DNA of 64,000 bases from Anatilimnocola floriformis. Lineage in GTDB: Bacteria; Planctomycetota; Planctomycetia; Pirellulales; Pirellulaceae. Positions within the stretch are counted from its first letter, which is position 1. The number at the start of each line of letters is the position of its first letter. The DNA lies in the NCBI RefSeq assembly GCF_024256385.1, contig NZ_JAMLFW010000002.1:1054001-1118000 (forward strand), read 5' to 3'. Both the position numbers and the translations under genes were made by a program. Shown piece after piece: positions 1 to 64,000 of this stretch. A model generated the notes under the pieces. That model was not told the origin of the DNA. It saw only the letters and a program-made list of their open reading frames with translations, and ran no database searches.

Positions 1-25
1 GATACTCCCTGACTCCTGGCCCCTA

Positions 26-80
26 CCTCCCGCCTCCCGCCTCCCGCCTCCCGCCTCCCGCCTCTCGCCTCCCGCCTCTC
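26..80. repeat. 7-bp tandem repeat (CCTCCCG)n
   Basis: About eight near-identical copies of CCTCCCG, two of them carrying a C-to-T change, run just upstream of the first gene. It is a simple-sequence repeat on a pyrimidine-rich strand. It sits about 70 bases before the transporter start and could vary in length by slippage, but no regulatory role can be read from it. Confidence 0.85.
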
Positions 81-147
81 CCTCACTTACTATTGCTGCT
101 ATCACATTCCGGTCCTCTCCGACTCGGGTTTGCGCAAAGGGTGTTCC

Positions 148-1707
148 GTGGACAGGCTGATCAGCTTTCTCGGTCTTGCTGTGATGATCCTGCTGGCCTG
201 GCTGATGAGCAACCACAAGGGGAAGTTCCCTTGGCGGATGGTGCTGTTTGGCGTCGGCCTGCAATTCGCGCTGGCTTTCATCACCATCAAGACCATTCCC
301 GGCCAGTTGTTCTTCGGCGCGATCGGCGACTTCTTTACCAAGCTGCTGGAGTTCACCGACAAGGGAAGCTCGTTCGTCTTCGGCGCGAGTTTCAAGGACC
401 ACTTCTTCGCCTTCAAGGTGCTGCCGACGATCGTCTTCTTCTCCTGCCTCATGACGATGCTCTACTACATCGGCGCGATGCAGTGGATGGTCAAGGTCAT
501 GGCCTTCGTCATGCAAAAGACGCTGGGCACGAGCGGCGCCGAAACGCTGTCGGCCAGTGCGAACATTTTCCTGGGACAGACCGAAGCGCCGCTCGTCATC
601 AAGCCCTACCTGGCAACCATGACGCAATCGGAACTCAACGCTGTGATGGTCAGCGGTTTCGCCGGAGTGAGCGGCGGAGTGCTCGCGGCGTTTGTCAGTT
701 ATGGCATTGATGCTGGGCACTTGGTAACTGCCTCGGTGATTTCTGCGCCGGCCAGTTTGCTGCTGGCGAAAGTCATGCTGCCGGAAACCGAAAAGCCCGC
801 GACGCTCGGCGTCGATCGCATCGAACCGCCGCCGGTCGGCGCCAACTTGCTCGAAGCAGCCGCCATCGGCGCGAGTGATGGTTTGAAACTCGCCCTCAAT
901 GTCGCTGCGATGCTCATCGCCTTTCTCGCGCTCATCGCGCTGCTCGATTGGTGTGTGCAGATGACAGGCGATGGCGTGGCAGCCGTCACTGGCTGGCAGG
1001 ACGCCGCCGATTGGTCGATGGAAAAAGCGCTCGGGGCTCTCTTCGCACCGCTGGCCTGGGTGATGGGCATCGAATGGAGCGACTCCGGCAAAGGTGGCCA
1101 GCTGCTGGGCTTGAAGACCTTTGCCAATGAGTTCTTGGCATACACGCAACTGGGAGAGTGGATTGCCGCCGACAAAGCCACGCTCACCGAGATTCTGAAA
1201 TCGGCCGGCAAACTGGCAGCCGATGCTGATCCGGAGACCATCAAAGAAGCGTTGAAGCACTGGATGCAAGTCGACCGCAGCGCCATCGATGAACTCGTCT
1301 CCCAAACCCGCGATCACAATTGGATCTTTCATAGCCGCGAGACACTCACGGCCGTCCTGCAAGTCGCTGGCGAGTTGAAAGACAAAGCCGATCCCACGAC
1401 CGTCGATGCCGCACTGAAGCAATGGATGGCAGCCGATCAGACGGCGCTCGACGAACTGCTGCGGCAAGCGCAACACCAAGGCTATCAAATCCATTTCACG
1501 CGGATGGTGCAACCGCGCAGCGTCACCATTCTCACCTACGCTCTCTGCGGTTTCTCGAACTTCAGTTCCATCGGCATTCAGATCGGCGGCCTCGGCGCGA
1601 TGGCCCCGGAACGGCAAGGTGACTTTGCCCGCCTGGGTTTGAAAGCCATGCTCTGCGGCGCGCTCGCCACCTGCATGACCGCATGCGTGGCAGGGATCTT
1701 GATCTAA
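148..1707 (+). CDS. NupC-type concentrative nucleoside transporter with a duplicated insert
   Basis: A 519-residue inner-membrane protein of the CNT (NupC) family, which co-transports nucleosides with Na+ or H+. The family signatures are visible: GQTEAPLVIKPYL near residue 145, ANEF near 326, and FSNFSSIGIQIGGLGA near 470, within many hydrophobic segments. Start: GTG at 148, preceded by AAAGGG at a good distance and giving MDRLISFLGLAVMILL; a TTG 18 bases upstream is less likely. Oddity: NupC proteins have about 20 residues between the ANEF region and the last conserved FSSIG block, whereas this one has a hydrophilic insert of about 115 residues (roughly 343-458). The insert holds two related segments of about 40 residues (345-386 and 399-438), each with a KxWM.x.D.x.(A/S)xDEL pattern. 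Transport function is inferred from family membership; the insert's role is unknown. Confidence 0.93.
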   Translation: MDRLISFLGLAVMILLAWLMSNHKGKFPWRMVLFGVGLQFALAFITIKTIPGQLFFGAIGDFFTKLLEFTDKGSSFVFGASFKDHFFAFKVLPTIVFFSCLMTMLYYIGAMQWMVKVMAFVMQKTLGTSGAETLSASANIFLGQTEAPLVIKPYLATMTQSELNAVMVSGFAGVSGGVLAAFVSYGIDAGHLVTASVISAPASLLLAKVMLPETEKPATLGVDRIEPPPVGANLLEAAAIGASDGLKLALNVAAMLIAFLALIALLDWCVQMTGDGVAAVTGWQDAADWSMEKALGALFAPLAWVMGIEWSDSGKGGQLLGLKTFANEFLAYTQLGEWIAADKATLTEILKSAGKLAADADPETIKEALKHWMQVDRSAIDELVSQTRDHNWIFHSRETLTAVLQVAGELKDKADPTTVDAALKQWMAADQTALDELLRQAQHQGYQIHFTRMVQPRSVTILTYALCGFSNFSSIGIQIGGLGAMAPERQGDFARLGLKAMLCGALATCMTACVAGILI

Positions 1708-1864
1708 TCAAAACGCCACCGGGCTCCCGCCGCCGAGCCGCGGCGGTCGAATGCAGTCGCCGTTTCCCTTTGTGAATCCACCTTTACGGCTCGGCAGGAG
1801 CCTCGCCCGCCCGAAGGCAAAGATTAACGTACCCGGCACAACTTACGACGAAGCGGAGAATCCC

Positions 1865-2740
1865 ATGAAAGTCATGGTCATTGTCAAAGCTACCAAGGAT
1901 TCCGAAGCCGGAGTCATGCCCGGCGAGGAGTTGCTCACCGCGATGGGCAACTACAACGAGGAACTGGTGCGGGCCGGCGTGATGCTCGCCGGCGAGGGTT
2001 TGCACCCGAGTTCCAAGGGGGCCCGTGTCCGCTTTGCGGGGAAGAATCGCAGCGTGATCGATGGGCCGTTTGCCGAGACCAAAGAGCTGATCGCCGGCTT
2101 TTGGTTGTGGCAGGTGAAGTCGCTGGAGGAAGCTATCGAATGGGTCAAGCGCTGCCCCAATCCGCATTACGAAGACTGCGAACTCGAGATCCGGCAAGTC
2201 TTTGCCGCCGAAGATTTTGGCGCAGAGTTTACGCCCGCCCTGCGCGAGCAAGAAGCGGCGCTGCGGGCCAAGACGCTCGGCCTTGAAATGCCGCGGTTCG
2301 AAGATGGCAAGGAATTGCTCATCGCGGGATTAAACGAGCGGTATACGTTCGAGACCCGCGTCAACATTCCGGCGCAGTGGGGCCGGTTTTGTGAATATCT
2401 CGGCAAGGTGCCGGGACAAGTCGGACAGATGTCTTATGGCGTGAGTTGGAACTGCGAACCGAAGGCCGGATTCGATTATCTCGCGGGCGTCGAGGTGAGC
2501 GATACGTCGCAACTGCCGGCCGGCTTCAGCTATGTGAAGATCGCGGCGCAGCGTTATGCGGTGTTCGTGCATCTGCTGCACGTTTCGAAGTTGCCGGAAA
2601 CCATCGACACGATCTGGCGCAAGTGGGTTCCCGACTGCGGCCTGGCAACCGGTGAGGATTGTATCGAGCGTTACACGGCAGAATTCAATCCAGCGACCGG
2701 TCTGGGTGGCATGGAGATCTGGATTCCGCTCAAGAGCTAA
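1865..2740 (+). CDS. YCII/DGPF domain fused to GyrI-like effector-binding domain
   Basis: A 291-residue cytoplasmic protein. Residues 1-115 form a YCII-related (DGPF) domain: KVMVIVKATKDSEAG at the N-terminus and IDGPFAETKELIAGFW in the middle. The C-terminal half, about 135-291, resembles the GyrI-like/AraC effector-binding domain (YEAGVEV-like strand, AAQRYAVFVH, and a DCIERYTAEFNP...EIWIPL ending). Start: ATG at 1865 with GGAG six bases upstream; the reading frame is open further upstream but without homology. DGPF proteins are usually partners of ECF42 sigma factors, and such a pair occurs at 40.3-41.5 kb in this window; this one stands alone. The fusion suggests ligand sensing. No enzymatic activity can be assigned. 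Confidence 0.85.
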   Translation: MKVMVIVKATKDSEAGVMPGEELLTAMGNYNEELVRAGVMLAGEGLHPSSKGARVRFAGKNRSVIDGPFAETKELIAGFWLWQVKSLEEAIEWVKRCPNPHYEDCELEIRQVFAAEDFGAEFTPALREQEAALRAKTLGLEMPRFEDGKELLIAGLNERYTFETRVNIPAQWGRFCEYLGKVPGQVGQMSYGVSWNCEPKAGFDYLAGVEVSDTSQLPAGFSYVKIAAQRYAVFVHLLHVSKLPETIDTIWRKWVPDCGLATGEDCIERYTAEFNPATGLGGMEIWIPLKS

Positions 2741-2999
2741 TCGCGGCGAATTCCGCGCATGCCGTCCGTGACGATTGTACGGGCGCGGTGCTAGTAGTGA
2801 ATCTCCCACTGATTGCGACAGTTTGGCCGAAAAACGCTGCAGAAAACGTGCGGGGGGTGCGGGACGTTCCGGTCGTACCGCCTTTGCGATCAGCGTTTTT
2901 TCCGCACCCACGTTACATGCGTTCTAACCAGCGCGCGGGGCCCTGCTCTGGCCGATAACTCGGGAACAACCGTTCCGTGAGGCAGTAGCAGAGCATCCG

Positions 3000-4694
3000 A
3001 TGTTACTCATACGACAGCGCTTAATATTCACGATTCTTACGATCCTCTTGGCAGGAGCATCCGGCAGTCTAACGGGCTGCCGGACCGCACCCTTGGAGTA
3101 CGTGAAGAACGGCTTCAAGGTCGGCCCGAACTACCAGACGCCCGGCGCGCCGGTAGAGTCGTTGTGGATCGACGACAAGAACAAACAGCTGGCCAGTTAC
3201 CAGGAACCCTATTGGGATTGGTGGCGGGTCTTTCAAGATCCGTACCTGGAGATGCTGATTCAGGATGCCCACCGGCAGAACCTGACGCTCCGCCAGGCCG
3301 GCTTCCGCATTGAAGAAGCTCGCGCTCGGCGGGCCGTTCAATTCGGCAACCTGTTCCCGCAGCAACAATCGCTGTACGGCTCTTACAGCCGCCGTCAGAT
3401 CAGTAAAGAAACCGGCATTACGGCGGGTGGTGGTGGCGGTTTGCCAGGCGCCAAGCGGGCCTTCGACGTGTACACCGCGGGTGGCCAGTTTGCCTGGGAA
3501 CTCGACTTCTGGGGCCGGTTCCGCCGCGCGGTCATTCAAGCCGATGCGCAGCTTGATTCGACCGTCGAAGACTACGACGATGTGCTCGTGATCCTCCTCG
3601 GCGATGTGGCGCAAGCCTATGTCGACATCCGTGTCACACAGCAGCGCATTCGTTTTGCCGAAGCCAACGTCCGTTCGCAGACCGTCACCTACGACAAGGA
3701 AGTGATCCGTGCCAACGGCGGTTTGAGCAGCCCGCTCGACGTCGCTCAAGCCCGTACCAACCTCGCCCAAACCGAAGCCAATGTTCCGCAGCTGAAGACC
3801 GATCTCCGCCGCGCTCAAAACCGCCTCTGCATTTTGATGGGTATGCCGCCAGCGGATCTCGATCAGATGCTCGGCAGTGAACTGTCGATTCCCGGAGCGC
3901 CGGCGAAAGTCGCGGTCGGTATTCCCGCCGATCTCATTCGCCGCCGTCCCGATGTCCGTCGTGCCGAACGCCTGGCCGCGGCTCAGAGCGAACGCATCGG
4001 TATCACCGAAGCGGCCATGTACCCGGCCTTCACGATCAACGGCAACTTGTTCGTGCAAGCCAATCAGCTCAACAACCTGTTCGTCCCCACGGCGACCGCA
4101 GGCAACGTCGGCCCGTCGTTCAACTGGAACCTGCTCAACTACGGCCGGATCTGGAACACGACCAACGCCGAAGAAGCCCTGTTCCTGCAACTCGTCACCG
4201 CTTATCAGGTGGAAGTGCTCAACGCTCAGCGTGAATCGGAAGATGCGATCACCGGGTTCTTGAACGCCGAAGAGCAGAGCCGCATTCTGCGAATCGGTGT
4301 CGACAATGCCGTCATCGCCCGCGACCTCACCGCTCGGTTGTACCTGGAAGGCCGCGAACGTTACGACCGGTTGTTCATCGCTGAATTGTTCCTCACGCAG
4401 CAACAAGATTCGCTCGCGCTGGCCGAAGGGGCCGTCGCCGCGAACCTGGTCGACCTCTTCCGCTCGCTCGGTGGCGGTTGGCAAATTCGGCTCAACGGCG
4501 CCGACGGCGTGAACACGCAGCCAATGATGGACATTCCGCGAGACCAACTGGCCCCGATGCCGCAACGCTTGCGACCCGTGGAAGTGATTCCGGAAAACCT
4601 GCCGCGGGGCAACGCCGCCCCAGGTGGACCAATGCCCGCTGGCCCGATGCCCGGCAATGCACCCGGCAACGTGCCAATGCCGCCGCCGAACTAG
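3000..4694 (+). CDS. TolC/NodT-type outer membrane efflux lipoprotein
   Basis: A 564-residue outer-membrane factor of tripartite RND or ABC efflux pumps. The N-terminus is a lipoprotein signal with lipobox LTGC (lipidated Cys27), followed by VGPNYQTP, the usual start of NodT/OprM-type mature proteins. Two outer membrane efflux protein repeats follow, with the characteristic ADLIRRRPDVRRAE block in the second half (about residues 305-320) and long Ala/Gln-rich helices. The last 35 residues are a Pro/Gly/Met-rich tail (GGPMPAGPMPGNAPGN), unusual for the family. No RND pump or membrane-fusion gene is adjacent, so it is an orphan here. Start ATG at 3000. The substrate is unknown. Confidence 0.93.
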   Translation: MLLIRQRLIFTILTILLAGASGSLTGCRTAPLEYVKNGFKVGPNYQTPGAPVESLWIDDKNKQLASYQEPYWDWWRVFQDPYLEMLIQDAHRQNLTLRQAGFRIEEARARRAVQFGNLFPQQQSLYGSYSRRQISKETGITAGGGGGLPGAKRAFDVYTAGGQFAWELDFWGRFRRAVIQADAQLDSTVEDYDDVLVILLGDVAQAYVDIRVTQQRIRFAEANVRSQTVTYDKEVIRANGGLSSPLDVAQARTNLAQTEANVPQLKTDLRRAQNRLCILMGMPPADLDQMLGSELSIPGAPAKVAVGIPADLIRRRPDVRRAERLAAAQSERIGITEAAMYPAFTINGNLFVQANQLNNLFVPTATAGNVGPSFNWNLLNYGRIWNTTNAEEALFLQLVTAYQVEVLNAQRESEDAITGFLNAEEQSRILRIGVDNAVIARDLTARLYLEGRERYDRLFIAELFLTQQQDSLALAEGAVAANLVDLFRSLGGGWQIRLNGADGVNTQPMMDIPRDQLAPMPQRLRPVEVIPENLPRGNAAPGGPMPAGPMPGNAPGNVPMPPPN

Positions 4695-4724
4695 GAATCG
4701 ATCCCGCCGTGGATCACCAACATC

Positions 4725-4757
4725 AACCCCGGGTCGCTGCACGAGCGGCGCACCCGG
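4725..4757. terminator. Possible hairpin downstream of the efflux gene
   Basis: A perfect 8-base inverted repeat, CCCCGGGT and ACCCGGGG, separated by 17 bases, lies 30 bases after the efflux gene stop and before the next gene. There is no T tract, so it may be a transcript-stabilising hairpin or attenuator, not a full intrinsic terminator. Confidence 0.35.
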
Positions 4758-4800
4758 GGCCTGCAACGTATGCCGGATCGATCATCAACGAGGATGAGCA

Positions 4801-5157
4801 ATGCAGATTCATAACCGCTGGCTCCAAACAACGCTGCTACTGCTCGTGGCGAGCACACCTATCATCGCTCGCGCGGCAGAACCAACTCCAGCAAACGCAG
4901 CTGCCCCAACCGCGCCGGCCACCTCGTGCGGTTGGTTTCCCTTCTTTTGCCAAACCGCGCCCTACTGCTGCAAGCCGGCGCCCTGTTCGCCGCCGTGCGA
5001 CTATCCGAAGGTCTGTGCACCTTACTGCAGCAAACCCTGCCCCTGCCCGCCGAGCCCTTGCCAGCACTGGTATCCCAACTGCTACTGCTCGAAGCCGCCG
5101 GTCTGCAACTTTCCGGGCGATCCCTGCCCGCCGTGTGATGCGAAATGCAAGCGTTGA
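4801..5157 (+). CDS. Small secreted Cys/Pro-rich protein
   Basis: A 118-residue protein with a clear Sec signal peptide (residues 1-25, ending ARA before AEPTP), an Ala/Pro/Thr-rich linker, and a mature part with 17 cysteines, most in CxC, CCxP, PCPPC and YCSKP patterns. The Pro/Cys spacing resembles structural or metal-binding envelope proteins, but I recognise no family. Start ATG at 4801 after GAGGATGAG. It follows the efflux lipoprotein by about 100 bases with a hairpin between. Oxidative disulfide bonding is an inference from export and cysteine content. Confidence 0.75.
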   Translation: MQIHNRWLQTTLLLLVASTPIIARAAEPTPANAAAPTAPATSCGWFPFFCQTAPYCCKPAPCSPPCDYPKVCAPYCSKPCPCPPSPCQHWYPNCYCSKPPVCNFPGDPCPPCDAKCKR

Positions 5158-5231
5158 ACCGTCGCGAGCGATCTGACGTATAACAGGCCTGATGCAAACA
5201 GAGGTGAAGCAGCGAACATCGGCAGGTGACT

Positions 5232-5774
5232 GTGCGCGCAATCAAGACTTCGATACTGGCGGCCATATTTCTGGTGTTATCGCAAACGTGCGTTCACGCG
5301 ATTGGTCCGCCGGATCTCGGAGAAGTGAACTCGGTTAACAAGCGGGCCTGGGATAGCTTGATTGCAATCACCGGCGTAGTCACCAAGGTCGAACCCGGCG
5401 AAAGCACTTGGGTTATCGCCGGCCTCAAGCCCCAATCTCTGTTGAGTGGTTCCTTTGATCCCGGCACGTGCTCGAGTATGCGGATTGCCTATCGGCAATC
5501 CATCATTACCATCTATCCCGATTTAAAAATTGGCGACGAGATCATAGTCGTCTGCTTTCGTAAGCGTGCAGACACCAGCGTTGACGACGCCGATGCCTTA
5601 CCAGAAAACGCGGAATACGGCGTCATCTGGGCCAACGTCGATTTGGCCAAAACTCGCTTTATGGGGCTTGAAATAATCAGCGGTCCCGATCGCGAAATCG
5701 ATGTCGACGCCCGCCGTGAGCGCGTGAAGCTGCTGCAGGAAAAGATCCGCGAGATTCGAGCATTCAAGAAGTAG
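5232..5774 (+). CDS. Secreted hypothetical protein
   Basis: A 180-residue protein with an N-terminal signal peptide (TSILAAIFLVLSQTCVHA). The mature part has a beta-rich look (IAITGVVTKVEPGESTWVIAGLKPQ, then IGDEIIVVCFRKRAD), reminiscent of an OB-fold-like small domain, and a charged C-terminal helix RERVKLLQEKIREIRAFKK. I do not recognise the family. Start: GTG at 5232, five bases after an AGG; another GTG at 5226 has no ribosome-binding site. It converges on the glutamine synthetase-like gene, with only 21 bases between stops. Confidence 0.65.
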   Translation: MRAIKTSILAAIFLVLSQTCVHAIGPPDLGEVNSVNKRAWDSLIAITGVVTKVEPGESTWVIAGLKPQSLLSGSFDPGTCSSMRIAYRQSIITIYPDLKIGDEIIVVCFRKRADTSVDDADALPENAEYGVIWANVDLAKTRFMGLEIISGPDREIDVDARRERVKLLQEKIREIRAFKK

Positions 5775-5795
5775 GTTGCCGGCTAACAGCAGCAC

Positions 5796-7106
5796 TCAGC
5801 AATCAAAGTACTGGCTGAATTCCAACGGATGAGGCCGGAGCCGCAGCGGTTGAATTTCCGTGCGCCGTTTTTGCTCGATCCAGGTCTGCAGCACTTCGGG
5901 TGTGAAGACATCGTCGCGGAGCAGAAACTCCTGATCGTCTTCGAGGGCGGAGAGCGCGTCGTCGAGCGTGGCGGGAATGGCTTGCTCGGATGAGCGCGAA
6001 CCGTTGCGCTGTTCCTCGAGCGGTTGACCGGGATGCAACTTCAATTGAATGCCGTCGATCGCGGCGAGTACGATGGCGGCGAAAGCGAGATACGGATTGC
6101 AGCTGGGATCGGGCGTGCGAAACGCAACCCGCCGGCTCTTGGGACTCGCGTTGTAAACCGGAATGCGGCACGTTGCCGTGCGGTTCTGCTGCGAGTAACC
6201 CCACTTCGCTTCGCCGGCGCTGCCGGGGGCGAGCCGTTTGTAACTGTTCGTGGTTGGATTGCACAGCGCGAGCAGCGCCGGGGCATGCCGCAGCACGCCG
6301 CCGATCGCATACAGGCCGATTTCGCTCAGACCCGCATAGCCATGGCCGGCGAAGATCGATTGCTCTTTCTTCCAGAATGAAAAATGCGTGTGCAGTCCGC
6401 AGCCGGGTCCTTCGCCCAGCGGTTGCGGCATGAAGGTCGCTCGCTTGTTGCGGCGGCGAGCCACCTGGCGAACGATGTGCTTGTACGTCAGCAGCGCATC
6501 GGCTGTCGCCACAATCGGCTGACGAGCCAGGCCGATGGCCGTGGGATGCCAAGGCGAACTGGCTTGCAGCTCACCTTCCACCGGCAAGCCGGCTTCGCTC
6601 AGCGCTTGCAGAATTTCGCTATGCAGTTCGGCCTGATTGGTCGCGCTGCTAACCTGACAACTCGAAGCCGTTGCCGTGTTCGCAAAGCTGGCTTCATCGA
6701 AGACAAAAAACTGGGCCTTCGCGCCGATCGACGCGGCATCGGCAAAACCGGTGCTGCGCAGATAATTTTCGGCCCGCTGGGCGATCTGCCGCGGATCGCG
6801 GGCGAATGGTTCGCGCGTGAGCGGGTCCTGCAAGTTGCACAGAATGGCCAGAGTGGGAATCGCCGCCGTGGGATCGAGATAAGCCGTGTCGGGCTGCGGC
6901 AGCGCGATCAAATCGCTGGCTTTCGCCGTCGGCCCGCCCCACAGCTGACTGCCATCGAAGCCGATTCCTTCTTCGAACAGATCTTCATCCAGCCGGCTAA
7001 CCGGCACGCTGATCTGAGTCCAACGACCAGCCAAATCGGCGAGCCGCAGATCGACGACCCGGACTTCCTTTTCACGGCAGAGAGCGAGAATTTCACGGGG
7101 AGTCAC
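5796..7106 (-). CDS. Degenerate glutamine synthetase homologue (probable pseudoenzyme)
   Basis: A 436-residue member of the glutamine synthetase superfamily. The beta-Grasp N-domain and catalytic barrel are recognisable: ADALLTYKHIVRQVA (about 202-216), ATFMPQP, GCGLHTHFSFWKK (235-247), NPTTNSYKRLAPG (283-295), NRTATCRIPV (308-317) and PDPSCNPYLAFAAI. The metal ligands are nearly all replaced. The usual GPExEFF motif reads GAKAQFF (Lys130, Gln132). The HHEVAxxGQxE segment is replaced by ELQASSPWHPTAIG (179-192). The flap Glu after LAPG and the Glu of RRxExR (Ala328) are gone. Only the HxH histidine remains. Catalysis is therefore unlikely; a regulatory or scaffold role is inferred. GTG start, 2 bases after the stop of the DUF4058 gene, so co-translated with it. 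An intact type III enzyme lies just beyond. Confidence 0.85.
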   Translation of the reverse strand: MTPREILALCREKEVRVVDLRLADLAGRWTQISVPVSRLDEDLFEEGIGFDGSQLWGGPTAKASDLIALPQPDTAYLDPTAAIPTLAILCNLQDPLTREPFARDPRQIAQRAENYLRSTGFADAASIGAKAQFFVFDEASFANTATASSCQVSSATNQAELHSEILQALSEAGLPVEGELQASSPWHPTAIGLARQPIVATADALLTYKHIVRQVARRRNKRATFMPQPLGEGPGCGLHTHFSFWKKEQSIFAGHGYAGLSEIGLYAIGGVLRHAPALLALCNPTTNSYKRLAPGSAGEAKWGYSQQNRTATCRIPVYNASPKSRRVAFRTPDPSCNPYLAFAAIVLAAIDGIQLKLHPGQPLEEQRNGSRSSEQAIPATLDDALSALEDDQEFLLRDDVFTPEVLQTWIEQKRRTEIQPLRLRPHPLEFSQYFDC

Positions 7107-7108
7107 TA

Positions 7109-7816
7109 TCAGCTCGCAGTCAGTTGTTGTTTGTAGATTCGCGGCATGCCTTGCAAGGCTGCCTGGTAAGTTGCTTCTAGGGGAACGTTCACGTATCGAC
7201 CACGTTCCAAAAACAGCGGCATGTCGATGAGCTCATCACCGATGGCAGCCGGCTGAATGTAGGCTTTGAGCGGTGCATCAGATTCGTAAGCAACGAGCGT
7301 CAGTCGCTTGTCGGCCGGAGCCTGATATTCGCTGCCGTCAAACGTGTTGATGATCGCGCCGTGAATGCCTTGCGGGTCGCGCTTGGTTGGTTTGTGCGGA
7401 TCAACGATTAGAACGGAAACGCCAATTTCAAAATAGTTATGCAGACGCGACAAAAGCACATCAAACTCGAACTGACTTGACTTATTGCCAGGCGACAAGA
7501 TTTCTATCGCCGCAATCAATTGATCGCTTTCCGTCAGATGGATTCCCAGCGTGCGTCGGCGCCGAACATAGTGCTCAGTGGATTTCGCGGCAGTTGAAAA
7601 ATCATCGACTTGGGAAATCACACTGTCGCCACGCCATTCATTGGCGATCTGAGCCGTAACCGCAAGCGAAGGCTCTTCTTCGGCCTGCATGATCATTGCG
7701 TAGCAATCGTTGGAGAGCAGACCATTATTCAATGCGCACTGTATCTGCGCAACCCAGCCCATGTGAAAGCTGTGAAATACCCCTTCGCTGACGCGCGACC
7801 AATCATGAACCGGCAT
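7109..7816 (-). CDS. DUF4058 family protein
   Basis: A 235-residue protein beginning MPVHDWSRVSEGVFHSFH, the hallmark opening of DUF4058, a family common in planctomycetes and cyanobacteria. A central segment, RRRTLGIHLTESDQLIAAIEILSPGNKSS (described here by its ends and EILSPGNK core near residues 110-118), resembles the PD-(D/E)XK-like core of the family. Start: ATG 7816, preceded by AGGCGAG with six bases spacing; an in-frame ATG 21 bases upstream is less likely. The stop is two bases from the start of the degenerate glutamine synthetase gene, so both are one transcription unit. Molecular function is unknown. Confidence 0.82.
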   Translation of the reverse strand: MPVHDWSRVSEGVFHSFHMGWVAQIQCALNNGLLSNDCYAMIMQAEEEPSLAVTAQIANEWRGDSVISQVDDFSTAAKSTEHYVRRRRTLGIHLTESDQLIAAIEILSPGNKSSQFEFDVLLSRLHNYFEIGVSVLIVDPHKPTKRDPQGIHGAIINTFDGSEYQAPADKRLTLVAYESDAPLKAYIQPAAIGDELIDMPLFLERGRYVNVPLEATYQAALQGMPRIYKQQLTAS

Positions 7817-7860
7817 GCAAATCTCGCCTTTTTGCATGAGGAAAGTCCACTCGCGGCACT

Positions 7861-7906
7861 AGCCCCTCACCCCAACCCTCTCCCCGGAGTACCGAGGCGA
7901 GGAGGA
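7861..7906. repeat. Dispersed imperfect palindrome (CCCTCACCCC... type)
   Basis: A stretch beginning CCCCTCACCCCAACCCTCTC and ending in GAGGCGAGGAGGAG can fold back imperfectly. A better conserved copy lies at 24381-24427. Both are intergenic and next to gene ends, as expected of a REP-like element that can serve as a transcript-end hairpin. Confidence 0.5.
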
Positions 7907-7953
7907 GTCCATCATACCTTCAGCTCGACACTGAAAATCAAACATCCAAACAA

Positions 7954-7992
7954 CACGAGCGGAAGGCCTATTAAAAGGACCTTCCGCTCGTG
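7954..7992 (-). terminator. Hairpin terminator of the type III glutamine synthetase gene
   Basis: A perfect 13-base inverted repeat (CACGAGCGGAAGG at 7954-7966, its complement at 7980-7992) with a 13-base loop lies about 110 bases beyond the stop of the glutamine synthetase gene on the minus strand. Read in that direction it is followed by a T-rich stretch (TTGTTTGGATGTTTG). Confidence 0.6.
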
Positions 7993-8099
7993 ATTTGTTA
8001 GGTGGAATCCGTTCCGAATCGGCAGGCGGGCAATCGAGGAGATTTGCCCGCGGCCGATGCGATCCCTGTTAGAGGAGTCTGAGTACAGACGGAATCAGA

Positions 8100-10280
<2,181 letters not shown>

Positions 10281-10323
10281 GTAAAGAACCCCCTATATCC
10301 CAATACTTAGAAACCAGGAAACC

Positions 10324-10362
10324 GCCTTGGGGACGAAAACCCAATGGGTAAAGACCCAAGGC
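10324..10362 (-). promoter_or_regulatory. Hairpin in the 5' leader of the glutamine synthetase gene
   Basis: The 8-base arms GCCTTGGG (10324-10331) and CCCAAGGC (10355-10362) enclose a 23-base loop that itself contains CCCAATGGG. If transcription starts about 12 bases after the sigma-54-like -12 element, the outer stem begins at the very 5' end of the mRNA. It could stabilise the transcript or act as a leader regulator; nothing more can be said. Confidence 0.4.
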
Positions 10363-10372
10363 CCGGCGGAAT

Positions 10373-10388
10373 CGCACCTTCTGTGCCA
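10373..10388 (-). promoter_or_regulatory. Sigma-54 (-24/-12) promoter candidate for glutamine synthetase
   Basis: On the minus strand the sequence TGGCACAGAAGGTGCG matches the sigma-54 consensus TGGCAC-N5-TTGC at the -24 hexamer and has GG and GC exactly ten bases apart. It lies about 93 bases upstream of the GTG start, in the only sizeable leader of the nitrogen block. Sigma-54 control of glutamine synthetase is well established in other bacteria. No activator-binding site was identified. Confidence 0.55.
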
Positions 10389-10910
10389 ATCCCTGCCGCC
10401 GCTAGCATTCCGCTCAGCCGTGCGCCAAAACTGTTGCCAGATAACTACTTACTGCCGACGCTAATTTGTCTGTAGAAGTCGTTAAATGCTGTTTTTGCCC
10501 GCTTCCTTGGCAGCCGTGCACAAGAGCTGGGCAATTTGGGGAGAAGTGCTCGAAGAGCAAGCGCAAGCCATCGGCATGCGACGGCCTTTGTCACTCGATA
10601 AGCTCGCTCCGCCAAGCGCGCACACCGCGACCAGCGATGAACATAACGGCCAGCTAACCCTATTGAACACCCCCTCTTTCATACCCCCAGAATATAACAA
10701 GCGATCGAGATTTTCGAATCTGCTGTAAGTTGCTACAAGTAAACGTGTTACGCGCAAATCTGCCTGCAATATCGTGCTGAGGATATCACACTTTATTCTA
10801 GCTAAATCGGGTGGATTGAAATCAGCTCCTAACTCAGTAAACACCCAGTCACTGACAGCTCTGGTCTGACGTAAATCCGCCAAGTAGCCGTTCGCGACCG
10901 CGACGCTGTC
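10389..10910. other. Intergenic stretch without a recognisable gene
   Basis: Between the glutamine synthetase promoter and the REP cluster I see no credible coding region. The reading frames present are short, have poor composition, and show no ribosome-binding site. The section about 10670-10860 is richer in A+T than its surroundings. Confidence 0.5.
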
Positions 10911-10920
10911 GGCACACGCT

Positions 10921-10966
10921 GGCGACCACCGGCCTTGTGCCGGTGGGGCGATCACTGGTCAGCTAC
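10921..10966 (-). repeat. REP-like element, copy 1
   Basis: Minus-strand unit starting GTAGCTGACCAGTGATCG, followed by a hairpin with stem CCACCGGC/GCCGGTGG and a 5-base loop. The layout, a conserved GTAG, a spacer, then a stem-loop, is that of repetitive extragenic palindromes mobilised by Y1 transposases. Confidence 0.75.
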
Positions 10967-10992
10967 AACAAGTGACGCGAGAAAAACGCTTT

Positions 10993-11028
10993 CGCGACCA
11001 CGGGGTTCATCCCCGTGGAGCGATCACT
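10993..11028 (-). repeat. REP-like element, copy 2 (degenerate)
   Basis: Same hairpin design with different bases, CCACGGGG/CCCCGTGG, followed by AGCGATCACT. The GTAG end is lost. The paired base changes relative to the other copies keep the stem intact. Confidence 0.65.
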
Positions 11029-11040
11029 TTCCGCTTCCTC

Positions 11041-11085
11041 AAGCTGGTCAGTGAGGGCCCCATCGGCACAAGGCCGATGGTCGCC
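11041..11085 (+). repeat. REP-like element, copy 3
   Basis: Plus-strand unit AAGCTGGTCAGTGAGGGC followed by the stem CCATCGGC/GCCGATGG (11060-11067 with 11073-11080). GTAG is mutated to CAAG. It is inverted relative to copies 1 and 2. Confidence 0.65.
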
Positions 11086-11105
11086 GTGTCGATTGGTCCT
11101 TGCGG

Positions 11106-11150
11106 GTAGCTGTCCAGTGAACGCCCCACCGGCACGAGGCCGGTGGTCGC
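11106..11150 (+). repeat. REP-like element, copy 4
   Basis: Plus-strand unit starting GTAGCTGTCCAGTGAACG with stem CCACCGGC/GCCGGTGG (11126-11133 with 11139-11146). With copies 1-3 it makes a cluster of two inverted pairs in the intergenic space behind the transsulfuration gene. Confidence 0.75.
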
Positions 11151-11251
11151 GGTCACGCTCGCCAAAGTGCTGGAATATCGCTAACGCTCATTCCAGCGGG
11201 CCGTTGCCTGCCACCGCCACCACCGAATATGGAATATTCGGCGACGATAAA

Positions 11252-12433
11252 TCACGTCTGCATCAGCGCCGTGGCCAGCGAGCTGCAAACAAACTCCGGC
11301 GTCTCGGTCCCGACCGAAAGACGAATCGTCCCGCCGGTGATGCCGAGGGCGGCGCGACCTTCCGGGGTCAAGCCGCGATGACTGGTGGTTTCGGGATGGC
11401 TTAGCGTTGTCGAGAGTTCACCCAGCGAGGGACAAAACGGAATGTCCTTGGCTGCCGTGATGAATTTGTCGGCGGCGGCGCGGCCACCTTTCAATTGAAA
11501 CGCCACCATCGTGCCGAACTGCGGGCCGGTGGGGCCCACGAACTGCCGCTTGGCAATCGCGTGCTGAGGATGAACGGCCAGGCCCGGGTACTCGACGCGT
11601 TCCACTTCGCGGCGCTGCGATAAGAACTCTGCGGCGCGCAATGCATTTGAGCAGGCTCGTTCCAAGCGCAGATGAGCAGTCGCGAGTCCGCGCGCTGCCA
11701 ACCAGCAATCAAAAGGGGAAGCCGAAAAGCCCCAAGCGCTCACCACCTGTTTCACGCGCGGCCAAATGTCGGTGCGACAACCGAGATAACCGAGCAGCAC
11801 ATCGCTATGGCCGTTCAGCGTCTTCGTCAGGCTCTCCATCACGATGTCGGCGCCGAGCTCCAGCGGTTTGCAGACCAGCGGCGAGGCAAACGTGTTATCG
11901 ACCAGCAACCGCGCGCCGCCCCGATGCGTGATCTCGGCCAGCGCGGCGATGTCGGCGACCTGCAGCAGCGGATTGGCAATCGTCTCGGCAATCACGAGCT
12001 TCGTCTTCTCGTTCATCGCGGCAGCAACGGCGGCCAGATCGTTCGTATCGACAACAGTCAGCGAGATTCCGAGTCGCGAAGCTTCGGCATTCAACAACTG
12101 CAGCGTCTTGCCATACACACGACTCGCCGTGACGACATGTTCCCCCTGCGCGACCGTGGCCAGCAGCGGCACCGAGATCGCCGCCATGCCCGAGGCCACC
12201 ACCATGCCATGCGGCGCTTGCTCAAGTTCGTTCAACTTCGCCGCCAGCGCCGCGCCATTGGGGTGGCCATCGCGCTGATAGACATACCCCGGCTCCTGCC
12301 CACCGAGCATCGCATCGGCCTGCGCCGGCGATTCGCATTCCCACACGCTCGTCAAATAGAGAGGCGTGGCATGCGGCTGTGTGGCAAAGGTCTTTACCTG
12401 ATCAGGCCGCGGCAGAAAGTCATCGGGTTTCAT
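11252..12433 (-). CDS. Cys/Met-metabolism PLP-dependent enzyme (transsulfuration family)
   Basis: About 393 residues, the usual size for the cystathionine gamma-synthase / O-acyl-homoserine sulfhydrylase / methionine gamma-lyase family (fold type I PLP enzymes, cytoplasmic homotetramers). Visible: ASGMAAISVPLLA, the SRVYGKTLQL phosphate-binding region, LLVDNTFASP with the PLP-ring Asp, and the Schiff-base Lys in ESLTKTLNGHSD (about residue 205). The C-terminus has SLGELSTTLSHPETTSHRGL and IRLSVGTE, typical of the family. Which reaction it catalyses cannot be settled by eye. Start: ATG 12433, with a GTG six bases upstream as alternative; no clear ribosome-binding site. It stands alone on the minus strand next to the REP cluster. 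Confidence 0.9.
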   Translation of the reverse strand: MKPDDFLPRPDQVKTFATQPHATPLYLTSVWECESPAQADAMLGGQEPGYVYQRDGHPNGAALAAKLNELEQAPHGMVVASGMAAISVPLLATVAQGEHVVTASRVYGKTLQLLNAEASRLGISLTVVDTNDLAAVAAAMNEKTKLVIAETIANPLLQVADIAALAEITHRGGARLLVDNTFASPLVCKPLELGADIVMESLTKTLNGHSDVLLGYLGCRTDIWPRVKQVVSAWGFSASPFDCWLAARGLATAHLRLERACSNALRAAEFLSQRREVERVEYPGLAVHPQHAIAKRQFVGPTGPQFGTMVAFQLKGGRAAADKFITAAKDIPFCPSLGELSTTLSHPETTSHRGLTPEGRAALGITGGTIRLSVGTETPEFVCSSLATALMQT

Positions 12434-12569
12434 GGTCACGCCGTTCTAAGAGAGAACTATCAGGCAATCGACTCGCCTTTACTGAGCGACATGCCCGTAT
12501 GAAAGCTTACCAGCATTTCGGCTTGCTTTGCGCTGCGGCTCACATCGGCGAAATGCAAGCCACGCCATC

Positions 12570-12671
12570 ATGGCCAACGGCTGGACCGGCTGCGACACGA
12601 TCAACTTCACGACCAAAGATGTGGCCGCCCTGCAAGCATCGATCAAGGCCGAACCGGCCTACAGCAACTGA
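12570..12671 (+). other. Possible 33-codon ORF or gene remnant
   Basis: An open frame starting ATGGCC and encoding MANGWTGCDTINFTTKDV and a short tail ending AYSN has natural-looking composition, unlike the surrounding frames. It could be a tiny gene or the 3' remnant of a lost gene. There is no obvious ribosome-binding site and no recognised family. Confidence 0.2.
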
Positions 12672-12708
12672 GCGTCGACCGCCGTGCATAACGGATGTTG
12701 AAAGCAAA

Positions 12709-13293
12709 TCACTTCAATCCTGGCACCAGGCTCGCATCGTACTTCGCGCCGGCCGAGACCTGGATCATCGTGATCCGCATCTTCGTGGGGAAGAACTTTT
12801 CGTGGTCAGGCCGTTTGTGGGCATGACCATTTCCGCCGCTGTTGTCCTTGATCACCAGGTCCATCTGCTTGATCCCTTCCGTCCAGACAATTCCTTCGTT
12901 CTGCCAAAAGCTCTTCATCGAGACATCGGACTCGTACACTCCCTTTTCCTTGTACACCTTCGTACCGACGCAGCCGTAGCCACCTTTCTCTTTATCGCCC
13001 TTGTTCGGGATGTAGCACAGCGTCCACATCGTGGCTTCGCTCCCTTCGGGCTTCTCGAGCACCTCGGCCCGAATGTGCACCGTGCCGTTGCGATAATCGA
13101 CCGGCGCCGTCCAATCCTTCGGCCGTTCTTTATTCAGCATGTCTCCCTTCACGTAGTAATGCGACTTGCTCGGCTTCGAGTTATCGGCATCGTCCTTCGT
13201 AAAAGTGAACGTCACATCAAACAGCACAAACTGCTCGGCGTGGGCGAGAGAAGCGGTAAGGATCAGAACGGCGAATGTCAGGTATCGGAGCAT
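12709..13293 (-). CDS. Secreted hypothetical protein
   Basis: A 194-residue protein with a signal peptide (MLRYLTFAVLILTASLAHA, cut before EQFV). The mature part is beta-rich with alternating charged turns: FVLFDVTFTFTKDD, HYYVKGDMLN, TVHIRAEVLEKPEG, TLCYIPNKGDKEKGGYGC (two cysteines), and an N-terminal-to-C-terminal run ending RITMIQVSAGAKYDASLVPGLK. I do not recognise it. Start: ATG 13293 after CGAGG with seven bases spacing; the frame is open further upstream without signal-peptide logic. It is probably periplasmic or surface-exposed. It lies between the transsulfuration gene and the REP array. Confidence 0.72.
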   Translation of the reverse strand: MLRYLTFAVLILTASLAHAEQFVLFDVTFTFTKDDADNSKPSKSHYYVKGDMLNKERPKDWTAPVDYRNGTVHIRAEVLEKPEGSEATMWTLCYIPNKGDKEKGGYGCVGTKVYKEKGVYESDVSMKSFWQNEGIVWTEGIKQMDLVIKDNSGGNGHAHKRPDHEKFFPTKMRITMIQVSAGAKYDASLVPGLK

Positions 13294-13394
13294 GGTTGAC
13301 CTCGGGAGAAAGTAATCGGTCGTCAGTATAACAACTACGAAGCACTCAGCGCGCATTCTGGAAGCGCACGAGTTCTCCGTTTCCTTCTATCGAT

Positions 13395-13603
13395 CTGCGT
13401 CTTCGAACCGCCTCCCGTGACCACTGGGCTTGCCCCAGTGGAACGCTCACTGGCCAGCTACCCACCTGCGTCTTCGAACTGCCTCCCGTGACCACTGGGC
13501 TTGTCCCAGTGGAACGCTCACTGGCCAGCTACCCACCTGCGTCTTCGAACCGCCTCCCGTGACCACTGGGCTTGCCCCAGTGGAACGCTCACTGGCCAGC
13601 TAC
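13395..13603 (-). repeat. Three tandem 71-bp REP-like units
   Basis: Three direct copies (13395-13465, 13466-13536, 13537-13603), nearly identical, each with CTGCGTCTTCGAAC, the stem CCACTGGG/CCCAGTGG, then GAACGCTCACTGGCCAGCTAC. On the minus strand each unit begins GTAGCTGGCCAGTGAGCG. The last GTAG overlaps the stop codon of the adjacent transposase gene. Same family as the 11-kb cluster and the copy at 14427. Confidence 0.9.
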
Positions 13604-14397
13604 AAGTTCGGCAACCGATTCCGAATGGCCTGGTGATCGTAAGGACCGAATGTACCCAGATAGAAACTGCTTTCAAAAACCCGTTTCATGCCGTGCGCAA
13701 AGGCCAAATTGTTCATGAGACTCAAGGCGACGTCTTGCGGGATTTCATCGACATCGCAGCCCAGCAAAATGTGAAGATGATTCGCCACAATGCCCACTCG
13801 CGATAATAGCCAGCCTTTCTTTCGGCAAGCGCGGATGATCATTTCGCGCGTGGTCACGAGCCACTCCTCGCGAACATCGTTCAAGTGGTCAGCGTTTTCA
13901 AGAACGATGTGCAGGCTATTGGTGAACCTGCCGTGCGCGCTGGACCGCAGTTCGTCCAACAGCACGCCTGAGTCGTGGAATTGAACTTGCTTCAACCGCT
14001 CAACAACTCGCGCGTCGGCTTGTGGATGATGTTCGACCTGCCGGCCTACGTATGATTGCAAGACTTCGTTGTTTGCCGATCCAACACTAGTGATTGCGTA
14101 GTGCCGCCTCCACAACTGAGGAATGGTATTGCGTAACAGGTATTGCAATCGGCCCTTGATCGAACGAACGACTGCGGCAGGCGCGACATCCGGACGTGAA
14201 CTTAGAAAGAACTGCCCGGCGGCATTCTCGACGGAGGAGAATTCCAATAGCCGGACACCATCGGCTTCGACGGCGAGAGATAACGCTTCGCGCCATTCGG
14301 ACGCGGCGGGAATTGGACATTGGCTAAAGACGCTTAGGGACCAGTGGAGCTGATAAGCGACGCTGCAGTTTGCTGCGATGTATTGCGGTTCTGGCAT
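13600..14397 (-). CDS. Double-domain Y1 (IS200-like, REP-associated) transposase with split active site
   Basis: A 265-residue protein that reads as two Y1 transposase domains in tandem. Domain 1 (about 10-125): YQLHWSLSVFS, SRPDVAPAAVVRSIKGRL, LWRRHYAITSVG and SYVGRQ with the YxxxQ nucleophile motif (Tyr116, Gln120). Its HUH position reads AGQ (60-62). Domain 2 (about 158-265): SLHIVLEN, then ANHLHILLGC with an intact HUH (His207, His209) and FESSFYLGTFG, but Arg261 stands where the Tyr should be. The two halves therefore complement each other. Start: ATG 14397; the frame continues upstream into the REP element and is unlikely to be used. The gene lies between inverted REP copies with GTAG facing it on both sides, as in REP-associated (RAYT) transposases. 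The stop TAG is part of a REP GTAG. Confidence 0.82.
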   Translation of the reverse strand: MPEPQYIAANCSVAYQLHWSLSVFSQCPIPAASEWREALSLAVEADGVRLLEFSSVENAAGQFFLSSRPDVAPAAVVRSIKGRLQYLLRNTIPQLWRRHYAITSVGSANNEVLQSYVGRQVEHHPQADARVVERLKQVQFHDSGVLLDELRSSAHGRFTNSLHIVLENADHLNDVREEWLVTTREMIIRACRKKGWLLSRVGIVANHLHILLGCDVDEIPQDVALSLMNNLAFAHGMKRVFESSFYLGTFGPYDHQAIRNRLPNL

Positions 14398-14426
14398 AAT
14401 TCCGTCTTCACGTCTTTGCCGGCATT

Positions 14427-14474
14427 GTAGCTGGCCAGTGAGCGTTCCACTGGGACGAGCCCAGTGGTCACGGG
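14427..14474 (+). repeat. REP-like element upstream of the Y1 transposase
   Basis: Plus-strand unit beginning GTAGCTGGCCAGTGAGCG, then the stem CCACTGGG/CCCAGTGG. It is inverted relative to the three tandem units on the other side of the transposase gene, and starts 29 bases upstream of that gene's ATG. Confidence 0.85.
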
Positions 14475-14587
14475 AGCGGGAGGCGTTCGATGACCACAGC
14501 GGCAAGCCCGATGGTCATGCCGTTACAAATCACTACGCTAATGGGCAGACCTAAACGAAAAATCCTCTTCACGCAGCGGGAGTTACC

Positions 14588-15703
14588 ATGAGCGGCAAAA
14601 AGTGGAATGTGGCCATGATCGGACTCGGCTTTGGCGCCGAGTTCATTCCGATTTATCAAGCCCATCCGAATGCGAACGTCTACGCCATCTGCCAGCGCAA
14701 CACGGAGAAGATGAACGTCGTCGGCGATCGCTTCAAAATCGAGAAGCGGTACACCAGCTACGACGACGTGCTGAAGGATCCGAATGTCGACTTCGTCCAC
14801 ATCAACAGCCCGATTCCCGATCACGCGTCGATGAGCCTCGCCGCGCTGAAGGCCGGTAAGCACGTGATGTGCACGGTGCCGATGGCGACGACGATTGAAG
14901 ATTGCAAAGCGATTGTCGAGATGGTGAAGAAGACCGGCCTCAAGTACATGATGGCCGAGACGGTCGTCTATGCCCGCGAATATCTGTTCATCAAGGAGAT
15001 GTATCAGAAGGGTGAGCTCGGCAAGATTCAGCACCTCGCGGCGTCGCACCCGCAAGATATGGACGGCTGGCCAGATTATTGGGAACGGATGATTCCGATG
15101 CACTACGCCACGCACGTGGTGAGCCCTTGCCTCGGCTTGGTCGATGGCAAAGCCGAGTACGTCAGCTGCTTCGGCAGCGGCGCCGTGCGCGACGATATCG
15201 CGAAGAAATCGGGCAACAAGTTCGCCGTCGAGAGCTGCCACATCAAGGTGAAGGATCAGGACGTGGTCGCGCACATCTGGCGGTTTCTGTACGACGTCGC
15301 GCGGCAGTATCGCGAGAGCTTTGATGTCTATGGCACCAAAAAGTCCTTCGAGTGGACGCTCGTCGAAGGGGAGCCGCACGTGCTGCACACGGCGAAGAAG
15401 CCGGAGCACGAGATTGCCTCGAAGATCGAAGTGACGGACTTTGCACACCTGCTGCCCGAGCCGATTCGGAAGTTTACGAAGAGCATTCAAGATGCCGATC
15501 ACCTGTCGTTCATCCAGGGCGGCGGCCACGGCGGTTCGCACCCGCACCTGGTGCATGAGATGATCTCGGCGCTGTCGGAGAATCGCGATCCTCGGCCCAA
15601 TGCGGTGACGGCCGCCAACTGGACCTGCGTTGGCATCTGCGCTCACGAGTCGGCGCTGAAGGGTGGCGAGATCGTACGGTTGCCGGAGTTTACGCTGGGT
15701 TAG
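14588..15703 (+). CDS. Gfo/Idh/MocA family oxidoreductase
   Basis: A 371-residue NAD(P)-dependent sugar dehydrogenase-like protein. The N-terminal Rossmann fold has NVAMIGLGFGAEFIPIY (GxGxxA-like dinucleotide loop, residues 7-23) and the family's DFVHINSPIPDHASMSLAALKAGKHV block. The usual EKP catalytic-Lys motif reads CTVPMA (about residue 95-100), so the canonical Lys is missing. The C-terminal domain contains HPQDMDGWPDYWERMIPMHYATHVV and HESALKGGEIVRLPEF. There is no signal peptide, unlike many planctomycete paralogues. ATG start at 14588 with GGGAG shortly upstream. The substrate is unknown. A hairpin terminator follows. Confidence 0.92.
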   Translation: MSGKKWNVAMIGLGFGAEFIPIYQAHPNANVYAICQRNTEKMNVVGDRFKIEKRYTSYDDVLKDPNVDFVHINSPIPDHASMSLAALKAGKHVMCTVPMATTIEDCKAIVEMVKKTGLKYMMAETVVYAREYLFIKEMYQKGELGKIQHLAASHPQDMDGWPDYWERMIPMHYATHVVSPCLGLVDGKAEYVSCFGSGAVRDDIAKKSGNKFAVESCHIKVKDQDVVAHIWRFLYDVARQYRESFDVYGTKKSFEWTLVEGEPHVLHTAKKPEHEIASKIEVTDFAHLLPEPIRKFTKSIQDADHLSFIQGGGHGGSHPHLVHEMISALSENRDPRPNAVTAANWTCVGICAHESALKGGEIVRLPEFTLG

Positions 15704-15710
15704 GATGACT

Positions 15711-15757
15711 ACCACAGAGGCATTTCTCTGCGTACTCTGTGTCTCTGTGGTCATTTT
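15711..15757 (+). terminator. Intrinsic terminator-like hairpin after the oxidoreductase gene
   Basis: ACCACAGAG (15711-15719) pairs with CTCTGTGGT (15743-15751), with a 23-base loop and CATTTTT following on the plus strand. It begins eight bases after the oxidoreductase stop. Confidence 0.5.
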
Positions 15758-15840
15758 TCTGCAACCCCGGCACGCCAGCTGCATTCCTCGCGTCAGCCTC
15801 CAAATTGGGGGCCTCCTGTCGCACCCTGAGGTTTGCAACC

Positions 15841-17835
15841 ATGAGGCTGGCACTGTTTTTGGCGGGCGCGTGGTTTGCGCTCGCTCACCTTGGCGTTTCG
15901 GCTGCCGAGTCGACTCCCGAACTGCGCGATACCGCAGGAAATCGCCATCGCTTCGATCGCATTCACGATAAGAGTGCGAAGGCGACAGTCTTTGTTTTTC
16001 TCGATGACAACTGCCCCGACGCCAACCGCTACGTCGATACACTTCGGAAATTGCACGATCGCTACAACGCCTTTGAAATGGATCGCCGCGGCAAACCGAT
16101 TCGCAAAAATGCGGAGGGCAAGTGGGAACATTCGGGGCGACAAGGAGACGCGATCAGCTTCATCGGCGTGTATAGCCGTGGGCCCTTTTTGAGTATTCGC
16201 GAAATCGCTCGTCACGCGCTACGGCAGAATATTCCGTTTCGCGTGATGCACGACGCCGAGCAGGAGTTGATGACGAAATTTGGTGTAACGAATTACACCG
16301 AAGTTCGCGTCTGGGATCCGCAAGCCAAACGTGTCATCTATTCGGGGCCCATCGACGATCAATATCAGCGCGGCGCTGGCAAACCCGAGGCGAAAAATCT
16401 GTTGCTGCAAGAAGTGCTCGATCGCATCGTTGCCGGCGAAAAGGTTGATGAGATCGACGAGCCGGTGAATTCTGGTTGTCCGATACCGAAGCTCGCCGAT
16501 GCTCAGTTCGAACCGTTCACGTTCTACGAAGATATCGAACCGATTCTGCAACGACGTTGTCAGGAGTGCCATCGCGAAGGTGGCGCTGGGCCGTTTGAGT
16601 TGATGTCGCTACGCGACTTGCAGGACCACGCCGAGATCATCGATCAGGTGGTGCACGATCGCACCATGCCGCCGTTTCCCGGTGATTCGCCGCATGAGCT
16701 CGAGCATGATCGTCGGCTGACGAAGGACGAATGGTACAAGCTGATCTCTTGGCTTCGCGGCGAACGGAAGCTGGGAGATCGCGCCAAGCGGCCCGCGCCG
16801 CGCGAGTTCTCGCAGACGAAAGAATGGCAGATCGGCAAACCCGACTTCGTCGCCAAGATGGGTCAGCCGTTTCAAGTGCCGAAGGACGGGATCGTCGATT
16901 ACGTCTACGTGCCGATTCGTGTGCCTGATGAGGTTCGCGAAAAGTACGGGCACGACGGCAAGCTCTATGTGCAAGCCATCGAGTCGCGGCCCGGCGCCCA
17001 TCCGCAGGTCGTGCATCATATTCAAGTGCATGAGTACCACGGCAAGATCAACGAAGCCACGCAATCCGCGGCAGGCGGTGGAGCAGCCGTCGGCTTGAAC
17101 GCGCTCGATTTGCTCTTCATGTATGGCCCTTCGATTCTCGGCGCCCGCCGCCTCGGCGGTTATGAACCGGGCGATCCCGACAACGCCCGCACCTTCGATC
17201 CGCAATTCGGCACGGTGCTCGGCGGCGACATCATTCTCGAGATGCATCTCACTCCCGACGGCAAACGTTCCTATCCCGTGCAGTCCGATGTCGGTTTAAT
17301 TTTTTCGAAAGAGCCGCCGAAACGACTCATTCAAACGAACTACTTCTTCACCAAACGTGGCAACTTTCTCGTCCCTGCCAACGTGAAGAACCACACCATT
17401 CAAGGGCTGTTCCCGTTTCAGAAGCATGTGCGCATCGAGAGTGTGCGCGGTCACGGCCATTATGCGTGCACGCGACTGAAGCTCGAAAAGATCGGTGCTG
17501 CCGACGTGACGATCGCCGATCTGGAAGATCGCAAGCAGCACTGGCAGTTGCGGGGCGAGACGCTCCTGGAAGTGCCGAATTGGGATTTCAACTGGCAAGT
17601 GACTTACAAGTTCAAGGAGCCGCTGGTCGTGCTCAACGACGAAGCCGTGCTCGGCACCGGTTTCTACGACAACACCGAGCACAACCTGCGACGCGTCGGC
17701 AAAGGGCCGATCGAAGACATCGTGTGGGGACAGCAAACGTTTCACGAGATGTTCAACGTCCTCTTCTTGTATGAAGAGCTGGAGGACGATCATCCCCTCG
17801 TGATCGAAGCGAAGCGCAAGCGAGAGCAACCATGA
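15841..17835 (+). CDS. Redoxin - cytochrome c - copper monooxygenase-like fusion
   Basis: A 664-residue exported protein (signal peptide MRLALFLAGAWFALAHLGVSA). Residues about 25-200: thioredoxin-like redoxin domain with FVFLDDNCPDANRY, one Cys (Cys58) in a CPDA motif in place of CxxC. Residues about 228-310: c-type cytochrome domain with RRCQECHREGG (Cys240, Cys243, His244) and an axial Met candidate in TMPPF. Residues about 350-650: domain like the PHM/DBM copper type II ascorbate-dependent monooxygenases, with AHPQVVHHIQVHEYHG and ILEMHLTPDG as copper-ligand candidates. Such fusions occur in planctomycetes; the substrate is unknown. Start: ATG 15841, with GAGG nine bases upstream. Its TGA overlaps the ATG of the next gene (ATGA), implying translational coupling. 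Confidence 0.87.
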   Translation: MRLALFLAGAWFALAHLGVSAAESTPELRDTAGNRHRFDRIHDKSAKATVFVFLDDNCPDANRYVDTLRKLHDRYNAFEMDRRGKPIRKNAEGKWEHSGRQGDAISFIGVYSRGPFLSIREIARHALRQNIPFRVMHDAEQELMTKFGVTNYTEVRVWDPQAKRVIYSGPIDDQYQRGAGKPEAKNLLLQEVLDRIVAGEKVDEIDEPVNSGCPIPKLADAQFEPFTFYEDIEPILQRRCQECHREGGAGPFELMSLRDLQDHAEIIDQVVHDRTMPPFPGDSPHELEHDRRLTKDEWYKLISWLRGERKLGDRAKRPAPREFSQTKEWQIGKPDFVAKMGQPFQVPKDGIVDYVYVPIRVPDEVREKYGHDGKLYVQAIESRPGAHPQVVHHIQVHEYHGKINEATQSAAGGGAAVGLNALDLLFMYGPSILGARRLGGYEPGDPDNARTFDPQFGTVLGGDIILEMHLTPDGKRSYPVQSDVGLIFSKEPPKRLIQTNYFFTKRGNFLVPANVKNHTIQGLFPFQKHVRIESVRGHGHYACTRLKLEKIGAADVTIADLEDRKQHWQLRGETLLEVPNWDFNWQVTYKFKEPLVVLNDEAVLGTGFYDNTEHNLRRVGKGPIEDIVWGQQTFHEMFNVLFLYEELEDDHPLVIEAKRKREQP

Positions 17836-19703
17836 AATGCAACTATGTTCTGACCATCCTCGTTTCTCTTTTGTCCGCCTCGGCTTGGTGCGCATCGCCC
17901 GAACAGCCAGCGAAGGTGGTGAAAGTGGCCCGGCAGGAACTCGCGCGCAATGAACTGCAGCCAGCCGACGAAGCCGATCGGCTTATCAACGAGTGCCGAG
18001 CAGCGTTGCAAGGTTTGAATCGACATTTCGAGCAAGCTTCGTCGCGCGACAAGAGTATTTTGAATCGCTTGCTCGATCGCGAGGCACTCACTGAAGCGCT
18101 GCAGGCCGCGCGCCCTGATGCAAGTCGCCTGCTGGTGCTCTCGAAGCAGTTCTACGCACCGCGCGAGGGGTTGGAACTCGATGCCGTGCTGCAGATGCGC
18201 GCTGCGCTCGATCGCTATCTCGATTCTCAACTGCTCACGAACGATCGCTTGCCGGAAGACTTGCGTGAAGAGCGCGCCATTCACATCGAGCGGATCATTG
18301 AGTTGTTGGCAAATCGCGAGTTGGATCACGCCGCTCTGCGGGAAGAAGTCGCTTGGCTGGCGACACTGAATCAAGCGCAGCCGCTGGTCGCCGCGCTGCA
18401 GGACGAATTTCAGCAACCCAATTTGCAGTTCACTATCTCGCGCAACATGCTGCCGGCGATGGCGGAGAAATTTCAGAAGCAAGTCGAACGGAGTCATTGG
18501 TCTTCGAATGTCATCCTGGGAAACCGCGTGGAAGGGATGAGCCACTTCCAAGGTCAGCTTGGCGGCCAACCCGTCGCCAAGCAGGAGAATGCCCTCGAGC
18601 TCGCACTGACCGGCCAACTGCAGTCGCCGCACAATACGGCGTACGCTGGCAAGTTTCAAATTCACAGTCAGGGACAAACCGCCATCCAAGCCAAGACCAA
18701 GGTGGAGTGGGATGGAACTAAGTTCACCGCCACGCCGGCGCAGGTGGCCGCTCAGACAACTTCGGCGCTCACCGGCGCGAGTGTCGAACGGCGGCGTTTG
18801 TTTCCGAATAGTCGCCTGGCCGGTCGCATCGACAATCGCATTCAAAGCGAAGTGTTGAGTCGCGCATCGGAGTCGCTGCCACAAGCTCGTCAGCAAGCAT
18901 CCGGTTTGGCCGCGACGCGGATTGCTGAGTCGTTCAACACCGAAATCAAAGCGCGGATGGCCGAATGGAATGCACAGGTGCAACATTACTACACGCATCC
19001 ACTCGTGCGCGTCGGCATGCTGCCGAAGTCGTCGGCGTCGCTGAACGAATCGCACGCCAATTTGCACTTCAACATTCCCGGCCGCAGCGGCATCGCGGCC
19101 CGAACTGCGCCCGACATGAATCTGCGCGGCGACCTCAACGTACACATTCACGAGTCGGCATTTCCGAACTTGATCGAGCGCTTCGCCGGCGGCGGCATTT
19201 GGGATGACGAGTTCTTTGCTTACATTCAAAAGGAAGCGCTCGGCGACAACGATGTGGAGCTGCGCGTTCGCGAGAACAGCGAGCGCTGGGCCGTTCAATT
19301 CGAACGCCTTAGTCCTTGGTCAACCCGCATCGATCGCGACGGCGTGCACTTCACGCTGGCGATCGCGGCGTATTGGATCAACGGCCAGGAGCGGGCCACG
19401 CCGTTCACGCTGCATTGCACTCTGGCTCCTGTTGAAGAAGTCGGCAACGAGCACGGCTGGCAACGTGTCGGCGACGTGAACATTGAAGGTGACATCGCGT
19501 CGCAAGATCGCGCGTTCCTGCGGCAAAAATTCTCTGGGTTCTTCGCGAGCCGCTTTCATCTCGATGGCTTGAGTTCGCCGGCTGGCGGCGCTTGGGATTA
19601 TTTGAGCACCGTCCGGCTCCACAAGCTCAAGCTGGCCGATGGTTGGCTGGGGATGGAATTTCGGCGGGAGCAGAACAGCACCGATAAGGTGGCGGCTCAG
19701 TAA
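17832..19703 (+). CDS. Unknown secreted protein coupled to the redoxin fusion
   Basis: A 623-residue protein with a signal peptide (NYVLTILVSLLSASAWCA). Residues 20-210 are mainly helical with many Glu/Arg/Leu (ADRLINECRAALQGLNRHF, REERAIHIERIIELL). From about 230 on it looks beta-rich with repeated hydrophobic-polar alternation (NALELALTGQL, TAYAGKFQIHSQGQTAIQAKTKVEWDG named by its ends). A block follows with LNVHIHESAFPNLIERF, and another, WAVQFERLSPWSTRIDRDG, near the C-terminus. I do not recognise a family. The ATG overlaps the previous stop, so both proteins are probably made in matched amounts and act in the same envelope compartment. Confidence 0.78.
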   Translation: MKCNYVLTILVSLLSASAWCASPEQPAKVVKVARQELARNELQPADEADRLINECRAALQGLNRHFEQASSRDKSILNRLLDREALTEALQAARPDASRLLVLSKQFYAPREGLELDAVLQMRAALDRYLDSQLLTNDRLPEDLREERAIHIERIIELLANRELDHAALREEVAWLATLNQAQPLVAALQDEFQQPNLQFTISRNMLPAMAEKFQKQVERSHWSSNVILGNRVEGMSHFQGQLGGQPVAKQENALELALTGQLQSPHNTAYAGKFQIHSQGQTAIQAKTKVEWDGTKFTATPAQVAAQTTSALTGASVERRRLFPNSRLAGRIDNRIQSEVLSRASESLPQARQQASGLAATRIAESFNTEIKARMAEWNAQVQHYYTHPLVRVGMLPKSSASLNESHANLHFNIPGRSGIAARTAPDMNLRGDLNVHIHESAFPNLIERFAGGGIWDDEFFAYIQKEALGDNDVELRVRENSERWAVQFERLSPWSTRIDRDGVHFTLAIAAYWINGQERATPFTLHCTLAPVEEVGNEHGWQRVGDVNIEGDIASQDRAFLRQKFSGFFASRFHLDGLSSPAGGAWDYLSTVRLHKLKLADGWLGMEFRREQNSTDKVAAQ

Positions 19704-19859
19704 GCGAGCACGGAGTCGTTTTCTCAGCATCCTCTGGTCTCTGTGGTTATCCCTTCTCCCCGAAAATCGGTTGATTAATTCGCCCAAGTGGTTTCCAGCG
19801 ACCGCTCCTCGGAACATGATGAAGCGGATACTTCGCGTCTCTCAGCGAGAAAGTTTCGC

Positions 19860-22800
19860 ATGCATCGCCTCCTCTCCCTCGTATTATTCGTTTCGTTCTT
19901 GAGCGCCTCGGCACTTCAGGCCGCCGAACCGGCGCGTCTCAAGCTCCTCTTCCTCGGCGATCGCGGGCATCATCAGCCCGAGGCTCGCTTCAAGCAGATC
20001 ATGCCCGTGCTGAAAGAGCGCGGCATTGATCTGACGTATACCGAGAAGATGAGCGATCTCAACGAAAAGACGCTCAGCGAATACGCGGGCCTGGTGATCT
20101 ACGCCAACACGACCGAGATTTCGCCCGAGCAAGAAAAAGCGTTGCTCGATTATGTCGAAGGTGGCAAGGGGCTGATTCCGCTCCACTGCGCTTCGTACTG
20201 CTTTTTGAATTCGCCGAAGTACATCGCGCTCGTCGGCGCTCAATTCAAACGGCACGGCACGGGCACGTTTCGCACGACGCTGGCCGACGAAGATCATCCG
20301 CTGCTGCGCGGCTTTGGTGGTTTTGAAAGTTGGGATGAAACGTACGTCCACGAGAAGCACAACACGACCGATCGGACGGTGCTGGAGTATCGCGAAGACA
20401 AAGAGGGCAAAGAGCCGTGGACTTGGGTTCGCACGCAAGGCAAGGGGCGCGTGTTTTATACCGCGTGGGGCCACGATCAACGCACGTTCGGTAACCCGGG
20501 CTTTCACAACTTGCTGGAGCGCGGCATTCGTTGGGCGGTGAAAGACAACCTCGATGCGGTTCCGGCATTTGTCGATCGGCCGAAGATGACCGAGGTGGCG
20601 AAAAATGTGAAACCCTTCGAGTACGAACCCGCCGACGTGCCGTTCTACCCGCCAAATCGCGGCGCGGGTGCGAATCCGAACGCGAATTGGCAGATGCAAA
20701 AGCCGGTCTCGCCGGAAGAATCGATGAAGCATCTCGTCACGCCAGAGGGTTTTCATGTCGAGCTGTTCGTGGCTGAGCCGGAGCTGCAAGGCAAGCCGAT
20801 CTGCATGAACTGGGACGAGCGAGGCCGACTGTGGGTGAGTGAGACGGTCGACTATCCGAACGAAATGCAACGGAAGGGCGAAGGCCGCGACCGCATTCGG
20901 ATTTGCGAAGACACCGATGGCGACGGCCGGGCCGATAAGTTCACGGTGTTTGCCGACAAGTTGAGTATTCCGACGAGCCTCGTCTTTTGCCGCGGCGGTG
21001 TGATTGTTCATCAAGCGCCGGACACACTCTTCCTCAAGGATGAAGACGGCGACGACAAATGCGACACGCGCAAAGTCCTCTTCACTGGTTGGTCGACGGG
21101 CGACACGCACGCCGGGCCGAGCAACTTGCGCTACGGCCTCGATAACTGGTACTACGGCCAAGTCGGTTACGCGGGTTTTCAAGGTGAAGTTGCGGGGCAA
21201 CAACAGTCGTTCAAGCAAGGCTTCTACCGCTTTAAAGTCGGCGCGGAAAAAGGCGACGTGAAGGTCACCGAGTTCGAATTCCTCCGCAACACGAACAACA
21301 ACAGCTGGGGTGTCGGCATTACCGAGGACGGCATCCTGCTCGGCAGCACCGCCAACGGCAACCCGAGCGTCTACATGCCGATTGCCAATCGTTGCTACGA
21401 ACGCGTCCGCGGCTGGAACAGCAGCGTGCTCGGCACGATCGCCGAGAGCGACCGCTTTTATCCGATCACCGACAAGATTCGCGAGGTCGATCATCACGGC
21501 AGCTTCACCGCCGCCGCCGGCCACGCGGTTTACACGGCTCGCACGTATCCGCGCGAGTATTGGAACAGCACCGCGTTCGTCACCGATCCCACGGGTCACC
21601 TGGCAGCCACATTTGTGCTGAAACGCAACGGCGCCGATTTCAGCAGCAAGAACAGTTGGAACCTGCTCGCCAGCGACGACGAATGGACCGCCCCGATCAT
21701 GGCCGAGGTCGGCCCCGACGGTCATGTGTGGGTGATCGATTGGTACAACTACATCGTTCAGCACAACCCGACGCCGGCCGGTTTTAAGAACGGCCGAGGC
21801 AATGCGTACGAAACGAACCTACGCGATAAGAAACACGGCCGCATCTATCGCGTCGTTTATACGAAGGCGGAAAAAGAAAAGCCGCTAACGCTGAAAGATG
21901 CTTCGCCGGAAACGCTGGTGAAGACGTTGTCGAATGACAATATGTTCTGGCGGTTGCATGCGCAGCGGTTGCTAGTGGAGCAAAATGGCACGGCGAACAC
22001 GGAGCAACTTCATGCACTGGTGAAGGCGGATGAGGCTATTTCGCCAGAGACGCGACAGCATGCGATTTGGGCCCTGCAGGCTCTGACCACGCGCGACGAA
22101 CGGGCGAAGTTTGCAGCCACACTCGGGATGGCTTTACACAACTCAGCGCCCGGTGTGCGTCGTAATGCGGCACTGGCTTTTGTCGCCGATGCTGCCCGCA
22201 CTGGCATGGACGAAGGGTCGTACATTGACCTGATGATCAGCTCAAAAGTCTTGCAGGATCCGGATGGCCAAGTTCGCCTGGCTGCGTTTCTTGCGCTCGC
22301 GGATCGACAGCCGTCGCCAGAGGTGGCCGACAGAATTCTGGCCGCGATTCAAAACTCCGAGACCTTGCGCGATCGCTGGCTGCTCGACGCAGTGACGGCC
22401 GCCGCTGCGAAAAATGACGAACACTTCCTTGCCGCCGCCCTTTCCCGAACTGCCAAGGGAGACTTCGCCCAGTCGCTGGTCCGCGAGCGAATCGCGCTCG
22501 TCGCGCAACACTTCGCCCGTGGGGATTCGGCAGGCGATAAGGTCGGTGAAGTGGTCTCCAACTGCATCATGGCTCAGCCCGAGGTGGTCTCTGCCGTTCT
22601 CAATGGGCTGGAGAAGGGTTGGCCGCGCGCGAAGAAGGCAAGCCTGAACGACAATCAAGAACTGGCGCTGGCGCATCTGCTCAAAGTGATCCCCGCCACC
22701 GAGCAATCGACCGTCATCAGCCTCGCCCGCAAACTCGGCAGCGAAAAGCTCGACAAGTTCGCCGCAGAAATTGCCGCGACACTCCTTTCGACAGTGCAGA

Positions 22801-24242
22801 ACGACAAAATCGAAGATGCGGCGCGGGTGACTGCGGCGAAGCAACTCGTGGAATTTCGCAAGAATGATTCTGCCGCGGCCGCAGCACTGCTGAGTCTCAT
22901 TTCGCCGCGGATTTCTCCGCAGCTCGCGCAAGGACTGATCGAAGCCGCCGCGAAAAGTGAATCAGCCGAAACCGGCGCGGCGTTGCTCGACGCGATGAAG
23001 CGCGTCACACCTGGCAATCGTGCGAGCGTGGTGAATGCAATCGTCTCGCGCAGCGAATGGACAAAGACGATGCTCGATGCTGCCGAGAGGGCCGAGTTCG
23101 CGCTTACTGAATTGAATCTCGATCAAAAGCAGTCCCTCGCCGCGCATCCCGATCGCGGCTTGCGTGATCGTGCGAAGAAATTGCTCGAAGCCGGTGGCGG
23201 TTTGCCCAATGCCGATCGGCAGAAGGTGATCGACGAGCTGTTCGACATTACGAAGACCACCGGCGATGCAGCCGCGGGCAAAATCGCGTTCAAGAAGGTC
23301 TGCGCCAAGTGCCACACGCACAGCGGCGAAGGAAACAAGGTCGGCCCCGATCTCACCGGCATGGCCGTGCATCCCAAGAAGGAACTCATCATCCACCTGC
23401 TCGATCCGAGTCGCAGCGTGGAAGGGAACTACCGGGCATATACGGTGCTGATCGACGACGGCCGGGTGCTGACCGGGCTGCTCGCTTCCGAAAGCAAGAC
23501 CGCCGTCGAGATCATCGACGCCGAAGGTAAGAAGCACGCCGTGCAGCGCGAGCAGATCGAAGAGCTCGCGCAGTCGCAAAAATCGCTGATGCCCGAAGGC
23601 TTTGAAAAGCAACTCACGAAGGTCGAGCTGACCGATATCCTCGAGTTCCTCACGCAGCGCGGCAAATTCATGCCGATTCCGCTCGATAAAGTGGCCTCGA
23701 TCGTTTCGACCAAAGGCATGTTCTACGACGAGAAGGCCGCGCAGGAACGGCTGGCCTTTGACGATTGGTCGCCGAAGACGTTTGAAGGTGTCCCCTTCCA
23801 ACTGGTCGATCCCAAGGGAGACCAGGTTCCGAACGCGATCCTGTTCTACGGCCCGAACGGAAAATATCCGCCGACGATGCCGAAGAGCGTGACGCTGCCG
23901 TGCAACTCGCCCGCAAAGCAGATTCACCTGCTGAGCGGCGTGGCGGGCTGGGCGGCGCCCTACAACGCGAAGGAGACGACCAGCCTGATCGTCCGCCTCC
24001 GCTACGAAGACGGCAGCCGCGAGGATCACCCGCTGCAGAACGGCGTGCACTTCGCCGACTACATCCGCCGTGTCGATGTCCCCGGCAGCAAGTTTGCGTT
24101 TCAACTCCGCAACTCACAGCTGCGTTACATTGCCGTCACGCCCAAGAAGCCCGATACGATCGCGACGATCGAACTTGTGAAGGGGAACGACGAAACCGCC
24201 CCGGTGGTGATGGCCGTGACGGTGGAAACGTTGACGAAGTGA
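19860..24242 (+). CDS. ThuA - membrane-bound dehydrogenase - HEAT - cytochrome c giant protein
   Basis: A 1460-residue exported protein (signal peptide MHRLLSLVLFVSFLSASALQA). Residues about 25-240 form a ThuA-like domain (LLFLGDRGHHQPEARF, GLIPLHCASYCF, AWGHDQRTFGNPGFHNLLERGIRWA named by parts). About 290-680 is the planctomycete/verrucomicrobial membrane-bound dehydrogenase domain, a beta-propeller (GFHVELFVAEPELQGKP, CEDTDGDGRADKFTVF, GLDNWYYGQVGY). About 690-1120 holds HEAT-like helical repeats. A c-type heme domain has VCAKCHTHSGEGNKVGPDL (Cys1148, Cys1151, His1152). The last 200 residues form a beta-rich, possibly carbohydrate-binding domain. Predicted role: periplasmic oxidation of sugar-like substrates with electron transfer to the bound heme; substrate unknown. 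Start ATG 19860, chosen because it opens the signal peptide. Confidence 0.92.
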   Translation: MHRLLSLVLFVSFLSASALQAAEPARLKLLFLGDRGHHQPEARFKQIMPVLKERGIDLTYTEKMSDLNEKTLSEYAGLVIYANTTEISPEQEKALLDYVEGGKGLIPLHCASYCFLNSPKYIALVGAQFKRHGTGTFRTTLADEDHPLLRGFGGFESWDETYVHEKHNTTDRTVLEYREDKEGKEPWTWVRTQGKGRVFYTAWGHDQRTFGNPGFHNLLERGIRWAVKDNLDAVPAFVDRPKMTEVAKNVKPFEYEPADVPFYPPNRGAGANPNANWQMQKPVSPEESMKHLVTPEGFHVELFVAEPELQGKPICMNWDERGRLWVSETVDYPNEMQRKGEGRDRIRICEDTDGDGRADKFTVFADKLSIPTSLVFCRGGVIVHQAPDTLFLKDEDGDDKCDTRKVLFTGWSTGDTHAGPSNLRYGLDNWYYGQVGYAGFQGEVAGQQQSFKQGFYRFKVGAEKGDVKVTEFEFLRNTNNNSWGVGITEDGILLGSTANGNPSVYMPIANRCYERVRGWNSSVLGTIAESDRFYPITDKIREVDHHGSFTAAAGHAVYTARTYPREYWNSTAFVTDPTGHLAATFVLKRNGADFSSKNSWNLLASDDEWTAPIMAEVGPDGHVWVIDWYNYIVQHNPTPAGFKNGRGNAYETNLRDKKHGRIYRVVYTKAEKEKPLTLKDASPETLVKTLSNDNMFWRLHAQRLLVEQNGTANTEQLHALVKADEAISPETRQHAIWALQALTTRDERAKFAATLGMALHNSAPGVRRNAALAFVADAARTGMDEGSYIDLMISSKVLQDPDGQVRLAAFLALADRQPSPEVADRILAAIQNSETLRDRWLLDAVTAAAAKNDEHFLAAALSRTAKGDFAQSLVRERIALVAQHFARGDSAGDKVGEVVSNCIMAQPEVVSAVLNGLEKGWPRAKKASLNDNQELALAHLLKVIPATEQSTVISLARKLGSEKLDKFAAEIAATLLSTVQNDKIEDAARVTAAKQLVEFRKNDSAAAAALLSLISPRISPQLAQGLIEAAAKSESAETGAALLDAMKRVTPGNRASVVNAIVSRSEWTKTMLDAAERAEFALTELNLDQKQSLAAHPDRGLRDRAKKLLEAGGGLPNADRQKVIDELFDITKTTGDAAAGKIAFKKVCAKCHTHSGEGNKVGPDLTGMAVHPKKELIIHLLDPSRSVEGNYRAYTVLIDDGRVLTGLLASESKTAVEIIDAEGKKHAVQREQIEELAQSQKSLMPEGFEKQLTKVELTDILEFLTQRGKFMPIPLDKVASIVSTKGMFYDEKAAQERLAFDDWSPKTFEGVPFQLVDPKGDQVPNAILFYGPNGKYPPTMPKSVTLPCNSPAKQIHLLSGVAGWAAPYNAKETTSLIVRLRYEDGSREDHPLQNGVHFADYIRRVDVPGSKFAFQLRNSQLRYIAVTPKKPDTIATIELVKGNDETAPVVMAVTVETLTK

Positions 24243-24297
24243 GAAAAAAGTCGTCGAACGCTCTGCGGTCGATGAAGGGACTCGAACCCGCCGCGCA

Positions 24298-24340
24298 CCG
24301 CCGAAAGAGCGATAGCGAATTTCGGCACTTCGGCGAGTGG
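24298..24340. repeat. Dispersed repeat, CGCCGAAAGAG...TTTCGGCACTTCGGCGAG type
   Basis: An imperfect palindrome of about 43 bases. Close relatives lie inside both 228-bp repeats near 49.2 and 50.7 kb, where the core reads CGCCGAAAGAGCTCCGCG followed by TTTCGGCAC. It is an intergenic repeat family distinct from the GTAG elements. Confidence 0.6.
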
Positions 24341-24380
24341 GAGGGGACGCGCGAGCAGATCGAGGTGGTTTGCAGGTCGC

Positions 24381-24427
24381 CCCTCACCCCGGCCCTCTCC
24401 CCTGAGTACAGGGGCGAGGGAGTGAGG
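24381..24427. terminator. Long imperfect hairpin between convergent genes
   Basis: CCTCAC, CCCTC and CCCCTG on the left pair in order with CAGGGG, GAGGG and GTGAGG on the right around the loop AGTA. It lies between the stops of the ThuA/dehydrogenase gene and the CHAT gene, so it could end transcripts from both sides. It is related to the repeat at 7861. Confidence 0.5.
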
Positions 24428-24440
24428 AGAATGAGAACGT

Positions 24441-27410
24441 TTACCGCGGGCCCACGAAGACGAACGGGGCCCAGAAGTACGGGCGGTTCCATTTTTCTTG
24501 ATCGCGGGTCCAGCGTTTGGCATCGCGGAGGGCCTTGGAGTAGTCGAGCGGCTTGTCGGCTTTGCGATCGAGGGCCAGACGGCTGCAGAAGATGCTGATC
24601 AAGCTGCCAGCCGCGGCGTCGTCGACAACCCAGTCGCTGGCGACCACGCGGCGAGCACCGGCGACCAGGAAGCCGCGCGAGAGCGCCCACACGCCTTCGC
24701 CTTCTTGCTGCGGGCCGTGGTTGGTGAGGCAGGCGCTGAGGATGGCCAGCTCGCAACCTTTCAGATTCAGCGTGTTGATCTCGGCGAGCGTCAGCATGCC
24801 GTCGTCCATCGGATTGCCGACCTTCTGTCCCGGGGCGACGGCCAGTGCGCCGAAGAAGTTGCCGTACGAGGCATCACTCGATCCGTGGCAGGCCAGATGA
24901 ATGATCTCGCGGCCTTCGATGTTGGCGCGGATGTTCGCTTCCGTAGCCGTGCCGAGCAGGAACTGCACCGATTCGGCGCCCGACTTGCGAAAGGTTTCGG
25001 CGACCCAGCGCGATTCGGTGCCGGTGAAAGGCAACGGCCGCAGCGAACTGCGGATGACGGCAGCGCGACCGGTTTCGGCGAGAGCATTGGCAGGAGCACG
25101 AGTGTAGGTCGGGTTGCCTAACGTCAGCACCGAGATTTTCTTGGGCGGAACTGTCGGGCGGTCAGTGAGGGTCATCAGCACGGCAGCCGACGGGCCATAT
25201 TCGATCGGCGGCGCGACGTCGAGCAAGTAGACAATGCCCGCCGAGCGATCGACGATCAACGCTTCGAGCGGCAACAGCGACAGCGGGCCATCGGGAACGA
25301 CGATCAACTTATCGAGTCCGCCGCCGGTTACCTCAGCCCGCAGTTGCTCGGGCACGAGAACCTGCCACAAGCTGTGCAACTTCGGTTCGACATCGCCCAG
25401 CGGCACGTTCTTGGCAATCCGCGGCAACACGGCCGATTTGTCATCGCCAAGCAACACTTTCTTCAGATTATCTCGAGTGAGCGGTCCCACTTTAAGCGCC
25501 AGCACGGCGGCGTCTTGTGCGGAAACTTTCAACTCGAGCAGGCGAGCGTTGGTTGGAGTGACGGCCAGCACATAGCTGTTGTGCTCTCCGATGAAGTAGC
25601 TCAGGAGCAGCGTTTTTTCCTGCACCAATTTCTTCTGAACTTCGGCCAGCTCCTGAACTTTTGGTTGCGTCGAAATCAGCTGGCGATAAGCCTGGCTGGC
25701 GTTTCGCAAGTCGCGCTCGAAGTTGTAGAGTTCGTCGCGGGCGTCGAGCAGATTATTCGCGAGCTGCTGCCGTTCTTCGGTCACGGCGCGCTCTTCTTTG
25801 TCGGTGGCGGCGGGAAACTCAAGCCATTCGGTTTGCAGTTTCGAAACCTTGCTGTTGAGTTCGACTTGTTGCTGTTGTTCGCGAGCCTTGTCTTCAGCCG
25901 AACGGCCAGCCCACAGATCGACGCCGGCCTGATCGATCGATTCCTGAAAAGTTCTAGCCCGTGCGCGTTCAAAGGTCTTGAAGGCTTCGGGCACATCGCC
26001 GAGCTCGGCTTGCCATTGCAGCAAAATCTCGTGCGTGAGCGTGAACTTCGAGTAGTAGGCCGCTCGTTCCACTTCGCTGCCACCAGCCGAAGCTCGCGAA
26101 GAATCGACCAGTTCGATGGCTGCTTTCAATTCGCGAATGGCGCCCTGCTTGTCGCCTCGCTTCCACAGAATGCGAGCTTGCGTTCGCATCAGATCGTGAC
26201 GCCGCGTCAGATCGGTGCCGCGTTCCGTCAGGTCACTCAGGGCCCGCTTGAGCTCGGCTTCAGATTGGTCCACTTTGTCTTGCAGGAAGAGAATATCGGC
26301 GAGCAGCGTACGCAATTGAGCTGCCAGACGCTTCTCGCCGTTGCTGGCCTTTTCGGCGATGGCCAAACCGCGACGAGCCACTTTTTCGGCTTCGGGATAG
26401 TCGCCATCGTCGACCAGATCCCAAGCCAACGCATAAATCATGGGGCACAAGCGGGCGTGCTCGGCGCCGTAGACGCCAGAGTAAATATCGATCGCTCGCT
26501 TCAGCAGCTCGCGCGCTTTCGCGGTTTCTTTCAGCTCGGTGTAGCACACCGAGAGGTTGGCACAAATCGAACCCGTATCAGGATGATCAGCGCCGAGCAG
26601 ACTGTCAGCGGCTTTGAGAGCCTCTTCCAAAATCGGCCGAGCTTCTTCGTAGCGATGCTGAACCTGATAGGTCATGGCCAGACGTTCGAGCAGCATGATG
26701 GTCTTGGGATGCTTCGTGGGCAAACCCAAGGCCTTCACCACGGTCAGCCCGTAGCGGGCGATCGACTCGGCCTGCTCGTAACGTCCTTGGTATTGATAGA
26801 GCAAGGTGAGATTGCAGATCGGTATCATGCGTTCGAGATTGCGACTGCCGATGCGATGCTGGCGATTGATCGTGTCGCGAAACAGCGTGACCGCGCGGTC
26901 CCACTCGCCTGTCTTTTGATAGACGCTCGCCAGGTTGGTCTGCGCGTCGAGCGTGGTTTCGTTGTCGGGGCCGAGCTTGCGCACGCCCATCTTCACGGCT
27001 TCTTCCAAGACGGGAGCGGCTTCGTCGGTCAAATCCATCTCGATATACAAACCGCCCAAGGTCATCAGCCCTTCGACGGTGCGGATCTCTTCGCCGTGGT
27101 TCTTCTTGCAGAGCTCGACATACGATTCGAGCAGCGGCCGGGCTTCGTCGTAACGGCCCTGATTTTTGATGGCCAGGCCGAGAAAGATTCGCCAGGCGAA
27201 ATTCTTCGGGTCGAAACGTTCGTCGTTGGCTTTTAGCTGCAACGCGTAACGCTCGGCTTCCTTGTAACGTCCGTTGTCGTTGGCAGCGAGCGTTGCCGCC
27301 AGGATTTCGTTGTAGGTATCGTCGTCCAGCTGCGATTGAGCCAGACAGGGAACAGCAAACGCCAGCATCAGGCAGACGGCCAGCGTTCGGTAAAGTTGCT
27401 GAAGCTTCAT
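24441..27410 (-). CDS. Exported CHAT-domain (caspase-like) protein with TPR repeats
   Basis: A 989-residue protein with a Sec signal peptide (MKLQQLYRTLAVCLMLAFAVPCLAQ-type; cleavage after CLA). Residues about 30-480 carry many TPR units (GRYKEAERYALQL, GRYDEARPLLESYVELCKK, TGEWDRAVTLFRDT, HRYEEARPILEEALKAADSLLG). A coiled-coil section about 500-590 is rich in Gln/Glu. The CHAT domain follows (about 640-989) with the catalytic dyad His842 in IIHLACHGSSD and Cys894 in LAILSACLTNHG. CHAT proteases include bacterial separase/caspase relatives and gRAMP-associated Csx29; most are cytoplasmic, so export is notable. Start ATG 27410 directly after AGGAGAATGAG. It is last in a same-strand set with two membrane proteins. 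Substrates are unknown. Confidence 0.93.
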   Translation of the reverse strand: MKLQQLYRTLAVCLMLAFAVPCLAQSQLDDDTYNEILAATLAANDNGRYKEAERYALQLKANDERFDPKNFAWRIFLGLAIKNQGRYDEARPLLESYVELCKKNHGEEIRTVEGLMTLGGLYIEMDLTDEAAPVLEEAVKMGVRKLGPDNETTLDAQTNLASVYQKTGEWDRAVTLFRDTINRQHRIGSRNLERMIPICNLTLLYQYQGRYEQAESIARYGLTVVKALGLPTKHPKTIMLLERLAMTYQVQHRYEEARPILEEALKAADSLLGADHPDTGSICANLSVCYTELKETAKARELLKRAIDIYSGVYGAEHARLCPMIYALAWDLVDDGDYPEAEKVARRGLAIAEKASNGEKRLAAQLRTLLADILFLQDKVDQSEAELKRALSDLTERGTDLTRRHDLMRTQARILWKRGDKQGAIRELKAAIELVDSSRASAGGSEVERAAYYSKFTLTHEILLQWQAELGDVPEAFKTFERARARTFQESIDQAGVDLWAGRSAEDKAREQQQQVELNSKVSKLQTEWLEFPAATDKEERAVTEERQQLANNLLDARDELYNFERDLRNASQAYRQLISTQPKVQELAEVQKKLVQEKTLLLSYFIGEHNSYVLAVTPTNARLLELKVSAQDAAVLALKVGPLTRDNLKKVLLGDDKSAVLPRIAKNVPLGDVEPKLHSLWQVLVPEQLRAEVTGGGLDKLIVVPDGPLSLLPLEALIVDRSAGIVYLLDVAPPIEYGPSAAVLMTLTDRPTVPPKKISVLTLGNPTYTRAPANALAETGRAAVIRSSLRPLPFTGTESRWVAETFRKSGAESVQFLLGTATEANIRANIEGREIIHLACHGSSDASYGNFFGALAVAPGQKVGNPMDDGMLTLAEINTLNLKGCELAILSACLTNHGPQQEGEGVWALSRGFLVAGARRVVASDWVVDDAAAGSLISIFCSRLALDRKADKPLDYSKALRDAKRWTRDQEKWNRPYFWAPFVFVGPR

Positions 27411-27550
27411 CTCATTCTCCTCACTTCGGACCCGCGAACCAGGCAAGAGTACTGCAGGGCGAATGCACGATTCAGCCCCAGTGTATGGTCCATACCGGCG
27501 GGATTCGAGTTTGTGACAGCGAGGCGAGATTTGCCTTACGAAGAAGTTAG

Positions 27551-29155
27551 CTACGGCAATTCCCAGAGATAAGCCGTGCCAACGTTGCTGCGGGCCGTGA
27601 CTCTTTTGTCGTCGGCGAGCAGCCTGACATCGGTCAAGAACGAGGTTTGGCTAGCGGCCACGGTTCGCTTCGTGGCGAAGTTCATCACCTTCAACTCGGT
27701 AATGCTGGCGCCGACGATCTGGGTTCCTTGCTTTCTGGAGAACTGCAGGCTCGACGGTTGCTTGTCGAGCTTGGTGATCCGCATTCCCGGCAGATTGTCG
27801 AGCGGAACGATACCAACCTGGTCCAGACTGCCAAAGGTCAGCCAGCGCGAATCGGTGTTCGCGGTGATGTCCGAACTTTTCAGCTCTTCCGGAATCTTCC
27901 AGAGTTCACGCTGCACGCCCGTCGTGCAGTGGACGCTTTCGATGGTGTGGTTGCCGCGGAATAGCAGTTCTTCGTCGTTGGCCGAGAAGGCGATAAACCC
28001 GGAATCCGCCTTCTTCACGGGCAAGTTTTTACGCTGCTGCAGATTTAGCAGATTGATGAGTTCAATGCTGCCCGCGCGCATGACACCTGCCAAGCGTCCC
28101 GCGTGCGAGATCGTCAATCGCTCCGCGCCGGGCAACTTGATGACTTCCAGCACCTTGCCGGCCTTGGGGTCGATGCTGACGAACTCGTCTCTCGTCAAGT
28201 AATAAAGTCGCGAGCCGTCGGCAGAGAACTGCGCAGTCAGCCCCTTGGTGAATTTTTGATCGAGCGGCTTGAAAGGCTGTTCGCCGATGGCGATCTCGAT
28301 CGTGCCCGCGAAATCGGCATAGGTGCTCATTCCGCCATCGAACGACACTGCCCAAGTTCGCGGTTCGCGACCCGAATCGATTTTCCAAGTCTTGACGAGC
28401 TTCAGCGCTGGCGCTGGTGGTTCTTGCACTGCGGGCGCAACCACTGGCGCAGCAGGCGGTGGAGCCGCTAGGTCTTTCGCCGGTGCAGCCGCTGGTTTGC
28501 TGGCCGCCATCACCAGGCTCACCAGCAGCGCGAGCAGACCAACCCCCGCGGCGATTCCTGCGCCGATCCACTTCACCGGCGATTGCCAGGTGGGGACCCA
28601 TTCGCGCTTGATTTCGGTCAAGCGTTGCAACCGCACGCCGCGAGCCGTGAGAAATTGCACCAGGTTTTGCAGCGGAAAATCGCCGGGGATCGCCAGCACA
28701 TCGAACGCGCCGTCGGCGCACACCACCAGCATGCCATGCCGCTGCGTATCACTCGGCGGCAAGATGCCGCAGCTCTCAATATCGGAGTAGGGCCAGGTCA
28801 TGTCGCTCCATTGCGTCACCACGCCGTTCACGCCCATGTACATCTTGGTCGTCTTGCGCACGAGCGCCATCGGCTGACATTCGACGGTCGAGGTGCCCGG
28901 CCAAACGCGCTGCAACGCGACGAAGGCGACAAACAAGCCCAGAAAGCCCGAGAACAATAACCAGGGAATACCCTGCATCGTAAACTTTTCCGCAGGAATC
29001 GAGGCAATGGCCGGCGAAGCGACCAGCGTTGCCACGGCCAGGCCGATGAGCGCAGCAAAACCCAACCGCTGCGGAACATCGCCAGCCAATTGCAATTCAA
29101 ACCAGCGCGGACATGGCCACTGCAGCGCTGCAGGGGAATTCGAATTCGTAGTCAT
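27551..29155 (-). CDS. Membrane protein with cytoplasmic PH-like and beta-propeller-like domains
   Basis: A 534-residue protein. Two transmembrane segments near the N-terminus (about 30-52 and 63-83), a soluble part with QPMALVRKTTKMYMGVNGVV and a short beta-rich domain, a third transmembrane segment (about 197-217, GIAAGVGLLALLVSLVMAA), an Ala/Pro linker (KPAAAPAKDLAAPPPAAP), and a C-terminal half that looks like a WD/YVTN-type propeller: TAQFSADGSRLYYLT, FIAFSANDEELLFRG, SRWLTFGSLDQVGIV. ATG start at 29155. It lies 49 bases from the small upstream gene and 140 bases from the CHAT gene on the same strand, suggesting one operon. Function unknown; a sensor or docking platform for the CHAT protein is only an inference. 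Confidence 0.78.
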   Translation of the reverse strand: MTTNSNSPAALQWPCPRWFELQLAGDVPQRLGFAALIGLAVATLVASPAIASIPAEKFTMQGIPWLLFSGFLGLFVAFVALQRVWPGTSTVECQPMALVRKTTKMYMGVNGVVTQWSDMTWPYSDIESCGILPPSDTQRHGMLVVCADGAFDVLAIPGDFPLQNLVQFLTARGVRLQRLTEIKREWVPTWQSPVKWIGAGIAAGVGLLALLVSLVMAASKPAAAPAKDLAAPPPAAPVVAPAVQEPPAPALKLVKTWKIDSGREPRTWAVSFDGGMSTYADFAGTIEIAIGEQPFKPLDQKFTKGLTAQFSADGSRLYYLTRDEFVSIDPKAGKVLEVIKLPGAERLTISHAGRLAGVMRAGSIELINLLNLQQRKNLPVKKADSGFIAFSANDEELLFRGNHTIESVHCTTGVQRELWKIPEELKSSDITANTDSRWLTFGSLDQVGIVPLDNLPGMRITKLDKQPSSLQFSRKQGTQIVGASITELKVMNFATKRTVAASQTSFLTDVRLLADDKRVTARSNVGTAYLWELP

Positions 29156-29204
29156 TATTGTGGCTGACTAATGCGTGTGCGATGTGAGCGCGAGCAACAT
29201 GCGA

Positions 29205-29675
29205 TCAAGCTGTCTTTGGACGAGCGCCAGCAGGAAGATTCGGCAGCCGCGAGAGAAAGCCGACACCTTGTTGCTTGAGGCGAGCGATCTCCTCAGGGCT
29301 GCCTGGCATCGTCCCGGATCCGTCGCGCTTCGACATCTGCACCACGTTGGCGTGCAGCTGAAGTAACGGCGCGAGATTGATCGCCAGCCCCGCCTGCTGA
29401 TAGGCAGTAGTCATACCGACCATCGCTTGATCGAACGACTCTTGCTGTCCGGGCCAAATCTTGAAAGCATCGTTGGTCCCCACCGTAATGGCCGCAGCTG
29501 CTTTGTAAGCGACGACCGCCTCGGCGAGGTTTCCTTTTCGCAGGCTCGCGTTGCCGGCCCAAATCTTCGCCTTCGCTCGGCCCAACTGGACCGCTACAAC
29601 GATCGCCACGACCAGGAAGAGAAGCACCACGAGGACCACCAGCCCGGCGATCATTTCAGGAGAGAGTAACAACAT
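29205..29675 (-). CDS. Small membrane-anchored TPR-like protein
   Basis: A 156-residue protein with an N-terminal transmembrane helix (about 9-31, AGLVVLVVLLFLVVAIVVAVQLG) followed by AKIWAGNASLRKGNLAEAVVAYKAAAAI, a single TPR-like hairpin, then a helical tail and a Pro-rich end (LSRLPNLPAGARP). First gene of the probable three-gene set leading to the CHAT protein. ATG 29675 has no clear ribosome-binding site. No family recognised. Confidence 0.62.
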   Translation of the reverse strand: MLLLSPEMIAGLVVLVVLLFLVVAIVVAVQLGRAKAKIWAGNASLRKGNLAEAVVAYKAAAAITVGTNDAFKIWPGQQESFDQAMVGMTTAYQQAGLAINLAPLLQLHANVVQMSKRDGSGTMPGSPEEIARLKQQGVGFLSRLPNLPAGARPKTA

Positions 29676-29770
29676 GCAGAGGCTCTACACAATTACGAGG
29701 AAGCAATCTGCTCTACTATAACTAGACCAGCCCCGCTAACAAACGGCTGAATTGCGACCAGGAAACGCGC

Positions 29771-30514
29771 ATGTCCCTCGGCGACTTCTCTCCGCAGGCC
29801 GATGCCTATCGTCAGGCCCGGCCGACCTATCCTGCCGAGCTTGTCGAACAACTAATTGCCGACGCTTGCCTGCCGTCAGGCGCTGCCGTTGCCGATTTCG
29901 GCGCGGGGACCGGCATCTTCACGCAGCTGCTGATCGACCGCGGTTTGCAGGTCACTGCGCTCGAACCCAACGAGCAGATGCGCTCGCAAAACGCCGTTCC
30001 CGCCGCGTGCTGGACGGCGGGAACCTTTGAAAACAGCGGCCTGGCCGATGGCTCGCAGCGCTGGGCTGTTGCCGCGCAAGCCTTTCATTGGGCCGATCCA
30101 CCGCGGGCTCTGCCGGAGCTCCGGCGCATTCTCGCTCCCGGCAGTTTGTTCACCGTCGTCTGGAACAACCGAGCCAACCGCGACAGCGAAATCCTCGGCT
30201 GGACCGAAGCGACCATTCGCCGCCTCATTCCCGAATTCGACGAAGCCTATCGCAATCGCCCCTGGCCCACGATTCTCGCCTCGACCGGCGACTTCACCTT
30301 CACCACCCACCGCACCGCCACGCACACCATCCGCATGTCGCGCGCCCGCTACCTCACCCTCTGGCGCAGCCACAACCGGCTCACCATCACCGCCGGCCCT
30401 GAACGCTTCGCGCAGCTGCTGCAGGAAATTGAAAGCCACCTCGATCAACTTGGTTTAGCAGAGGTCGACGTGCCGTACCGCTGCGAAGCCTGGTCGGCGC
30501 GGCGAAGCGATTAG
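29771..30514 (+). CDS. Class I SAM-dependent methyltransferase
   Basis: A 247-residue cytoplasmic methyltransferase of the UbiE/YcgJ-like type. It opens with MSLGDFSPQADAYRQARPTYP, typical of this subgroup (FSxxAxxYxxxRPxYP). Motif I is VADFGAGTGIFTQLL (about 39-53), followed by ALEPNEQMR (motif II), and FHWADPPRALPELRRILAPGSLF (motifs of strand 4-5). ATG 29771 has AGGAAA upstream. Substrate not predictable. It is divergent from the CHAT set and convergent with the DUF2513 gene, whose stop lies 14 bases away. Confidence 0.9.
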   Translation: MSLGDFSPQADAYRQARPTYPAELVEQLIADACLPSGAAVADFGAGTGIFTQLLIDRGLQVTALEPNEQMRSQNAVPAACWTAGTFENSGLADGSQRWAVAAQAFHWADPPRALPELRRILAPGSLFTVVWNNRANRDSEILGWTEATIRRLIPEFDEAYRNRPWPTILASTGDFTFTTHRTATHTIRMSRARYLTLWRSHNRLTITAGPERFAQLLQEIESHLDQLGLAEVDVPYRCEAWSARRSD

Positions 30515-30528
30515 TGCTTATCGGTGAG

Positions 30529-30906
30529 TTACCGCCGCAGCCAACTATCCACCGCTCCCATCGCAAAGATCCCCAGCGTTTGCGTAAGGATATTCAGCGT
30601 CAGGCCGGCGCCGCTGCTGAGGGCGGCTTCTTTGGCTTTGTTCCATTGGCTGTCGTTGCGGGCCGCTTCGAGAAAGTCGTGGCCGGCGTTGGTCAGATGC
30701 GTGAGCAGTACAAAGGGGAAGTCGCCGCCACCAAGATTGCTCTGCTCGATGCCGATGGCCAGGCCGGCGTCGTGAATCAGATAGAGGTGATAACTCAAAT
30801 GCCGCACGGTAAACGTGCTGGTGATGAGCGGCCGAAAATCGGGTTGGCCATCGCTCTCTTCGAGCATGGCCAGGATCGAACGGACGGCATCCATGTCCCG
30901 TTTCAT
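30529..30906 (-). CDS. DUF2513-like protein
   Basis: A 125-residue protein with the features I associate with DUF2513: MKRDMDAVRSILAMLEE at the N-terminus, a central YHLYLIHDAGLA segment and LTHLTNAGHDFLEAARNDSQWNKAK near the C-terminus, which resembles a winged-helix fold. The family is often seen in phages and mobile DNA. Last of three same-strand genes (32508 to 30529). Function unknown, perhaps DNA-binding. Confidence 0.75.
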   Translation of the reverse strand: MKRDMDAVRSILAMLEESDGQPDFRPLITSTFTVRHLSYHLYLIHDAGLAIGIEQSNLGGGDFPFVLLTHLTNAGHDFLEAARNDSQWNKAKEAALSSGAGLTLNILTQTLGIFAMGAVDSWLRR

Positions 30907-30979
30907 CGTGTTCCCTCACCGTGAGTTGGTTGGCAGATTCCGACGTAGCAGAATACCAAACTCGAGGCGCTGACAAAGT

Positions 30980-31429
30980 TCAGCACGTACCTCGCAAATA
31001 GTCTTTTCCGTTGTATTCAATCAAGCCCGACGTAAGCACAATCTCGTCGCCAGCGCCGCGTTCCACACCAAATAGCAGGCAAATGCCCGGCGATCGCCAG
31101 ACCAGTTCGTCGAGGTGCCGGATCATGAACTCCATCTGGCCGAGCAAGCAGGGCTGCGTCGTGCCGAGCAGCAAAAGTCCCCAGGCGCACCGGCCCGCCA
31201 GTGTTCCCCGCGACCAGGCCACGGTTTCGTCATCGCTCGCTTCCGACCACTGCAGCACGGCAGAGGGAACCTGACCCCAGTCCACGACCGATGTTGTCGC
31301 TTTGGTCTGAAGTGGAAACTGCTGAGCCAAGTAACGATCGGCCGCTGCCGACACAGCAATCGGCAGTAGTTCGACATGCCCTTGCTGTATGAACAGTTGA
31401 ATCGGCTCGGTCGTCAGGTGGTCGTTCAT
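30980..31429 (-). CDS. Hypothetical protein
   Basis: A 149-residue protein without signal peptide or clear transmembrane helix. Segments WGLLLLGTTQPCLLGQMEFMIRHLDELVW and SPGICLLFGVERGAGDEIVL (named by their ends) suggest an alpha/beta fold. I do not recognise a family. It starts 29 bases after the stop of the upstream membrane-protein gene and is probably co-transcribed with it. ATG start at 31429. Confidence 0.6.
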   Translation of the reverse strand: MNDHLTTEPIQLFIQQGHVELLPIAVSAAADRYLAQQFPLQTKATTSVVDWGQVPSAVLQWSEASDDETVAWSRGTLAGRCAWGLLLLGTTQPCLLGQMEFMIRHLDELVWRSPGICLLFGVERGAGDEIVLTSGLIEYNGKDYLRGTC

Positions 31430-31458
31430 TAGGTTTGTCGGCGTTATCTAAATCGCTG

Positions 31459-32508
31459 CTAACGATACCGATGATACGTCACACCAAATAGCGCAGGGAC
31501 CAGGTTCGCGAACGGTGTGTAAGAGAAGGTGACGAGCATCACCATCCAGGCGATGCCAAAGCAGACGACATACAAGCCGATGGGTGGACCAGGGTTGACC
31601 ACGTTCGGCGGAATGCACGCGATGGTGAGCAAGCCGGCGAGCGGCAACAACAACAGGTAGTGCGCGATCGCGCACGCGGCGGGAGTTTTGCGCCACATTC
31701 GTTTGCGAAAGGCTTCGAGGGTTTCGCCGGTGTCGGTCCAGCGCAGCTTGCTCAGCACTGGAAACTCTCCGCACCCTGTGCACTGCGCGACACTCGCGAC
31801 GCGCAGCGGATTGCACAGGCGTTTCAGCACGCTGTCTTTGGCGAGCGTTTGACCGCCGCAAATCTCGCAGGTGAACGAGCGGCTTGGCGAGCCGGCTTGC
31901 ACTTCATCGCGCAGCTCAAGTGGATCGGCTGCGGATGGAATCTTCGTTTTGCGAGGCACGCCCGCCGAACCACCAGCAGCAGCGACGCGCTCGCGCAAGT
32001 AGTCGATAAATTCAAACGGCCCTTCGATGCCGTCGATCAACCGATAGTTGATCCGCTGGCTGATCATCGGCGGCGGCGCGATGCCGGGCGCCGGCACCTC
32101 CCAATAAACCTGATTGCCTAGCTCCCTGCTCGCGGTCGGCGTGAGCCACACGAGCAACATCGGCACCCCTTTTCCCGACGGCAGCTTGCCGTTCGTCAGC
32201 TCGATTCGCGTGATGGTCTGCCAAGGGATGGCCAGCTCTTGCTGCGGAAAATCTAAATCCTTGCGCGAGAGAATGAGCCTGACCACTCCCTTCTTCATAC
32301 TGATCCAGCCGTAGCCGACGAGCAGCAACGCGGCAAAGAGCAGCACCCAGTTCAAGGCCGACTCATTGGCTGAAACCTGCCTTAGCAACAGCCACTCAGT
32401 AAGCATCTTCGGCACGATCGTCGACAGCATGATGATGCCGAGCCACCGAATGATCACACCCGGCAACCAGGTGGCTCTCAATTCCGTGGTGGTGCGAGAG
32501 GAACTCAT
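31459..32508 (-). CDS. Membrane protein with a zinc-ribbon-like segment
   Basis: A 349-residue protein with two N-terminal transmembrane segments (about 15-38 and 50-70), a PH-like soluble part (VVRLILSRKDLDFPQQELAIPW), then two CxxC pairs, CEICGG and CTGCGEF (about 218-250), that could bind zinc, and two C-terminal transmembrane segments (about 280-300 and 312-335). N- and C-terminal hydrophobic pairs with a cytosolic zinc ribbon suggest an inner-membrane housekeeping or signalling protein. No family recognised. First of the three-gene minus-strand set. Confidence 0.7.
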   Translation of the reverse strand: MSSSRTTTELRATWLPGVIIRWLGIIMLSTIVPKMLTEWLLLRQVSANESALNWVLLFAALLLVGYGWISMKKGVVRLILSRKDLDFPQQELAIPWQTITRIELTNGKLPSGKGVPMLLVWLTPTASRELGNQVYWEVPAPGIAPPPMISQRINYRLIDGIEGPFEFIDYLRERVAAAGGSAGVPRKTKIPSAADPLELRDEVQAGSPSRSFTCEICGGQTLAKDSVLKRLCNPLRVASVAQCTGCGEFPVLSKLRWTDTGETLEAFRKRMWRKTPAACAIAHYLLLLPLAGLLTIACIPPNVVNPGPPIGLYVVCFGIAWMVMLVTFSYTPFANLVPALFGVTYHRYR

Positions 32509-32604
32509 CGGAGCGAATTGAGAAAGGTGAATTGGCAGGAAACGCGTTCCGGATTGTAGTGGCAGCGCGGTCGATCTTCCAATGAACTCGCGGCGTGTGC
32601 GTCA

Positions 32605-32675
32605 GTAGCTGAATTCGCCAGAATTCAGATGGTGGCGTCTAATTGCCAAGTCTGAATTCTGGCGAATTCAGCTAC
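32605..32675. repeat. Inverted pair of GTAG-CTGAATTC REP-like elements
   Basis: Two perfect 25-base arms (32605-32629 and 32651-32675) face each other across 21 bases. Each arm starts with GTAG and contains its own small palindrome, CTGAATTC-GCCA-GAATTCAG, so this is a second REP-like family arranged as a BIME-like pair. The right-hand GTAG supplies the stop codon of the acetyltransferase gene. Confidence 0.85.
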
Positions 32676-33142
32676 TTAAGCGCGAGTGTCATAAACACGC
32701 TGTGCGGATCGATCACGTAATCGCCGAACGGCCCGCACTCGGTAAAGCCGAAGTCTGCGTACAGTCGGCGCGCGGGTTCGAAGGCAGCGGCGGAACCGGT
32801 TTCCAAGCTCAACTGTCGATAGCCGCGCTGCCGGGCAGTGGCAATGATGTGCTCGAGCAATCGCCGCGCGACGCCCTTGCGCATGTGAGCGGCGGCGGTC
32901 CGCATCGATTTGATTTCGCCCTGCTGTGGATCGAGTTCCTGCAGCGCGCCACAACCGAGTAACTCGGCGAGTGACTCGTCGCCGTCCCAAATCGTCCAGA
33001 CAGTGATAGCAGGACTGCGCAGGCCGGCCAGATCGAGTGCATGCACGCTTTCTGGCGGCGAGTGCAAGTGCATGCTCTGCAGATGTTCCTGCAGCAGTTG
33101 CAGAACGGCAGGGCTGGTCAGATCATCGACGCGGATTTGCAT
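32672..33142 (-). CDS. GNAT family N-acetyltransferase
   Basis: A 156-residue acetyltransferase. Motif A, the acetyl-CoA pyrophosphate loop, is visible as AAAHMRKGVARRLLEHIIA (about 81-99), preceded by GEIKSMRT and followed by GYRQLSLETGSAAAFEPARRLY and GFTECGPFGDY. N-terminal MQIRVDDLTSPAVLQLLQEHL is the usual GNAT start. Start: ATG 33142; the frame is open far upstream but lacks homology there. The stop TAG is provided by the GTAG of a REP-like repeat, so the native 3' end may have been replaced. Substrate unknown. Confidence 0.88.
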   Translation of the reverse strand: MQIRVDDLTSPAVLQLLQEHLQSMHLHSPPESVHALDLAGLRSPAITVWTIWDGDESLAELLGCGALQELDPQQGEIKSMRTAAAHMRKGVARRLLEHIIATARQRGYRQLSLETGSAAAFEPARRLYADFGFTECGPFGDYVIDPHSVFMTLALK

Positions 33143-33335
33143 AGCGTCAGTGTAGTCATTGCGGCTGGTCGCTAGCACAGCAGTGAATTTCTCCCGCAAA
33201 GTCGCGCCAAACCTCAAGATCGTTAAATTCGATTCCGATAAAGGGAAAGCGACAACATCCCTTCGCGCGCTCAGCCGCGCGGCAATGTTCTGCTCGGCGG
33301 GCAGCCAGCAGACGGGGAAAGGACTCCCCCCAATC

Positions 33336-34838
33336 ATGAACAACGCTACCGAAAACCAGACCGGTCACTGGCCCGTTCGCAACGCCGCTGCGGCCGCCGA
33401 TCAGCAGCGCACTCGCGAGATGCCGCTGCTGTTTCAGCTGGCCGATGCCACTCGCGCTGCCGCTGCCAGCATGCAGGCCTCCGCGAACACGCAAGCGTTC
33501 GCCACCAGCCTTCCGACTGCGATCGCGCCGCCAGCACCGAAACTGCACACGAGCAACTTGCCGCCGGTCGTCGCCGCGCCGATCGAGCTTCCCAAAGCCG
33601 ATCCGTTTCCGCTCGCTTCGTCGGTGCTCGACTCCTGGCCCAAGGCTCCGTCGAGCATGTTCGAGATTCCCTCGGGACTCTCGACCGCCGCCCTCGCCAT
33701 CGGCGCTGCGGCTCACAAGGAAGAAGCCAAGCCGGCCGCCAGCGCCACGCTCGCTCCCGAGTCGCCAGTCGCGGAAAAGAAACCAGCCGAAAAACTTGCC
33801 GACAAGCCAGCCACGCCGGCCGTCAGTAGCGGCTTGCCTGCTGCCATCGAATCGGCAGTAAAGGCCGCGACCGAAACCAGCGAAGCCAAGGCCGAAGTAA
33901 AAATCGAAGCGAAGGCCGAAGCCAAAGTCGAAACTAAAGCAGCCGCCAAACCTGAAGTCAAAGTCGAACTCAAACCCGACGCCAAAACCGCCAAGCCAGC
34001 TGCCGACACAACCGCCGCTGCCACGCCAACCACCGAAAAGCCGTCGCCCGCTTCGCTCCGTCGCCAACGGGCCGAAGCTCGCCAGGCCAAGGTCGAAGGG
34101 AAAAAGGATGGCGATTGGCTGCAGTCGCACGGCAAGGTGATTGCCATCTGCTTTGTGCTCGCCCTCCTCGGCACGATTTATCTGGCTCGTCGCAATCGTG
34201 GCGCGGCGCTGCCGCCGCCGACCATCGACACGCCGAACCTGGCCGTCGAAATTCCTGGCGAACACAGCCACGACAAACACGACCACACTCCGGTCAAGCC
34301 CGTCGAAGCGGCCAACACCGCGCCGCGACTTGTCGAAGCGCCCAGCCATCCGCAAGACACCACTCCTTCGCCGGCCACACCCGTCGAACCAGCTGCTCCA
34401 CCGACCAGCACTGCCGAGCTCCATTCGCCCGTCGTGCCCAACGCCGGTCAATCGACCACTCCGCCGACGAGTGAGCCGCTGTTCCCCTGGCAAAACGAAT
34501 CGCGCGTCGCCACTCGGCCCGATGCAGTGCAACCGACGGCTCCCGCGCACGCCGCGCCGCCAACCGCTGCACCTAGCTTCAATCCGCCGACCTACAACGC
34601 ACCGGCTGCCAACACTGCTCCGCCATCGGCGCCCACGCTCAACGCACCGACTTATCCTGAAACGAATCTCCGCGACGCTCCTCTCTTGCCTCCGGCTCCA
34701 CCTGCCACGCCGACCACTGCACCCGGCTCGGGCCAAGGTGGATCGACGGGCCGCGTTCCTCGCAGTTTTTCTCCTGCATCGTTCACCTCAGCCCCCGGCG
34801 GTAATCGCTATGAGCGCACTGGATCAGGCCTTTATTAA
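33336..34838 (+). CDS. Single-pass membrane protein, Ala/Lys/Pro-rich, of an EPS-like module
   Basis: A 500-residue protein of low complexity. Residues 1-265 are Ala/Glu/Lys/Pro-rich with repeats such as SEAKAEVKIEAKAEAKVE, then one transmembrane helix (about 272-289, VIAICFVLALLGTIYLAR), then a Pro/Thr/Ala-rich stretch (exterior or periplasmic) with NAPAANTAPPSAPTLNAPTY. Start: ATG 33336 with AAAGGA upstream; open frame before that is not supported. Its 3' end overlaps the next gene by 29 bases in another frame. The position before CpsD-like and ExeA-like ATPases suggests a role like the membrane partner of a polysaccharide co-polymerase system, but no Wzz motif is visible. Confidence 0.7.
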   Translation: MNNATENQTGHWPVRNAAAAADQQRTREMPLLFQLADATRAAAASMQASANTQAFATSLPTAIAPPAPKLHTSNLPPVVAAPIELPKADPFPLASSVLDSWPKAPSSMFEIPSGLSTAALAIGAAAHKEEAKPAASATLAPESPVAEKKPAEKLADKPATPAVSSGLPAAIESAVKAATETSEAKAEVKIEAKAEAKVETKAAAKPEVKVELKPDAKTAKPAADTTAAATPTTEKPSPASLRRQRAEARQAKVEGKKDGDWLQSHGKVIAICFVLALLGTIYLARRNRGAALPPPTIDTPNLAVEIPGEHSHDKHDHTPVKPVEAANTAPRLVEAPSHPQDTTPSPATPVEPAAPPTSTAELHSPVVPNAGQSTTPPTSEPLFPWQNESRVATRPDAVQPTAPAHAAPPTAAPSFNPPTYNAPAANTAPPSAPTLNAPTYPETNLRDAPLLPPAPPATPTTAPGSGQGGSTGRVPRSFSPASFTSAPGGNRYERTGSGLY

Positions 34839-36567
34839 AGCCTTCGCGAAAGAACCGCAGATGCAGACTCCATCCCAATCTGCCTACGCGCCATCGGCCC
34901 CGCCGTCGCGATCCGCTGCTCGTAGTTCTACGACAACGGAACGGACCGCAGCGCCAGCGCGCGATCCGTCGCTGTTCGACGAGCAGTACGACGCGGGGAC
35001 GTTCTATCGCGTCGACTCCGCGGCCGCCAATCCGGTTCCCGCCGCACATGTGACGGCCGAACCGAAGGTTCCGCGCCGCTTGCAGCGCCGCGCCGGTCGC
35101 TTCGATTCGACCATCGAAGACGTAGCACCGCCGCCGCAGCCCGCTGTCGAACCCCATCCGCACACGCTGCCGCCGCGCCGTCAGTGGTCGCAGAGCATGC
35201 TCGAAATCGCGCGGCAACTCGCCCGCCTCGATTTCAAGGGCACGCCCCTCAGCGAACTGCCGCCGGAAATCGTCTACGTCGAACCCGAACTTCCCGCACC
35301 GCCACCCACGCCGGTCGTCCCTGCCGAACAAAACGTCGTTGAGGAAGAGATCGCTGCCGAGATCGAGCTCGAGTGCCCGCCGCAAGCGTTGGCCGAACTC
35401 TGGTCGATGAACGCGATCATCATGCAGTCGTCGCTCGTCGAACTGGCCGATGCCGAAACCTGGCTCGCTCAGCCCGTCGCGCCATCGGTCATCTGCCACG
35501 AAAATATCGCTAATGGTTGGTCGGCTGCGGCTGAAGTTGCCAAGCCGGAAGCAAAAATCGAAGCCGCTATTCAGCAGAGCATTGAAGCGAAGTTCAAAGC
35601 CTCGGTGGTGATCGAAACACCAGTCGAAGAAGTCTTCAACGAAGTAGAAGCCGAATCGATCGTCGAAGAGATCATCGAGCCGGTTGTCGAAACCAAAGCA
35701 AAAAAGAAGTTCCGCATCGACTCGGCTCACGCGCCGATTCGCGGCCCGCACACCAAGGTTGCTGAACCGGTTGAAGAAATCGCCGACGAATTCGCCGCAG
35801 AGATTGTCAGCGAAGAACCGGTTGCTGAAGTGAAGCCCGAACCAGTGGCTGAAAAGCCCGCCGAGGCGCCGACCGTGCCGAAGCGGCCTTACGTGCCGCT
35901 GTGGGAAGTCGATCGCCTCACCTGGCCGCCGTTGTGCGACAAGCTGATGAAGGATCCGCAGGGCTACTTCGCCACGGCCAGCAACAAATTGCTGAGCGTG
36001 GTCCGCGGCGGCCTCAAGGTTCTCGGCATCACGGGCAGCCGGCGCGGCGAAGGTCGCACGACACTCGCGCTCTGTCTCGCTCGCGCTGCCGCGCAGGCCG
36101 GCATTCACGTCGCCCTCGTCGATGCCGACTTTGCTCGTCCGCAGTTGGCCACGATGCTCGGCCTCGAAACCGCTTACGGCTGGCAGGAAGCCGCGACCGG
36201 CAAGATTCCACTCAGCGAAGCCGCCGTGAAATCGCTCGCCGATCGCCTGACGGTGCTGCCGCTCGAAGTTTCGACCTCAACCTCGAAGCTCTCGCTCGCC
36301 GATCCCCGCGTGACTGCCACGCTGCGGGCCACGGCGGCGACGTTCGACCTGGTGATTGTCGACATGGGTCCGCTCGGCACGAGCAATGAGCCGCTCTTTC
36401 CGGTCGGTGAGAACTGCCCGCTCGATGCTGCCGTGGTCGTTCGCGACGTCCGTTACTCGCTCGTCAACGAAAGCCGCTCGGCTGGCGATCGACTGTACGA
36501 CGCAGGCATCGAAGCCGTCGGCATCGCCGAAAACTTTGTCACGCAACCCGAACTCGCTTTCCTGTAG
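34810..36567 (+). CDS. CpsD/CapB-like P-loop ATPase with altered Walker A
   Basis: A 585-residue protein. The first 370 residues are acidic and Glu/Val/Pro-rich, probably disordered. The last 200 residues form a BY-kinase/MinD-type ATPase: VLGITGSRRGEGRTTLALCLA (Walker A; the invariant Lys is Arg416), VALVDADFARPQLATMLGL (Walker A'), DLVIVDMGPLGTSNEP (Walker B). The C-terminal Tyr cluster used by bacterial tyrosine kinases for autophosphorylation is absent (ends NFVTQPELAFL). It may be a non-kinase ATPase or an inactive regulator of exopolysaccharide export. Start ATG 34810 overlaps the preceding gene; an ExeA-like ATPase gene follows by 31 bases. Confidence 0.85.
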   Translation: MSALDQAFIKAFAKEPQMQTPSQSAYAPSAPPSRSAARSSTTTERTAAPARDPSLFDEQYDAGTFYRVDSAAANPVPAAHVTAEPKVPRRLQRRAGRFDSTIEDVAPPPQPAVEPHPHTLPPRRQWSQSMLEIARQLARLDFKGTPLSELPPEIVYVEPELPAPPPTPVVPAEQNVVEEEIAAEIELECPPQALAELWSMNAIIMQSSLVELADAETWLAQPVAPSVICHENIANGWSAAAEVAKPEAKIEAAIQQSIEAKFKASVVIETPVEEVFNEVEAESIVEEIIEPVVETKAKKKFRIDSAHAPIRGPHTKVAEPVEEIADEFAAEIVSEEPVAEVKPEPVAEKPAEAPTVPKRPYVPLWEVDRLTWPPLCDKLMKDPQGYFATASNKLLSVVRGGLKVLGITGSRRGEGRTTLALCLARAAAQAGIHVALVDADFARPQLATMLGLETAYGWQEAATGKIPLSEAAVKSLADRLTVLPLEVSTSTSKLSLADPRVTATLRATAATFDLVIVDMGPLGTSNEPLFPVGENCPLDAAVVVRDVRYSLVNESRSAGDRLYDAGIEAVGIAENFVTQPELAFL

Positions 36568-36598
36568 TCATCACTGATTAGCTCCGGATTCCGTCACC

Positions 36599-37414
36599 AT
36601 GTACGAAGCGTATTGGCAACTCGCAGCCCGGCCGTTCGATCATTCGGCCGACGCGCGCTTCTACTATCCGGGCGAGAGTCAGCAGGGCGCGCTCCTCAAA
36701 CTGCGCTACGCCGTCGAAATGCGTCAGCCGGCTGCGCTCCTCGCCGGACCGGCCGGCGTCGGCAAGACCGCGCTTGTGCAACATCTACTGCGCAAGTGCA
36801 GCGACGCTCTCGCGCCGCGACTGAGCATCGTCTATCCACAATTGCCCGGCGACCAACTCCTCAGTTATCTCGCCGCGCAGCTGAATCCGCACGCGCCGCG
36901 CCTCAGCACTCCGGAACAAAACCTGCGACAACTCGAAACCACACTCGGCGACAACGCCCGCGCCGGCAAACACGCGCTGATTCTCATCGATGAAGCGCAT
37001 CTCCTCGCGCATAACGGCGGCCTCGAAACCGTTCGCTTGCTCCTCAACCTGCAATGCGAAGGCTTGCCCGTCGCGACGCTCGTGCTGCTCGGTCAAACGG
37101 GTTTGCTCGTTGCCGTCGAACGCTTGCCAGCCCTCGAAGAACGGATCGCTGTGAAGTGCCTATTGCGCCGGCTGACGCAAACGGAAACACTCGCCTACGT
37201 GCAACATCGTCTGCAAGCCGCTGGCGCTACTCGGCCTCTCTTCAGCGATGCCGCGCTGGAAGCCGTTCATCAACATTCTCTGGGCGTGCCGCGGCGAATC
37301 AACCGCCTCTGCGATCTGGCCCTGCTCGTCGGCTTTGCCGAAGAAGCTACCACCATCGAAGCTCCGCAGATCGATGCGATCTCGGAAGAGCTGCTCACGT
37401 CGACGGCGGATTAA
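36599..37414 (+). CDS. ExeA/GspA-like AAA+ ATPase
   Basis: A 271-residue AAA+ ATPase beginning MYEAYWQLAARPFDHSAD, the family's usual YxxxxGLxxxPF-like opening. Walker A GPAGVGKTALVQH (about 49-61), Walker B ALILIDEAHLL (about 124-134), and sensor region GVPRRINRLCDLALLVG (about 225-241). Homologues occur with type II secretion (ExeA) and in exopolysaccharide/PEP-CTERM loci beside a CpsD-type kinase, which matches the gene order here. It is cytoplasmic and probably drives assembly of an envelope-spanning export apparatus; partners are inferred from neighbours only. Confidence 0.9.
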   Translation: MYEAYWQLAARPFDHSADARFYYPGESQQGALLKLRYAVEMRQPAALLAGPAGVGKTALVQHLLRKCSDALAPRLSIVYPQLPGDQLLSYLAAQLNPHAPRLSTPEQNLRQLETTLGDNARAGKHALILIDEAHLLAHNGGLETVRLLLNLQCEGLPVATLVLLGQTGLLVAVERLPALEERIAVKCLLRRLTQTETLAYVQHRLQAAGATRPLFSDAALEAVHQHSLGVPRRINRLCDLALLVGFAEEATTIEAPQIDAISEELLTSTAD

Positions 37415-37426
37415 ACGCCGGAGCTC

Positions 37427-37711
37427 TCATTCATCCACCTTGTAACGCACCAGGGCGTAGATACCTGCTGCACACGTGATTGCCATTAAAAGGAGCGTCA
37501 CGAGCTCAGCGGCGTGATTCTGGATAGCGCGCCAAGGAGTTGAGACTACGAACAGCTCCACATACAAGCCATGCAACAGCCCGACAAGAATCACGCCGAG
37601 GACCAGCACGGGGAACCACCGCAAGAGACTTCGAGCTGACCTTTGCCGGGGCCGTGGGTCAACCGGCAAGGGCTCGTCCGGCAGCGGCGACTCGTAGGGG
37701 TTTTGCTCCAT
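37427..37711 (-). CDS. Small two-helix membrane protein
   Basis: A 94-residue protein with an N-terminal MEQNPYESPLPDEPLP, a form common in planctomycete membrane proteins, then a basic segment and two transmembrane helices (about 33-55 and 67-87). It begins nine bases after the stop of the propeller gene on the same strand, so they are likely co-transcribed. Function unknown. Confidence 0.65.
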   Translation of the reverse strand: MEQNPYESPLPDEPLPVDPRPRQRSARSLLRWFPVLVLGVILVGLLHGLYVELFVVSTPWRAIQNHAAELVTLLLMAITCAAGIYALVRYKVDE

Positions 37712-37720
37712 GGGGCGCTG

Positions 37721-39703
37721 CTACTCGCGTTCGGCGTAATAGAGGAAACCATCCTCGGCGCCGATCAACAGATTCCGCGCCGCATACGCTTGCCAGCCGA
37801 TTGTCGTGGGGCTGGTGTCGTGCCCCGCGAGTTCTCGCTCGGCGAGGTCGCCGATTTCCTGAAACTCGATGCGGCCAGGCGCGGACTTTACGCATTTGAA
37901 GAACGTCGCGTTCTTGCCATTCAGCAGTAGATCGGGCAAGCCATCGTGGTCCCAGTCAGTGACCGACAGTTTTCGCCGTCCACTCTTGCCGGCTTCGCCG
38001 TTGTTGAGGCGGAGTTCACCGGGCTCTTTATTGACGAGCTTGCCGTTCGATTCCCACTGCGAGCCATTCGCGCCGAAGAAGACGCGCTGCGGCGGCTCGA
38101 GCGTCAGTCGTTCGCCGACTTTCTTGCGCGGGAAGAGAGCGAGATAACCTTGCTGATCGATCATGGCGAGATCGACGAGGCCATCGCCGTTGAAATCGTA
38201 AACAAGCGGCGTCGTGCGCCACTGCGTAACGATTTCTTTCCCCTGCGGATTCCACCAGACCCACTCGGGCTTCGGCGTCGCGGCTGGCCAGGCCACTTCG
38301 ATCGCTTGCATCTTGCCGAGCCTCGGCTCGCGCCGCGTGCCGATGTTTTTCCACCACACGACTCGGCCCCAAATGCTGTTGGCCACGATATCGGGCAAGC
38401 CGTCTTGATCCCAATCGGCGACGCTGATCGTGGTGTAACCCCACTTCGCTTCGGCAGGTCCCTGAATGCTGCCGTTCGGACCGGCTTGAATGCGAATCTC
38501 TTCGCCATCGGCGGTGAAGTTGCGGGGCGCGGCCCACTTCGGCGTCTTGCTCTCTTTCGCCGCGCCGAGATTTTCTACCCAGCCGATGTAGCCCGCGCTG
38601 TTACCACTCACGATGTCTTCGTCGCCGTCACCATCCCAATCGAAACCGACTGGCGTGCAGAGCACTCCATACTTCACACAGTCCGCTTCTTGCTGAAAGA
38701 ATCGCGGCGCGGCGAACTCTGGCTGCTCGCCTTTCGCTTGCTTGATGTTCTCAATCAGCGCGACTCGGCCATCCTCCTGACCGACGACCAAATCCGCATC
38801 GCCATCGAGATCCCAATCGAAGGGAACGACGATCAGCATCTGCAAATCCATCTTTAGCTCACTGCCGTTCCGCTTCACGCGCTGGCCGGCGGCATACTCC
38901 GGTTTCTTGCGCGTGCCGACGTTTTGAAAGTAAGTAAAGCCATCGAGAAATTCGCCGCAGAGCAAATCAAGATCGCCGTCGCCATCAAAATCGGCGAAGC
39001 TCTGGGAAGGGCAGCCAAAAATATCTAGCGTCTGGCCACCAGCGGTGATCTTCACCGGCTTCTCGTAGTCCGGCTTCTCCGTCGAGCCCGCATTCCGCAG
39101 CAGATAGATCTGCCCATGCAAGGGCCCGCGGGTCCACTCGCCTTTTTCGTTGAACGCGCGATCCCAACCATACTCGGCCCAGTCTTCGATGCCGATCGTC
39201 AGATCGAGCGCACCATCGCCGTCGTAGTCGACATATCGCCATTGATTGAAGCGGACCTTGCTGCCGTGCACGTTGGCCGTGAGTTTCAGCTTTTGCGGGT
39301 TCGCGAGACCGCTGCGGAGAAAATCGGGATACTCCACGGCTGGCGTCATCACGCGTACGGTCGTCTTGCCTTGCGCGTCGACGACGTACGACGGCGTGAC
39401 TTGAAAAGCCCCTTCGCTGAGCTTGCGCGCGGGTTTGAAGATCGGAAACTTCTCTTTCCCCTGCGTGTTCTCAAAAAACCACGTGCCGTTGGAGGGAACA
39501 TCGGGGCAGACCACAATCAAATCATGATCGCCATCACCGTCGGCATCGGCAGGAACCGGCCAGGCCCAGAGACCCACGCCCAGATCGACGACCAGGCCGG
39601 GGTTGTTGTAGGGAAGACGTTGCAGCTCGCCACCGTGTGCGGTGAAGACGATCGCCACGGTTGCCAGAGTCAAGACAGCGAACGTTAGGGCAGCAGTGCG
39701 CAT
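37721..39703 (-). CDS. Secreted FG-GAP/VCBS repeat beta-propeller protein
   Basis: A 660-residue exported protein with a signal peptide (MRTAALTFAVLTLATVAIVFTA). At least seven FG-GAP/VCBS-type repeats with calcium-binding loops of the DxDxDGxxD kind: DADGDGDHDLIVV, DYDGDGALDLTIG, DFDGDGDLDLLCG, DWDLDGDADLVVG, DWDGDGDEDIVSG, DWDQDGLPDIVAN, DFNGDGLVDLAMI, DWDHDGLPDLLLN. This predicts a calcium-stabilised surface or periplasmic propeller of the integrin-alpha type. Start ATG 39703 with GGAGAG upstream; the frame remains open for almost 1 kb upstream by chance. Ligand unknown. Confidence 0.92.
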   Translation of the reverse strand: MRTAALTFAVLTLATVAIVFTAHGGELQRLPYNNPGLVVDLGVGLWAWPVPADADGDGDHDLIVVCPDVPSNGTWFFENTQGKEKFPIFKPARKLSEGAFQVTPSYVVDAQGKTTVRVMTPAVEYPDFLRSGLANPQKLKLTANVHGSKVRFNQWRYVDYDGDGALDLTIGIEDWAEYGWDRAFNEKGEWTRGPLHGQIYLLRNAGSTEKPDYEKPVKITAGGQTLDIFGCPSQSFADFDGDGDLDLLCGEFLDGFTYFQNVGTRKKPEYAAGQRVKRNGSELKMDLQMLIVVPFDWDLDGDADLVVGQEDGRVALIENIKQAKGEQPEFAAPRFFQQEADCVKYGVLCTPVGFDWDGDGDEDIVSGNSAGYIGWVENLGAAKESKTPKWAAPRNFTADGEEIRIQAGPNGSIQGPAEAKWGYTTISVADWDQDGLPDIVANSIWGRVVWWKNIGTRREPRLGKMQAIEVAWPAATPKPEWVWWNPQGKEIVTQWRTTPLVYDFNGDGLVDLAMIDQQGYLALFPRKKVGERLTLEPPQRVFFGANGSQWESNGKLVNKEPGELRLNNGEAGKSGRRKLSVTDWDHDGLPDLLLNGKNATFFKCVKSAPGRIEFQEIGDLAERELAGHDTSPTTIGWQAYAARNLLIGAEDGFLYYAERE

Positions 39704-39841
39704 AAGACTCTCCAGATATGCTGAATGCAGGCAGTCTACAATATCGATGCGAGGTAGCCGAGCCGATGGCAACACTCGCTGGACATCGCACTTGCGATTG
39801 GCCCAACAAAACCGCGATTTCAAGAGATGGAAAGGTTCGTG

Positions 39842-40288
39842 ATGCTGCGATTCATCGTTATGCTCGGCCTGTTTTGCCTGACGCTCTCGGCTGCCAAGGC
39901 CGCCGAAACCAAGCCGTCGGCCGAAGAGACTGCTGTTCGCAAAGTGTTGAATGACCAGGTCGCTGCTTGGAACAAAGGCGATCTCGACGGCTTCATGGCC
40001 GGCTATTGGAACTCCGAGGAGTTGACCTTTTATTCCGGCAAGGACAAACAACTCGGCTGGGCAAAAACGCTCGAGCGCTATCAAAAGCGTTACCAGAGCG
40101 ACGGCAAAGAAATGGGGCAGCTGGCATTTGCCGAACTGGAAGTGCAAACGCTGAGTCCGGAATACGCCATCGTCAAAGGTCGCTTCAAAGTCGAGCTGAA
40201 GAAAGAGACGCTCGAAGGGCTCTTCACACTCGTGATGAAGAAAATGGACCGCGGCTGGGTGATCGTACACGATCACACGTCGTCGTGA
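39842..40288 (+). CDS. Secreted SnoaL/DUF4440-like protein
   Basis: A 148-residue protein with a signal peptide (MLRFIVMLGLFCLTLSAAKA) and an NTF2-like fold of the DUF4440 type: AVRKVLNDQVAAWNKGDLDGFMAGYW, EELTFYSGKD, ERYQKRY, and a final strand WVIVHDHTSS with the family's His. DUF4440 proteins are small pocket proteins, often with hydrolase-like or binding roles; no ligand can be predicted. Start ATG 39842 after AAAGG. Its 3' end abuts, convergently, the shortened sigma factor gene. Confidence 0.85.
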   Translation: MLRFIVMLGLFCLTLSAAKAAETKPSAEETAVRKVLNDQVAAWNKGDLDGFMAGYWNSEELTFYSGKDKQLGWAKTLERYQKRYQSDGKEMGQLAFAELEVQTLSPEYAIVKGRFKVELKKETLEGLFTLVMKKMDRGWVIVHDHTSS

Positions 40289-40290
40289 AT

Positions 40291-41040
40291 TCATACGAGC
40301 TGCGCGAGGAGTGAGTAAGTCTCCGCCGTGGCATAGCGACGATCGGAGGCGAGCAATCGACCGAGGCGGAGTACTTCGCCGCGCATCGCCAGCGCGACGT
40401 GTACGGGAAGATGCCCGCGGTTCGCTTCTTGCACCAAGGCCCGCAACACGCCGTGCACAGCCGTCAATCGCTGAACTGCTTCGTCGGGACCGGGTGCGTC
40501 GAGCGTCACTTGGAAGTCGATGAGTTCCGTTTTGGCCCGCTGCAACCGCTTCTTCACCGCGGCCTCGGAAGCGCCGATGGCTTCGGCCACTTCGGCGGGC
40601 GAATAGGCAAACAGTATTTTTAAGATCAGGGCGATGCGATTCTCGGCCGCCAGTCGCGGATGGCAGCAAGCAAAGATCATCCGCAACTCGCTGTCGGCTA
40701 AGACGGCGTCGTCGAAGAGTTCGTCCAATTGCAAATCGGCCGCTGCATCACCGCCGGCACGACTGACGGCAGCTCTCAATTCCGCTCCTTGTCTGCGCAA
40801 CGCATCGATAACCTTGTTGCGAGCAATGCGATGCATCCAGGCTTCGGGGCATTCCGGAATGCCATGTCGCTGCCAACATTGAAATGCATCCAGCAGCGAT
40901 TCCTGCACCATGTCTTCGACCAGCTGCAGCTGTCCCCAGCCGAAGAAACGCGTCAGCACCGCGATGAGTCGCGTGGCCTGATGACGAAAGAAGTGCTCGA
41001 GCATCGGCCTGATCAAAGCGGTGTGGCTGTTGTCAGTCAT
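40291..41040 (-). CDS. ECF42-like RNA polymerase sigma factor, C-terminally short
   Basis: A 249-residue sigma-70 family factor. Region 2: MLEHFFRHQATRLIAVLTRFFGWGQLQLVEDMVQESLLDAF and PEAWMHRIARNKVIDALRRQ (named by parts). Region 4: RIALILKILFAYSPAEVAEAIGASEAAVKKRLQRAK. A start of the ECF42 C-terminal helical domain follows (AVQRLTAVHGVLRALVQEANRG, MRGEVLRLGRLLA). ECF42 factors are typically about 400 residues with a TPR-like C-terminal domain needed for activity; here it ends after LLAQLV. ATG 41040 is chosen by homology; the frame is open upstream. It lies 104 bases after the DGPF gene, the classical ECF42 partner. Confidence 0.88.
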   Translation of the reverse strand: MTDNSHTALIRPMLEHFFRHQATRLIAVLTRFFGWGQLQLVEDMVQESLLDAFQCWQRHGIPECPEAWMHRIARNKVIDALRRQGAELRAAVSRAGGDAAADLQLDELFDDAVLADSELRMIFACCHPRLAAENRIALILKILFAYSPAEVAEAIGASEAAVKKRLQRAKTELIDFQVTLDAPGPDEAVQRLTAVHGVLRALVQEANRGHLPVHVALAMRGEVLRLGRLLASDRRYATAETYSLLAQLV

Positions 41041-41144
41041 GGAACGGTCGATCGTTGAGGAAGGCCAGGAAGCGGGCAAAAGCGTGAGCAGAACTGGCTC
41101 GCTGCGGGCGACGTTGTGACGTCGCCCGCAGTTCACCGCACCGT

Positions 41145-41498
41145 TTAGCCTTCGTATTCACCATCGAACAACGGTCGCACTTCCACGCGTCCCCCCGCGA
41201 ACAAGCCGGGGCATTCCTTGGCTCGCTGCGCTGCGGCTGCCAGATTTTCGGCCTGCACGATCGAGTAACCTCCCAACGTTTCGCCACATTCGGCAAACGG
41301 CCCGTCGGCAGATTTTCCATCGGCTGCCACCACGACACCAGCGTGATCAAACTCGTTGCCGGCATCGAGCATCCAACCCGCGGCCTGCCCTGCGGCGATC
41401 CAGCGGAGCCATTGTTGCATGACTTCCTGCATTTTTTCCGGCGAGGTCGCCTGGTAAACGCCCACGGGATAACGATAGATAAAAATGAACTTCGGCAT
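41145..41498 (-). CDS. DGPF/YCII domain protein, partner of the ECF42 sigma factor
   Basis: A 117-residue YCII-related protein starting MPKFIFIYRYPVGVYQA with the DGPF signature in SADGPFAECGETLGGYSIVQA. Genes for such proteins usually precede ECF42 sigma factors and may be controlled by them; here the sigma gene follows on the same strand. Start ATG 41498 with the family's N-terminus; upstream codons lack homology. Biochemical role unknown. Confidence 0.88.
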   Translation of the reverse strand: MPKFIFIYRYPVGVYQATSPEKMQEVMQQWLRWIAAGQAAGWMLDAGNEFDHAGVVVAADGKSADGPFAECGETLGGYSIVQAENLAAAAQRAKECPGLFAGGRVEVRPLFDGEYEG

Positions 41499-41659
41499 GA
41501 CAGCCAACTCCTGCGATAGGGGAATGGATCGATTCGCATCAAGAGCGGCTAGCCTCGCTCCAATGAATAGACGAAGACGAGCCTCAAATCGGGACAACTT
41601 CCCGGCCGGTTAGGCAGAATAAGTTTCGCGCGCCGCAAATGTCTCGCGGCCAGGCAGCG

Positions 41660-43789
41660 TTATGGCGAAGGCGCGTCAGCGGCGGGGATCTTCCAAAGTC
41701 GCACAGGCCCATGCTGATCCCAAGTAGCGAGCCAACTGCCGTCGGGGGAGAAGCGGCCTTTGATGAGCGCTTTGTCGGCGTGACCCTGGATGCTGTGAAT
41801 CTTTTTGCCGTCGCGCAGGCGATAGATATTGATCTCGGGCTGATGGGCCGATCGATCGGGACCGCAGGCGACCAGTTCATTGCCGAGAATGGCCATCGGT
41901 TGATCGCGCCGCTCGAGGAGGCCTAGCTTGCGCATTTCTTGGGTCTCCAGATCGAAGACGCTCAGCGTCAGATCACTCGTGCCGGAAGTTCGTTTGCGAC
42001 TGCGGAACAGTGCGCTGTGATCGGGCAGCAGACCGCCAAAGCCCATGAGAAATTCCGTGCGCACCATTTTCTCCGAGATCTCGCTCACCTTCGTTCCTTG
42101 TTCGCAGTCCCAAATCTCGATGCGTTCTTGCGCTTGCAAGGCCAGCAATTTGCCATCGGGCGAAAGATGACGCGTCTTGCTTTCGATCGAGCTGTAGGCG
42201 TCGCCGACGTTGAACGACTTGAGCTTCTTCGCCGTCGCCGGATCGAAGACCTCGACGTCGCCGCCCAAGTAAGCGACGGCAACCTTGCCGTCTTCGCTAA
42301 TCTCAAAGAAGCCGCGGCGGGAGTTGGCAGGGCCGCTCAGCGGATTGACGGTGGTGGCCTCGATCCGCGGACGATACCAGACGACCTTGCTGAATTTTTG
42401 GGGAACCGGCTCGGCCGATAAACGGAAGATGCGCGTGATCAAACTATGGCGGCCGACATCGTAAACCAGCAGGCAGTCTCCCTGCCGATCGACGTCGAGC
42501 TGCCAGCCCATCGGTTCGTCGATCCGAACGTGATGTGGTTCGCCGAAATTTTCGTCAGCCATCGGCCAAACGCAGAGCGCATCCTGGTTGCGATCGCCGC
42601 CGGTAGTAACGACATACCGCCCCTGATCGACAAAGACCATCGCGCTGACTCCTGCCGGTCCCGGCCAAATCAGTCGCGCGGCTTGATCGCGTGGCGCGGT
42701 GGTCTTGGCGAACTCTTGAAAGTTCCGCCAATGCGCTTCCTCGCCCCAATCATCCATGCTCGGCTTGCGAGCAGTCAGCTCCGGAAGAACTTCCTGAGCC
42801 AGCGCGCGGTCTTCCGTGAGATAAGCCACCACGCCGATGAAATCGATCAGATCGGCTGCCTGCGGATAACGTTGCAACAGCAGCTTGCAACCGGCGTTTA
42901 ACTTGGCCAGATCGAAACCGCTGCGCAGGATCGTGCGACGATCGACGCGGTTCGCGGCCCGGGCGATGCGCGTATAAATCTCCAAGCCTTCGTCGCCCGG
43001 ATGATCGGCCAGCGCTTCGCGAGCCAGCCGCGCGAACTGCGGCAACTTGCCATCGATCTCGGTCCCTTCCTGGGAAAGTTTGGCCAAGAGATCGTAGAGC
43101 GGGTAATACTTGGGAGCCAGCCTGACCGCCTGTTCGATGGTGGGCCTGAGCAACTGCGGCGGCATCTCGAGCTCCAATCCCGATTGCACGAACAGCCGAA
43201 AGGCTTCCGGATCTTCGATCCCCTGCTCTAGCGCTTCGGCAGCGCGACGATGGGCATCGGTCAAGAGCAAGACAAAGCGTTCCTTCTTCTTCTGCGAAAC
43301 AATATCGCCATAGACTGCGCCGCGCGCGGTGTAAGCCTGGTTGAGGCTCGCGCGGGCAATGGCCAATTGCGGCGCGGGGTCGCTGTTGTCGGCTTGCAAC
43401 CATTTCTGCAACTGCTGATCGACTTCCTGCGAGTTCGCGGCGCCTTGAAAGCCGCGCGAAACAACCAGGTGATACAAACGATCGAGCTCGGCACTGCCGT
43501 CGGGCAAAGTCTTTTGCTCTTTGCGTGCCTTGGCGAAGCGCTGCGAGAAATCGGTAAAGCTGGCATCACGAGCAATGTCGAGCGGCGCTGAGGTAATCAT
43601 CTCGCGCGCTGCCCGCTGCGTTGCCGGTACTCCCGGCGGTGTACCAACCGGCTGCACGGCTTCCTTGGCGGTTTGCGCATTGGTAGGAACGGGGACCCGC
43701 GCAACGGCTTGGCGGTCGTCGTTACTCGCTCCGCAACCGACGAGCAACAGCAGCGCGAGCAGGCAATTCAGATGACAGATACTTTTCAT
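41660..43789 (-). CDS. DUF4034/WD-like lipoprotein, paralogue B
   Basis: A 709-residue lipoprotein (lipobox LLVGC, Cys19). Residues about 75-330: DUF4034-like helical region (FTDFSQRFAKARKEQ, YTARGAVYGDIV, PKYYPLYDLLAKL). Residues about 370-705: WD/YVTN-type propeller strands (VAVAYLGGDVEVFDPATAKKLK, RHLSPDGKLLALQAQERIEIWD, KGRFSPDGSWLATWDQHGPVRLWKIP; each named by its ends). It is paralogous to the upstream gene, which begins 104 bases away on the same strand. Likely membrane-anchored and periplasmic; function unknown. Confidence 0.78.
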   Translation of the reverse strand: MKSICHLNCLLALLLLVGCGASNDDRQAVARVPVPTNAQTAKEAVQPVGTPPGVPATQRAAREMITSAPLDIARDASFTDFSQRFAKARKEQKTLPDGSAELDRLYHLVVSRGFQGAANSQEVDQQLQKWLQADNSDPAPQLAIARASLNQAYTARGAVYGDIVSQKKKERFVLLLTDAHRRAAEALEQGIEDPEAFRLFVQSGLELEMPPQLLRPTIEQAVRLAPKYYPLYDLLAKLSQEGTEIDGKLPQFARLAREALADHPGDEGLEIYTRIARAANRVDRRTILRSGFDLAKLNAGCKLLLQRYPQAADLIDFIGVVAYLTEDRALAQEVLPELTARKPSMDDWGEEAHWRNFQEFAKTTAPRDQAARLIWPGPAGVSAMVFVDQGRYVVTTGGDRNQDALCVWPMADENFGEPHHVRIDEPMGWQLDVDRQGDCLLVYDVGRHSLITRIFRLSAEPVPQKFSKVVWYRPRIEATTVNPLSGPANSRRGFFEISEDGKVAVAYLGGDVEVFDPATAKKLKSFNVGDAYSSIESKTRHLSPDGKLLALQAQERIEIWDCEQGTKVSEISEKMVRTEFLMGFGGLLPDHSALFRSRKRTSGTSDLTLSVFDLETQEMRKLGLLERRDQPMAILGNELVACGPDRSAHQPEINIYRLRDGKKIHSIQGHADKALIKGRFSPDGSWLATWDQHGPVRLWKIPAADAPSP

Positions 43790-43841
43790 GAGCAGAGATA
43801 ATCGTTCGTTTCGATGCCGACACGCGAGCGACGGAGTTACC

Positions 43842-45893
43842 TCAATTGGCTGCCGCTGCCGGCAACTTCCAAAAACGGATCGGGCCGAACAACTCGGCGA
43901 CAGCGAATTCGCTTTCGTTGGGAGCGATAAGAACCTTCGTCATCGGTCCGTAATGACCGTCGATCGTCCGCAGGTACTTGCCGTCCGGGAGGCGATGAAC
44001 GTGCAGCAGTGTCGAAGCCGGGTGGCGCGTCTCTTCCAGAATCAGGAAGTTCTTGCTCACTGTTTTGACAGACATATGGTGCTTGGACGGAATCAGCAGG
44101 AATGGTTCCCCCTTTTGCTCCGTGGTCAGCCACTTGGCGAACGACGTCTTTCCTCCCGTCGAGGTGCCGCGAAAGAAGATCGTGTCGGAATCGAAAAAGT
44201 CGCTGAACTGACTCAAATACATTCCGGTCAATCGCTTCGACGGCTCGATTTCGGCGACCACCTTGGCATCGACCACGTCGTAAAGTTTCACGGCTTTGCT
44301 CGTGGCAACCAGCAGCCGTTTGCTGTCGGGCGAAAAAGCCAGTTTGGTGTAATCGGGCGCGGCGGGAATCTCGTGCAGGACATTGCCGGAGCGAGGATCC
44401 CAGAGCGCGATGTCGGCTTCGCGCCGCGTCGCAGCGGTGTTGCCATCGGGGCTGAGAATGACAGCGGCATGCTGCGCGGTGGCTTTAAAGATCGCAGGCT
44501 CCTCGGGCGTATCGAGATGAATGGCGACGGTGTTGCTTTCCTTGCCGTTGATTGCCGTCAACAGCAACTGCTTACCGGCGGCTTGCAACTGCTGCACCTT
44601 GTCGGGAAATGGCGGGATGGCCCCTTTCGGGGTTTTCAGATTTTGGCGGTCCCACAGACGGACCAGTTCCTCTTTGGCTTGCGGCGAAACCACCAGCGTC
44701 GCGCCGCCGTCGAGGTAGGCGATGTCGCCGGTCCCTTGGCGGAACGGCCAATGAATTTCATCGGCGACATCGGGACAAGGAGGCGCTTCGCAGTAGTGCG
44801 TGTATTGCTCAAACCGCCACTGAGTTTTCCAGTGACGAATCTCGGGTTTGCGACCTTTTAGTTGCGGATAATAACTGCGCGCCAGCTCGTGGTTCTGCGC
44901 CATCCAAGCCACCACGGCTGCAAAGCTGATGGGCGCTCGCGCGAGCGGAAACCGCTTTCCCATGATCTCGCAACCCGCCGCGATTTTCTTGGGATCGTAT
45001 TCGCTCGTATAAAGCATGTCTCGGTCATAACAATTCGTGGTCATCGCGATGCGCGCATACGCCTCCAAGCCATCATCGCCCCCCACGGCGGCACAGATCG
45101 ACTCGGCAAAGGCTTCGCAATCGCCGGGCGCACCATGCCACCGCGGCAAAAGATATTCGACGGTCGATTCGTAGAGAGGAAAATAGTTCGGGCAGATCTT
45201 GCGGCCCGTCTCTACATAGCGATCGATATGCTTGCGCTCCGCACTCAAACCTTTGCCCAGATCGACGAGCGCGCGATACAGTTCCGGATCCTGCGGCTGC
45301 AACTTCTCAGCTGCCAAGGCATACTTCAAGCCTTCACCCAGACGATCCTTGAACTGCAGGTAACCATCGCCCGTAACGGTGTTGATAAAGCCGTTGCCGC
45401 GCGCCTCCCAACCCCACGTGGTGTAAAGGCGAGCGAGAATGATCAACGGCGTCGGATCTTCGGGTTTGGTGGTGGCCCATTCTTGCAGAATGGGAACGCG
45501 CTCTTCGACGGCCTTTTTATCGCGAAAGGGAGTTCGTATCGCCGCGTTGTAGAGCTCCTGCAACTCAAACTCGCCGATCGGCAGTTGCTTCATTTCCTGA
45601 CGGGCTGTGGCGAACCGCGCCGATAAATCGTCGAAGCTGGCCTGCGGATCGAGCTCGATCTTTTCTTCGGCAAAGGCCTGATTCGTCGCCGGCGTTACAG
45701 GCTGGAGAGCCTTCACCGCGATTGGTTCTGGCGGCCCCGCCAACGGCAGCGGCGGGCCTTCGTCTTCGACCGGCTTCGGCGGTGGTGCAACCGCGACAAC
45801 CGGATTCGCGACGGGCGCGGGCAAATTGGGTTTGCCGCCGCAACCAGCCGCCAACAGCAACAGAGCAACGAGGCAGAAACGCTGCACTACCAT
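43842..45893 (-). CDS. DUF4034/WD-like lipoprotein, paralogue A
   Basis: A 683-residue lipoprotein (MVVQRFCLVALLLLAAGC, lipobox LAAGC) with a Pro/Val/Ala-rich linker, a DUF4034-like helical region (SFDDLSARFATARQEMKQL, YTTWGWEARGNGF, CPNYFPLYESTVEYLLPRW) and a C-terminal WD-like propeller (AVILSPDGNTAATRREADIALWD, KLAFSPDSKRLLVATSKAVKLYDV). Start ATG 45893, the one that places the signal peptide at the N-terminus. With its paralogue, 53 bases downstream, it is a tandem duplication. Confidence 0.8.
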   Translation of the reverse strand: MVVQRFCLVALLLLAAGCGGKPNLPAPVANPVVAVAPPPKPVEDEGPPLPLAGPPEPIAVKALQPVTPATNQAFAEEKIELDPQASFDDLSARFATARQEMKQLPIGEFELQELYNAAIRTPFRDKKAVEERVPILQEWATTKPEDPTPLIILARLYTTWGWEARGNGFINTVTGDGYLQFKDRLGEGLKYALAAEKLQPQDPELYRALVDLGKGLSAERKHIDRYVETGRKICPNYFPLYESTVEYLLPRWHGAPGDCEAFAESICAAVGGDDGLEAYARIAMTTNCYDRDMLYTSEYDPKKIAAGCEIMGKRFPLARAPISFAAVVAWMAQNHELARSYYPQLKGRKPEIRHWKTQWRFEQYTHYCEAPPCPDVADEIHWPFRQGTGDIAYLDGGATLVVSPQAKEELVRLWDRQNLKTPKGAIPPFPDKVQQLQAAGKQLLLTAINGKESNTVAIHLDTPEEPAIFKATAQHAAVILSPDGNTAATRREADIALWDPRSGNVLHEIPAAPDYTKLAFSPDSKRLLVATSKAVKLYDVVDAKVVAEIEPSKRLTGMYLSQFSDFFDSDTIFFRGTSTGGKTSFAKWLTTEQKGEPFLLIPSKHHMSVKTVSKNFLILEETRHPASTLLHVHRLPDGKYLRTIDGHYGPMTKVLIAPNESEFAVAELFGPIRFWKLPAAAAN

Positions 45894-46054
45894 CGGAAAT
45901 AATCCCAACCGAAGAGGATGATCGCCGCCCTCGGAATCGGGCAGCAATCAGCGATTGAAAAGTGCCATCAGCTTAATGCAGGGGAGAAGTGGGCGGCAAA
46001 TCTTTTTATAAGACAGCAACAGCGTAAAGCCCGCGTGAAGGTTCACAAAAAAAC

Positions 46055-47152
46055 TTATAAGCGTTTCTCAAACCAATCGAGCGCCGCCGTCCTCTGTTCT
46101 GCTGTCACCGAGTGCCCCACTCCTTCGGCGACCATGATTTTTAAATGGTCGCTCCGTTTCTTTTCAGCGAATGCTTGTTCAGCCGAGGCGAACGCGATCT
46201 TCGCGCCGCCGATCGGGCAGTTGGGATCTTTTTCGCCGTTGACGATCAGCAAATCGCGATCGGCAAAGAGCCGGAGCAAGCTCGGGCAATCGTATTGAGC
46301 GAGCATGCCGGGGATGACTTTGTTCCAGAGTTCGCGGCAAACACGCTGATTGACTTCCTTTTCGCCCAGATCTTTCGCCGCCGCATCGTGCGCCGCTTTG
46401 ATGGTCTTGGCTCGGCCTTGCCATTCGTCGTGTTCGAGGCTCCAGCGAAAGCTCTGCACTGCGATCGCCGGCACGGCGACTTTGATGCGCTCGTCGACCG
46501 ACGCGGCCAGCCACGTTTGAATGCCACCCATGCTGAAACCGATCATGCCGATGCGGGTGGCGTCGATATCATCGCGCGTAGCGAGATAGTCGACGGTTCG
46601 CCACAGATCCCAAGCCGTGTCGTAATAAAACGGATGCTCTTGCGGTTCGCCAGCCTTCGTCTGCCAGGCTCGCTCGATGGCAGCGACGTAAGCTTCGGCC
46701 CCCTTCTTTCCACCCGAGCGTTCGCCGTGATAGCGGGCGTCGATGGCCACGCCGATGATGCCCCGCTTGGCGAGATCAACCAGAAACCCCCGCTGACTTT
46801 CCTTATTCCCACCCGTGCCATGCAACACGATCACGCAGGGCAACTTCGCCTTGTCCGACTTCGGCCGCACGAGCAGCAGCGGCACCCGCTCTGTCACGCC
46901 ATCGGCCTTCTTTTCGCTAGCGAACGATAGCTTCTCTTCGAGCATCCCCGCCGCATCGGTTTTCGATTCGCTCACCTGCGGGTCAATCGCCACACGTGGC
47001 CGATCGAGCATTTTTAGGAACGAGGCCTTCACTTCCGCCGCTGGCGGATACTTCGTCGGCGAGGCTTCTTGCCCATAAGCAGGGAGCGCCAGCAAGCCCA
47101 ACAGCAGCCCGAAGTAAAGCCAAGGTAAACGCATCGCAATTGTCTTGTTCAT
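46055..47152 (-). CDS. Secreted alpha/beta hydrolase (dienelactone hydrolase/acetyl xylan esterase-like)
   Basis: A 365-residue exported hydrolase. A signal peptide follows MRLPWLYFGLLLGLLALPAYGQ. The alpha/beta fold shows LPCVIVLHGTGGNKES (oxyanion loop), DARYHGERSGG, the nucleophile elbow IGMIGFSMGGIQTW (Ser in GFSMGG), the acid NGEKDPNCP and the His in EGVGHSVTAEQ. The catalytic triad is thus complete. Polysaccharide or ester substrates are likely; none is proven. Start taken at ATG 47152; the ATG at 47134 is an alternative. It is divergent from the sensor kinase. Confidence 0.87.
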   Translation of the reverse strand: MNKTIAMRLPWLYFGLLLGLLALPAYGQEASPTKYPPAAEVKASFLKMLDRPRVAIDPQVSESKTDAAGMLEEKLSFASEKKADGVTERVPLLLVRPKSDKAKLPCVIVLHGTGGNKESQRGFLVDLAKRGIIGVAIDARYHGERSGGKKGAEAYVAAIERAWQTKAGEPQEHPFYYDTAWDLWRTVDYLATRDDIDATRIGMIGFSMGGIQTWLAASVDERIKVAVPAIAVQSFRWSLEHDEWQGRAKTIKAAHDAAAKDLGEKEVNQRVCRELWNKVIPGMLAQYDCPSLLRLFADRDLLIVNGEKDPNCPIGGAKIAFASAEQAFAEKKRSDHLKIMVAEGVGHSVTAEQRTAALDWFEKRL

Positions 47153-47292
47153 AGAGAAAGCTCAGCGGGATTGCGGCAACCAACTCCTGATTACCAGCCT
47201 GCATTGCACTGGCTGCAAACCGGGAGTACTGCGTAAAATAAGCAACGGGCGAATCGCCAAGGATTCGTTCAGGACCAGAATAGCGGACGATC

Positions 47293-49149
47293 ATGGGCGG
47301 ATACAAATCTCTCAAGCGCGTGCTCGGCGAAACCCATCTAGGGCGGAAGCTGCGCTGGTTGTTTGGCGTGAGCCTGTTCGCCCTTATTTTTGTTTCGTTC
47401 TTCCTCGTCGACTGGATCGGCGAAGATCTGGTCATGCGCAACATCCACCGCAACGGCCGCGAGTGGGTCCGCTATTACCTGCTCGATCAGCACTGGAATT
47501 TCTGGGACACCAAGCCCGAGAACAAAGCGTTTCGGAGCGAGGTCAGCAAAAAGTTTCTGCCGGAGACTTACGAAGCCCGCACCATTGGCAAGGATCCTGC
47601 CTGGGTGAATTCGCTTCATGCGGGATTCAATCAGCGTGAAGGCAAGCCGCGCATCTGGTCGCCGGAGAACGACGAAGAGCAAAAACTGATTCGCGAGTTG
47701 CAAGTCGATTTTGCGCGCGTGCTCAATGGTCAGCCAGCAGTGAATCCACAAAGCAGCCCCGAAGAACGGCGAGCCGCCCGCAACCAACTCGAGGACAAAC
47801 TCGACGATGTGTTTGCGACCCGCGTCGATGCAGCCAAGGACAAGTTCTACTTCTATCAACCCGTGGTTTGGGACCAAGCGCTCTGCTCGCATTGCCATTT
47901 AGACACGTATCAGGTCGTCAAAACGGGCGAGCTGGCCGCGAGCGATATGGAAGCGCAACCGAGCTCGGCAGAGCTGCCGTACCTGGTCACGCGCGTGGCC
48001 CTGCCTTACAGCAAAACGCGGGCTTCGGTCTCTTGGATCCGCGCGATTCTCTCGACCGTCGGCATTCTCACCGTGTTCCTCTCGATGGTCGCGCTGTGGA
48101 TGGTGGTGCGCTATGTCGTCCTCAAGCCGCTCGCGCACTTGCGCGAGGTGAGCGACTCGATCACCCGCGGCGATCTCGAGCAGCGGGCCGAAATCAATAC
48201 CAACGACGAATTCCAAGAGCTGGCCGCGTCATTCAACAAAATGTTGCGCCACCTCGTCGAAGCCCAAGGCCAACTGCAAACGGCCAACGATGAACTCGAC
48301 GGCAAGGTCGATCAGCTCGCGCAGCTCAATATGCAGCTGCATGAGCTCAACCGCCTGAAGGGCGAATTCCTCGCCACGATGAGCCACGAGCTCCGCACGC
48401 CGCTCAACAGCATCATCGGTTTTTCCGAAGTGCTCGCCGGCATCGACGCGCTCGACGATCGGCAAAAGCGGTTCGTCCACAACATTCAAAAGTCCGGCCA
48501 AAAGCTGCTGGAGATGATCAACGACATTCTCGATCTCTCGAAACTCGAAGCCGGCAAGATGGACGTCAGGCCGAGCGAATTCCGGATCGATACGATCGTC
48601 GAAAGCCAGTGCGACTTGGTCCGCGCACTTACCGAAGACAAAAACATCGACCTCTCGATCGAGGTCGAGCCCGAGCTGCCGCTGCTGTTCCAGGATCAAA
48701 CCAAGGTGCAGCAGATCCTGACCAACTTGCTATCGAACGCCATCAAGTTCACGCCCGAGGGAGGCCGCATCACCGTCGGCGCCAAGGGAAACTCGCGCGG
48801 CTTCATCGAGCTTTATGTCTCCGACACCGGCGTGGGCATCGCCGAGAGCGATCGCGAAATCATCTTCGAAAAATTCCGCCAAGGCGCTGCCGTGCTGGGG
48901 ACCGACAACTTGACTCGCGAATACAGCGGCACGGGCCTGGGCCTGTCGATCGTCAAGGAACTGTGCAAACTCCTCGGCGGCGAAGTGCACGTCGAAAGCG
49001 AACTGGGCCGCGGCAGCACGTTCCGCGTGCTGATCCCCTGGATGCGCGTCGACGCCTCGCCGAAGCTCAACAACCGCCTCGACGACCTAACCCGCCCCCG
49101 CCGCGCCGACGTGGCCATCTCTGGCGATACGGTCGTCATCGGCAAATAA
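47293..49149 (+). CDS. Sensor histidine kinase with c-type heme binding sensor domain
   Basis: A 618-residue inner-membrane kinase. Transmembrane helix 1 (about 21-39), an extracytoplasmic domain (40-248) of the Tll0287-like/DUF3365 kind with one CxxCH heme-attachment motif, CSHCH (Cys198-His202), then transmembrane helix 2 (about 249-272), HAMP (273-325), a coiled coil, HisKA with FLATMSHELRTPLNSIIGF (phosphorylated His365), and HATPase_c with N box QILTNLLSNAIKF, G1 YVSDTGVGIAESD and G2 YSGTGLGLSIVK. No response regulator gene lies next to it. A covalently bound heme suggests redox, O2, NO or CO sensing; which is inference. ATG start 47293. Confidence 0.93.
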   Translation: MGGYKSLKRVLGETHLGRKLRWLFGVSLFALIFVSFFLVDWIGEDLVMRNIHRNGREWVRYYLLDQHWNFWDTKPENKAFRSEVSKKFLPETYEARTIGKDPAWVNSLHAGFNQREGKPRIWSPENDEEQKLIRELQVDFARVLNGQPAVNPQSSPEERRAARNQLEDKLDDVFATRVDAAKDKFYFYQPVVWDQALCSHCHLDTYQVVKTGELAASDMEAQPSSAELPYLVTRVALPYSKTRASVSWIRAILSTVGILTVFLSMVALWMVVRYVVLKPLAHLREVSDSITRGDLEQRAEINTNDEFQELAASFNKMLRHLVEAQGQLQTANDELDGKVDQLAQLNMQLHELNRLKGEFLATMSHELRTPLNSIIGFSEVLAGIDALDDRQKRFVHNIQKSGQKLLEMINDILDLSKLEAGKMDVRPSEFRIDTIVESQCDLVRALTEDKNIDLSIEVEPELPLLFQDQTKVQQILTNLLSNAIKFTPEGGRITVGAKGNSRGFIELYVSDTGVGIAESDREIIFEKFRQGAAVLGTDNLTREYSGTGLGLSIVKELCKLLGGEVHVESELGRGSTFRVLIPWMRVDASPKLNNRLDDLTRPRRADVAISGDTVVIGK

Positions 49150-49168
49150 AAGTCGCACTTTCGTCATT

Positions 49169-49396
49169 GTCGTCGATCACTCCGTGCTCGATGGGTTGAG
49201 GTTAACCAACCGCGCGCCGCCGAAAGAGCTCCGCGATTTTCGGCACTTTGGCGAGTGGAGGTTAGAGCAGAGACTGCGTTGGTGGTGAGGCGAACTTCAA
49301 ACTCTGCACGCCAAAACCGGAACTTCGCGGAGCTCGTTCCTTGGCGCGCTGCAGAGTCAACTCAACCCACCGATTTCGGAGAAATCGGCGACAATG
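49169..49396. repeat. 228-bp direct repeat, left copy
   Basis: About 95% identical to 50670-50896. It contains ACTCCGTGCTCGATGGGTTG, the CGCCGAAAGAG palindrome, and ends ATTTCGGAGAAATCGGCGAC. It fills the space between the sensor kinase and the next gene. Confidence 0.92.
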
Positions 49397-49440
49397 TCGA
49401 TCCACCAAAGAGAAGCAACGAACACATTCAGTAGCGCGCG

Positions 49441-50646
49441 ATGTTCAACTTTCTTCCCACCTTTCGCGTTCCCCGCCTGCGGTTCAGCCTGCGAACTCTG
49501 CTATTGATGATGGTCGGCGTGGGTGTCGCCCTCACGATTTACCGTTGGCCCTGGGAGCAAGTGGATGTAAGTAGTTCACCACCCATCACAAGTCGTTATC
49601 ACCGAAGTTGGACTGGACGAGCGGTCAAGCATGGTTGGGAGATCCAAAAAGATTCGCAGGAAAATTGGCGTTCGGAGACGCTGTACGATGAGGGAGAACT
49701 GCGGCTCAATCGCACCTGGAAAAACGGCGAGCTGACTCACGAGTTGAACTATCGCCAGGGCGATGTACAGGGTCACGTTTTGTGGGTGAACGACGGCGTG
49801 CGGATGGAGGGAGAAGGCCTGCGGGGCAAGAAGCACGGACCTTGGACGGAGGACAGCGCAGATGTCCTGCTGCGCGAAGTTTGGAATCACGGCAAGCTGC
49901 AAGGCCGACGAACTTGGACCACGCCTGCTGGCAGAGAGTTGCAATCGGCTGAGTACGACGACGCCGGCCAATTGGTGAAATGGAATGGCCAGCCGATAGC
50001 GACCGCGGTGCGTCAATGGCTTGACCAACACATGGAGGATGATGAACTGCGCCGGTTCCTGCTCGAGACCCGCGTGACCCGCAGCGAAATCCGCATGCAG
50101 TATTGCAACTTTTTACAACTTCAATATTCCATCGGCCGGCGAAAAATTGCTGTCCAATGCGTCCGCCGTTTTGTTGCGCCCGACACCGAGTTCGCGGCGT
50201 GCCCGCTGGGTGAAGTCCTCCTGCAAGATGCACTGTCATTCAGTTGCACGCTGGCCTACCGGTTTGGCGCGCTCCATTTCGTACCGATCTCGCCGGAGTC
50301 GCTCGCCTGGCAAGATCGCACACGCATTGGCGAAGTAAATTTCGAGGCTGGCTCGTTACAAGAAAAGGCTTGGCTCAGCGAAGTCGCTGCCGATCAAGCA
50401 GAGTGGGTGTTTCCTGCTGCATGTATGTCCAAGATGTTTGAGCCCGTGAGCGCGACGGGTATCACGATCGATACTACGGCAATTCCTGATTCGGCGGACC
50501 CAACACTTCGCGGCTTGTCCACTAATCGACCGAATCCGCCGCGCGCCCGACGATATCTCCTCGGCCAACATCTCGAAATGGAGAACTGCTACTGCGAACA
50601 GCACGGTAACGTGCTGGTTATCAAACGCCGAGAGATGGCGAAATAA
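49441..50646 (+). CDS. RFSLRTLL-type membrane protein with MORN-like strands
   Basis: A 401-residue protein whose N-terminus, RLRFSLRTLLLMMVGVGVAL, is a signature of planctomycete single-pass proteins. Residues about 75-185 hold short MORN-like strand repeats (EGELRLNRTWKNGELTHEL, RGKKHGPWTEDSADVLLREVW, named by ends). The rest is unrecognised, ending LVIKRREMAK. It is the only gene between two 228-bp direct repeats, so it may have been copied or inserted as a unit. ATG 49441; no strong ribosome-binding site. Function unknown. Confidence 0.68.
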   Translation: MFNFLPTFRVPRLRFSLRTLLLMMVGVGVALTIYRWPWEQVDVSSSPPITSRYHRSWTGRAVKHGWEIQKDSQENWRSETLYDEGELRLNRTWKNGELTHELNYRQGDVQGHVLWVNDGVRMEGEGLRGKKHGPWTEDSADVLLREVWNHGKLQGRRTWTTPAGRELQSAEYDDAGQLVKWNGQPIATAVRQWLDQHMEDDELRRFLLETRVTRSEIRMQYCNFLQLQYSIGRRKIAVQCVRRFVAPDTEFAACPLGEVLLQDALSFSCTLAYRFGALHFVPISPESLAWQDRTRIGEVNFEAGSLQEKAWLSEVAADQAEWVFPAACMSKMFEPVSATGITIDTTAIPDSADPTLRGLSTNRPNPPRARRYLLGQHLEMENCYCEQHGNVLVIKRREMAK

Positions 50647-50669
50647 CATGAGGCTCGCTGCATCACAAC

Positions 50670-50896
50670 GTCGTCGATCACTCCGTGCTCGATGGGTTGA
50701 GGTTAACCAACCGCGCGCCGCCGAAAGAGCTCCGCGACTTTCGGCACTTTGGCGAGTGGAGGTTAGAGCAGAGACTGCGTTGGTGGTGAGGCGAACTTCA
50801 AACTCTACACGCCAAAACCGGAACTTCGCGGGGGTCGTTCCTCGGCGCGTGATGAGTCACCTCAACCCACCGATTTCGGAGAAATCGGCGACAATG
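50670..50896. repeat. 228-bp direct repeat, right copy
   Basis: Second copy of the repeat at 49169-49396, with scattered differences (for example GAGCTCGTTCCTTGG replaced by GGGGTCGTTCCTCGG). It ends two bases before the stop of the following minus-strand gene. Confidence 0.92.
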
Positions 50897-50898
50897 GC

Positions 50899-51360
50899 TT
50901 ACTTTCCATCTGCCGGCAGATCGAATGGCAGGTCGTTCTTGCCGCGTTTGACTTCCGCGGTTAGCGGCGTGGTGTGCAGTTGCGAGTATTTTTCGGGGAC
51001 GAGCCAGGTGACTTTGCCGGGGACAAGTCGCTTGCCGGGGGCGCCCGGCGTGGCGAGTTCGTCTTCGATTGATTTAGGTTCGACGATACTGCTGGGGCCG
51101 ATGCTGGTGGCTTGGATCACGACGCGATGGCTGCCGATCCAGGCGCCGTCACCGGGTTTGCTCGTCGTGAGCGTGTAGCTGCCGTTTTTAATTTCGCCCA
51201 CGGCAGCCGGACCGCCGCTGGGAGTAAACATGATCGTGCCGCTGGGGACGGGTTGGCCGCCGACGCTTACCGTGCCACTGACCTTGGCCAGCTTGTTGTC
51301 GGAGCAGCCGATGAGGATTGGCAGCGTCGACAACAAAAAGAGAAAGACGCCGCGCGGCAT
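50899..51360 (-). CDS. Transthyretin-like lipoprotein next to DUF1559
   Basis: A 153-residue lipoprotein (lipobox LIGC, MPRGVFLFLLSTLPILIGCSD). The mature part is a carboxypeptidase-regulatory/transthyretin-like beta domain: KVSGTVSVGGQPVPSGTIMFTPSGG, GEIKNGSYTLTTSKPGDGAW, GSHRVVIQATS. Such lipoproteins regularly accompany DUF1559 proteins in planctomycetes. ATG 51360, one base after the DUF1559 stop, so the two are co-translated. Likely surface-associated. Confidence 0.88.
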   Translation of the reverse strand: MPRGVFLFLLSTLPILIGCSDNKLAKVSGTVSVGGQPVPSGTIMFTPSGGPAAVGEIKNGSYTLTTSKPGDGAWIGSHRVVIQATSIGPSSIVEPKSIEDELATPGAPGKRLVPGKVTWLVPEKYSQLHTTPLTAEVKRGKNDLPFDLPADGK

Positions 51361-51361
51361 G

Positions 51362-52288
51362 TTAGTAATTTCCACCAGGCACCACTTCGCCATCCTGACA
51401 GGCAGCCAGCATTTGATAGATGTTCATTTCTAGGCCGGTCCGCAGGAAGCTCACATGGCCGTCGGCGAACACAAAGTTTGCTCCGCCCGGATGCTGACTT
51501 CCCAGCGGCGAGTCGTTTTCGTTGTCAGCCAGCAACGGCACGATGGCGTTGATGGGGAATCGCGTGTTGCGCATATCGCGTCCATACGACCGATCGGCGG
51601 GTAAGCAATTCGGTTTGATGCACGCACTGCCGACGATCCAACCGACGGGCCCACCTTGGGTCGCCACGCCATAACCTGGCCCGAGTCCCCACAACTGCGC
51701 GTGACACGATTCGCCGACGGCCATCGTGTTCGACGTGCCGTCGGTGATCTCGGCGAGTTTGCGGCGCTGATTGATATTGAAGATGCCGTCGAGATAAACA
51801 TCGCCCCGCCAGCCGTGGCTATCGCGCACCCGGCCACCTGCAATGCCGAAGAAATTGCGGCGGTTCTTTGTCGTCAGCCATTTGGCATCGCTCGGACAGG
51901 TGTAGGTCGCAATCGGCACCGCGCCGAGCACGTTCACATGATTGGCCACGTTGTAGCCCAGCGAGTCGTCGTATCGATCGGAGATATTCCGCTGCTCGAT
52001 ATACGGCAGCAACCGCGTCCACATCGCATTGCCTCGGCAATCGGCAGCCGTGCAATGGATCGACAGTTCCACTTCCATGCCGGCCGGCAGCCAGACGTGC
52101 GTGTCGTTGTAATTGTGAATGGCCAGGCCGATTTGACGCGAATGATTCTGGCAAGTCGTTCGGCGGGCTGCTTCGCGGGCGGCCTGCACGGCCGGCAAGA
52201 GCAACGCGACCAGTACGCCGATGATGGCAATGACGACCAGCAATTCGACAAGCGTAAAAGCTCGCCGCGCGATGGAAAAGCGATTCAT
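51362..52288 (-). CDS. DUF1559 pilin-like protein
   Basis: A 308-residue protein with a type IV pilin-like N-terminus: RRAFTLVELLVVIAIIGVLV (prepilin peptidase site before FTLVE), then ARRTTCQNHSRQIGLAIHNY. A globular DUF1559 domain follows, with the C-terminal FVFADGHVSFLRTG motif. DUF1559 proteins are very numerous in planctomycetes and probably form surface pseudopili or appendages. Start ATG 52288 after GGAGGG. First of a two-gene unit with the transthyretin-like lipoprotein. Confidence 0.95.
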   Translation of the reverse strand: MNRFSIARRAFTLVELLVVIAIIGVLVALLLPAVQAAREAARRTTCQNHSRQIGLAIHNYNDTHVWLPAGMEVELSIHCTAADCRGNAMWTRLLPYIEQRNISDRYDDSLGYNVANHVNVLGAVPIATYTCPSDAKWLTTKNRRNFFGIAGGRVRDSHGWRGDVYLDGIFNINQRRKLAEITDGTSNTMAVGESCHAQLWGLGPGYGVATQGGPVGWIVGSACIKPNCLPADRSYGRDMRNTRFPINAIVPLLADNENDSPLGSQHPGGANFVFADGHVSFLRTGLEMNIYQMLAACQDGEVVPGGNY

Positions 52289-52361
52289 AGGTAGGCCCTC
52301 CAGGCCTCAAGTAAACATGCCTGGATGCGAGCCGTCAACTAAATGTTTCATCCCGTCACGA

Positions 52362-53486
52362 TTACGAAGATGAGTCCGCTACGAACTTCTGATTCTCTTG
52401 ACGGATTCTGGCAGCCGCTTCGTCGTAGAGAAAAGGAAGATAGGCGTAACGCTTGCCGCGAGTGATTTTCGTCGCTTCGTGAAGCAGCGAACAAGAAAAG
52501 ACGACCGCGCCGCCGGCCGGGGCTTCGTATTGCAACCGGCCGAACTCCGGAAAGCGCAAGCGGCCGCCATCGTACTCGCCCGTGTTGAGATTGAGCGAGA
52601 CGGCGAACTTGCGGTGGGCTGTTCCCTTCGTCGTATTGTCGCGATGGGCACGAAAATGCCCGCCGTCATTGGCGTCGTAACAAGCGACGATGTGCCGTTC
52701 GATGCGCGTCGCATGAAATTGAAAGGCGCGCTGGATCTCCGGGCCGACTCGATCGTGCACGGCAAACATCGCTCGCTTGCGCAGATCTTCGTCGGCAATC
52801 TCACAGTCCTTCCGCTGCTTGTGATCGGGGTTGTGAATCTCGACCGTCTTGCCGTTCACATCTTTCATGAATCCTGAAACCTCACCGCCCTGCGTTTCGT
52901 AGTAAGCGATCAGCTCGCGGCAGAGCGCCGGCTCAAAGACTCGCGGCACGATCAGAATCGGCGCTTGCACCGCTGCCAACGATTCGGCGGGGAGCGGCGG
53001 CAGACGATCGAGGATCGCTTGCAGTTGTTTTAGATGCTCGTCGGCACGATTGTCTTCCAGCAACAGCGTGGCGACGGTGCGCAGTCGTTCATCGATCACG
53101 ACTGTCATCCGGCGATACAGGTCACGTTGTTCTGGCGACGACACCGGATCGAGCGTCGCGGCGCCGAACTGTTTGCTCGCGCTCCGATCGAGATCGTAGA
53201 CAAACCGCACGCCGTTGCCCCGATCAGCCAAGCGGTTTTGTTCCTGATCCTGTGGATCGACACTCACGCCAACAAAACCCACGTTGTCGTAATCAAAGCG
53301 CTGACCGATCGCAGCCAAGCCGCGCAGTAACTGCTGGCTCGTCGCGTCGCCCGCGGAGCGGAAGAAGCTGACGACCAGATAACGGCCGGCGTGCGAATCG
53401 AGCTTGTAAGGGATTCCGGCGATCGATGTCGCCAGCAACCAGGGAGCAGGATCACCATTCTGAAGCAGAGCTTTGGCTTGCGGCAT
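52362..53486 (-). CDS. Redoxin-like domain fused to 2OG-Fe(II) oxygenase
   Basis: A 374-residue cytoplasmic protein. Residues 1-165 have a peroxiredoxin/AhpC-TSA fold (GDPAPWLLATSIAG, YLVVSFFRSAGDATSQQLL, VGFVGVSVDP) but there is no Cys at the peroxidatic position. Residues about 180-365 are a prolyl-4-hydroxylase-like 2OG-Fe(II) dioxygenase: HFRAHRDNTT with His281 and Asp283, the distal His336 in SLLHEATKITRGKRY, and Arg346 for 2-oxoglutarate. The iron site is complete, so hydroxylase activity is plausible. The dead redoxin half may bind a partner. ATG 53486. Confidence 0.87.
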   Translation of the reverse strand: MPQAKALLQNGDPAPWLLATSIAGIPYKLDSHAGRYLVVSFFRSAGDATSQQLLRGLAAIGQRFDYDNVGFVGVSVDPQDQEQNRLADRGNGVRFVYDLDRSASKQFGAATLDPVSSPEQRDLYRRMTVVIDERLRTVATLLLEDNRADEHLKQLQAILDRLPPLPAESLAAVQAPILIVPRVFEPALCRELIAYYETQGGEVSGFMKDVNGKTVEIHNPDHKQRKDCEIADEDLRKRAMFAVHDRVGPEIQRAFQFHATRIERHIVACYDANDGGHFRAHRDNTTKGTAHRKFAVSLNLNTGEYDGGRLRFPEFGRLQYEAPAGGAVVFSCSLLHEATKITRGKRYAYLPFLYDEAAARIRQENQKFVADSSS

Positions 53487-53660
53487 GAGCGATGGTCTGT
53501 GAAGGCAAAAGTGAAGTGGAGTTGTCTATCGTAACTCGATTGGCAACGTGCTGGCACGCTCGCGGTAGCAGCAGATCATTTCCTTTGGCCCGCTGATTGC
53601 ATAATGGTCTGGCAGCCAGTTTGGACGCTGGAACCATCCACGATAGCAAGGAGGCTTACC

Positions 53661-54236
53661 ATGAAAACCGCCAACCCAGTTCACTTTATCGGTGGTTTGT
53701 TTCTCGAGTTCGGTGCTGCTGCCGCTGCAATCGCGGTTCTTTGGCCAACTCACAAGGCAGAAGTGTTGCCACCACCGCCACAACCGGTCGAATGGTCAAT
53801 GTCGCAGCCTGCTCCCTTGGCTCAAGCCCCTATCTATTTTCAGAACGACGCTTTTCAAAATGATGCAGTTCGCGAACGCGAGAGCTTCGCGACTCGCCCG
53901 TTGCTGCCGCCAGCTCCCGCGCCGCGGTCGGCCGAATCGGACCGCTATTTCGTCCGCAACTCGTTCAGCACGAGCGACTATCGCCCAGCCGAACCACTGC
54001 CGCAGCGCGAACTGCCGCCTGCGTATTCGCAGCGGGAAACCTCGTTTTCGCGGCCACAAACCGCCTATTCGCAACAGCAACCGAATGCGTATCCGCAGCA
54101 GCAAACCAACTATTCGCAGCAACAAACTGCTGTGGCTCGGCCGCGTGTGCGAACCTTTGCGAACGATCAGTATTCGCCAGCTCCCGCCTATCGCACTGCC
54201 GAACGCTTGGATGACAACTACCACAGCCGCTACTAA
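53661..54236 (+). CDS. Gln/Pro-rich low-complexity protein
   Basis: A 191-residue protein starting MKTANPVHFIGGLFLEFGAA after a perfect AAGGAGG, with one hydrophobic helix (about 10-29) then Pro/Gln/Ser/Tyr-rich sequence. It contains tandem Tyr-Gln repeats (AYSQQQPNAYPQQQTNYSQQQTA, about 140-162). The strong ribosome-binding site argues that it is expressed. Composition suggests a disordered exported or surface-linked domain. No family recognised. Confidence 0.7.
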   Translation: MKTANPVHFIGGLFLEFGAAAAAIAVLWPTHKAEVLPPPPQPVEWSMSQPAPLAQAPIYFQNDAFQNDAVRERESFATRPLLPPAPAPRSAESDRYFVRNSFSTSDYRPAEPLPQRELPPAYSQRETSFSRPQTAYSQQQPNAYPQQQTNYSQQQTAVARPRVRTFANDQYSPAPAYRTAERLDDNYHSRY

Positions 54237-54590
54237 GCATTGTTGATCACTGACGCCTGCCGGCGAGTCGCGCTCCCTCATCCGATTAGTTCTTCTTTCT
54301 CGCGCCCCACAGCTGCCCTTGGCAGCCTTCTTTCTCAAGCCGCCCGACGTGCCGCCACACGTCATCTTCTGGCGATGCTGTCTCAACTCTGGCCTGGCCA
54401 ATCTCATTTTGAGCCGCTGTTTTCACCTGCCGGTCTTCAACGATTTTTCGTCCCTGGCAAAATCTGCGGCTGATCGAATGTTGATCCGCCGGGCTGGCGA
54501 CCAACCAGAACACTCACAACGGCGAGCAGACCAAAAGATTCTGTAAAAAGATTCGGCCAATGCTAGCGAGTCATCTCGATGGCTGAGAAC
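54237..54590. other. Intergenic stretch without a recognisable gene
   Basis: The reading frames here are low-quality, have no ribosome-binding sites and no recognisable domain. It separates the Gln-rich gene from the CorA-like gene on the opposite strand. Confidence 0.5.
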
Positions 54591-55352
54591 CTATCGCTTC
54601 GGTTGCTGCGGAGACATCGTCGCCGCCAGAATGCTGCAAAGAATTAAACCCATCAGCAGACCGATGCCAATCACGCCGAGGAAGGCGTAGGGAGCGGGGA
54701 TGACTTGTTCCAAGCCGTGATTGAGCGACACGCCGAAGATCGAGCAGAGCGTGACGATCGGAAAGAAGAAGGCCGCGAGCAAGTTGAGGCGGTGCGCAGC
54801 AAGAGCCATCTGATGGGCAGCGGCGGTTTGCTCTTCCGTCTTTTTGGCGAGGGCAAACTCGAGCGCTGTCTGCACTTCATTGAGTAGCAGTTCCGCGGCG
54901 CGTTCGATTTCATACGCGCGGTCGCGAAAGTTGATCAAATCGCGATCACCCGAGATCAGTGTGCGACCTTCTTGCAGCGCGACGTGCAAGTTGCGCGTGC
55001 TCCGCTGCAGCGGGCTCATCGCTTCGATGATGTTGAACATCTGATCGACGGTCGTCGCATTCTCTTCCAGACGGTCAAACTTTTCGACGAGATCGCTGTA
55101 CTCGCCCAGATGCTTGGTGATCGAGACGGCCCCTGGTCCCAACTCATTCGAGATCCACGAGCCATCGGGCTTGCGCCAAAAGAATCGACCGAAGCGTTCG
55201 TTGTCGTTCACCTTCGGCGGCCGATGCAGCACGAGCAGCAAGTGACCATCAGCAGCCATCGCGCGCTGTCGGCCCACCTTGTCGCCCAATCGTTCACGAA
55301 TGGCAACAGGAATGTCCCAGGTCGGCGGCAGAATGTTCTTGGCAATCGGCAT
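54591..55352 (-). CDS. CorA-like membrane protein lacking the GMN motif
   Basis: A 253-residue protein with a soluble N-terminal part (about 1-195, helical: RSTRNLHVALQEGRTLISGDRD, RAYEIERAAELLLNEVQTAL) and two C-terminal transmembrane helices (about 197-216 and 226-248), the layout of CorA Mg2+ channels. The family's GMN before the second helix is replaced: LCSIFGVSLNHG. The N-terminal domain is shorter than in CorA. It may be a channel homologue with changed selectivity or a non-transporting relative. ATG 55352. Confidence 0.68.
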   Translation of the reverse strand: MPIAKNILPPTWDIPVAIRERLGDKVGRQRAMAADGHLLLVLHRPPKVNDNERFGRFFWRKPDGSWISNELGPGAVSITKHLGEYSDLVEKFDRLEENATTVDQMFNIIEAMSPLQRSTRNLHVALQEGRTLISGDRDLINFRDRAYEIERAAELLLNEVQTALEFALAKKTEEQTAAAHQMALAAHRLNLLAAFFFPIVTLCSIFGVSLNHGLEQVIPAPYAFLGVIGIGLLMGLILCSILAATMSPQQPKR

Positions 55353-55385
55353 GCAATGTTCTCAGGGGCCAAAACTCAGAATGTA

Positions 55386-55442
55386 GAACGCAGAATGCAG
55401 AATTAGAAATTCAAAATGCATTTCATTTTGCATTCTGCGTTC
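55386..55442 (-). terminator. Hairpin between DUF1611 and CorA-like genes
   Basis: GAACGCAGAATGCA (55386-55399) pairs perfectly with TGCATTCTGCGTTC (55429-55442), a 14-base stem with a 29-base loop. It lies just after the DUF1611 gene on the minus strand. Related AACGCAGAA repeats continue nearby, so it may also be a dispersed repeat. Confidence 0.5.
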
Positions 55443-55465
55443 TTCGTTCTTCGTTCTGCATTTTC

Positions 55466-56515
55466 CTAACCCTGCCAGCCACCTCGCTGATGAAAGGCAA
55501 TCACCGCGTCGACCAGTTCGTCGGGGCCGTCGCGGAGCACGTCGCAGGCGGGCAAGCCGAACTCCGCTTTGATGCGGGCTCGTTCGGCGGCTGCGGCAGC
55601 GGCGTCGATTCGTCGGCTGTTGATCGCTATTCCAATGACTTCGCATCTCTGATGGATATTCGCCATCAGCTCAAACATCTTTTTAATTTCCGCAAGTGGT
55701 GGAATCTTCACGCTTTCCACGCCGGTGACGGTGTCGCGGCCCACCTCGTAACACAAAATTAACGCCTGCGGAGCACAGCCATGCAGCAAGCTGAGCGTGA
55801 CGCCGGAATAAGACGGATGGACCAAGCTCCCCTGCCCTTCAACCAGCAGGATCTGATGGTGCTGATGCTCAAGTACCATCTTTTCGGCGGCTCCGGAAAC
55901 GAAGTCGGCGACGATGCAATCGATGGGTAAGCCGTCCCCTTCGATCATGATGCCGGTTTGGCCGGTGGCGATAAACTTCGAGTCCCAGCCGCGCTTCTTC
56001 AGCGCATTCGTGATTTCGACCGACACCACCATCTTGCCGATGCTGCAATCGTGACCGACGGTATGCACTCGCAGGCAATCGGGCCGCAGTCCTTTCCGCC
56101 GCGCGATCGACTTTTCGCTGTTGCTGCGAACGTCGATCAACTTCACGCCGGCCTGATCGGCAGCCGCTTTGAACTCGGCGTCGTTATTCAGAAAATCATG
56201 CAGACCGGAGAGGATGTCCATCTTCCGCGAAATGGCCTCGAGGATGATCGGCCGCCAGCTGGCCGGAATCTTTCCTCCCGGCGGCGCGATACCCAGCAAC
56301 AGCGTGTTGGCCCCGGGCGCCTCGGCGAGCTTGGCGATGACCGGTACCGGTTCGCCGGTGGTGACGGCCAGCAGTTCGCGGCTGGTTTTGCCGACCTGGG
56401 TGCTATCGAGCATCGCGACAACTTCTTCGCGGCGGTAGCGAATGACATTGGCCGCGGTCTTCCCCGCGTGTGGTTCGGAGTGCCCTTCGGTGAGACAGAC
56501 AATTTTGCGTGGCAT
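55466..56515 (-). CDS. DUF1611 (DgcN-like) P-loop protein
   Basis: A 349-residue cytoplasmic protein of the DUF1611 family. Visible: an N-terminal PRKIVCLTEGHSEPHAGKTA, LLGIAPPGGKIPASWRPII, and a P-loop-like THTVGHDCSIGKMVVSVEI region (about 178-196, GxDCSIGK), then FIATGQTGIMIEGDGLP, ILLVEGQGSLVHPSY and ILCYEVGRDTVTGVE. DgcN, a characterised DUF1611 member, takes part in D-glutamate catabolism as an N-acyltransferase with the neighbouring epimerase-like DgcA; no DgcA gene is adjacent. Start ATG 56515 by homology. Function in this organism is inferred. Confidence 0.82.
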   Translation of the reverse strand: MPRKIVCLTEGHSEPHAGKTAANVIRYRREEVVAMLDSTQVGKTSRELLAVTTGEPVPVIAKLAEAPGANTLLLGIAPPGGKIPASWRPIILEAISRKMDILSGLHDFLNNDAEFKAAADQAGVKLIDVRSNSEKSIARRKGLRPDCLRVHTVGHDCSIGKMVVSVEITNALKKRGWDSKFIATGQTGIMIEGDGLPIDCIVADFVSGAAEKMVLEHQHHQILLVEGQGSLVHPSYSGVTLSLLHGCAPQALILCYEVGRDTVTGVESVKIPPLAEIKKMFELMANIHQRCEVIGIAINSRRIDAAAAAAERARIKAEFGLPACDVLRDGPDELVDAVIAFHQRGGWQG

Positions 56516-56753
56516 GGCGCTAATCGATGAAGGTGAAAGTGCGAAATCCGCCGGATGGCGATTGTAGCGTGCGCAATTGTATCGCATTGAGCCAGGCACC
56601 CGCTGGCCCGCGCCGCTGAGCCAACGGCGCAGAAAAACCACCAAATTCTCGTAGCCGACCTTTGACTTTCACGCTATCCTGAGCGGGTATTCAGCGCTTC
56701 GTCCTCTCTCCTGTTCTTCGTTAGCGCGGCTGCGCCGATTCATCGGATCAACT

Positions 56754-57707
56754 ATGCCTCTTCAACATCCCCAGCGCTCGGCGCGGGCGTTCACTCTCGT
56801 GGAACTCCTCGTCGTCATTGCCATCATCGGCGTCTTGGTGGCCCTGCTGCTTCCGGCGGTGCAAGCCGCTCGTGAATCAGCGCGGCGAATGCAATGTCAG
56901 AACCATCTCAAGCAGATGGGGCTGGCGTTTCATAACCATTTCGACACGATGGGCCATTATCCGACCGGCGGTTGGGGCTGGAACTATGTGGGTGATCCTG
57001 ACCTGGGTTTCGCCGAAGGTCAGCCGGGTGGCTGGACCTACAACATTCTCCCCTTCATCGAACAGAAAGCGGCCCGCGAAATTGGCTTGGGGCAGACAGG
57101 CCCGCTGAAACAAGCCGAGCTTGAGCGACTCGTGACGATCCCGATCAAGTTCTATAACTGCCCCTCGCGACGGCCAGCCAAGGCGTATCCCATCAGCGTC
57201 CATCCCACGAACGCACCGAATGTGAGCGCTGGCGCGAAGCTCGATTATTCGGCCAACGTTGGCGATGGCACGGGTAACCAATGGAAAGGTGGACCTCCCG
57301 AGGATCGATCGGATCCAACCATTTGGACCGGCCTGCTCTACGATTACAGCAAGGTACGGCAGTCAGAAGTGACCGATGGCACTTCGAACACGTTTATGGT
57401 GGGTGAAAAGTTTCTGGATCAGAACCATTACTCCGACGGTCTGGACGCGGCCGACAATGAGAACTTGTATGTCGGCTTCGACAACGATAACTGCCGTTCA
57501 ACCAATGCCAGCTATTATCCTCCGCGCCGCGATTTTCGCGTGCCGCCGACTGAAGGTCCTTACTACGTATTCGGCAGCGCTCATCCCGCCGGTTTCAATG
57601 TAGTTCTTTGCGATGGTTCGGTCCGTCTTGTCGCGTACAACATCGATAAAGAGAACTATCGCCGCCTGGGCCACAAATCAGACGGCGAAACCATCACGAA
57701 CTACTAG
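56754..57707 (+). CDS. DUF1559 pilin-like protein
   Basis: A 317-residue protein with the DUF1559 N-terminus ARAFTLVELLVVIAIIGVLV (a prepilin-type cleavage site) and RRMQCQNHLKQMGLAFHNHF. Later blocks are TPGGWTYNILPFIEQ-like and FNVVLCDGSVRLVAYN (the C-terminal DG-S-V motif), with SEVTDGTSNTFMVGEKFL. It is the second DUF1559 protein in the window and has no lipoprotein partner next to it. ATG 56754. Confidence 0.95.
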   Translation: MPLQHPQRSARAFTLVELLVVIAIIGVLVALLLPAVQAARESARRMQCQNHLKQMGLAFHNHFDTMGHYPTGGWGWNYVGDPDLGFAEGQPGGWTYNILPFIEQKAAREIGLGQTGPLKQAELERLVTIPIKFYNCPSRRPAKAYPISVHPTNAPNVSAGAKLDYSANVGDGTGNQWKGGPPEDRSDPTIWTGLLYDYSKVRQSEVTDGTSNTFMVGEKFLDQNHYSDGLDAADNENLYVGFDNDNCRSTNASYYPPRRDFRVPPTEGPYYVFGSAHPAGFNVVLCDGSVRLVAYNIDKENYRRLGHKSDGETITNY

Positions 57708-57750
57708 TGCGTACGTGACGATTCGTCACGTACTACATCATGATGTGGCT

Positions 57751-57981
57751 CTAAGCAGCTTCGGCACAACTCCGCTGCGGAAACTCCTCAGCGAGCACGG
57801 CCTGCGCTGGATCGCCGTGAATCACCTCGTTGTAAGTTCGCGCCCAGGCCGTCGCCTCGCGCAGCGACAAACCACGAGCAACCAGTTCGTACTGCGGCAG
57901 CAGCAGCACCGAATACGAAGCTGGTGCTGGCTCGGCCAGGTGCGCGCGGGAGGAAATCATCGAGTTTGCAACCTTGTTCAT
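57751..57981 (-). CDS. Small hypothetical protein, possibly phage-derived
   Basis: A 76-residue protein starting MNKVANSMISSRAHLAEPA after AAAGGA. The C-terminal half is mildly helical (GLSLREATAWARTYNEVIHG). It lies 108 bases beyond the broken phage portal gene on the same strand and so may belong to the same prophage remnant. No family recognised. Confidence 0.5.
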   Translation of the reverse strand: MNKVANSMISSRAHLAEPAPASYSVLLLPQYELVARGLSLREATAWARTYNEVIHGDPAQAVLAEEFPQRSCAEAA

Positions 57982-58089
57982 AGGCAGTTCCTTTCCAAAA
58001 CCATTAGTGTACATCTGTGCCAATTAGAGCGTCGGCCTGGACAACTTAGGTCCGCTGCCAGCAGAAAATGCTGGCGTGATTTTTCGGGC

Positions 58090-58596
58090 CTACGCCGGCG
58101 GCGCAGCGACACCGCCAAAGCGCTCGCCGTAGGTTTCCGTCAGTGGTTGCGGCCGGATTTCATACTGCGGCACGACGCCGAAGTTGAGTTGCGCGATCGG
58201 TCGCAAGATGTCTCGATCGACACAGCGCACCAGCTCGGCGAACTCCGTTTGCACTGCGCTGAGCGCGATGACGAACGGAATCCAGCGGCCCGAGTAGCCG
58301 CTGCCCGTGCTCGCGGCCTGAATGATTTCGGGCGGCACTTCGAGTGCTTTCCAGATTTCGATGTCGAGGTCCTTCTTCCAATCAAAGATCGCTGTGTGCC
58401 CGCCCATGCTTTGCGGCGGCGTGTAATCGACCAGCTTCCTGCCGTCCTGGTCGTACAGCAGCGGCAACGTCATCGCGCCGCCTGATTGCCGGGCTTCGAT
58501 CATGCCGCGAGCAATCTCCTGCCAGCTCACTTCCGTGCCGTCGGCCATTTGCACCTTGCGCTCCGGTGGGTACCAAAAAATATCTCTCTTGTGTAG
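58090..58596 (-). pseudogene. Truncated phage portal protein (Mu gp29/DUF935-like), C-terminal part
   Basis: An open frame encoding the C-terminal part of a phage portal protein: FWYPPERKVQMADGTEV, SWQEIARGMIEARQSGG, DWKKDLDIEIWKALEVPPEI, QAASTGSGYSGRWIPFVIA. The sequence runs in frame up to about 58584, after which homology ends and a stop codon (TGA) follows at 58600-58602. The N-terminal half, several hundred residues in intact portals, is missing. The break coincides with the start of a serine recombinase gene on the other strand, so this is probably the left attachment junction of an integrated element. Confidence 0.75.
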
Positions 58597-58626
58597 GATT
58601 CATCCCTGACGAAAGAGAGTGCGAAA
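58585..58626. other. Probable left junction of the integrated element
   Basis: Portal homology stops on the left, and 31-40 bases later the recombinase starts. Large serine recombinases commonly sit at one end of their element next to the attachment site and often integrate into genes. The core dinucleotide cannot be fixed because the other junction is outside the window or not recognisable. Confidence 0.4.
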
Positions 58627-60369
58627 ATGAGCGGAGATGCGTACAGTTACGTCCGATTCAGCGCCAAGAAGCAGGAACTCGGCAGAAGCCAGAAACGGCA
58701 AGCTGAGGCAGCCGCCCGATTCTGTGAGCGGCACAATTTGAAGCTGTCCCCAAAAAGTTATCAAGACCTCGGCGTAAGTAGCTGGAAGGGCAAGAACTTT
58801 CACGAGGGAGCGCTCGGAGCATTTCTAACGGCAGTGAAAAAAACGAGTAGCCCAATCAAACGAGGCTCGGTGCTGGTCGTCGAATCCCTAGATCGCATCA
58901 GCAGGGCCTCTGCTCGGAAGGCGCTGCGAATCATGGAAGAAATTATTGAAGCAGGCGTTACGATTGCCACGCTTGACCCTGAACGCTCCTACGATGAGAA
59001 ATCTCTCGACGATCCGTTCTCCCTGATCGAAATGATTCTGGTGTTTGTTCGAGCAAATGAAGAAAGCAATATGAAGTCAATGCGGGTTCGTGACGCATGG
59101 ACTGCAAAGCGAATGAATGCTGCGAACGCCCCGATGACAACACGAGGTCCTGCGTGGCTCATCCCGATTGCGGGCGGGTGGAAGAAGGACGAGCGAAAGG
59201 CGGAGTCAGTTCGGACAATCATCAGAATGTCCGCCGACGGAAACGGCGCTCCCGCAATCCTGCAATATCTTCACGATGCTCAAGTGCCGAACCCATCAAC
59301 CGGCAAAGCTCGATGGTCGCTCGCCTATGTTCAACTCCTAATGCGTGACCGCCGTATCATTGGTGAGTTGCAACCTTGCGTATGGACAGATGGTAAGCAG
59401 CAGCCAGTCGGCCCGCCATTAGAAGATTACTACCCTGCGATCTGCGACCTCGATACATTCGCTCGGGCGCAGTCCGCTCTTGCGAATCGACGAAAGAACA
59501 ACAACACAAAGCAAGGTAACACCATCAACTTGTTTGGCGGACTGATGATTGATCCTGAAAGCGGCTCGAAGTGGATTGTCGGTAAGAAAGCAGCAAACAA
59601 ACCGGCAAGGCTGCAAACTATGGCTGCTCGCAATAAGGTCAAGAAGTCGCTCTCAGTCGATTATGACGAAGTTGAGAAAGCCGTCCTTCGATTCATTGAA
59701 GGACTAGACCTTGAACAGTTGCTGCCGCACGAGGCTCATGCGAACCGTGGCAGGCTCGGAACGGTCGAGCAGCGTATTGCGATCTTGCAGCAACGAATTG
59801 AAATGGATGATCCGGCAACGCTCGGGCCGCTGATGGATACACTCGCAAAACTAGAAGCTGAACGGCAACAACTGAAAGCAGACTTCAATGAAGAATCGGC
59901 GCTCCGCCATTCGGCGGTCAATGCTCACGATGTAATCGACAAGATGCGCAAGGCGAAGGGCGACGAACGGAAGCGATTGCGGCTTCAACTTCGCACCCAC
60001 CTAGCAACGGTTATCCGTAAAATCACGATGACCACCGCACCGTTTTGGCGTCACAGTATCGGAATCCTCGATATCGAATTGATCGACGGAATATTACATA
60101 GAGAGATTACACATCAGGATATTATGCCAGTCGAAACGCTCGCAGAAATTGCACTTTCGGGCCTATTGCTGAACGACAAGCGTAGGGAATCAGTTAGAAA
60201 AGGAATCCTCTACGTTGCTGAACGAGGCTTCACGTTGCGAATTGTCGTTGAAGGCGGACGAAAGGGCGTAAAGCTGATGGCCGTCAGGCCGAAGGGAACT
60301 GGTAATCCCGTCGTTGATGTTGAAAGCGCTATGACGCCCGAGGAATTATCGGGCGCTGCTTGGCGCTAG
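58627..60369 (+). CDS. Large serine recombinase (site-specific integrase)
   Basis: A 580-residue recombinase. Resolvase-type catalytic domain: YSYVRFSAKKQELGRSQKRQ with nucleophile Ser12, LVVESLDRISRASARKA (about 87-103), then the recombinase domain with RRIIGELQP (about 240) and a coiled coil (about 385-425, RGRLGTVEQRIAILQQRIE). The position where a zinc ribbon with CxxCG is expected reads NLFGGLMIDPESGSKW, so the zinc-binding cysteines are missing. It is preceded by a cut portal gene and followed by a strong terminator. Codon use is less G+C-rich than in the core genes. ATG 58627. Confidence 0.9.
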   Translation: MSGDAYSYVRFSAKKQELGRSQKRQAEAAARFCERHNLKLSPKSYQDLGVSSWKGKNFHEGALGAFLTAVKKTSSPIKRGSVLVVESLDRISRASARKALRIMEEIIEAGVTIATLDPERSYDEKSLDDPFSLIEMILVFVRANEESNMKSMRVRDAWTAKRMNAANAPMTTRGPAWLIPIAGGWKKDERKAESVRTIIRMSADGNGAPAILQYLHDAQVPNPSTGKARWSLAYVQLLMRDRRIIGELQPCVWTDGKQQPVGPPLEDYYPAICDLDTFARAQSALANRRKNNNTKQGNTINLFGGLMIDPESGSKWIVGKKAANKPARLQTMAARNKVKKSLSVDYDEVEKAVLRFIEGLDLEQLLPHEAHANRGRLGTVEQRIAILQQRIEMDDPATLGPLMDTLAKLEAERQQLKADFNEESALRHSAVNAHDVIDKMRKAKGDERKRLRLQLRTHLATVIRKITMTTAPFWRHSIGILDIELIDGILHREITHQDIMPVETLAEIALSGLLLNDKRRESVRKGILYVAERGFTLRIVVEGGRKGVKLMAVRPKGTGNPVVDVESAMTPEELSGAAWR

Positions 60370-60378
60370 TCCGATACC

Positions 60379-60414
60379 AACCCCACTCCCTGCGTTGCAG
60401 GGAGTGGGGTTTTT
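60379..60414 (+). terminator. Rho-independent terminator of the recombinase gene
   Basis: AACCCCACTCCCTGC pairs perfectly with GCAGGGAGTGGGGTT, a 15-base stem with a GTT loop, followed by TTT. It begins ten bases after the recombinase stop. Confidence 0.93.
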
Positions 60415-60426
60415 CATGCGGTGGCA

Positions 60427-60627
60427 TTACTCAACAGTGAACGACCGCCGGTACTTTTTGCCGATCCAATCGCTCTTTGTATCCCACAACGAGTTGTCTT
60501 TGGCGATGTCCGACGAGAACTCTCCGATATTTTCCAGCCTCGGATAGCCTGCTTCCTTCATTAGGGCGTAAACGCCCACTAGTAGAGTCTCGGCGGTCTG
60601 TTTATCGCCTAAAACAATCCCTGGCAC
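60427..60627 (-). CDS. Small hypothetical protein
   Basis: A 66-residue open frame with protein-like composition (TAETLLVGVYALMKEAGY, SSDIAKDNSLWDTKSDWIGK). GTG start; the real start may lie upstream. It converges on the recombinase terminator. No family recognised; part of the accessory region. Confidence 0.4.
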   Translation of the reverse strand: MPGIVLGDKQTAETLLVGVYALMKEAGYPRLENIGEFSSDIAKDNSLWDTKSDWIGKKYRRSFTVE

Positions 60628-60811
60628 TGATTAGCTCGATCCTGCCACGCCAAGGTCAAAGTCGGTATAAACGACGGCGGCTCAGTTATCGGTTAATCTC
60701 CGAGTGATCCGACCATGCCACCCAGTGAACGCTAGAGCAGCAGTTCCTCTCCCAACGGCCGAGGGTTTTAGAGATGATCAGCGGAGAGAATAACAAACGC
60801 AAGGACGTGCC
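60628..60811. other. Intergenic accessory DNA without a recognisable gene
   Basis: Nothing coding stands out between the small hypothetical gene and the decayed methyltransferase fragment. Confidence 0.45.
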
Positions 60812-60985
60812 ATGAAGCGCAATGCGAAACGTGCCCCCTCACATCGAAAGACCAGCAAGACGCCGTGATCGAAGCCACGCTCCGGGCCGCTTACCTTGGT
60901 CCTCATTCCCCAACGTCGCATCGAGCGATTGCTTCAATGCTCCCTGCGTGGATCAAAGCCGATCATAAACGTGTTGGGCGGCGAG
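60812..60985 (+). pseudogene. Decayed duplicate of the second methyltransferase's 5' end
   Basis: About 175 bases, over 80% identical to 62372-62546, starting ATGAAGCGCAATGCGAAACG. One C is missing relative to the other copy, so the frame shifts after a few codons and stops early; in the shifted frame the block encodes HSPTSHRAIASMLPAWIKAD, nearly identical to the copy in the second methyltransferase. It is preceded by AAGGA, as an intact gene start would be. It is the remnant of a former copy of the gene. Confidence 0.75.
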
Positions 60986-61225
60986 CTACCTATTCACGAG
61001 CAATGGATGCCCTGCCAATGACTGACCAGAAAACTGCTCTCGGAATCGACCCGCTAAGAGTATTCGCTGAGCCGATGCGGCAACTCCCTTCCTGAGCATC
61101 ATTCGACAATTCCCCTGAGCAAACTGACAGCCCCGGCCGTTTCGCACGGCAGCGGTTTTACATGCGCTACTTCCCCCTTTTTTTTGGGCATTGCCATCGG
61201 CGAGGGCTTGGGCGATGATTTCCTG
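60986..61225. other. Leader region of the C5-methyltransferase gene
   Basis: No gene seen. A GCCGTTTCGCACGGC hairpin at about 61136-61150 and a run of T (CCCTTTTTTTTGGGC, near 61173-61190) lie upstream of the ATG; the latter could be a terminator remnant. Confidence 0.35.
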
Positions 61226-62800
61226 ATGGCATTTAACGTACTTAGCATGTTCTGTGGCGGAGGGGGCTTCGACCTTGGCTTTAAGCAATCCGGCTTCGAC
61301 ATCATCTGGGCCAATGATTACGACAAAGATGCTTGTCGTACTTATCGGCGCAATTTTGGTGATCTTCATTTGGTGGAGGGCGACATTACCAAGATTCCGA
61401 TCCCAACCTTGAAGCAACCAGTCCATGTGCTCTTAGCGGGCTTTCCCTGTCAGCCCTTTTCGACTACTGGCAATAGATTATCTGGCGATGACTCACGAGG
61501 CCGACTCTACCAAACCTGCTTTGACTATATTGGCAAATTCCAGCCACAGGTTGTTTTCTTTGAGAACGTGCGGGGAGTTCTCAAATCCCAGGGCATCGAG
61601 CGCAAGTACATCATTGAGGACATATGCGACGATCTTGTTGGACTGGGTTACGAACATGTTTACATCTCATTGATCGATGCAACCATGTATGGCGTTCCTC
61701 AGAAACGTCGGCGAGTAATCATCACAGCATGCAGGAAGCCATTCATTTTCCCCCAGCCGATTGCTGAGGAATGTGGCCTAACCATACAATCCGCTTTAGA
61801 GGGCATCCAAGAGGCTACACCGAACAGCCAGGAGATTCAGAAGATATGTGATCGGTATTTGACTTTGCTTCGCTACGTGCCTCCTGGGGGCTGCTGGGAC
61901 GACATTCCCTATGACCAATTACCGAAACGGTTTCAAAAGATCAGGGACGACAAGAACAAGTACAGAAGCCCTCGTTTCTTTCGCCGGCATGCGATGAGCG
62001 ACATCTCAACAACAATTAAGGCAAAAGCACTACCAGAAACGAGCGCTATTTGGCATCCGATGTATGATCGTTCGTTCTCCGTGCGGGAAGTTGCCAGGAT
62101 TCAATCGTTCCCAGATGACTTTGTGTTTGATGGCCGAAGTGTTTGTAGTAATTATCGGGTAGTCGGAAATGCCGTCCCGCCCCGCCTGTCCTACAACTTG
62201 GCGCAGGCAGCTAAAGAGATGCTGTCAGGCAATAATCATACGACCAACATCTCCATGTATCAAAGCGAGGCGATTTTAGCATTGGGTGAAACCGTCAGAT
62301 ATCCGAATAGTGTAACTTCCAAGTGCCAAAATATGGTAAGCAATTCGTTACTACAACCCATTGAGGGAGCCATGAAGCCGCAATGCAATGAGTGCCCGCT
62401 CACGTCGAAAGACCAGCAAGACGCCGTGATCGACGCTGCGATTCGGGCCGCTTATCTCGACCCTCACTCGCCAACGTCCCACCGAGCGATTGCTTCGATG
62501 CTCCCTGGTTGGATCAAAGCGGATCACAAGCGGGTTGGGCGTCGAGTGCAGGAGCTGGTTTCAACTGGGGCATTGCCCCAATTAAGCAGGAGGGTTGGGC
62601 TAGACGGGAAGTTGCGGCAAGGCAGGCAGATTCCTAAGGCGGACGTTCCTGATGACTTCCAGCCGCAAGTGTCCCTTCACTGCGGTGATGCCGAGCAGCA
62701 ACTGCGAAAGTTGGGCGATGATTCCGTGGATTGCTGCGTCACCTCTCCGCCGTATTTTTTGCAGATGGATGTCTGCGCCGAGCAGCAGATCGGCCAATAG
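61226..62800 (+). CDS. C5-cytosine DNA methyltransferase (frame fused to the next methyltransferase)
   Basis: The methyltransferase domain covers residues 1 to about 335 and transfers a methyl group from SAM to cytosine C5. All motifs are present: I LSMFCGGGGFDLGF, IV LLAGFPCQPFSTTG (catalytic Cys75), VI VVFFENVRGVL, VIII VPQKRRRVII, IX-X VREVARIQSFPDD and YRVVGNAVPPRLSY. After LAQAAKEMLSGNN there is a linker, and the frame continues without a stop into the second methyltransferase until TAG at 62798. The C-terminal extension may be translated or the product may be processed or overlap a separate start at 62372. ATG 61226 is chosen because it opens the family N-terminus. No restriction endonuclease gene is seen in the window. 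Confidence 0.9.
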   Translation: MAFNVLSMFCGGGGFDLGFKQSGFDIIWANDYDKDACRTYRRNFGDLHLVEGDITKIPIPTLKQPVHVLLAGFPCQPFSTTGNRLSGDDSRGRLYQTCFDYIGKFQPQVVFFENVRGVLKSQGIERKYIIEDICDDLVGLGYEHVYISLIDATMYGVPQKRRRVIITACRKPFIFPQPIAEECGLTIQSALEGIQEATPNSQEIQKICDRYLTLLRYVPPGGCWDDIPYDQLPKRFQKIRDDKNKYRSPRFFRRHAMSDISTTIKAKALPETSAIWHPMYDRSFSVREVARIQSFPDDFVFDGRSVCSNYRVVGNAVPPRLSYNLAQAAKEMLSGNNHTTNISMYQSEAILALGETVRYPNSVTSKCQNMVSNSLLQPIEGAMKPQCNECPLTSKDQQDAVIDAAIRAAYLDPHSPTSHRAIASMLPGWIKADHKRVGRRVQELVSTGALPQLSRRVGLDGKLRQGRQIPKADVPDDFQPQVSLHCGDAEQQLRKLGDDSVDCCVTSPPYFLQMDVCAEQQIGQ

Positions 62801-63415
62801 CAAAGCGTCGAACAGTACATCGCCAAACTTGCGAAGGTCTTCGACGAGGTTCGCCGCATCCTGCGGCGAACCGGCACGCTCTGGATCAACATCGGTGATA
62901 CGTTTCGTGATGGCCAGTCGTTGCTCGTTCCGCAACGACTGGCTTTGGCGCTCACAAGCCGGGGCTGGAAATTGAGGGGCGAAATCATCGTTGAAAAGTC
63001 GAATCCGGCACCATATCGACACGAAGGCAGACTGTCCCCGACACACGAAACGATGTTGGTTTTTGCGCTCAACGTGCCGCACTATTTCGACATGGATTCA
63101 CTGCGGGTCGATTTTGCAGATACACAGAACTGGGGGCTGGCTCGGCACCATGCGCCCATTCGAGGTACGGTCTGGCGATTTCCGCCTGTCCGCCACGAAG
63201 TTGGCGGTCACCCGGCCCCGATGCCAATTGAATTGGCACGGCACTGCGTGACGCTTGGATGCCCTCCAGGCGGCATGGTTCTTGATCCATTTGCCGGGAT
63301 CGGGACGAGCTTGATCGCCGCCGCAGAAAACTACCGTCACGGCATTGGGATTGAACTCTCTCCGTACTACCTCGCCTTGGCCCGGCAGCGTCTTCCTCAG
63401 TCTTCATTGGTCTAG
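62372..63415 (+). pseudogene. Beta-class N4/N6 DNA methyltransferase, interrupted by one in-frame TAG
   Basis: A 348-codon frame with its own start (ATG 62372 after GAGGGAG) and an N-terminal winged-helix-like part (DAAIRAAYLDPHSPTSHRA, ADHKRVGRRVQELVS). Motif IV is VDCCVTSPPYF; motif I comes later, MVLDPFAGIGTSLIAAAEN, the beta-class order. Codon 143 is TAG (62798-62800): the text QIGQ-stop-QSVEQYIAKL corresponds to the expected QIG-x-EQS(V), so a Glu codon (GAG) probably mutated to TAG. The downstream part is intact (LRRTGTLWINIGDTFRDGQ, AYRHEGRLS-like PAPYRHEGRLSPTHETMLVF). It is therefore probably inactive unless the stop is read through. Confidence 0.75.
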
Positions 63416-64000
63416 GGCTCTTAATGGGTCGTGCTCCGAAAGCGACGACCTAACTCTCGATACCGCCTTCTTTTCGGTGTCGACAAGGCTGGACCTCGGC
63501 CCTTCTTCCGCTCATTTCTGCGTGAGTCTTCTGCACGTTTGTCGCCTTATGGCAGCGATTCGCAACGCAAGGGAAATCGTCGATCTCTTTCCCAGGTTAT
63601 CCAGAGTTTCCGACGGGTGTCATGAAATTCTGAAACCTGGGCAGTCCAGGCCAAGAAATCGCATCGAAAGGAACCAGTTTGATGAACGTGACGAAGCTGA
63701 CCGGTTTGAGCAAGCGACAACTCAACCGACGGATGAAGGCTCGGTGCCTCCGGCAGACGCCATGCACGATTTATTTCGTGGATTCGTATGACGTAGCCAT
63801 GCGTTGGCACAGCCGGAGGCCGGAGCTGCTTCGGGTTCTGTTAGTGGCGGCAGGGCCATCCCGTTTCGCAAATCGCCGCCCAGCGTGCGGATGATGATGC
63901 ACAGCGCCGGGCAAGTCTTGAGCAACTCCTTCGCCTCGTGAGTGACCACGGCGAGCGCCGTGATTGAACCGTTTCTGATTCGGTCAGGGTTGATCACGAA
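63416..64000. other. Distal accessory DNA without a confident gene
   Basis: No confident gene. Overlapping short frames on both strands are present, and one small plus-strand frame is listed separately. The right boundary of the element was not found. Confidence 0.45.
63682..63894 (+). CDS. Possible small DNA-binding protein
   Basis: A 70-residue frame starting MNVTKLTGLSKRQLNRRMKA after AAAGGA; the opening resembles a MerR/excisionase-type helix-turn-helix. The remainder has an arginine-rich composition that could be a chance frame. Low confidence. Confidence 0.25.
   Translation: MNVTKLTGLSKRQLNRRMKARCLRQTPCTIYFVDSYDVAMRWHSRRPELLRVLLVAAGPSRFANRRPACG

Follow-up and report, generated by a model that had tools for sequence, protein, structure and literature searches.

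A tandem double-domain Y1 transposase with complementary losses in its two halves, flanked by inverted REP hairpins in a planctomycete

INTRODUCTION

Can two Y1 transposase domains, fused in one chain and each lacking what the other keeps, make up one active site? In the TnpA protein of IS608, one subunit supplies His64, His66 and Asp61 to hold the metal, and the other supplies Gln131. The attacking Tyr127 comes from the same subunit as Gln131, and the site is assembled in trans, in a dimer (PMC5934647, excerpt). The question is raised by a gene in a 64,000-nucleotide stretch of DNA from Anatilimnocola floriformis, the whole of which is called the window here. An earlier note, made from the letters of the window, had read this gene as a tandem Y1 transposase whose N-terminal half keeps the nucleophile, whose C-terminal half keeps the HUH (HxH) motif, and which is flanked by a REP family in inverted orientation.

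RESULTS

Two Y1 domains with complementary losses

The gene, its two halves and the residues at issue are as follows, in window positions.

13600 to 14397, minus strand: double-domain Y1 transposase gene, 265 aa (open frame, Pfam, AlphaFold2)
14023 to 14397, minus strand: N-half (residues 1-125), a Y1 domain that holds Tyr116 and Gln120 but has lost HxH (Pfam Y1_Tnp profile 27-121)
14212 to 14220, minus strand: A60-G61-Q62 where the N-half would be expected to carry HxH (0 of 67 readable homologues have it)
14050 to 14052, minus strand: Tyr116, presumed nucleophile (kept in 68 of 68 homologues)
14038 to 14040, minus strand: Gln120, presumed metal ligand by analogy with IS608 Q131 (kept in 68 of 68)
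13603 to 13950, minus strand: C-half (residues 150-265), a Y1 domain that holds His207/His209 and has a shortened Tyr helix (Pfam Y1_Tnp profile 7-68)
13777 to 13779, minus strand: His207 (kept in 68 of 68)
13771 to 13773, minus strand: His209 (kept in 68 of 68)
13615 to 13617, minus strand: Arg261 in the C-half nucleophile position (alignment)

The 265-aa chain carries two consecutive Y1 (IS200/IS605 TnpA) domains, matched by Pfam Y1_Tnp in two stretches. Against this model (PF01797) the full protein scores 43.3 bits, above the cut-off of 23, which places it in the superfamily, and 27 of 27 family members match at E<=1. When the halves were scanned alone, the N-half matched profile positions 27-121 of 121, the Tyr-bearing end, with an E value of 7.1e-7; the C-half matched positions 7-68, the HxH-bearing part, with an E value of 0.0034 and 17.9 bits, below the curated 23. 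The earlier note had given the coordinates, the strand and the residues correctly: Tyr116 in a YxxxQ motif and AGQ in the N-half, His207/His209 and Arg261 in the C-half. We verified the equivalences (60/62 to HxH, 261 to Tyr) by aligning 30 single-domain Y1 proteins with 30 N-halves and 30 C-halves, and they hold. Hence, contrary to what is usual in Y1 proteins, HxH and Tyr lie on different domains here; a complete Y-x-x-x-Q is found in the N-half only, in 68 of 68 homologues.

Conservation of the split pattern

The search for relatives that had been suggested yielded 68 distinct near-full-length fused homologues that share the split pattern. They are open reading frames with one alignment of more than 180 profile positions, identical rows removed (61, plus 7 later); some are not full-length (such as L026, L135, L147 and L244), and interrupted copies are excluded. 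Since the candidates were found with the family's own profile, relatives without the fused form could be missed by this census.

Tyr116, Gln120, His207 and His209 are each present in 68 of 68 homologues. HxH in the N-half is found in none of the 67 readable ones (there is 1 gap among the 68); position 60 is never His, while position 62 is Gln in 51 of the 68 fused proteins and His in 1. These counts bear out the complementary losses first read from a single chain, and no readable homologue (0 of 67) has HxH in both halves, let alone both motifs in each. Because the catalytic residues are so conserved and the N-half HxH is uniformly missing, chance resemblance is ruled out.

The C-half nucleophile position was traced in 64 of the 68 homologues, 12 of which end short of it. 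Among the four that were untraced, L143 and L144 are without Tyr by eye, and the other two are cut short. Tyr occupies the position in 10 of the 64: nine belong to one divergent clade (9 of 68: L145, L146, L147, L148, L149, L151, L152, L095 and L250) and the last is the isolated L160, whose Tyr is missing in L159, its 96% identical sister. None of the 10 has Gln four residues further. The divergent clade has a C-half Y-x-x-x-W together with one HxH, so that Trp stands in place of the metal-ligand Gln, four residues past the C-half Tyr. Replacement of the C-half Tyr, as the earlier note had described it, is therefore true of this protein, which has Arg, but the loss is not universal in the family: a clade of 9 of the 68 keeps a second Tyr.

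Fold, descent and selection

Might the gene be a single-domain gene with a degenerate tail? AlphaFold2, supplied with 27 homologues, predicted two successive Y1 folds for the full chain, the last helix being short (mean pLDDT 93.3, pTM 0.91); the prediction is of two domains, as had been anticipated, and not of one. A Foldseek search returned IS200/IS605 transposases (2ec2, 2f4f, ISHp608 and ISDra2) and TnpAREP 4er8, while the top three rows by E-value were unrelated designed-cage folds with TM-scores of <=0.31. When aligned to solved structures, the Sulfolobus transposases pair their second half with the N-half and their first half with the C-half. In single-domain Y1 proteins, the matches to the family profile come in the order C-half, then N-half; hence, the two retained parts jointly make up one transposase. 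The two-domain fold and the profile order rule out a single-domain gene with a degenerate tail. For the divergent member L149, AlphaFold2 with seven sequences predicted the same general order of elements at lower confidence (pLDDT 76.9, pTM 0.77), with both Tyr helices in stretches below 50 pLDDT.

We built an unrooted tree of 30 N-halves and 30 C-halves, from 30 of 61 fused proteins, together with 30 single domains. The N-halves lay together to one side of a branch with an SH-aLRT of 94; the same was true of the C-halves, at 89. The tree is only moderately resolved (124 columns, with 40 of 87 inner branches open); at that resolution it supports a single old fusion, after which both halves would have travelled together.

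Of the 23 pairs listed at >=74% identity, which share members, 22 had a dN/dS of 0.07-0.26; the exception, L145/L147, gave 0.67. pN was lower than pS in both halves of each pair. Both halves look to be under purifying selection.

REP hairpins at the locus and in the genome

The window holds these REP copies in and around the locus.

10917 to 10966, minus strand: REP, one of an inverted (REPIN-like) pair lying away from the gene, subtype CCACCGGC..GCCGGTGG
11106 to 11155, plus strand: REP, partner of the copy at 10917 to 10966, the two GTAG feet face to face across 139 bp
13412 to 13461, minus strand: REP copy, tandem, 71-nt period
13483 to 13532, minus strand: REP copy, tandem, 71-nt period
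13554 to 13603, minus strand: REP copy, GTAG foot directed at the gene end and overlapping it
14427 to 14476, plus strand: REP copy, inverted, GTAG foot towards the gene start

On its 3' side the gene has three direct copies and on its 5' side one inverted copy, and the GTAG of each of the four points towards the gene. The gene's TAG stop is part of the GTAG foot of the adjoining REP (13600-13603); at another homologue (L006), a REP likewise starts at the gene end. The REP family that had been noticed at this gene is thus real, with 3 + 1 copies in inverted orientation, and it is found elsewhere in the genome: inverted GTAG-foot REPs that both flank the gene and occur away from it are the trait of a REPtron. 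Matches to GTAGCTGNCCAGTGA in the genome number 15 when exact and 28 with <=1 mismatch; with <=2 mismatches there are 87, not far above the 51 of a reversed control.

The REPs fall into two main stem subtypes and often form inverted pairs; the pair at 10917-11155 belongs to the second subtype. We selected 35 copies (34 distinct) with a readable hairpin from part of the genomic matches, leaving out L195, L199 and one copy in L197; 98.2% of their stem cells are paired, a percentage that this choice favors. Compensatory double changes were seen in four of the eight stem pairs, and double-changed cells numbered 34 compared to 11.8 in shuffles. Two of the five measures were without clear excess over shuffles: the number of pairs with double changes (4 versus 2.9, with 44 of 500 shuffles as high) and the number of further pair types (6 versus 6.4, with 447 of 500 as high).

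REPs and the transposase across genomes

Does the REP family accompany the gene in other genomes? The REP pattern was found in 24 of 40 transposase-positive genomes and in 10 of 159 negative ones (Fisher p 5.7e-13, uncorrected for genome relatedness); 16 of the 40 positive genomes are without the tested pattern. A reversed control pattern occurred in 5 of 40 positive and 17 of 159 negative genomes, for a total of 26 matches in 22 of 199 genomes, so single REP-pattern matches can be due to chance. The pattern was designed after the flanks of the fused family had been inspected, and copies beside the gene count in its favor. REP presence goes with gene presence over the 199 genomes.

Hairpins near the gene were counted at 63 of the 68 homologues, the 5 with short flanks being omitted. 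By strict detection, 93 GTAG-hairpins, among which tandem copies are not independent, face the gene and 19 face away, compared to 3.5 facing in shuffles; a facing hairpin occurs at 28 of the 63 homologues, on both sides at 17. Loose detection finds them at 53 of 63, with 233 facing, 126 away and 56.8 in shuffles. At six loci of the divergent clade that we examined, long inverted repeats surround the gene in every case, and GTAG or TAG stands beside a hairpin in the arms of the five loci whose arms were printed.

One genome, G083 (L210-L220), has 51 REP-pattern matches and no full-length fused homologue at E<=10. Many of these matches are arranged as inverted pairs, and most of the 11 pairs fetched enclose a long palindrome. 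These elements are MITE-like and without a visible transposase partner.

Distribution and copies

The protein has matches in 40 of the 199 genomes of its family group, with 1 to 7 per positive genome. A 27-member profile, for which six candidates were scored per genome, has matches in at least 73 of 396 genomes of the order and at least 29 of 392 genomes of a phylum sample. Many of the weaker profile matches, among those fetched, are ordinary single-domain Y1 proteins; long fused matches in the phylum sample were seen only in G000, G259, G312 and G327 among the matches listed. Two conserved peptides of a close subset, sought in a species-genome collection, gave 20 loci, 19 in records named as planctomycetes and 1 (L138) in a record named as an Acidobacteria bin; two of these loci (L135 and L140) are cut by contig ends.

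The genome under study has 2 copies of the gene, 41% identical to each other. The paralogue (L002, G000:C2:1226037-1226801) lies about 158 kb away and shares the split pattern; the hairpin that faces it differs. An empty site was sought in G053, a genome of the same genus, where a 5.7-kb stretch matches only the neighbor gene, from 14585 on. With 2 own-genome copies at 41% identity and no empty site in G053, we see no sign of recent movement. Carriage by a plasmid or virus was considered and rejected: one weak plasmid match, annotated as an IS200/IS605 transposase, covers 22% of the query, and no viral relative was found among 14 stretches matching a pattern. No defence-system model matched at E<=1, and Rfam gave nothing at gathering score within 10000-16000.

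Several copies are interrupted close to the inter-domain linker (L163, L165, L166, L168 and L249 (G124)), by causes that differ; in the first four, the two pieces still hold Tyr, Gln and HxH. Further interrupted copies are L028 and L029. Could there be a two-gene form? We rejected this candidate: the interruptions near the linker differ in their means, and we take these to be presumably decaying copies. In a Planctomycetales MAG (L136), a fused gene has more fragments of the same family 3' of it.

DISCUSSION

How might such a chain work? We think it probable that the protein is a single-chain pseudo-dimer with one composite site of HUH and Tyr, which nicks and rejoins REP hairpins. The Tyr/Gln helix of IS608 works with the HxH of the other subunit, so the two losses seen here remove one site of the dimer and leave the other whole. 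By this account, an ancestral IS200/IS605-type TnpA gene would have been duplicated and fused head to tail, giving one chain that folds like a TnpA dimer. One dimer site would have been retained, made of the HxH of the C-half and the Tyr/Gln helix of the N-half; the other would have been lost with the N-half HxH and, in most members, the C-half Tyr/Gln helix. The result would be one nucleophile and one metal site per chain. We infer that the N-half Tyr helix runs via the linker into the C-half that it would serve, while the shortened C-half helix would have served the lost site. The data suggest that the N-half HxH was lost before the C-half Gln, and the C-half Tyr last.

As for the substrate, the enzyme would most likely recognize single-stranded REP hairpins through the GTAG foot and the hairpin. 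It would nick beside the hairpin, forming a 5'-phosphotyrosine on Tyr116, and the strand would then be passed to a 3'-OH. In so doing it may spread or maintain REP/REPIN copies as a REP-associated (RAYT-like) transposase. Nicking, rejoining and spreading of REPs by the fused enzyme are proposed by analogy with TnpAREP, which uses a GTAG motif and a palindrome (PMC8266576, excerpt).

Perhaps the fused chains themselves dimerize? The N-half Tyr helix of one chain would then serve the C-half HxH of the other, giving four domains with two composite sites, and both element ends would be cut in one complex, as in IS608. The residue pattern fits such an assembly equally, the trans sites of the IS608 TnpA dimer are a precedent for it (PMC5934647, excerpt), and REPs often occur in inverted pairs. 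Nevertheless, the single chain is predicted with high pTM as a compact two-domain unit, its second Y1 domain may already supply the dimer surface, and E. coli TnpAREP appears to be monomeric (PMC6006769, excerpt). We regard dimerization of fused chains as unlikely.

It is also conceivable that the protein has been domesticated into a catalytically dead REP binder, a regulator or structural factor. The 1 to 7 matches in positive genomes are few, as for a host gene, and both halves look to be under purifying selection. However, a mere binder has no need of the four residues of one site, which are invariant in 68 of 68 homologues even though the redundant HxH is gone; we find this very improbable. 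That the whole pattern is an artefact, a chance resemblance or a decaying fused gene, is hardly credible: some copies are indeed interrupted (L028, L029, L163, L165, L166 and L168), but 68 near-full-length homologues with invariant residues, a confident fold and low dN/dS speak against it.

If one composite site per chain is the right reading, the family matters in several ways. It is a natural test of whether one composite site suffices for hairpin processing, an asymmetric enzyme already available for study or as a tool, and a case in which the suggested order of losses can be tested. A Y2 logic is that of phiX174 gpA and IS91. It is a doubtful idea that fusion and complementary loss made a one-chain, one-site transposase from a two-site homodimer, by a different road to TnpAREP-like REP processing, and that the divergent clade, with one metal site and two alternating tyrosines, re-invented this Y2 logic from Y1 parts.

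How does the fused protein compare with known transposases? With the TnpA proteins of IS200/IS605 (IS608, ISDra2 and Sulfolobus IS200) it has in common the Y1 fold, HxH, Y-x-x-x-Q and probably a composite site from two domains. Those proteins are dimers of chains of about 130-160 aa with two sites, whereas the fused protein, a single chain of 265 aa, carries one set of residues, with one HxH and one Y-x-x-x-Q per two domains, and lies beside REPs. It scores 43.5 bits where the NCBIfam IS200 equivalog cut-off is 55. The trans arrangement of IS608 is known from dimer structures (PMC5934647, excerpt); here, one of the two sites seems to have been fixed in evolution and the other removed.

With TnpAREP/RAYT proteins (E. 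coli, Stenotrophomonas and Marinomonas) the fused protein shares inverted GTAG-foot palindromes adjoining the gene, the REPtron arrangement, and probably one site per chain (PMC8266576 and PMC6006769, excerpts). They differ in having a single Y1 domain, the E. coli protein being monomeric, and the class 2 RAYT Y motifs end in N-P (such as YIHYNP) where the fused protein has Y-x-x-x-Q (PMC6006769, excerpt). The NCBIfam RAYT (class 2) model NF047646 has no match to this 265-aa protein at E<=1; among 27 members it hits 8, all weakly (best E 5.2e-5).

TnpA class 3 of Quentin et al. 2018, as described in the excerpted text of PMC6006769, is rare, repeat-associated and found mainly in Planctomycetes, Acidobacteria and Proteobacteria; its Y..Q motif is of the class 1 kind, and 5 of its 10 founding members are without conserved HuH or Y motifs. 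Its median length is 178 aa, it has Y and four residues before Q, and its REP foot is CnGA; the fused family has Y-x-x-x-Q in 68 of 68 members and a GTAG foot. With motif and foot both different from those given in the excerpt, we reject membership in class 3. Fused members could have escaped that survey, which set aside a few proteins longer than expected as gene fusions or annotation errors (PMC6006769, excerpt). GTAG repeats have been reported in the PVC superphylum, and hence GTAG REPs in planctomycetes are not new in themselves (PMC3733652, excerpt). In a search of the open literature, with most subscription papers outside its scope, we did not find a tandem Y1 transposase with complementary losses described. 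With this family, REP-associated transposases come to include a fused chain that has Y-x-x-x-Q and a length excluded from a main survey (PMC6006769, excerpt). We conclude that the family is a conserved variant among REP-associated Y1 transposases, with what appears to be one split active site per fused chain.
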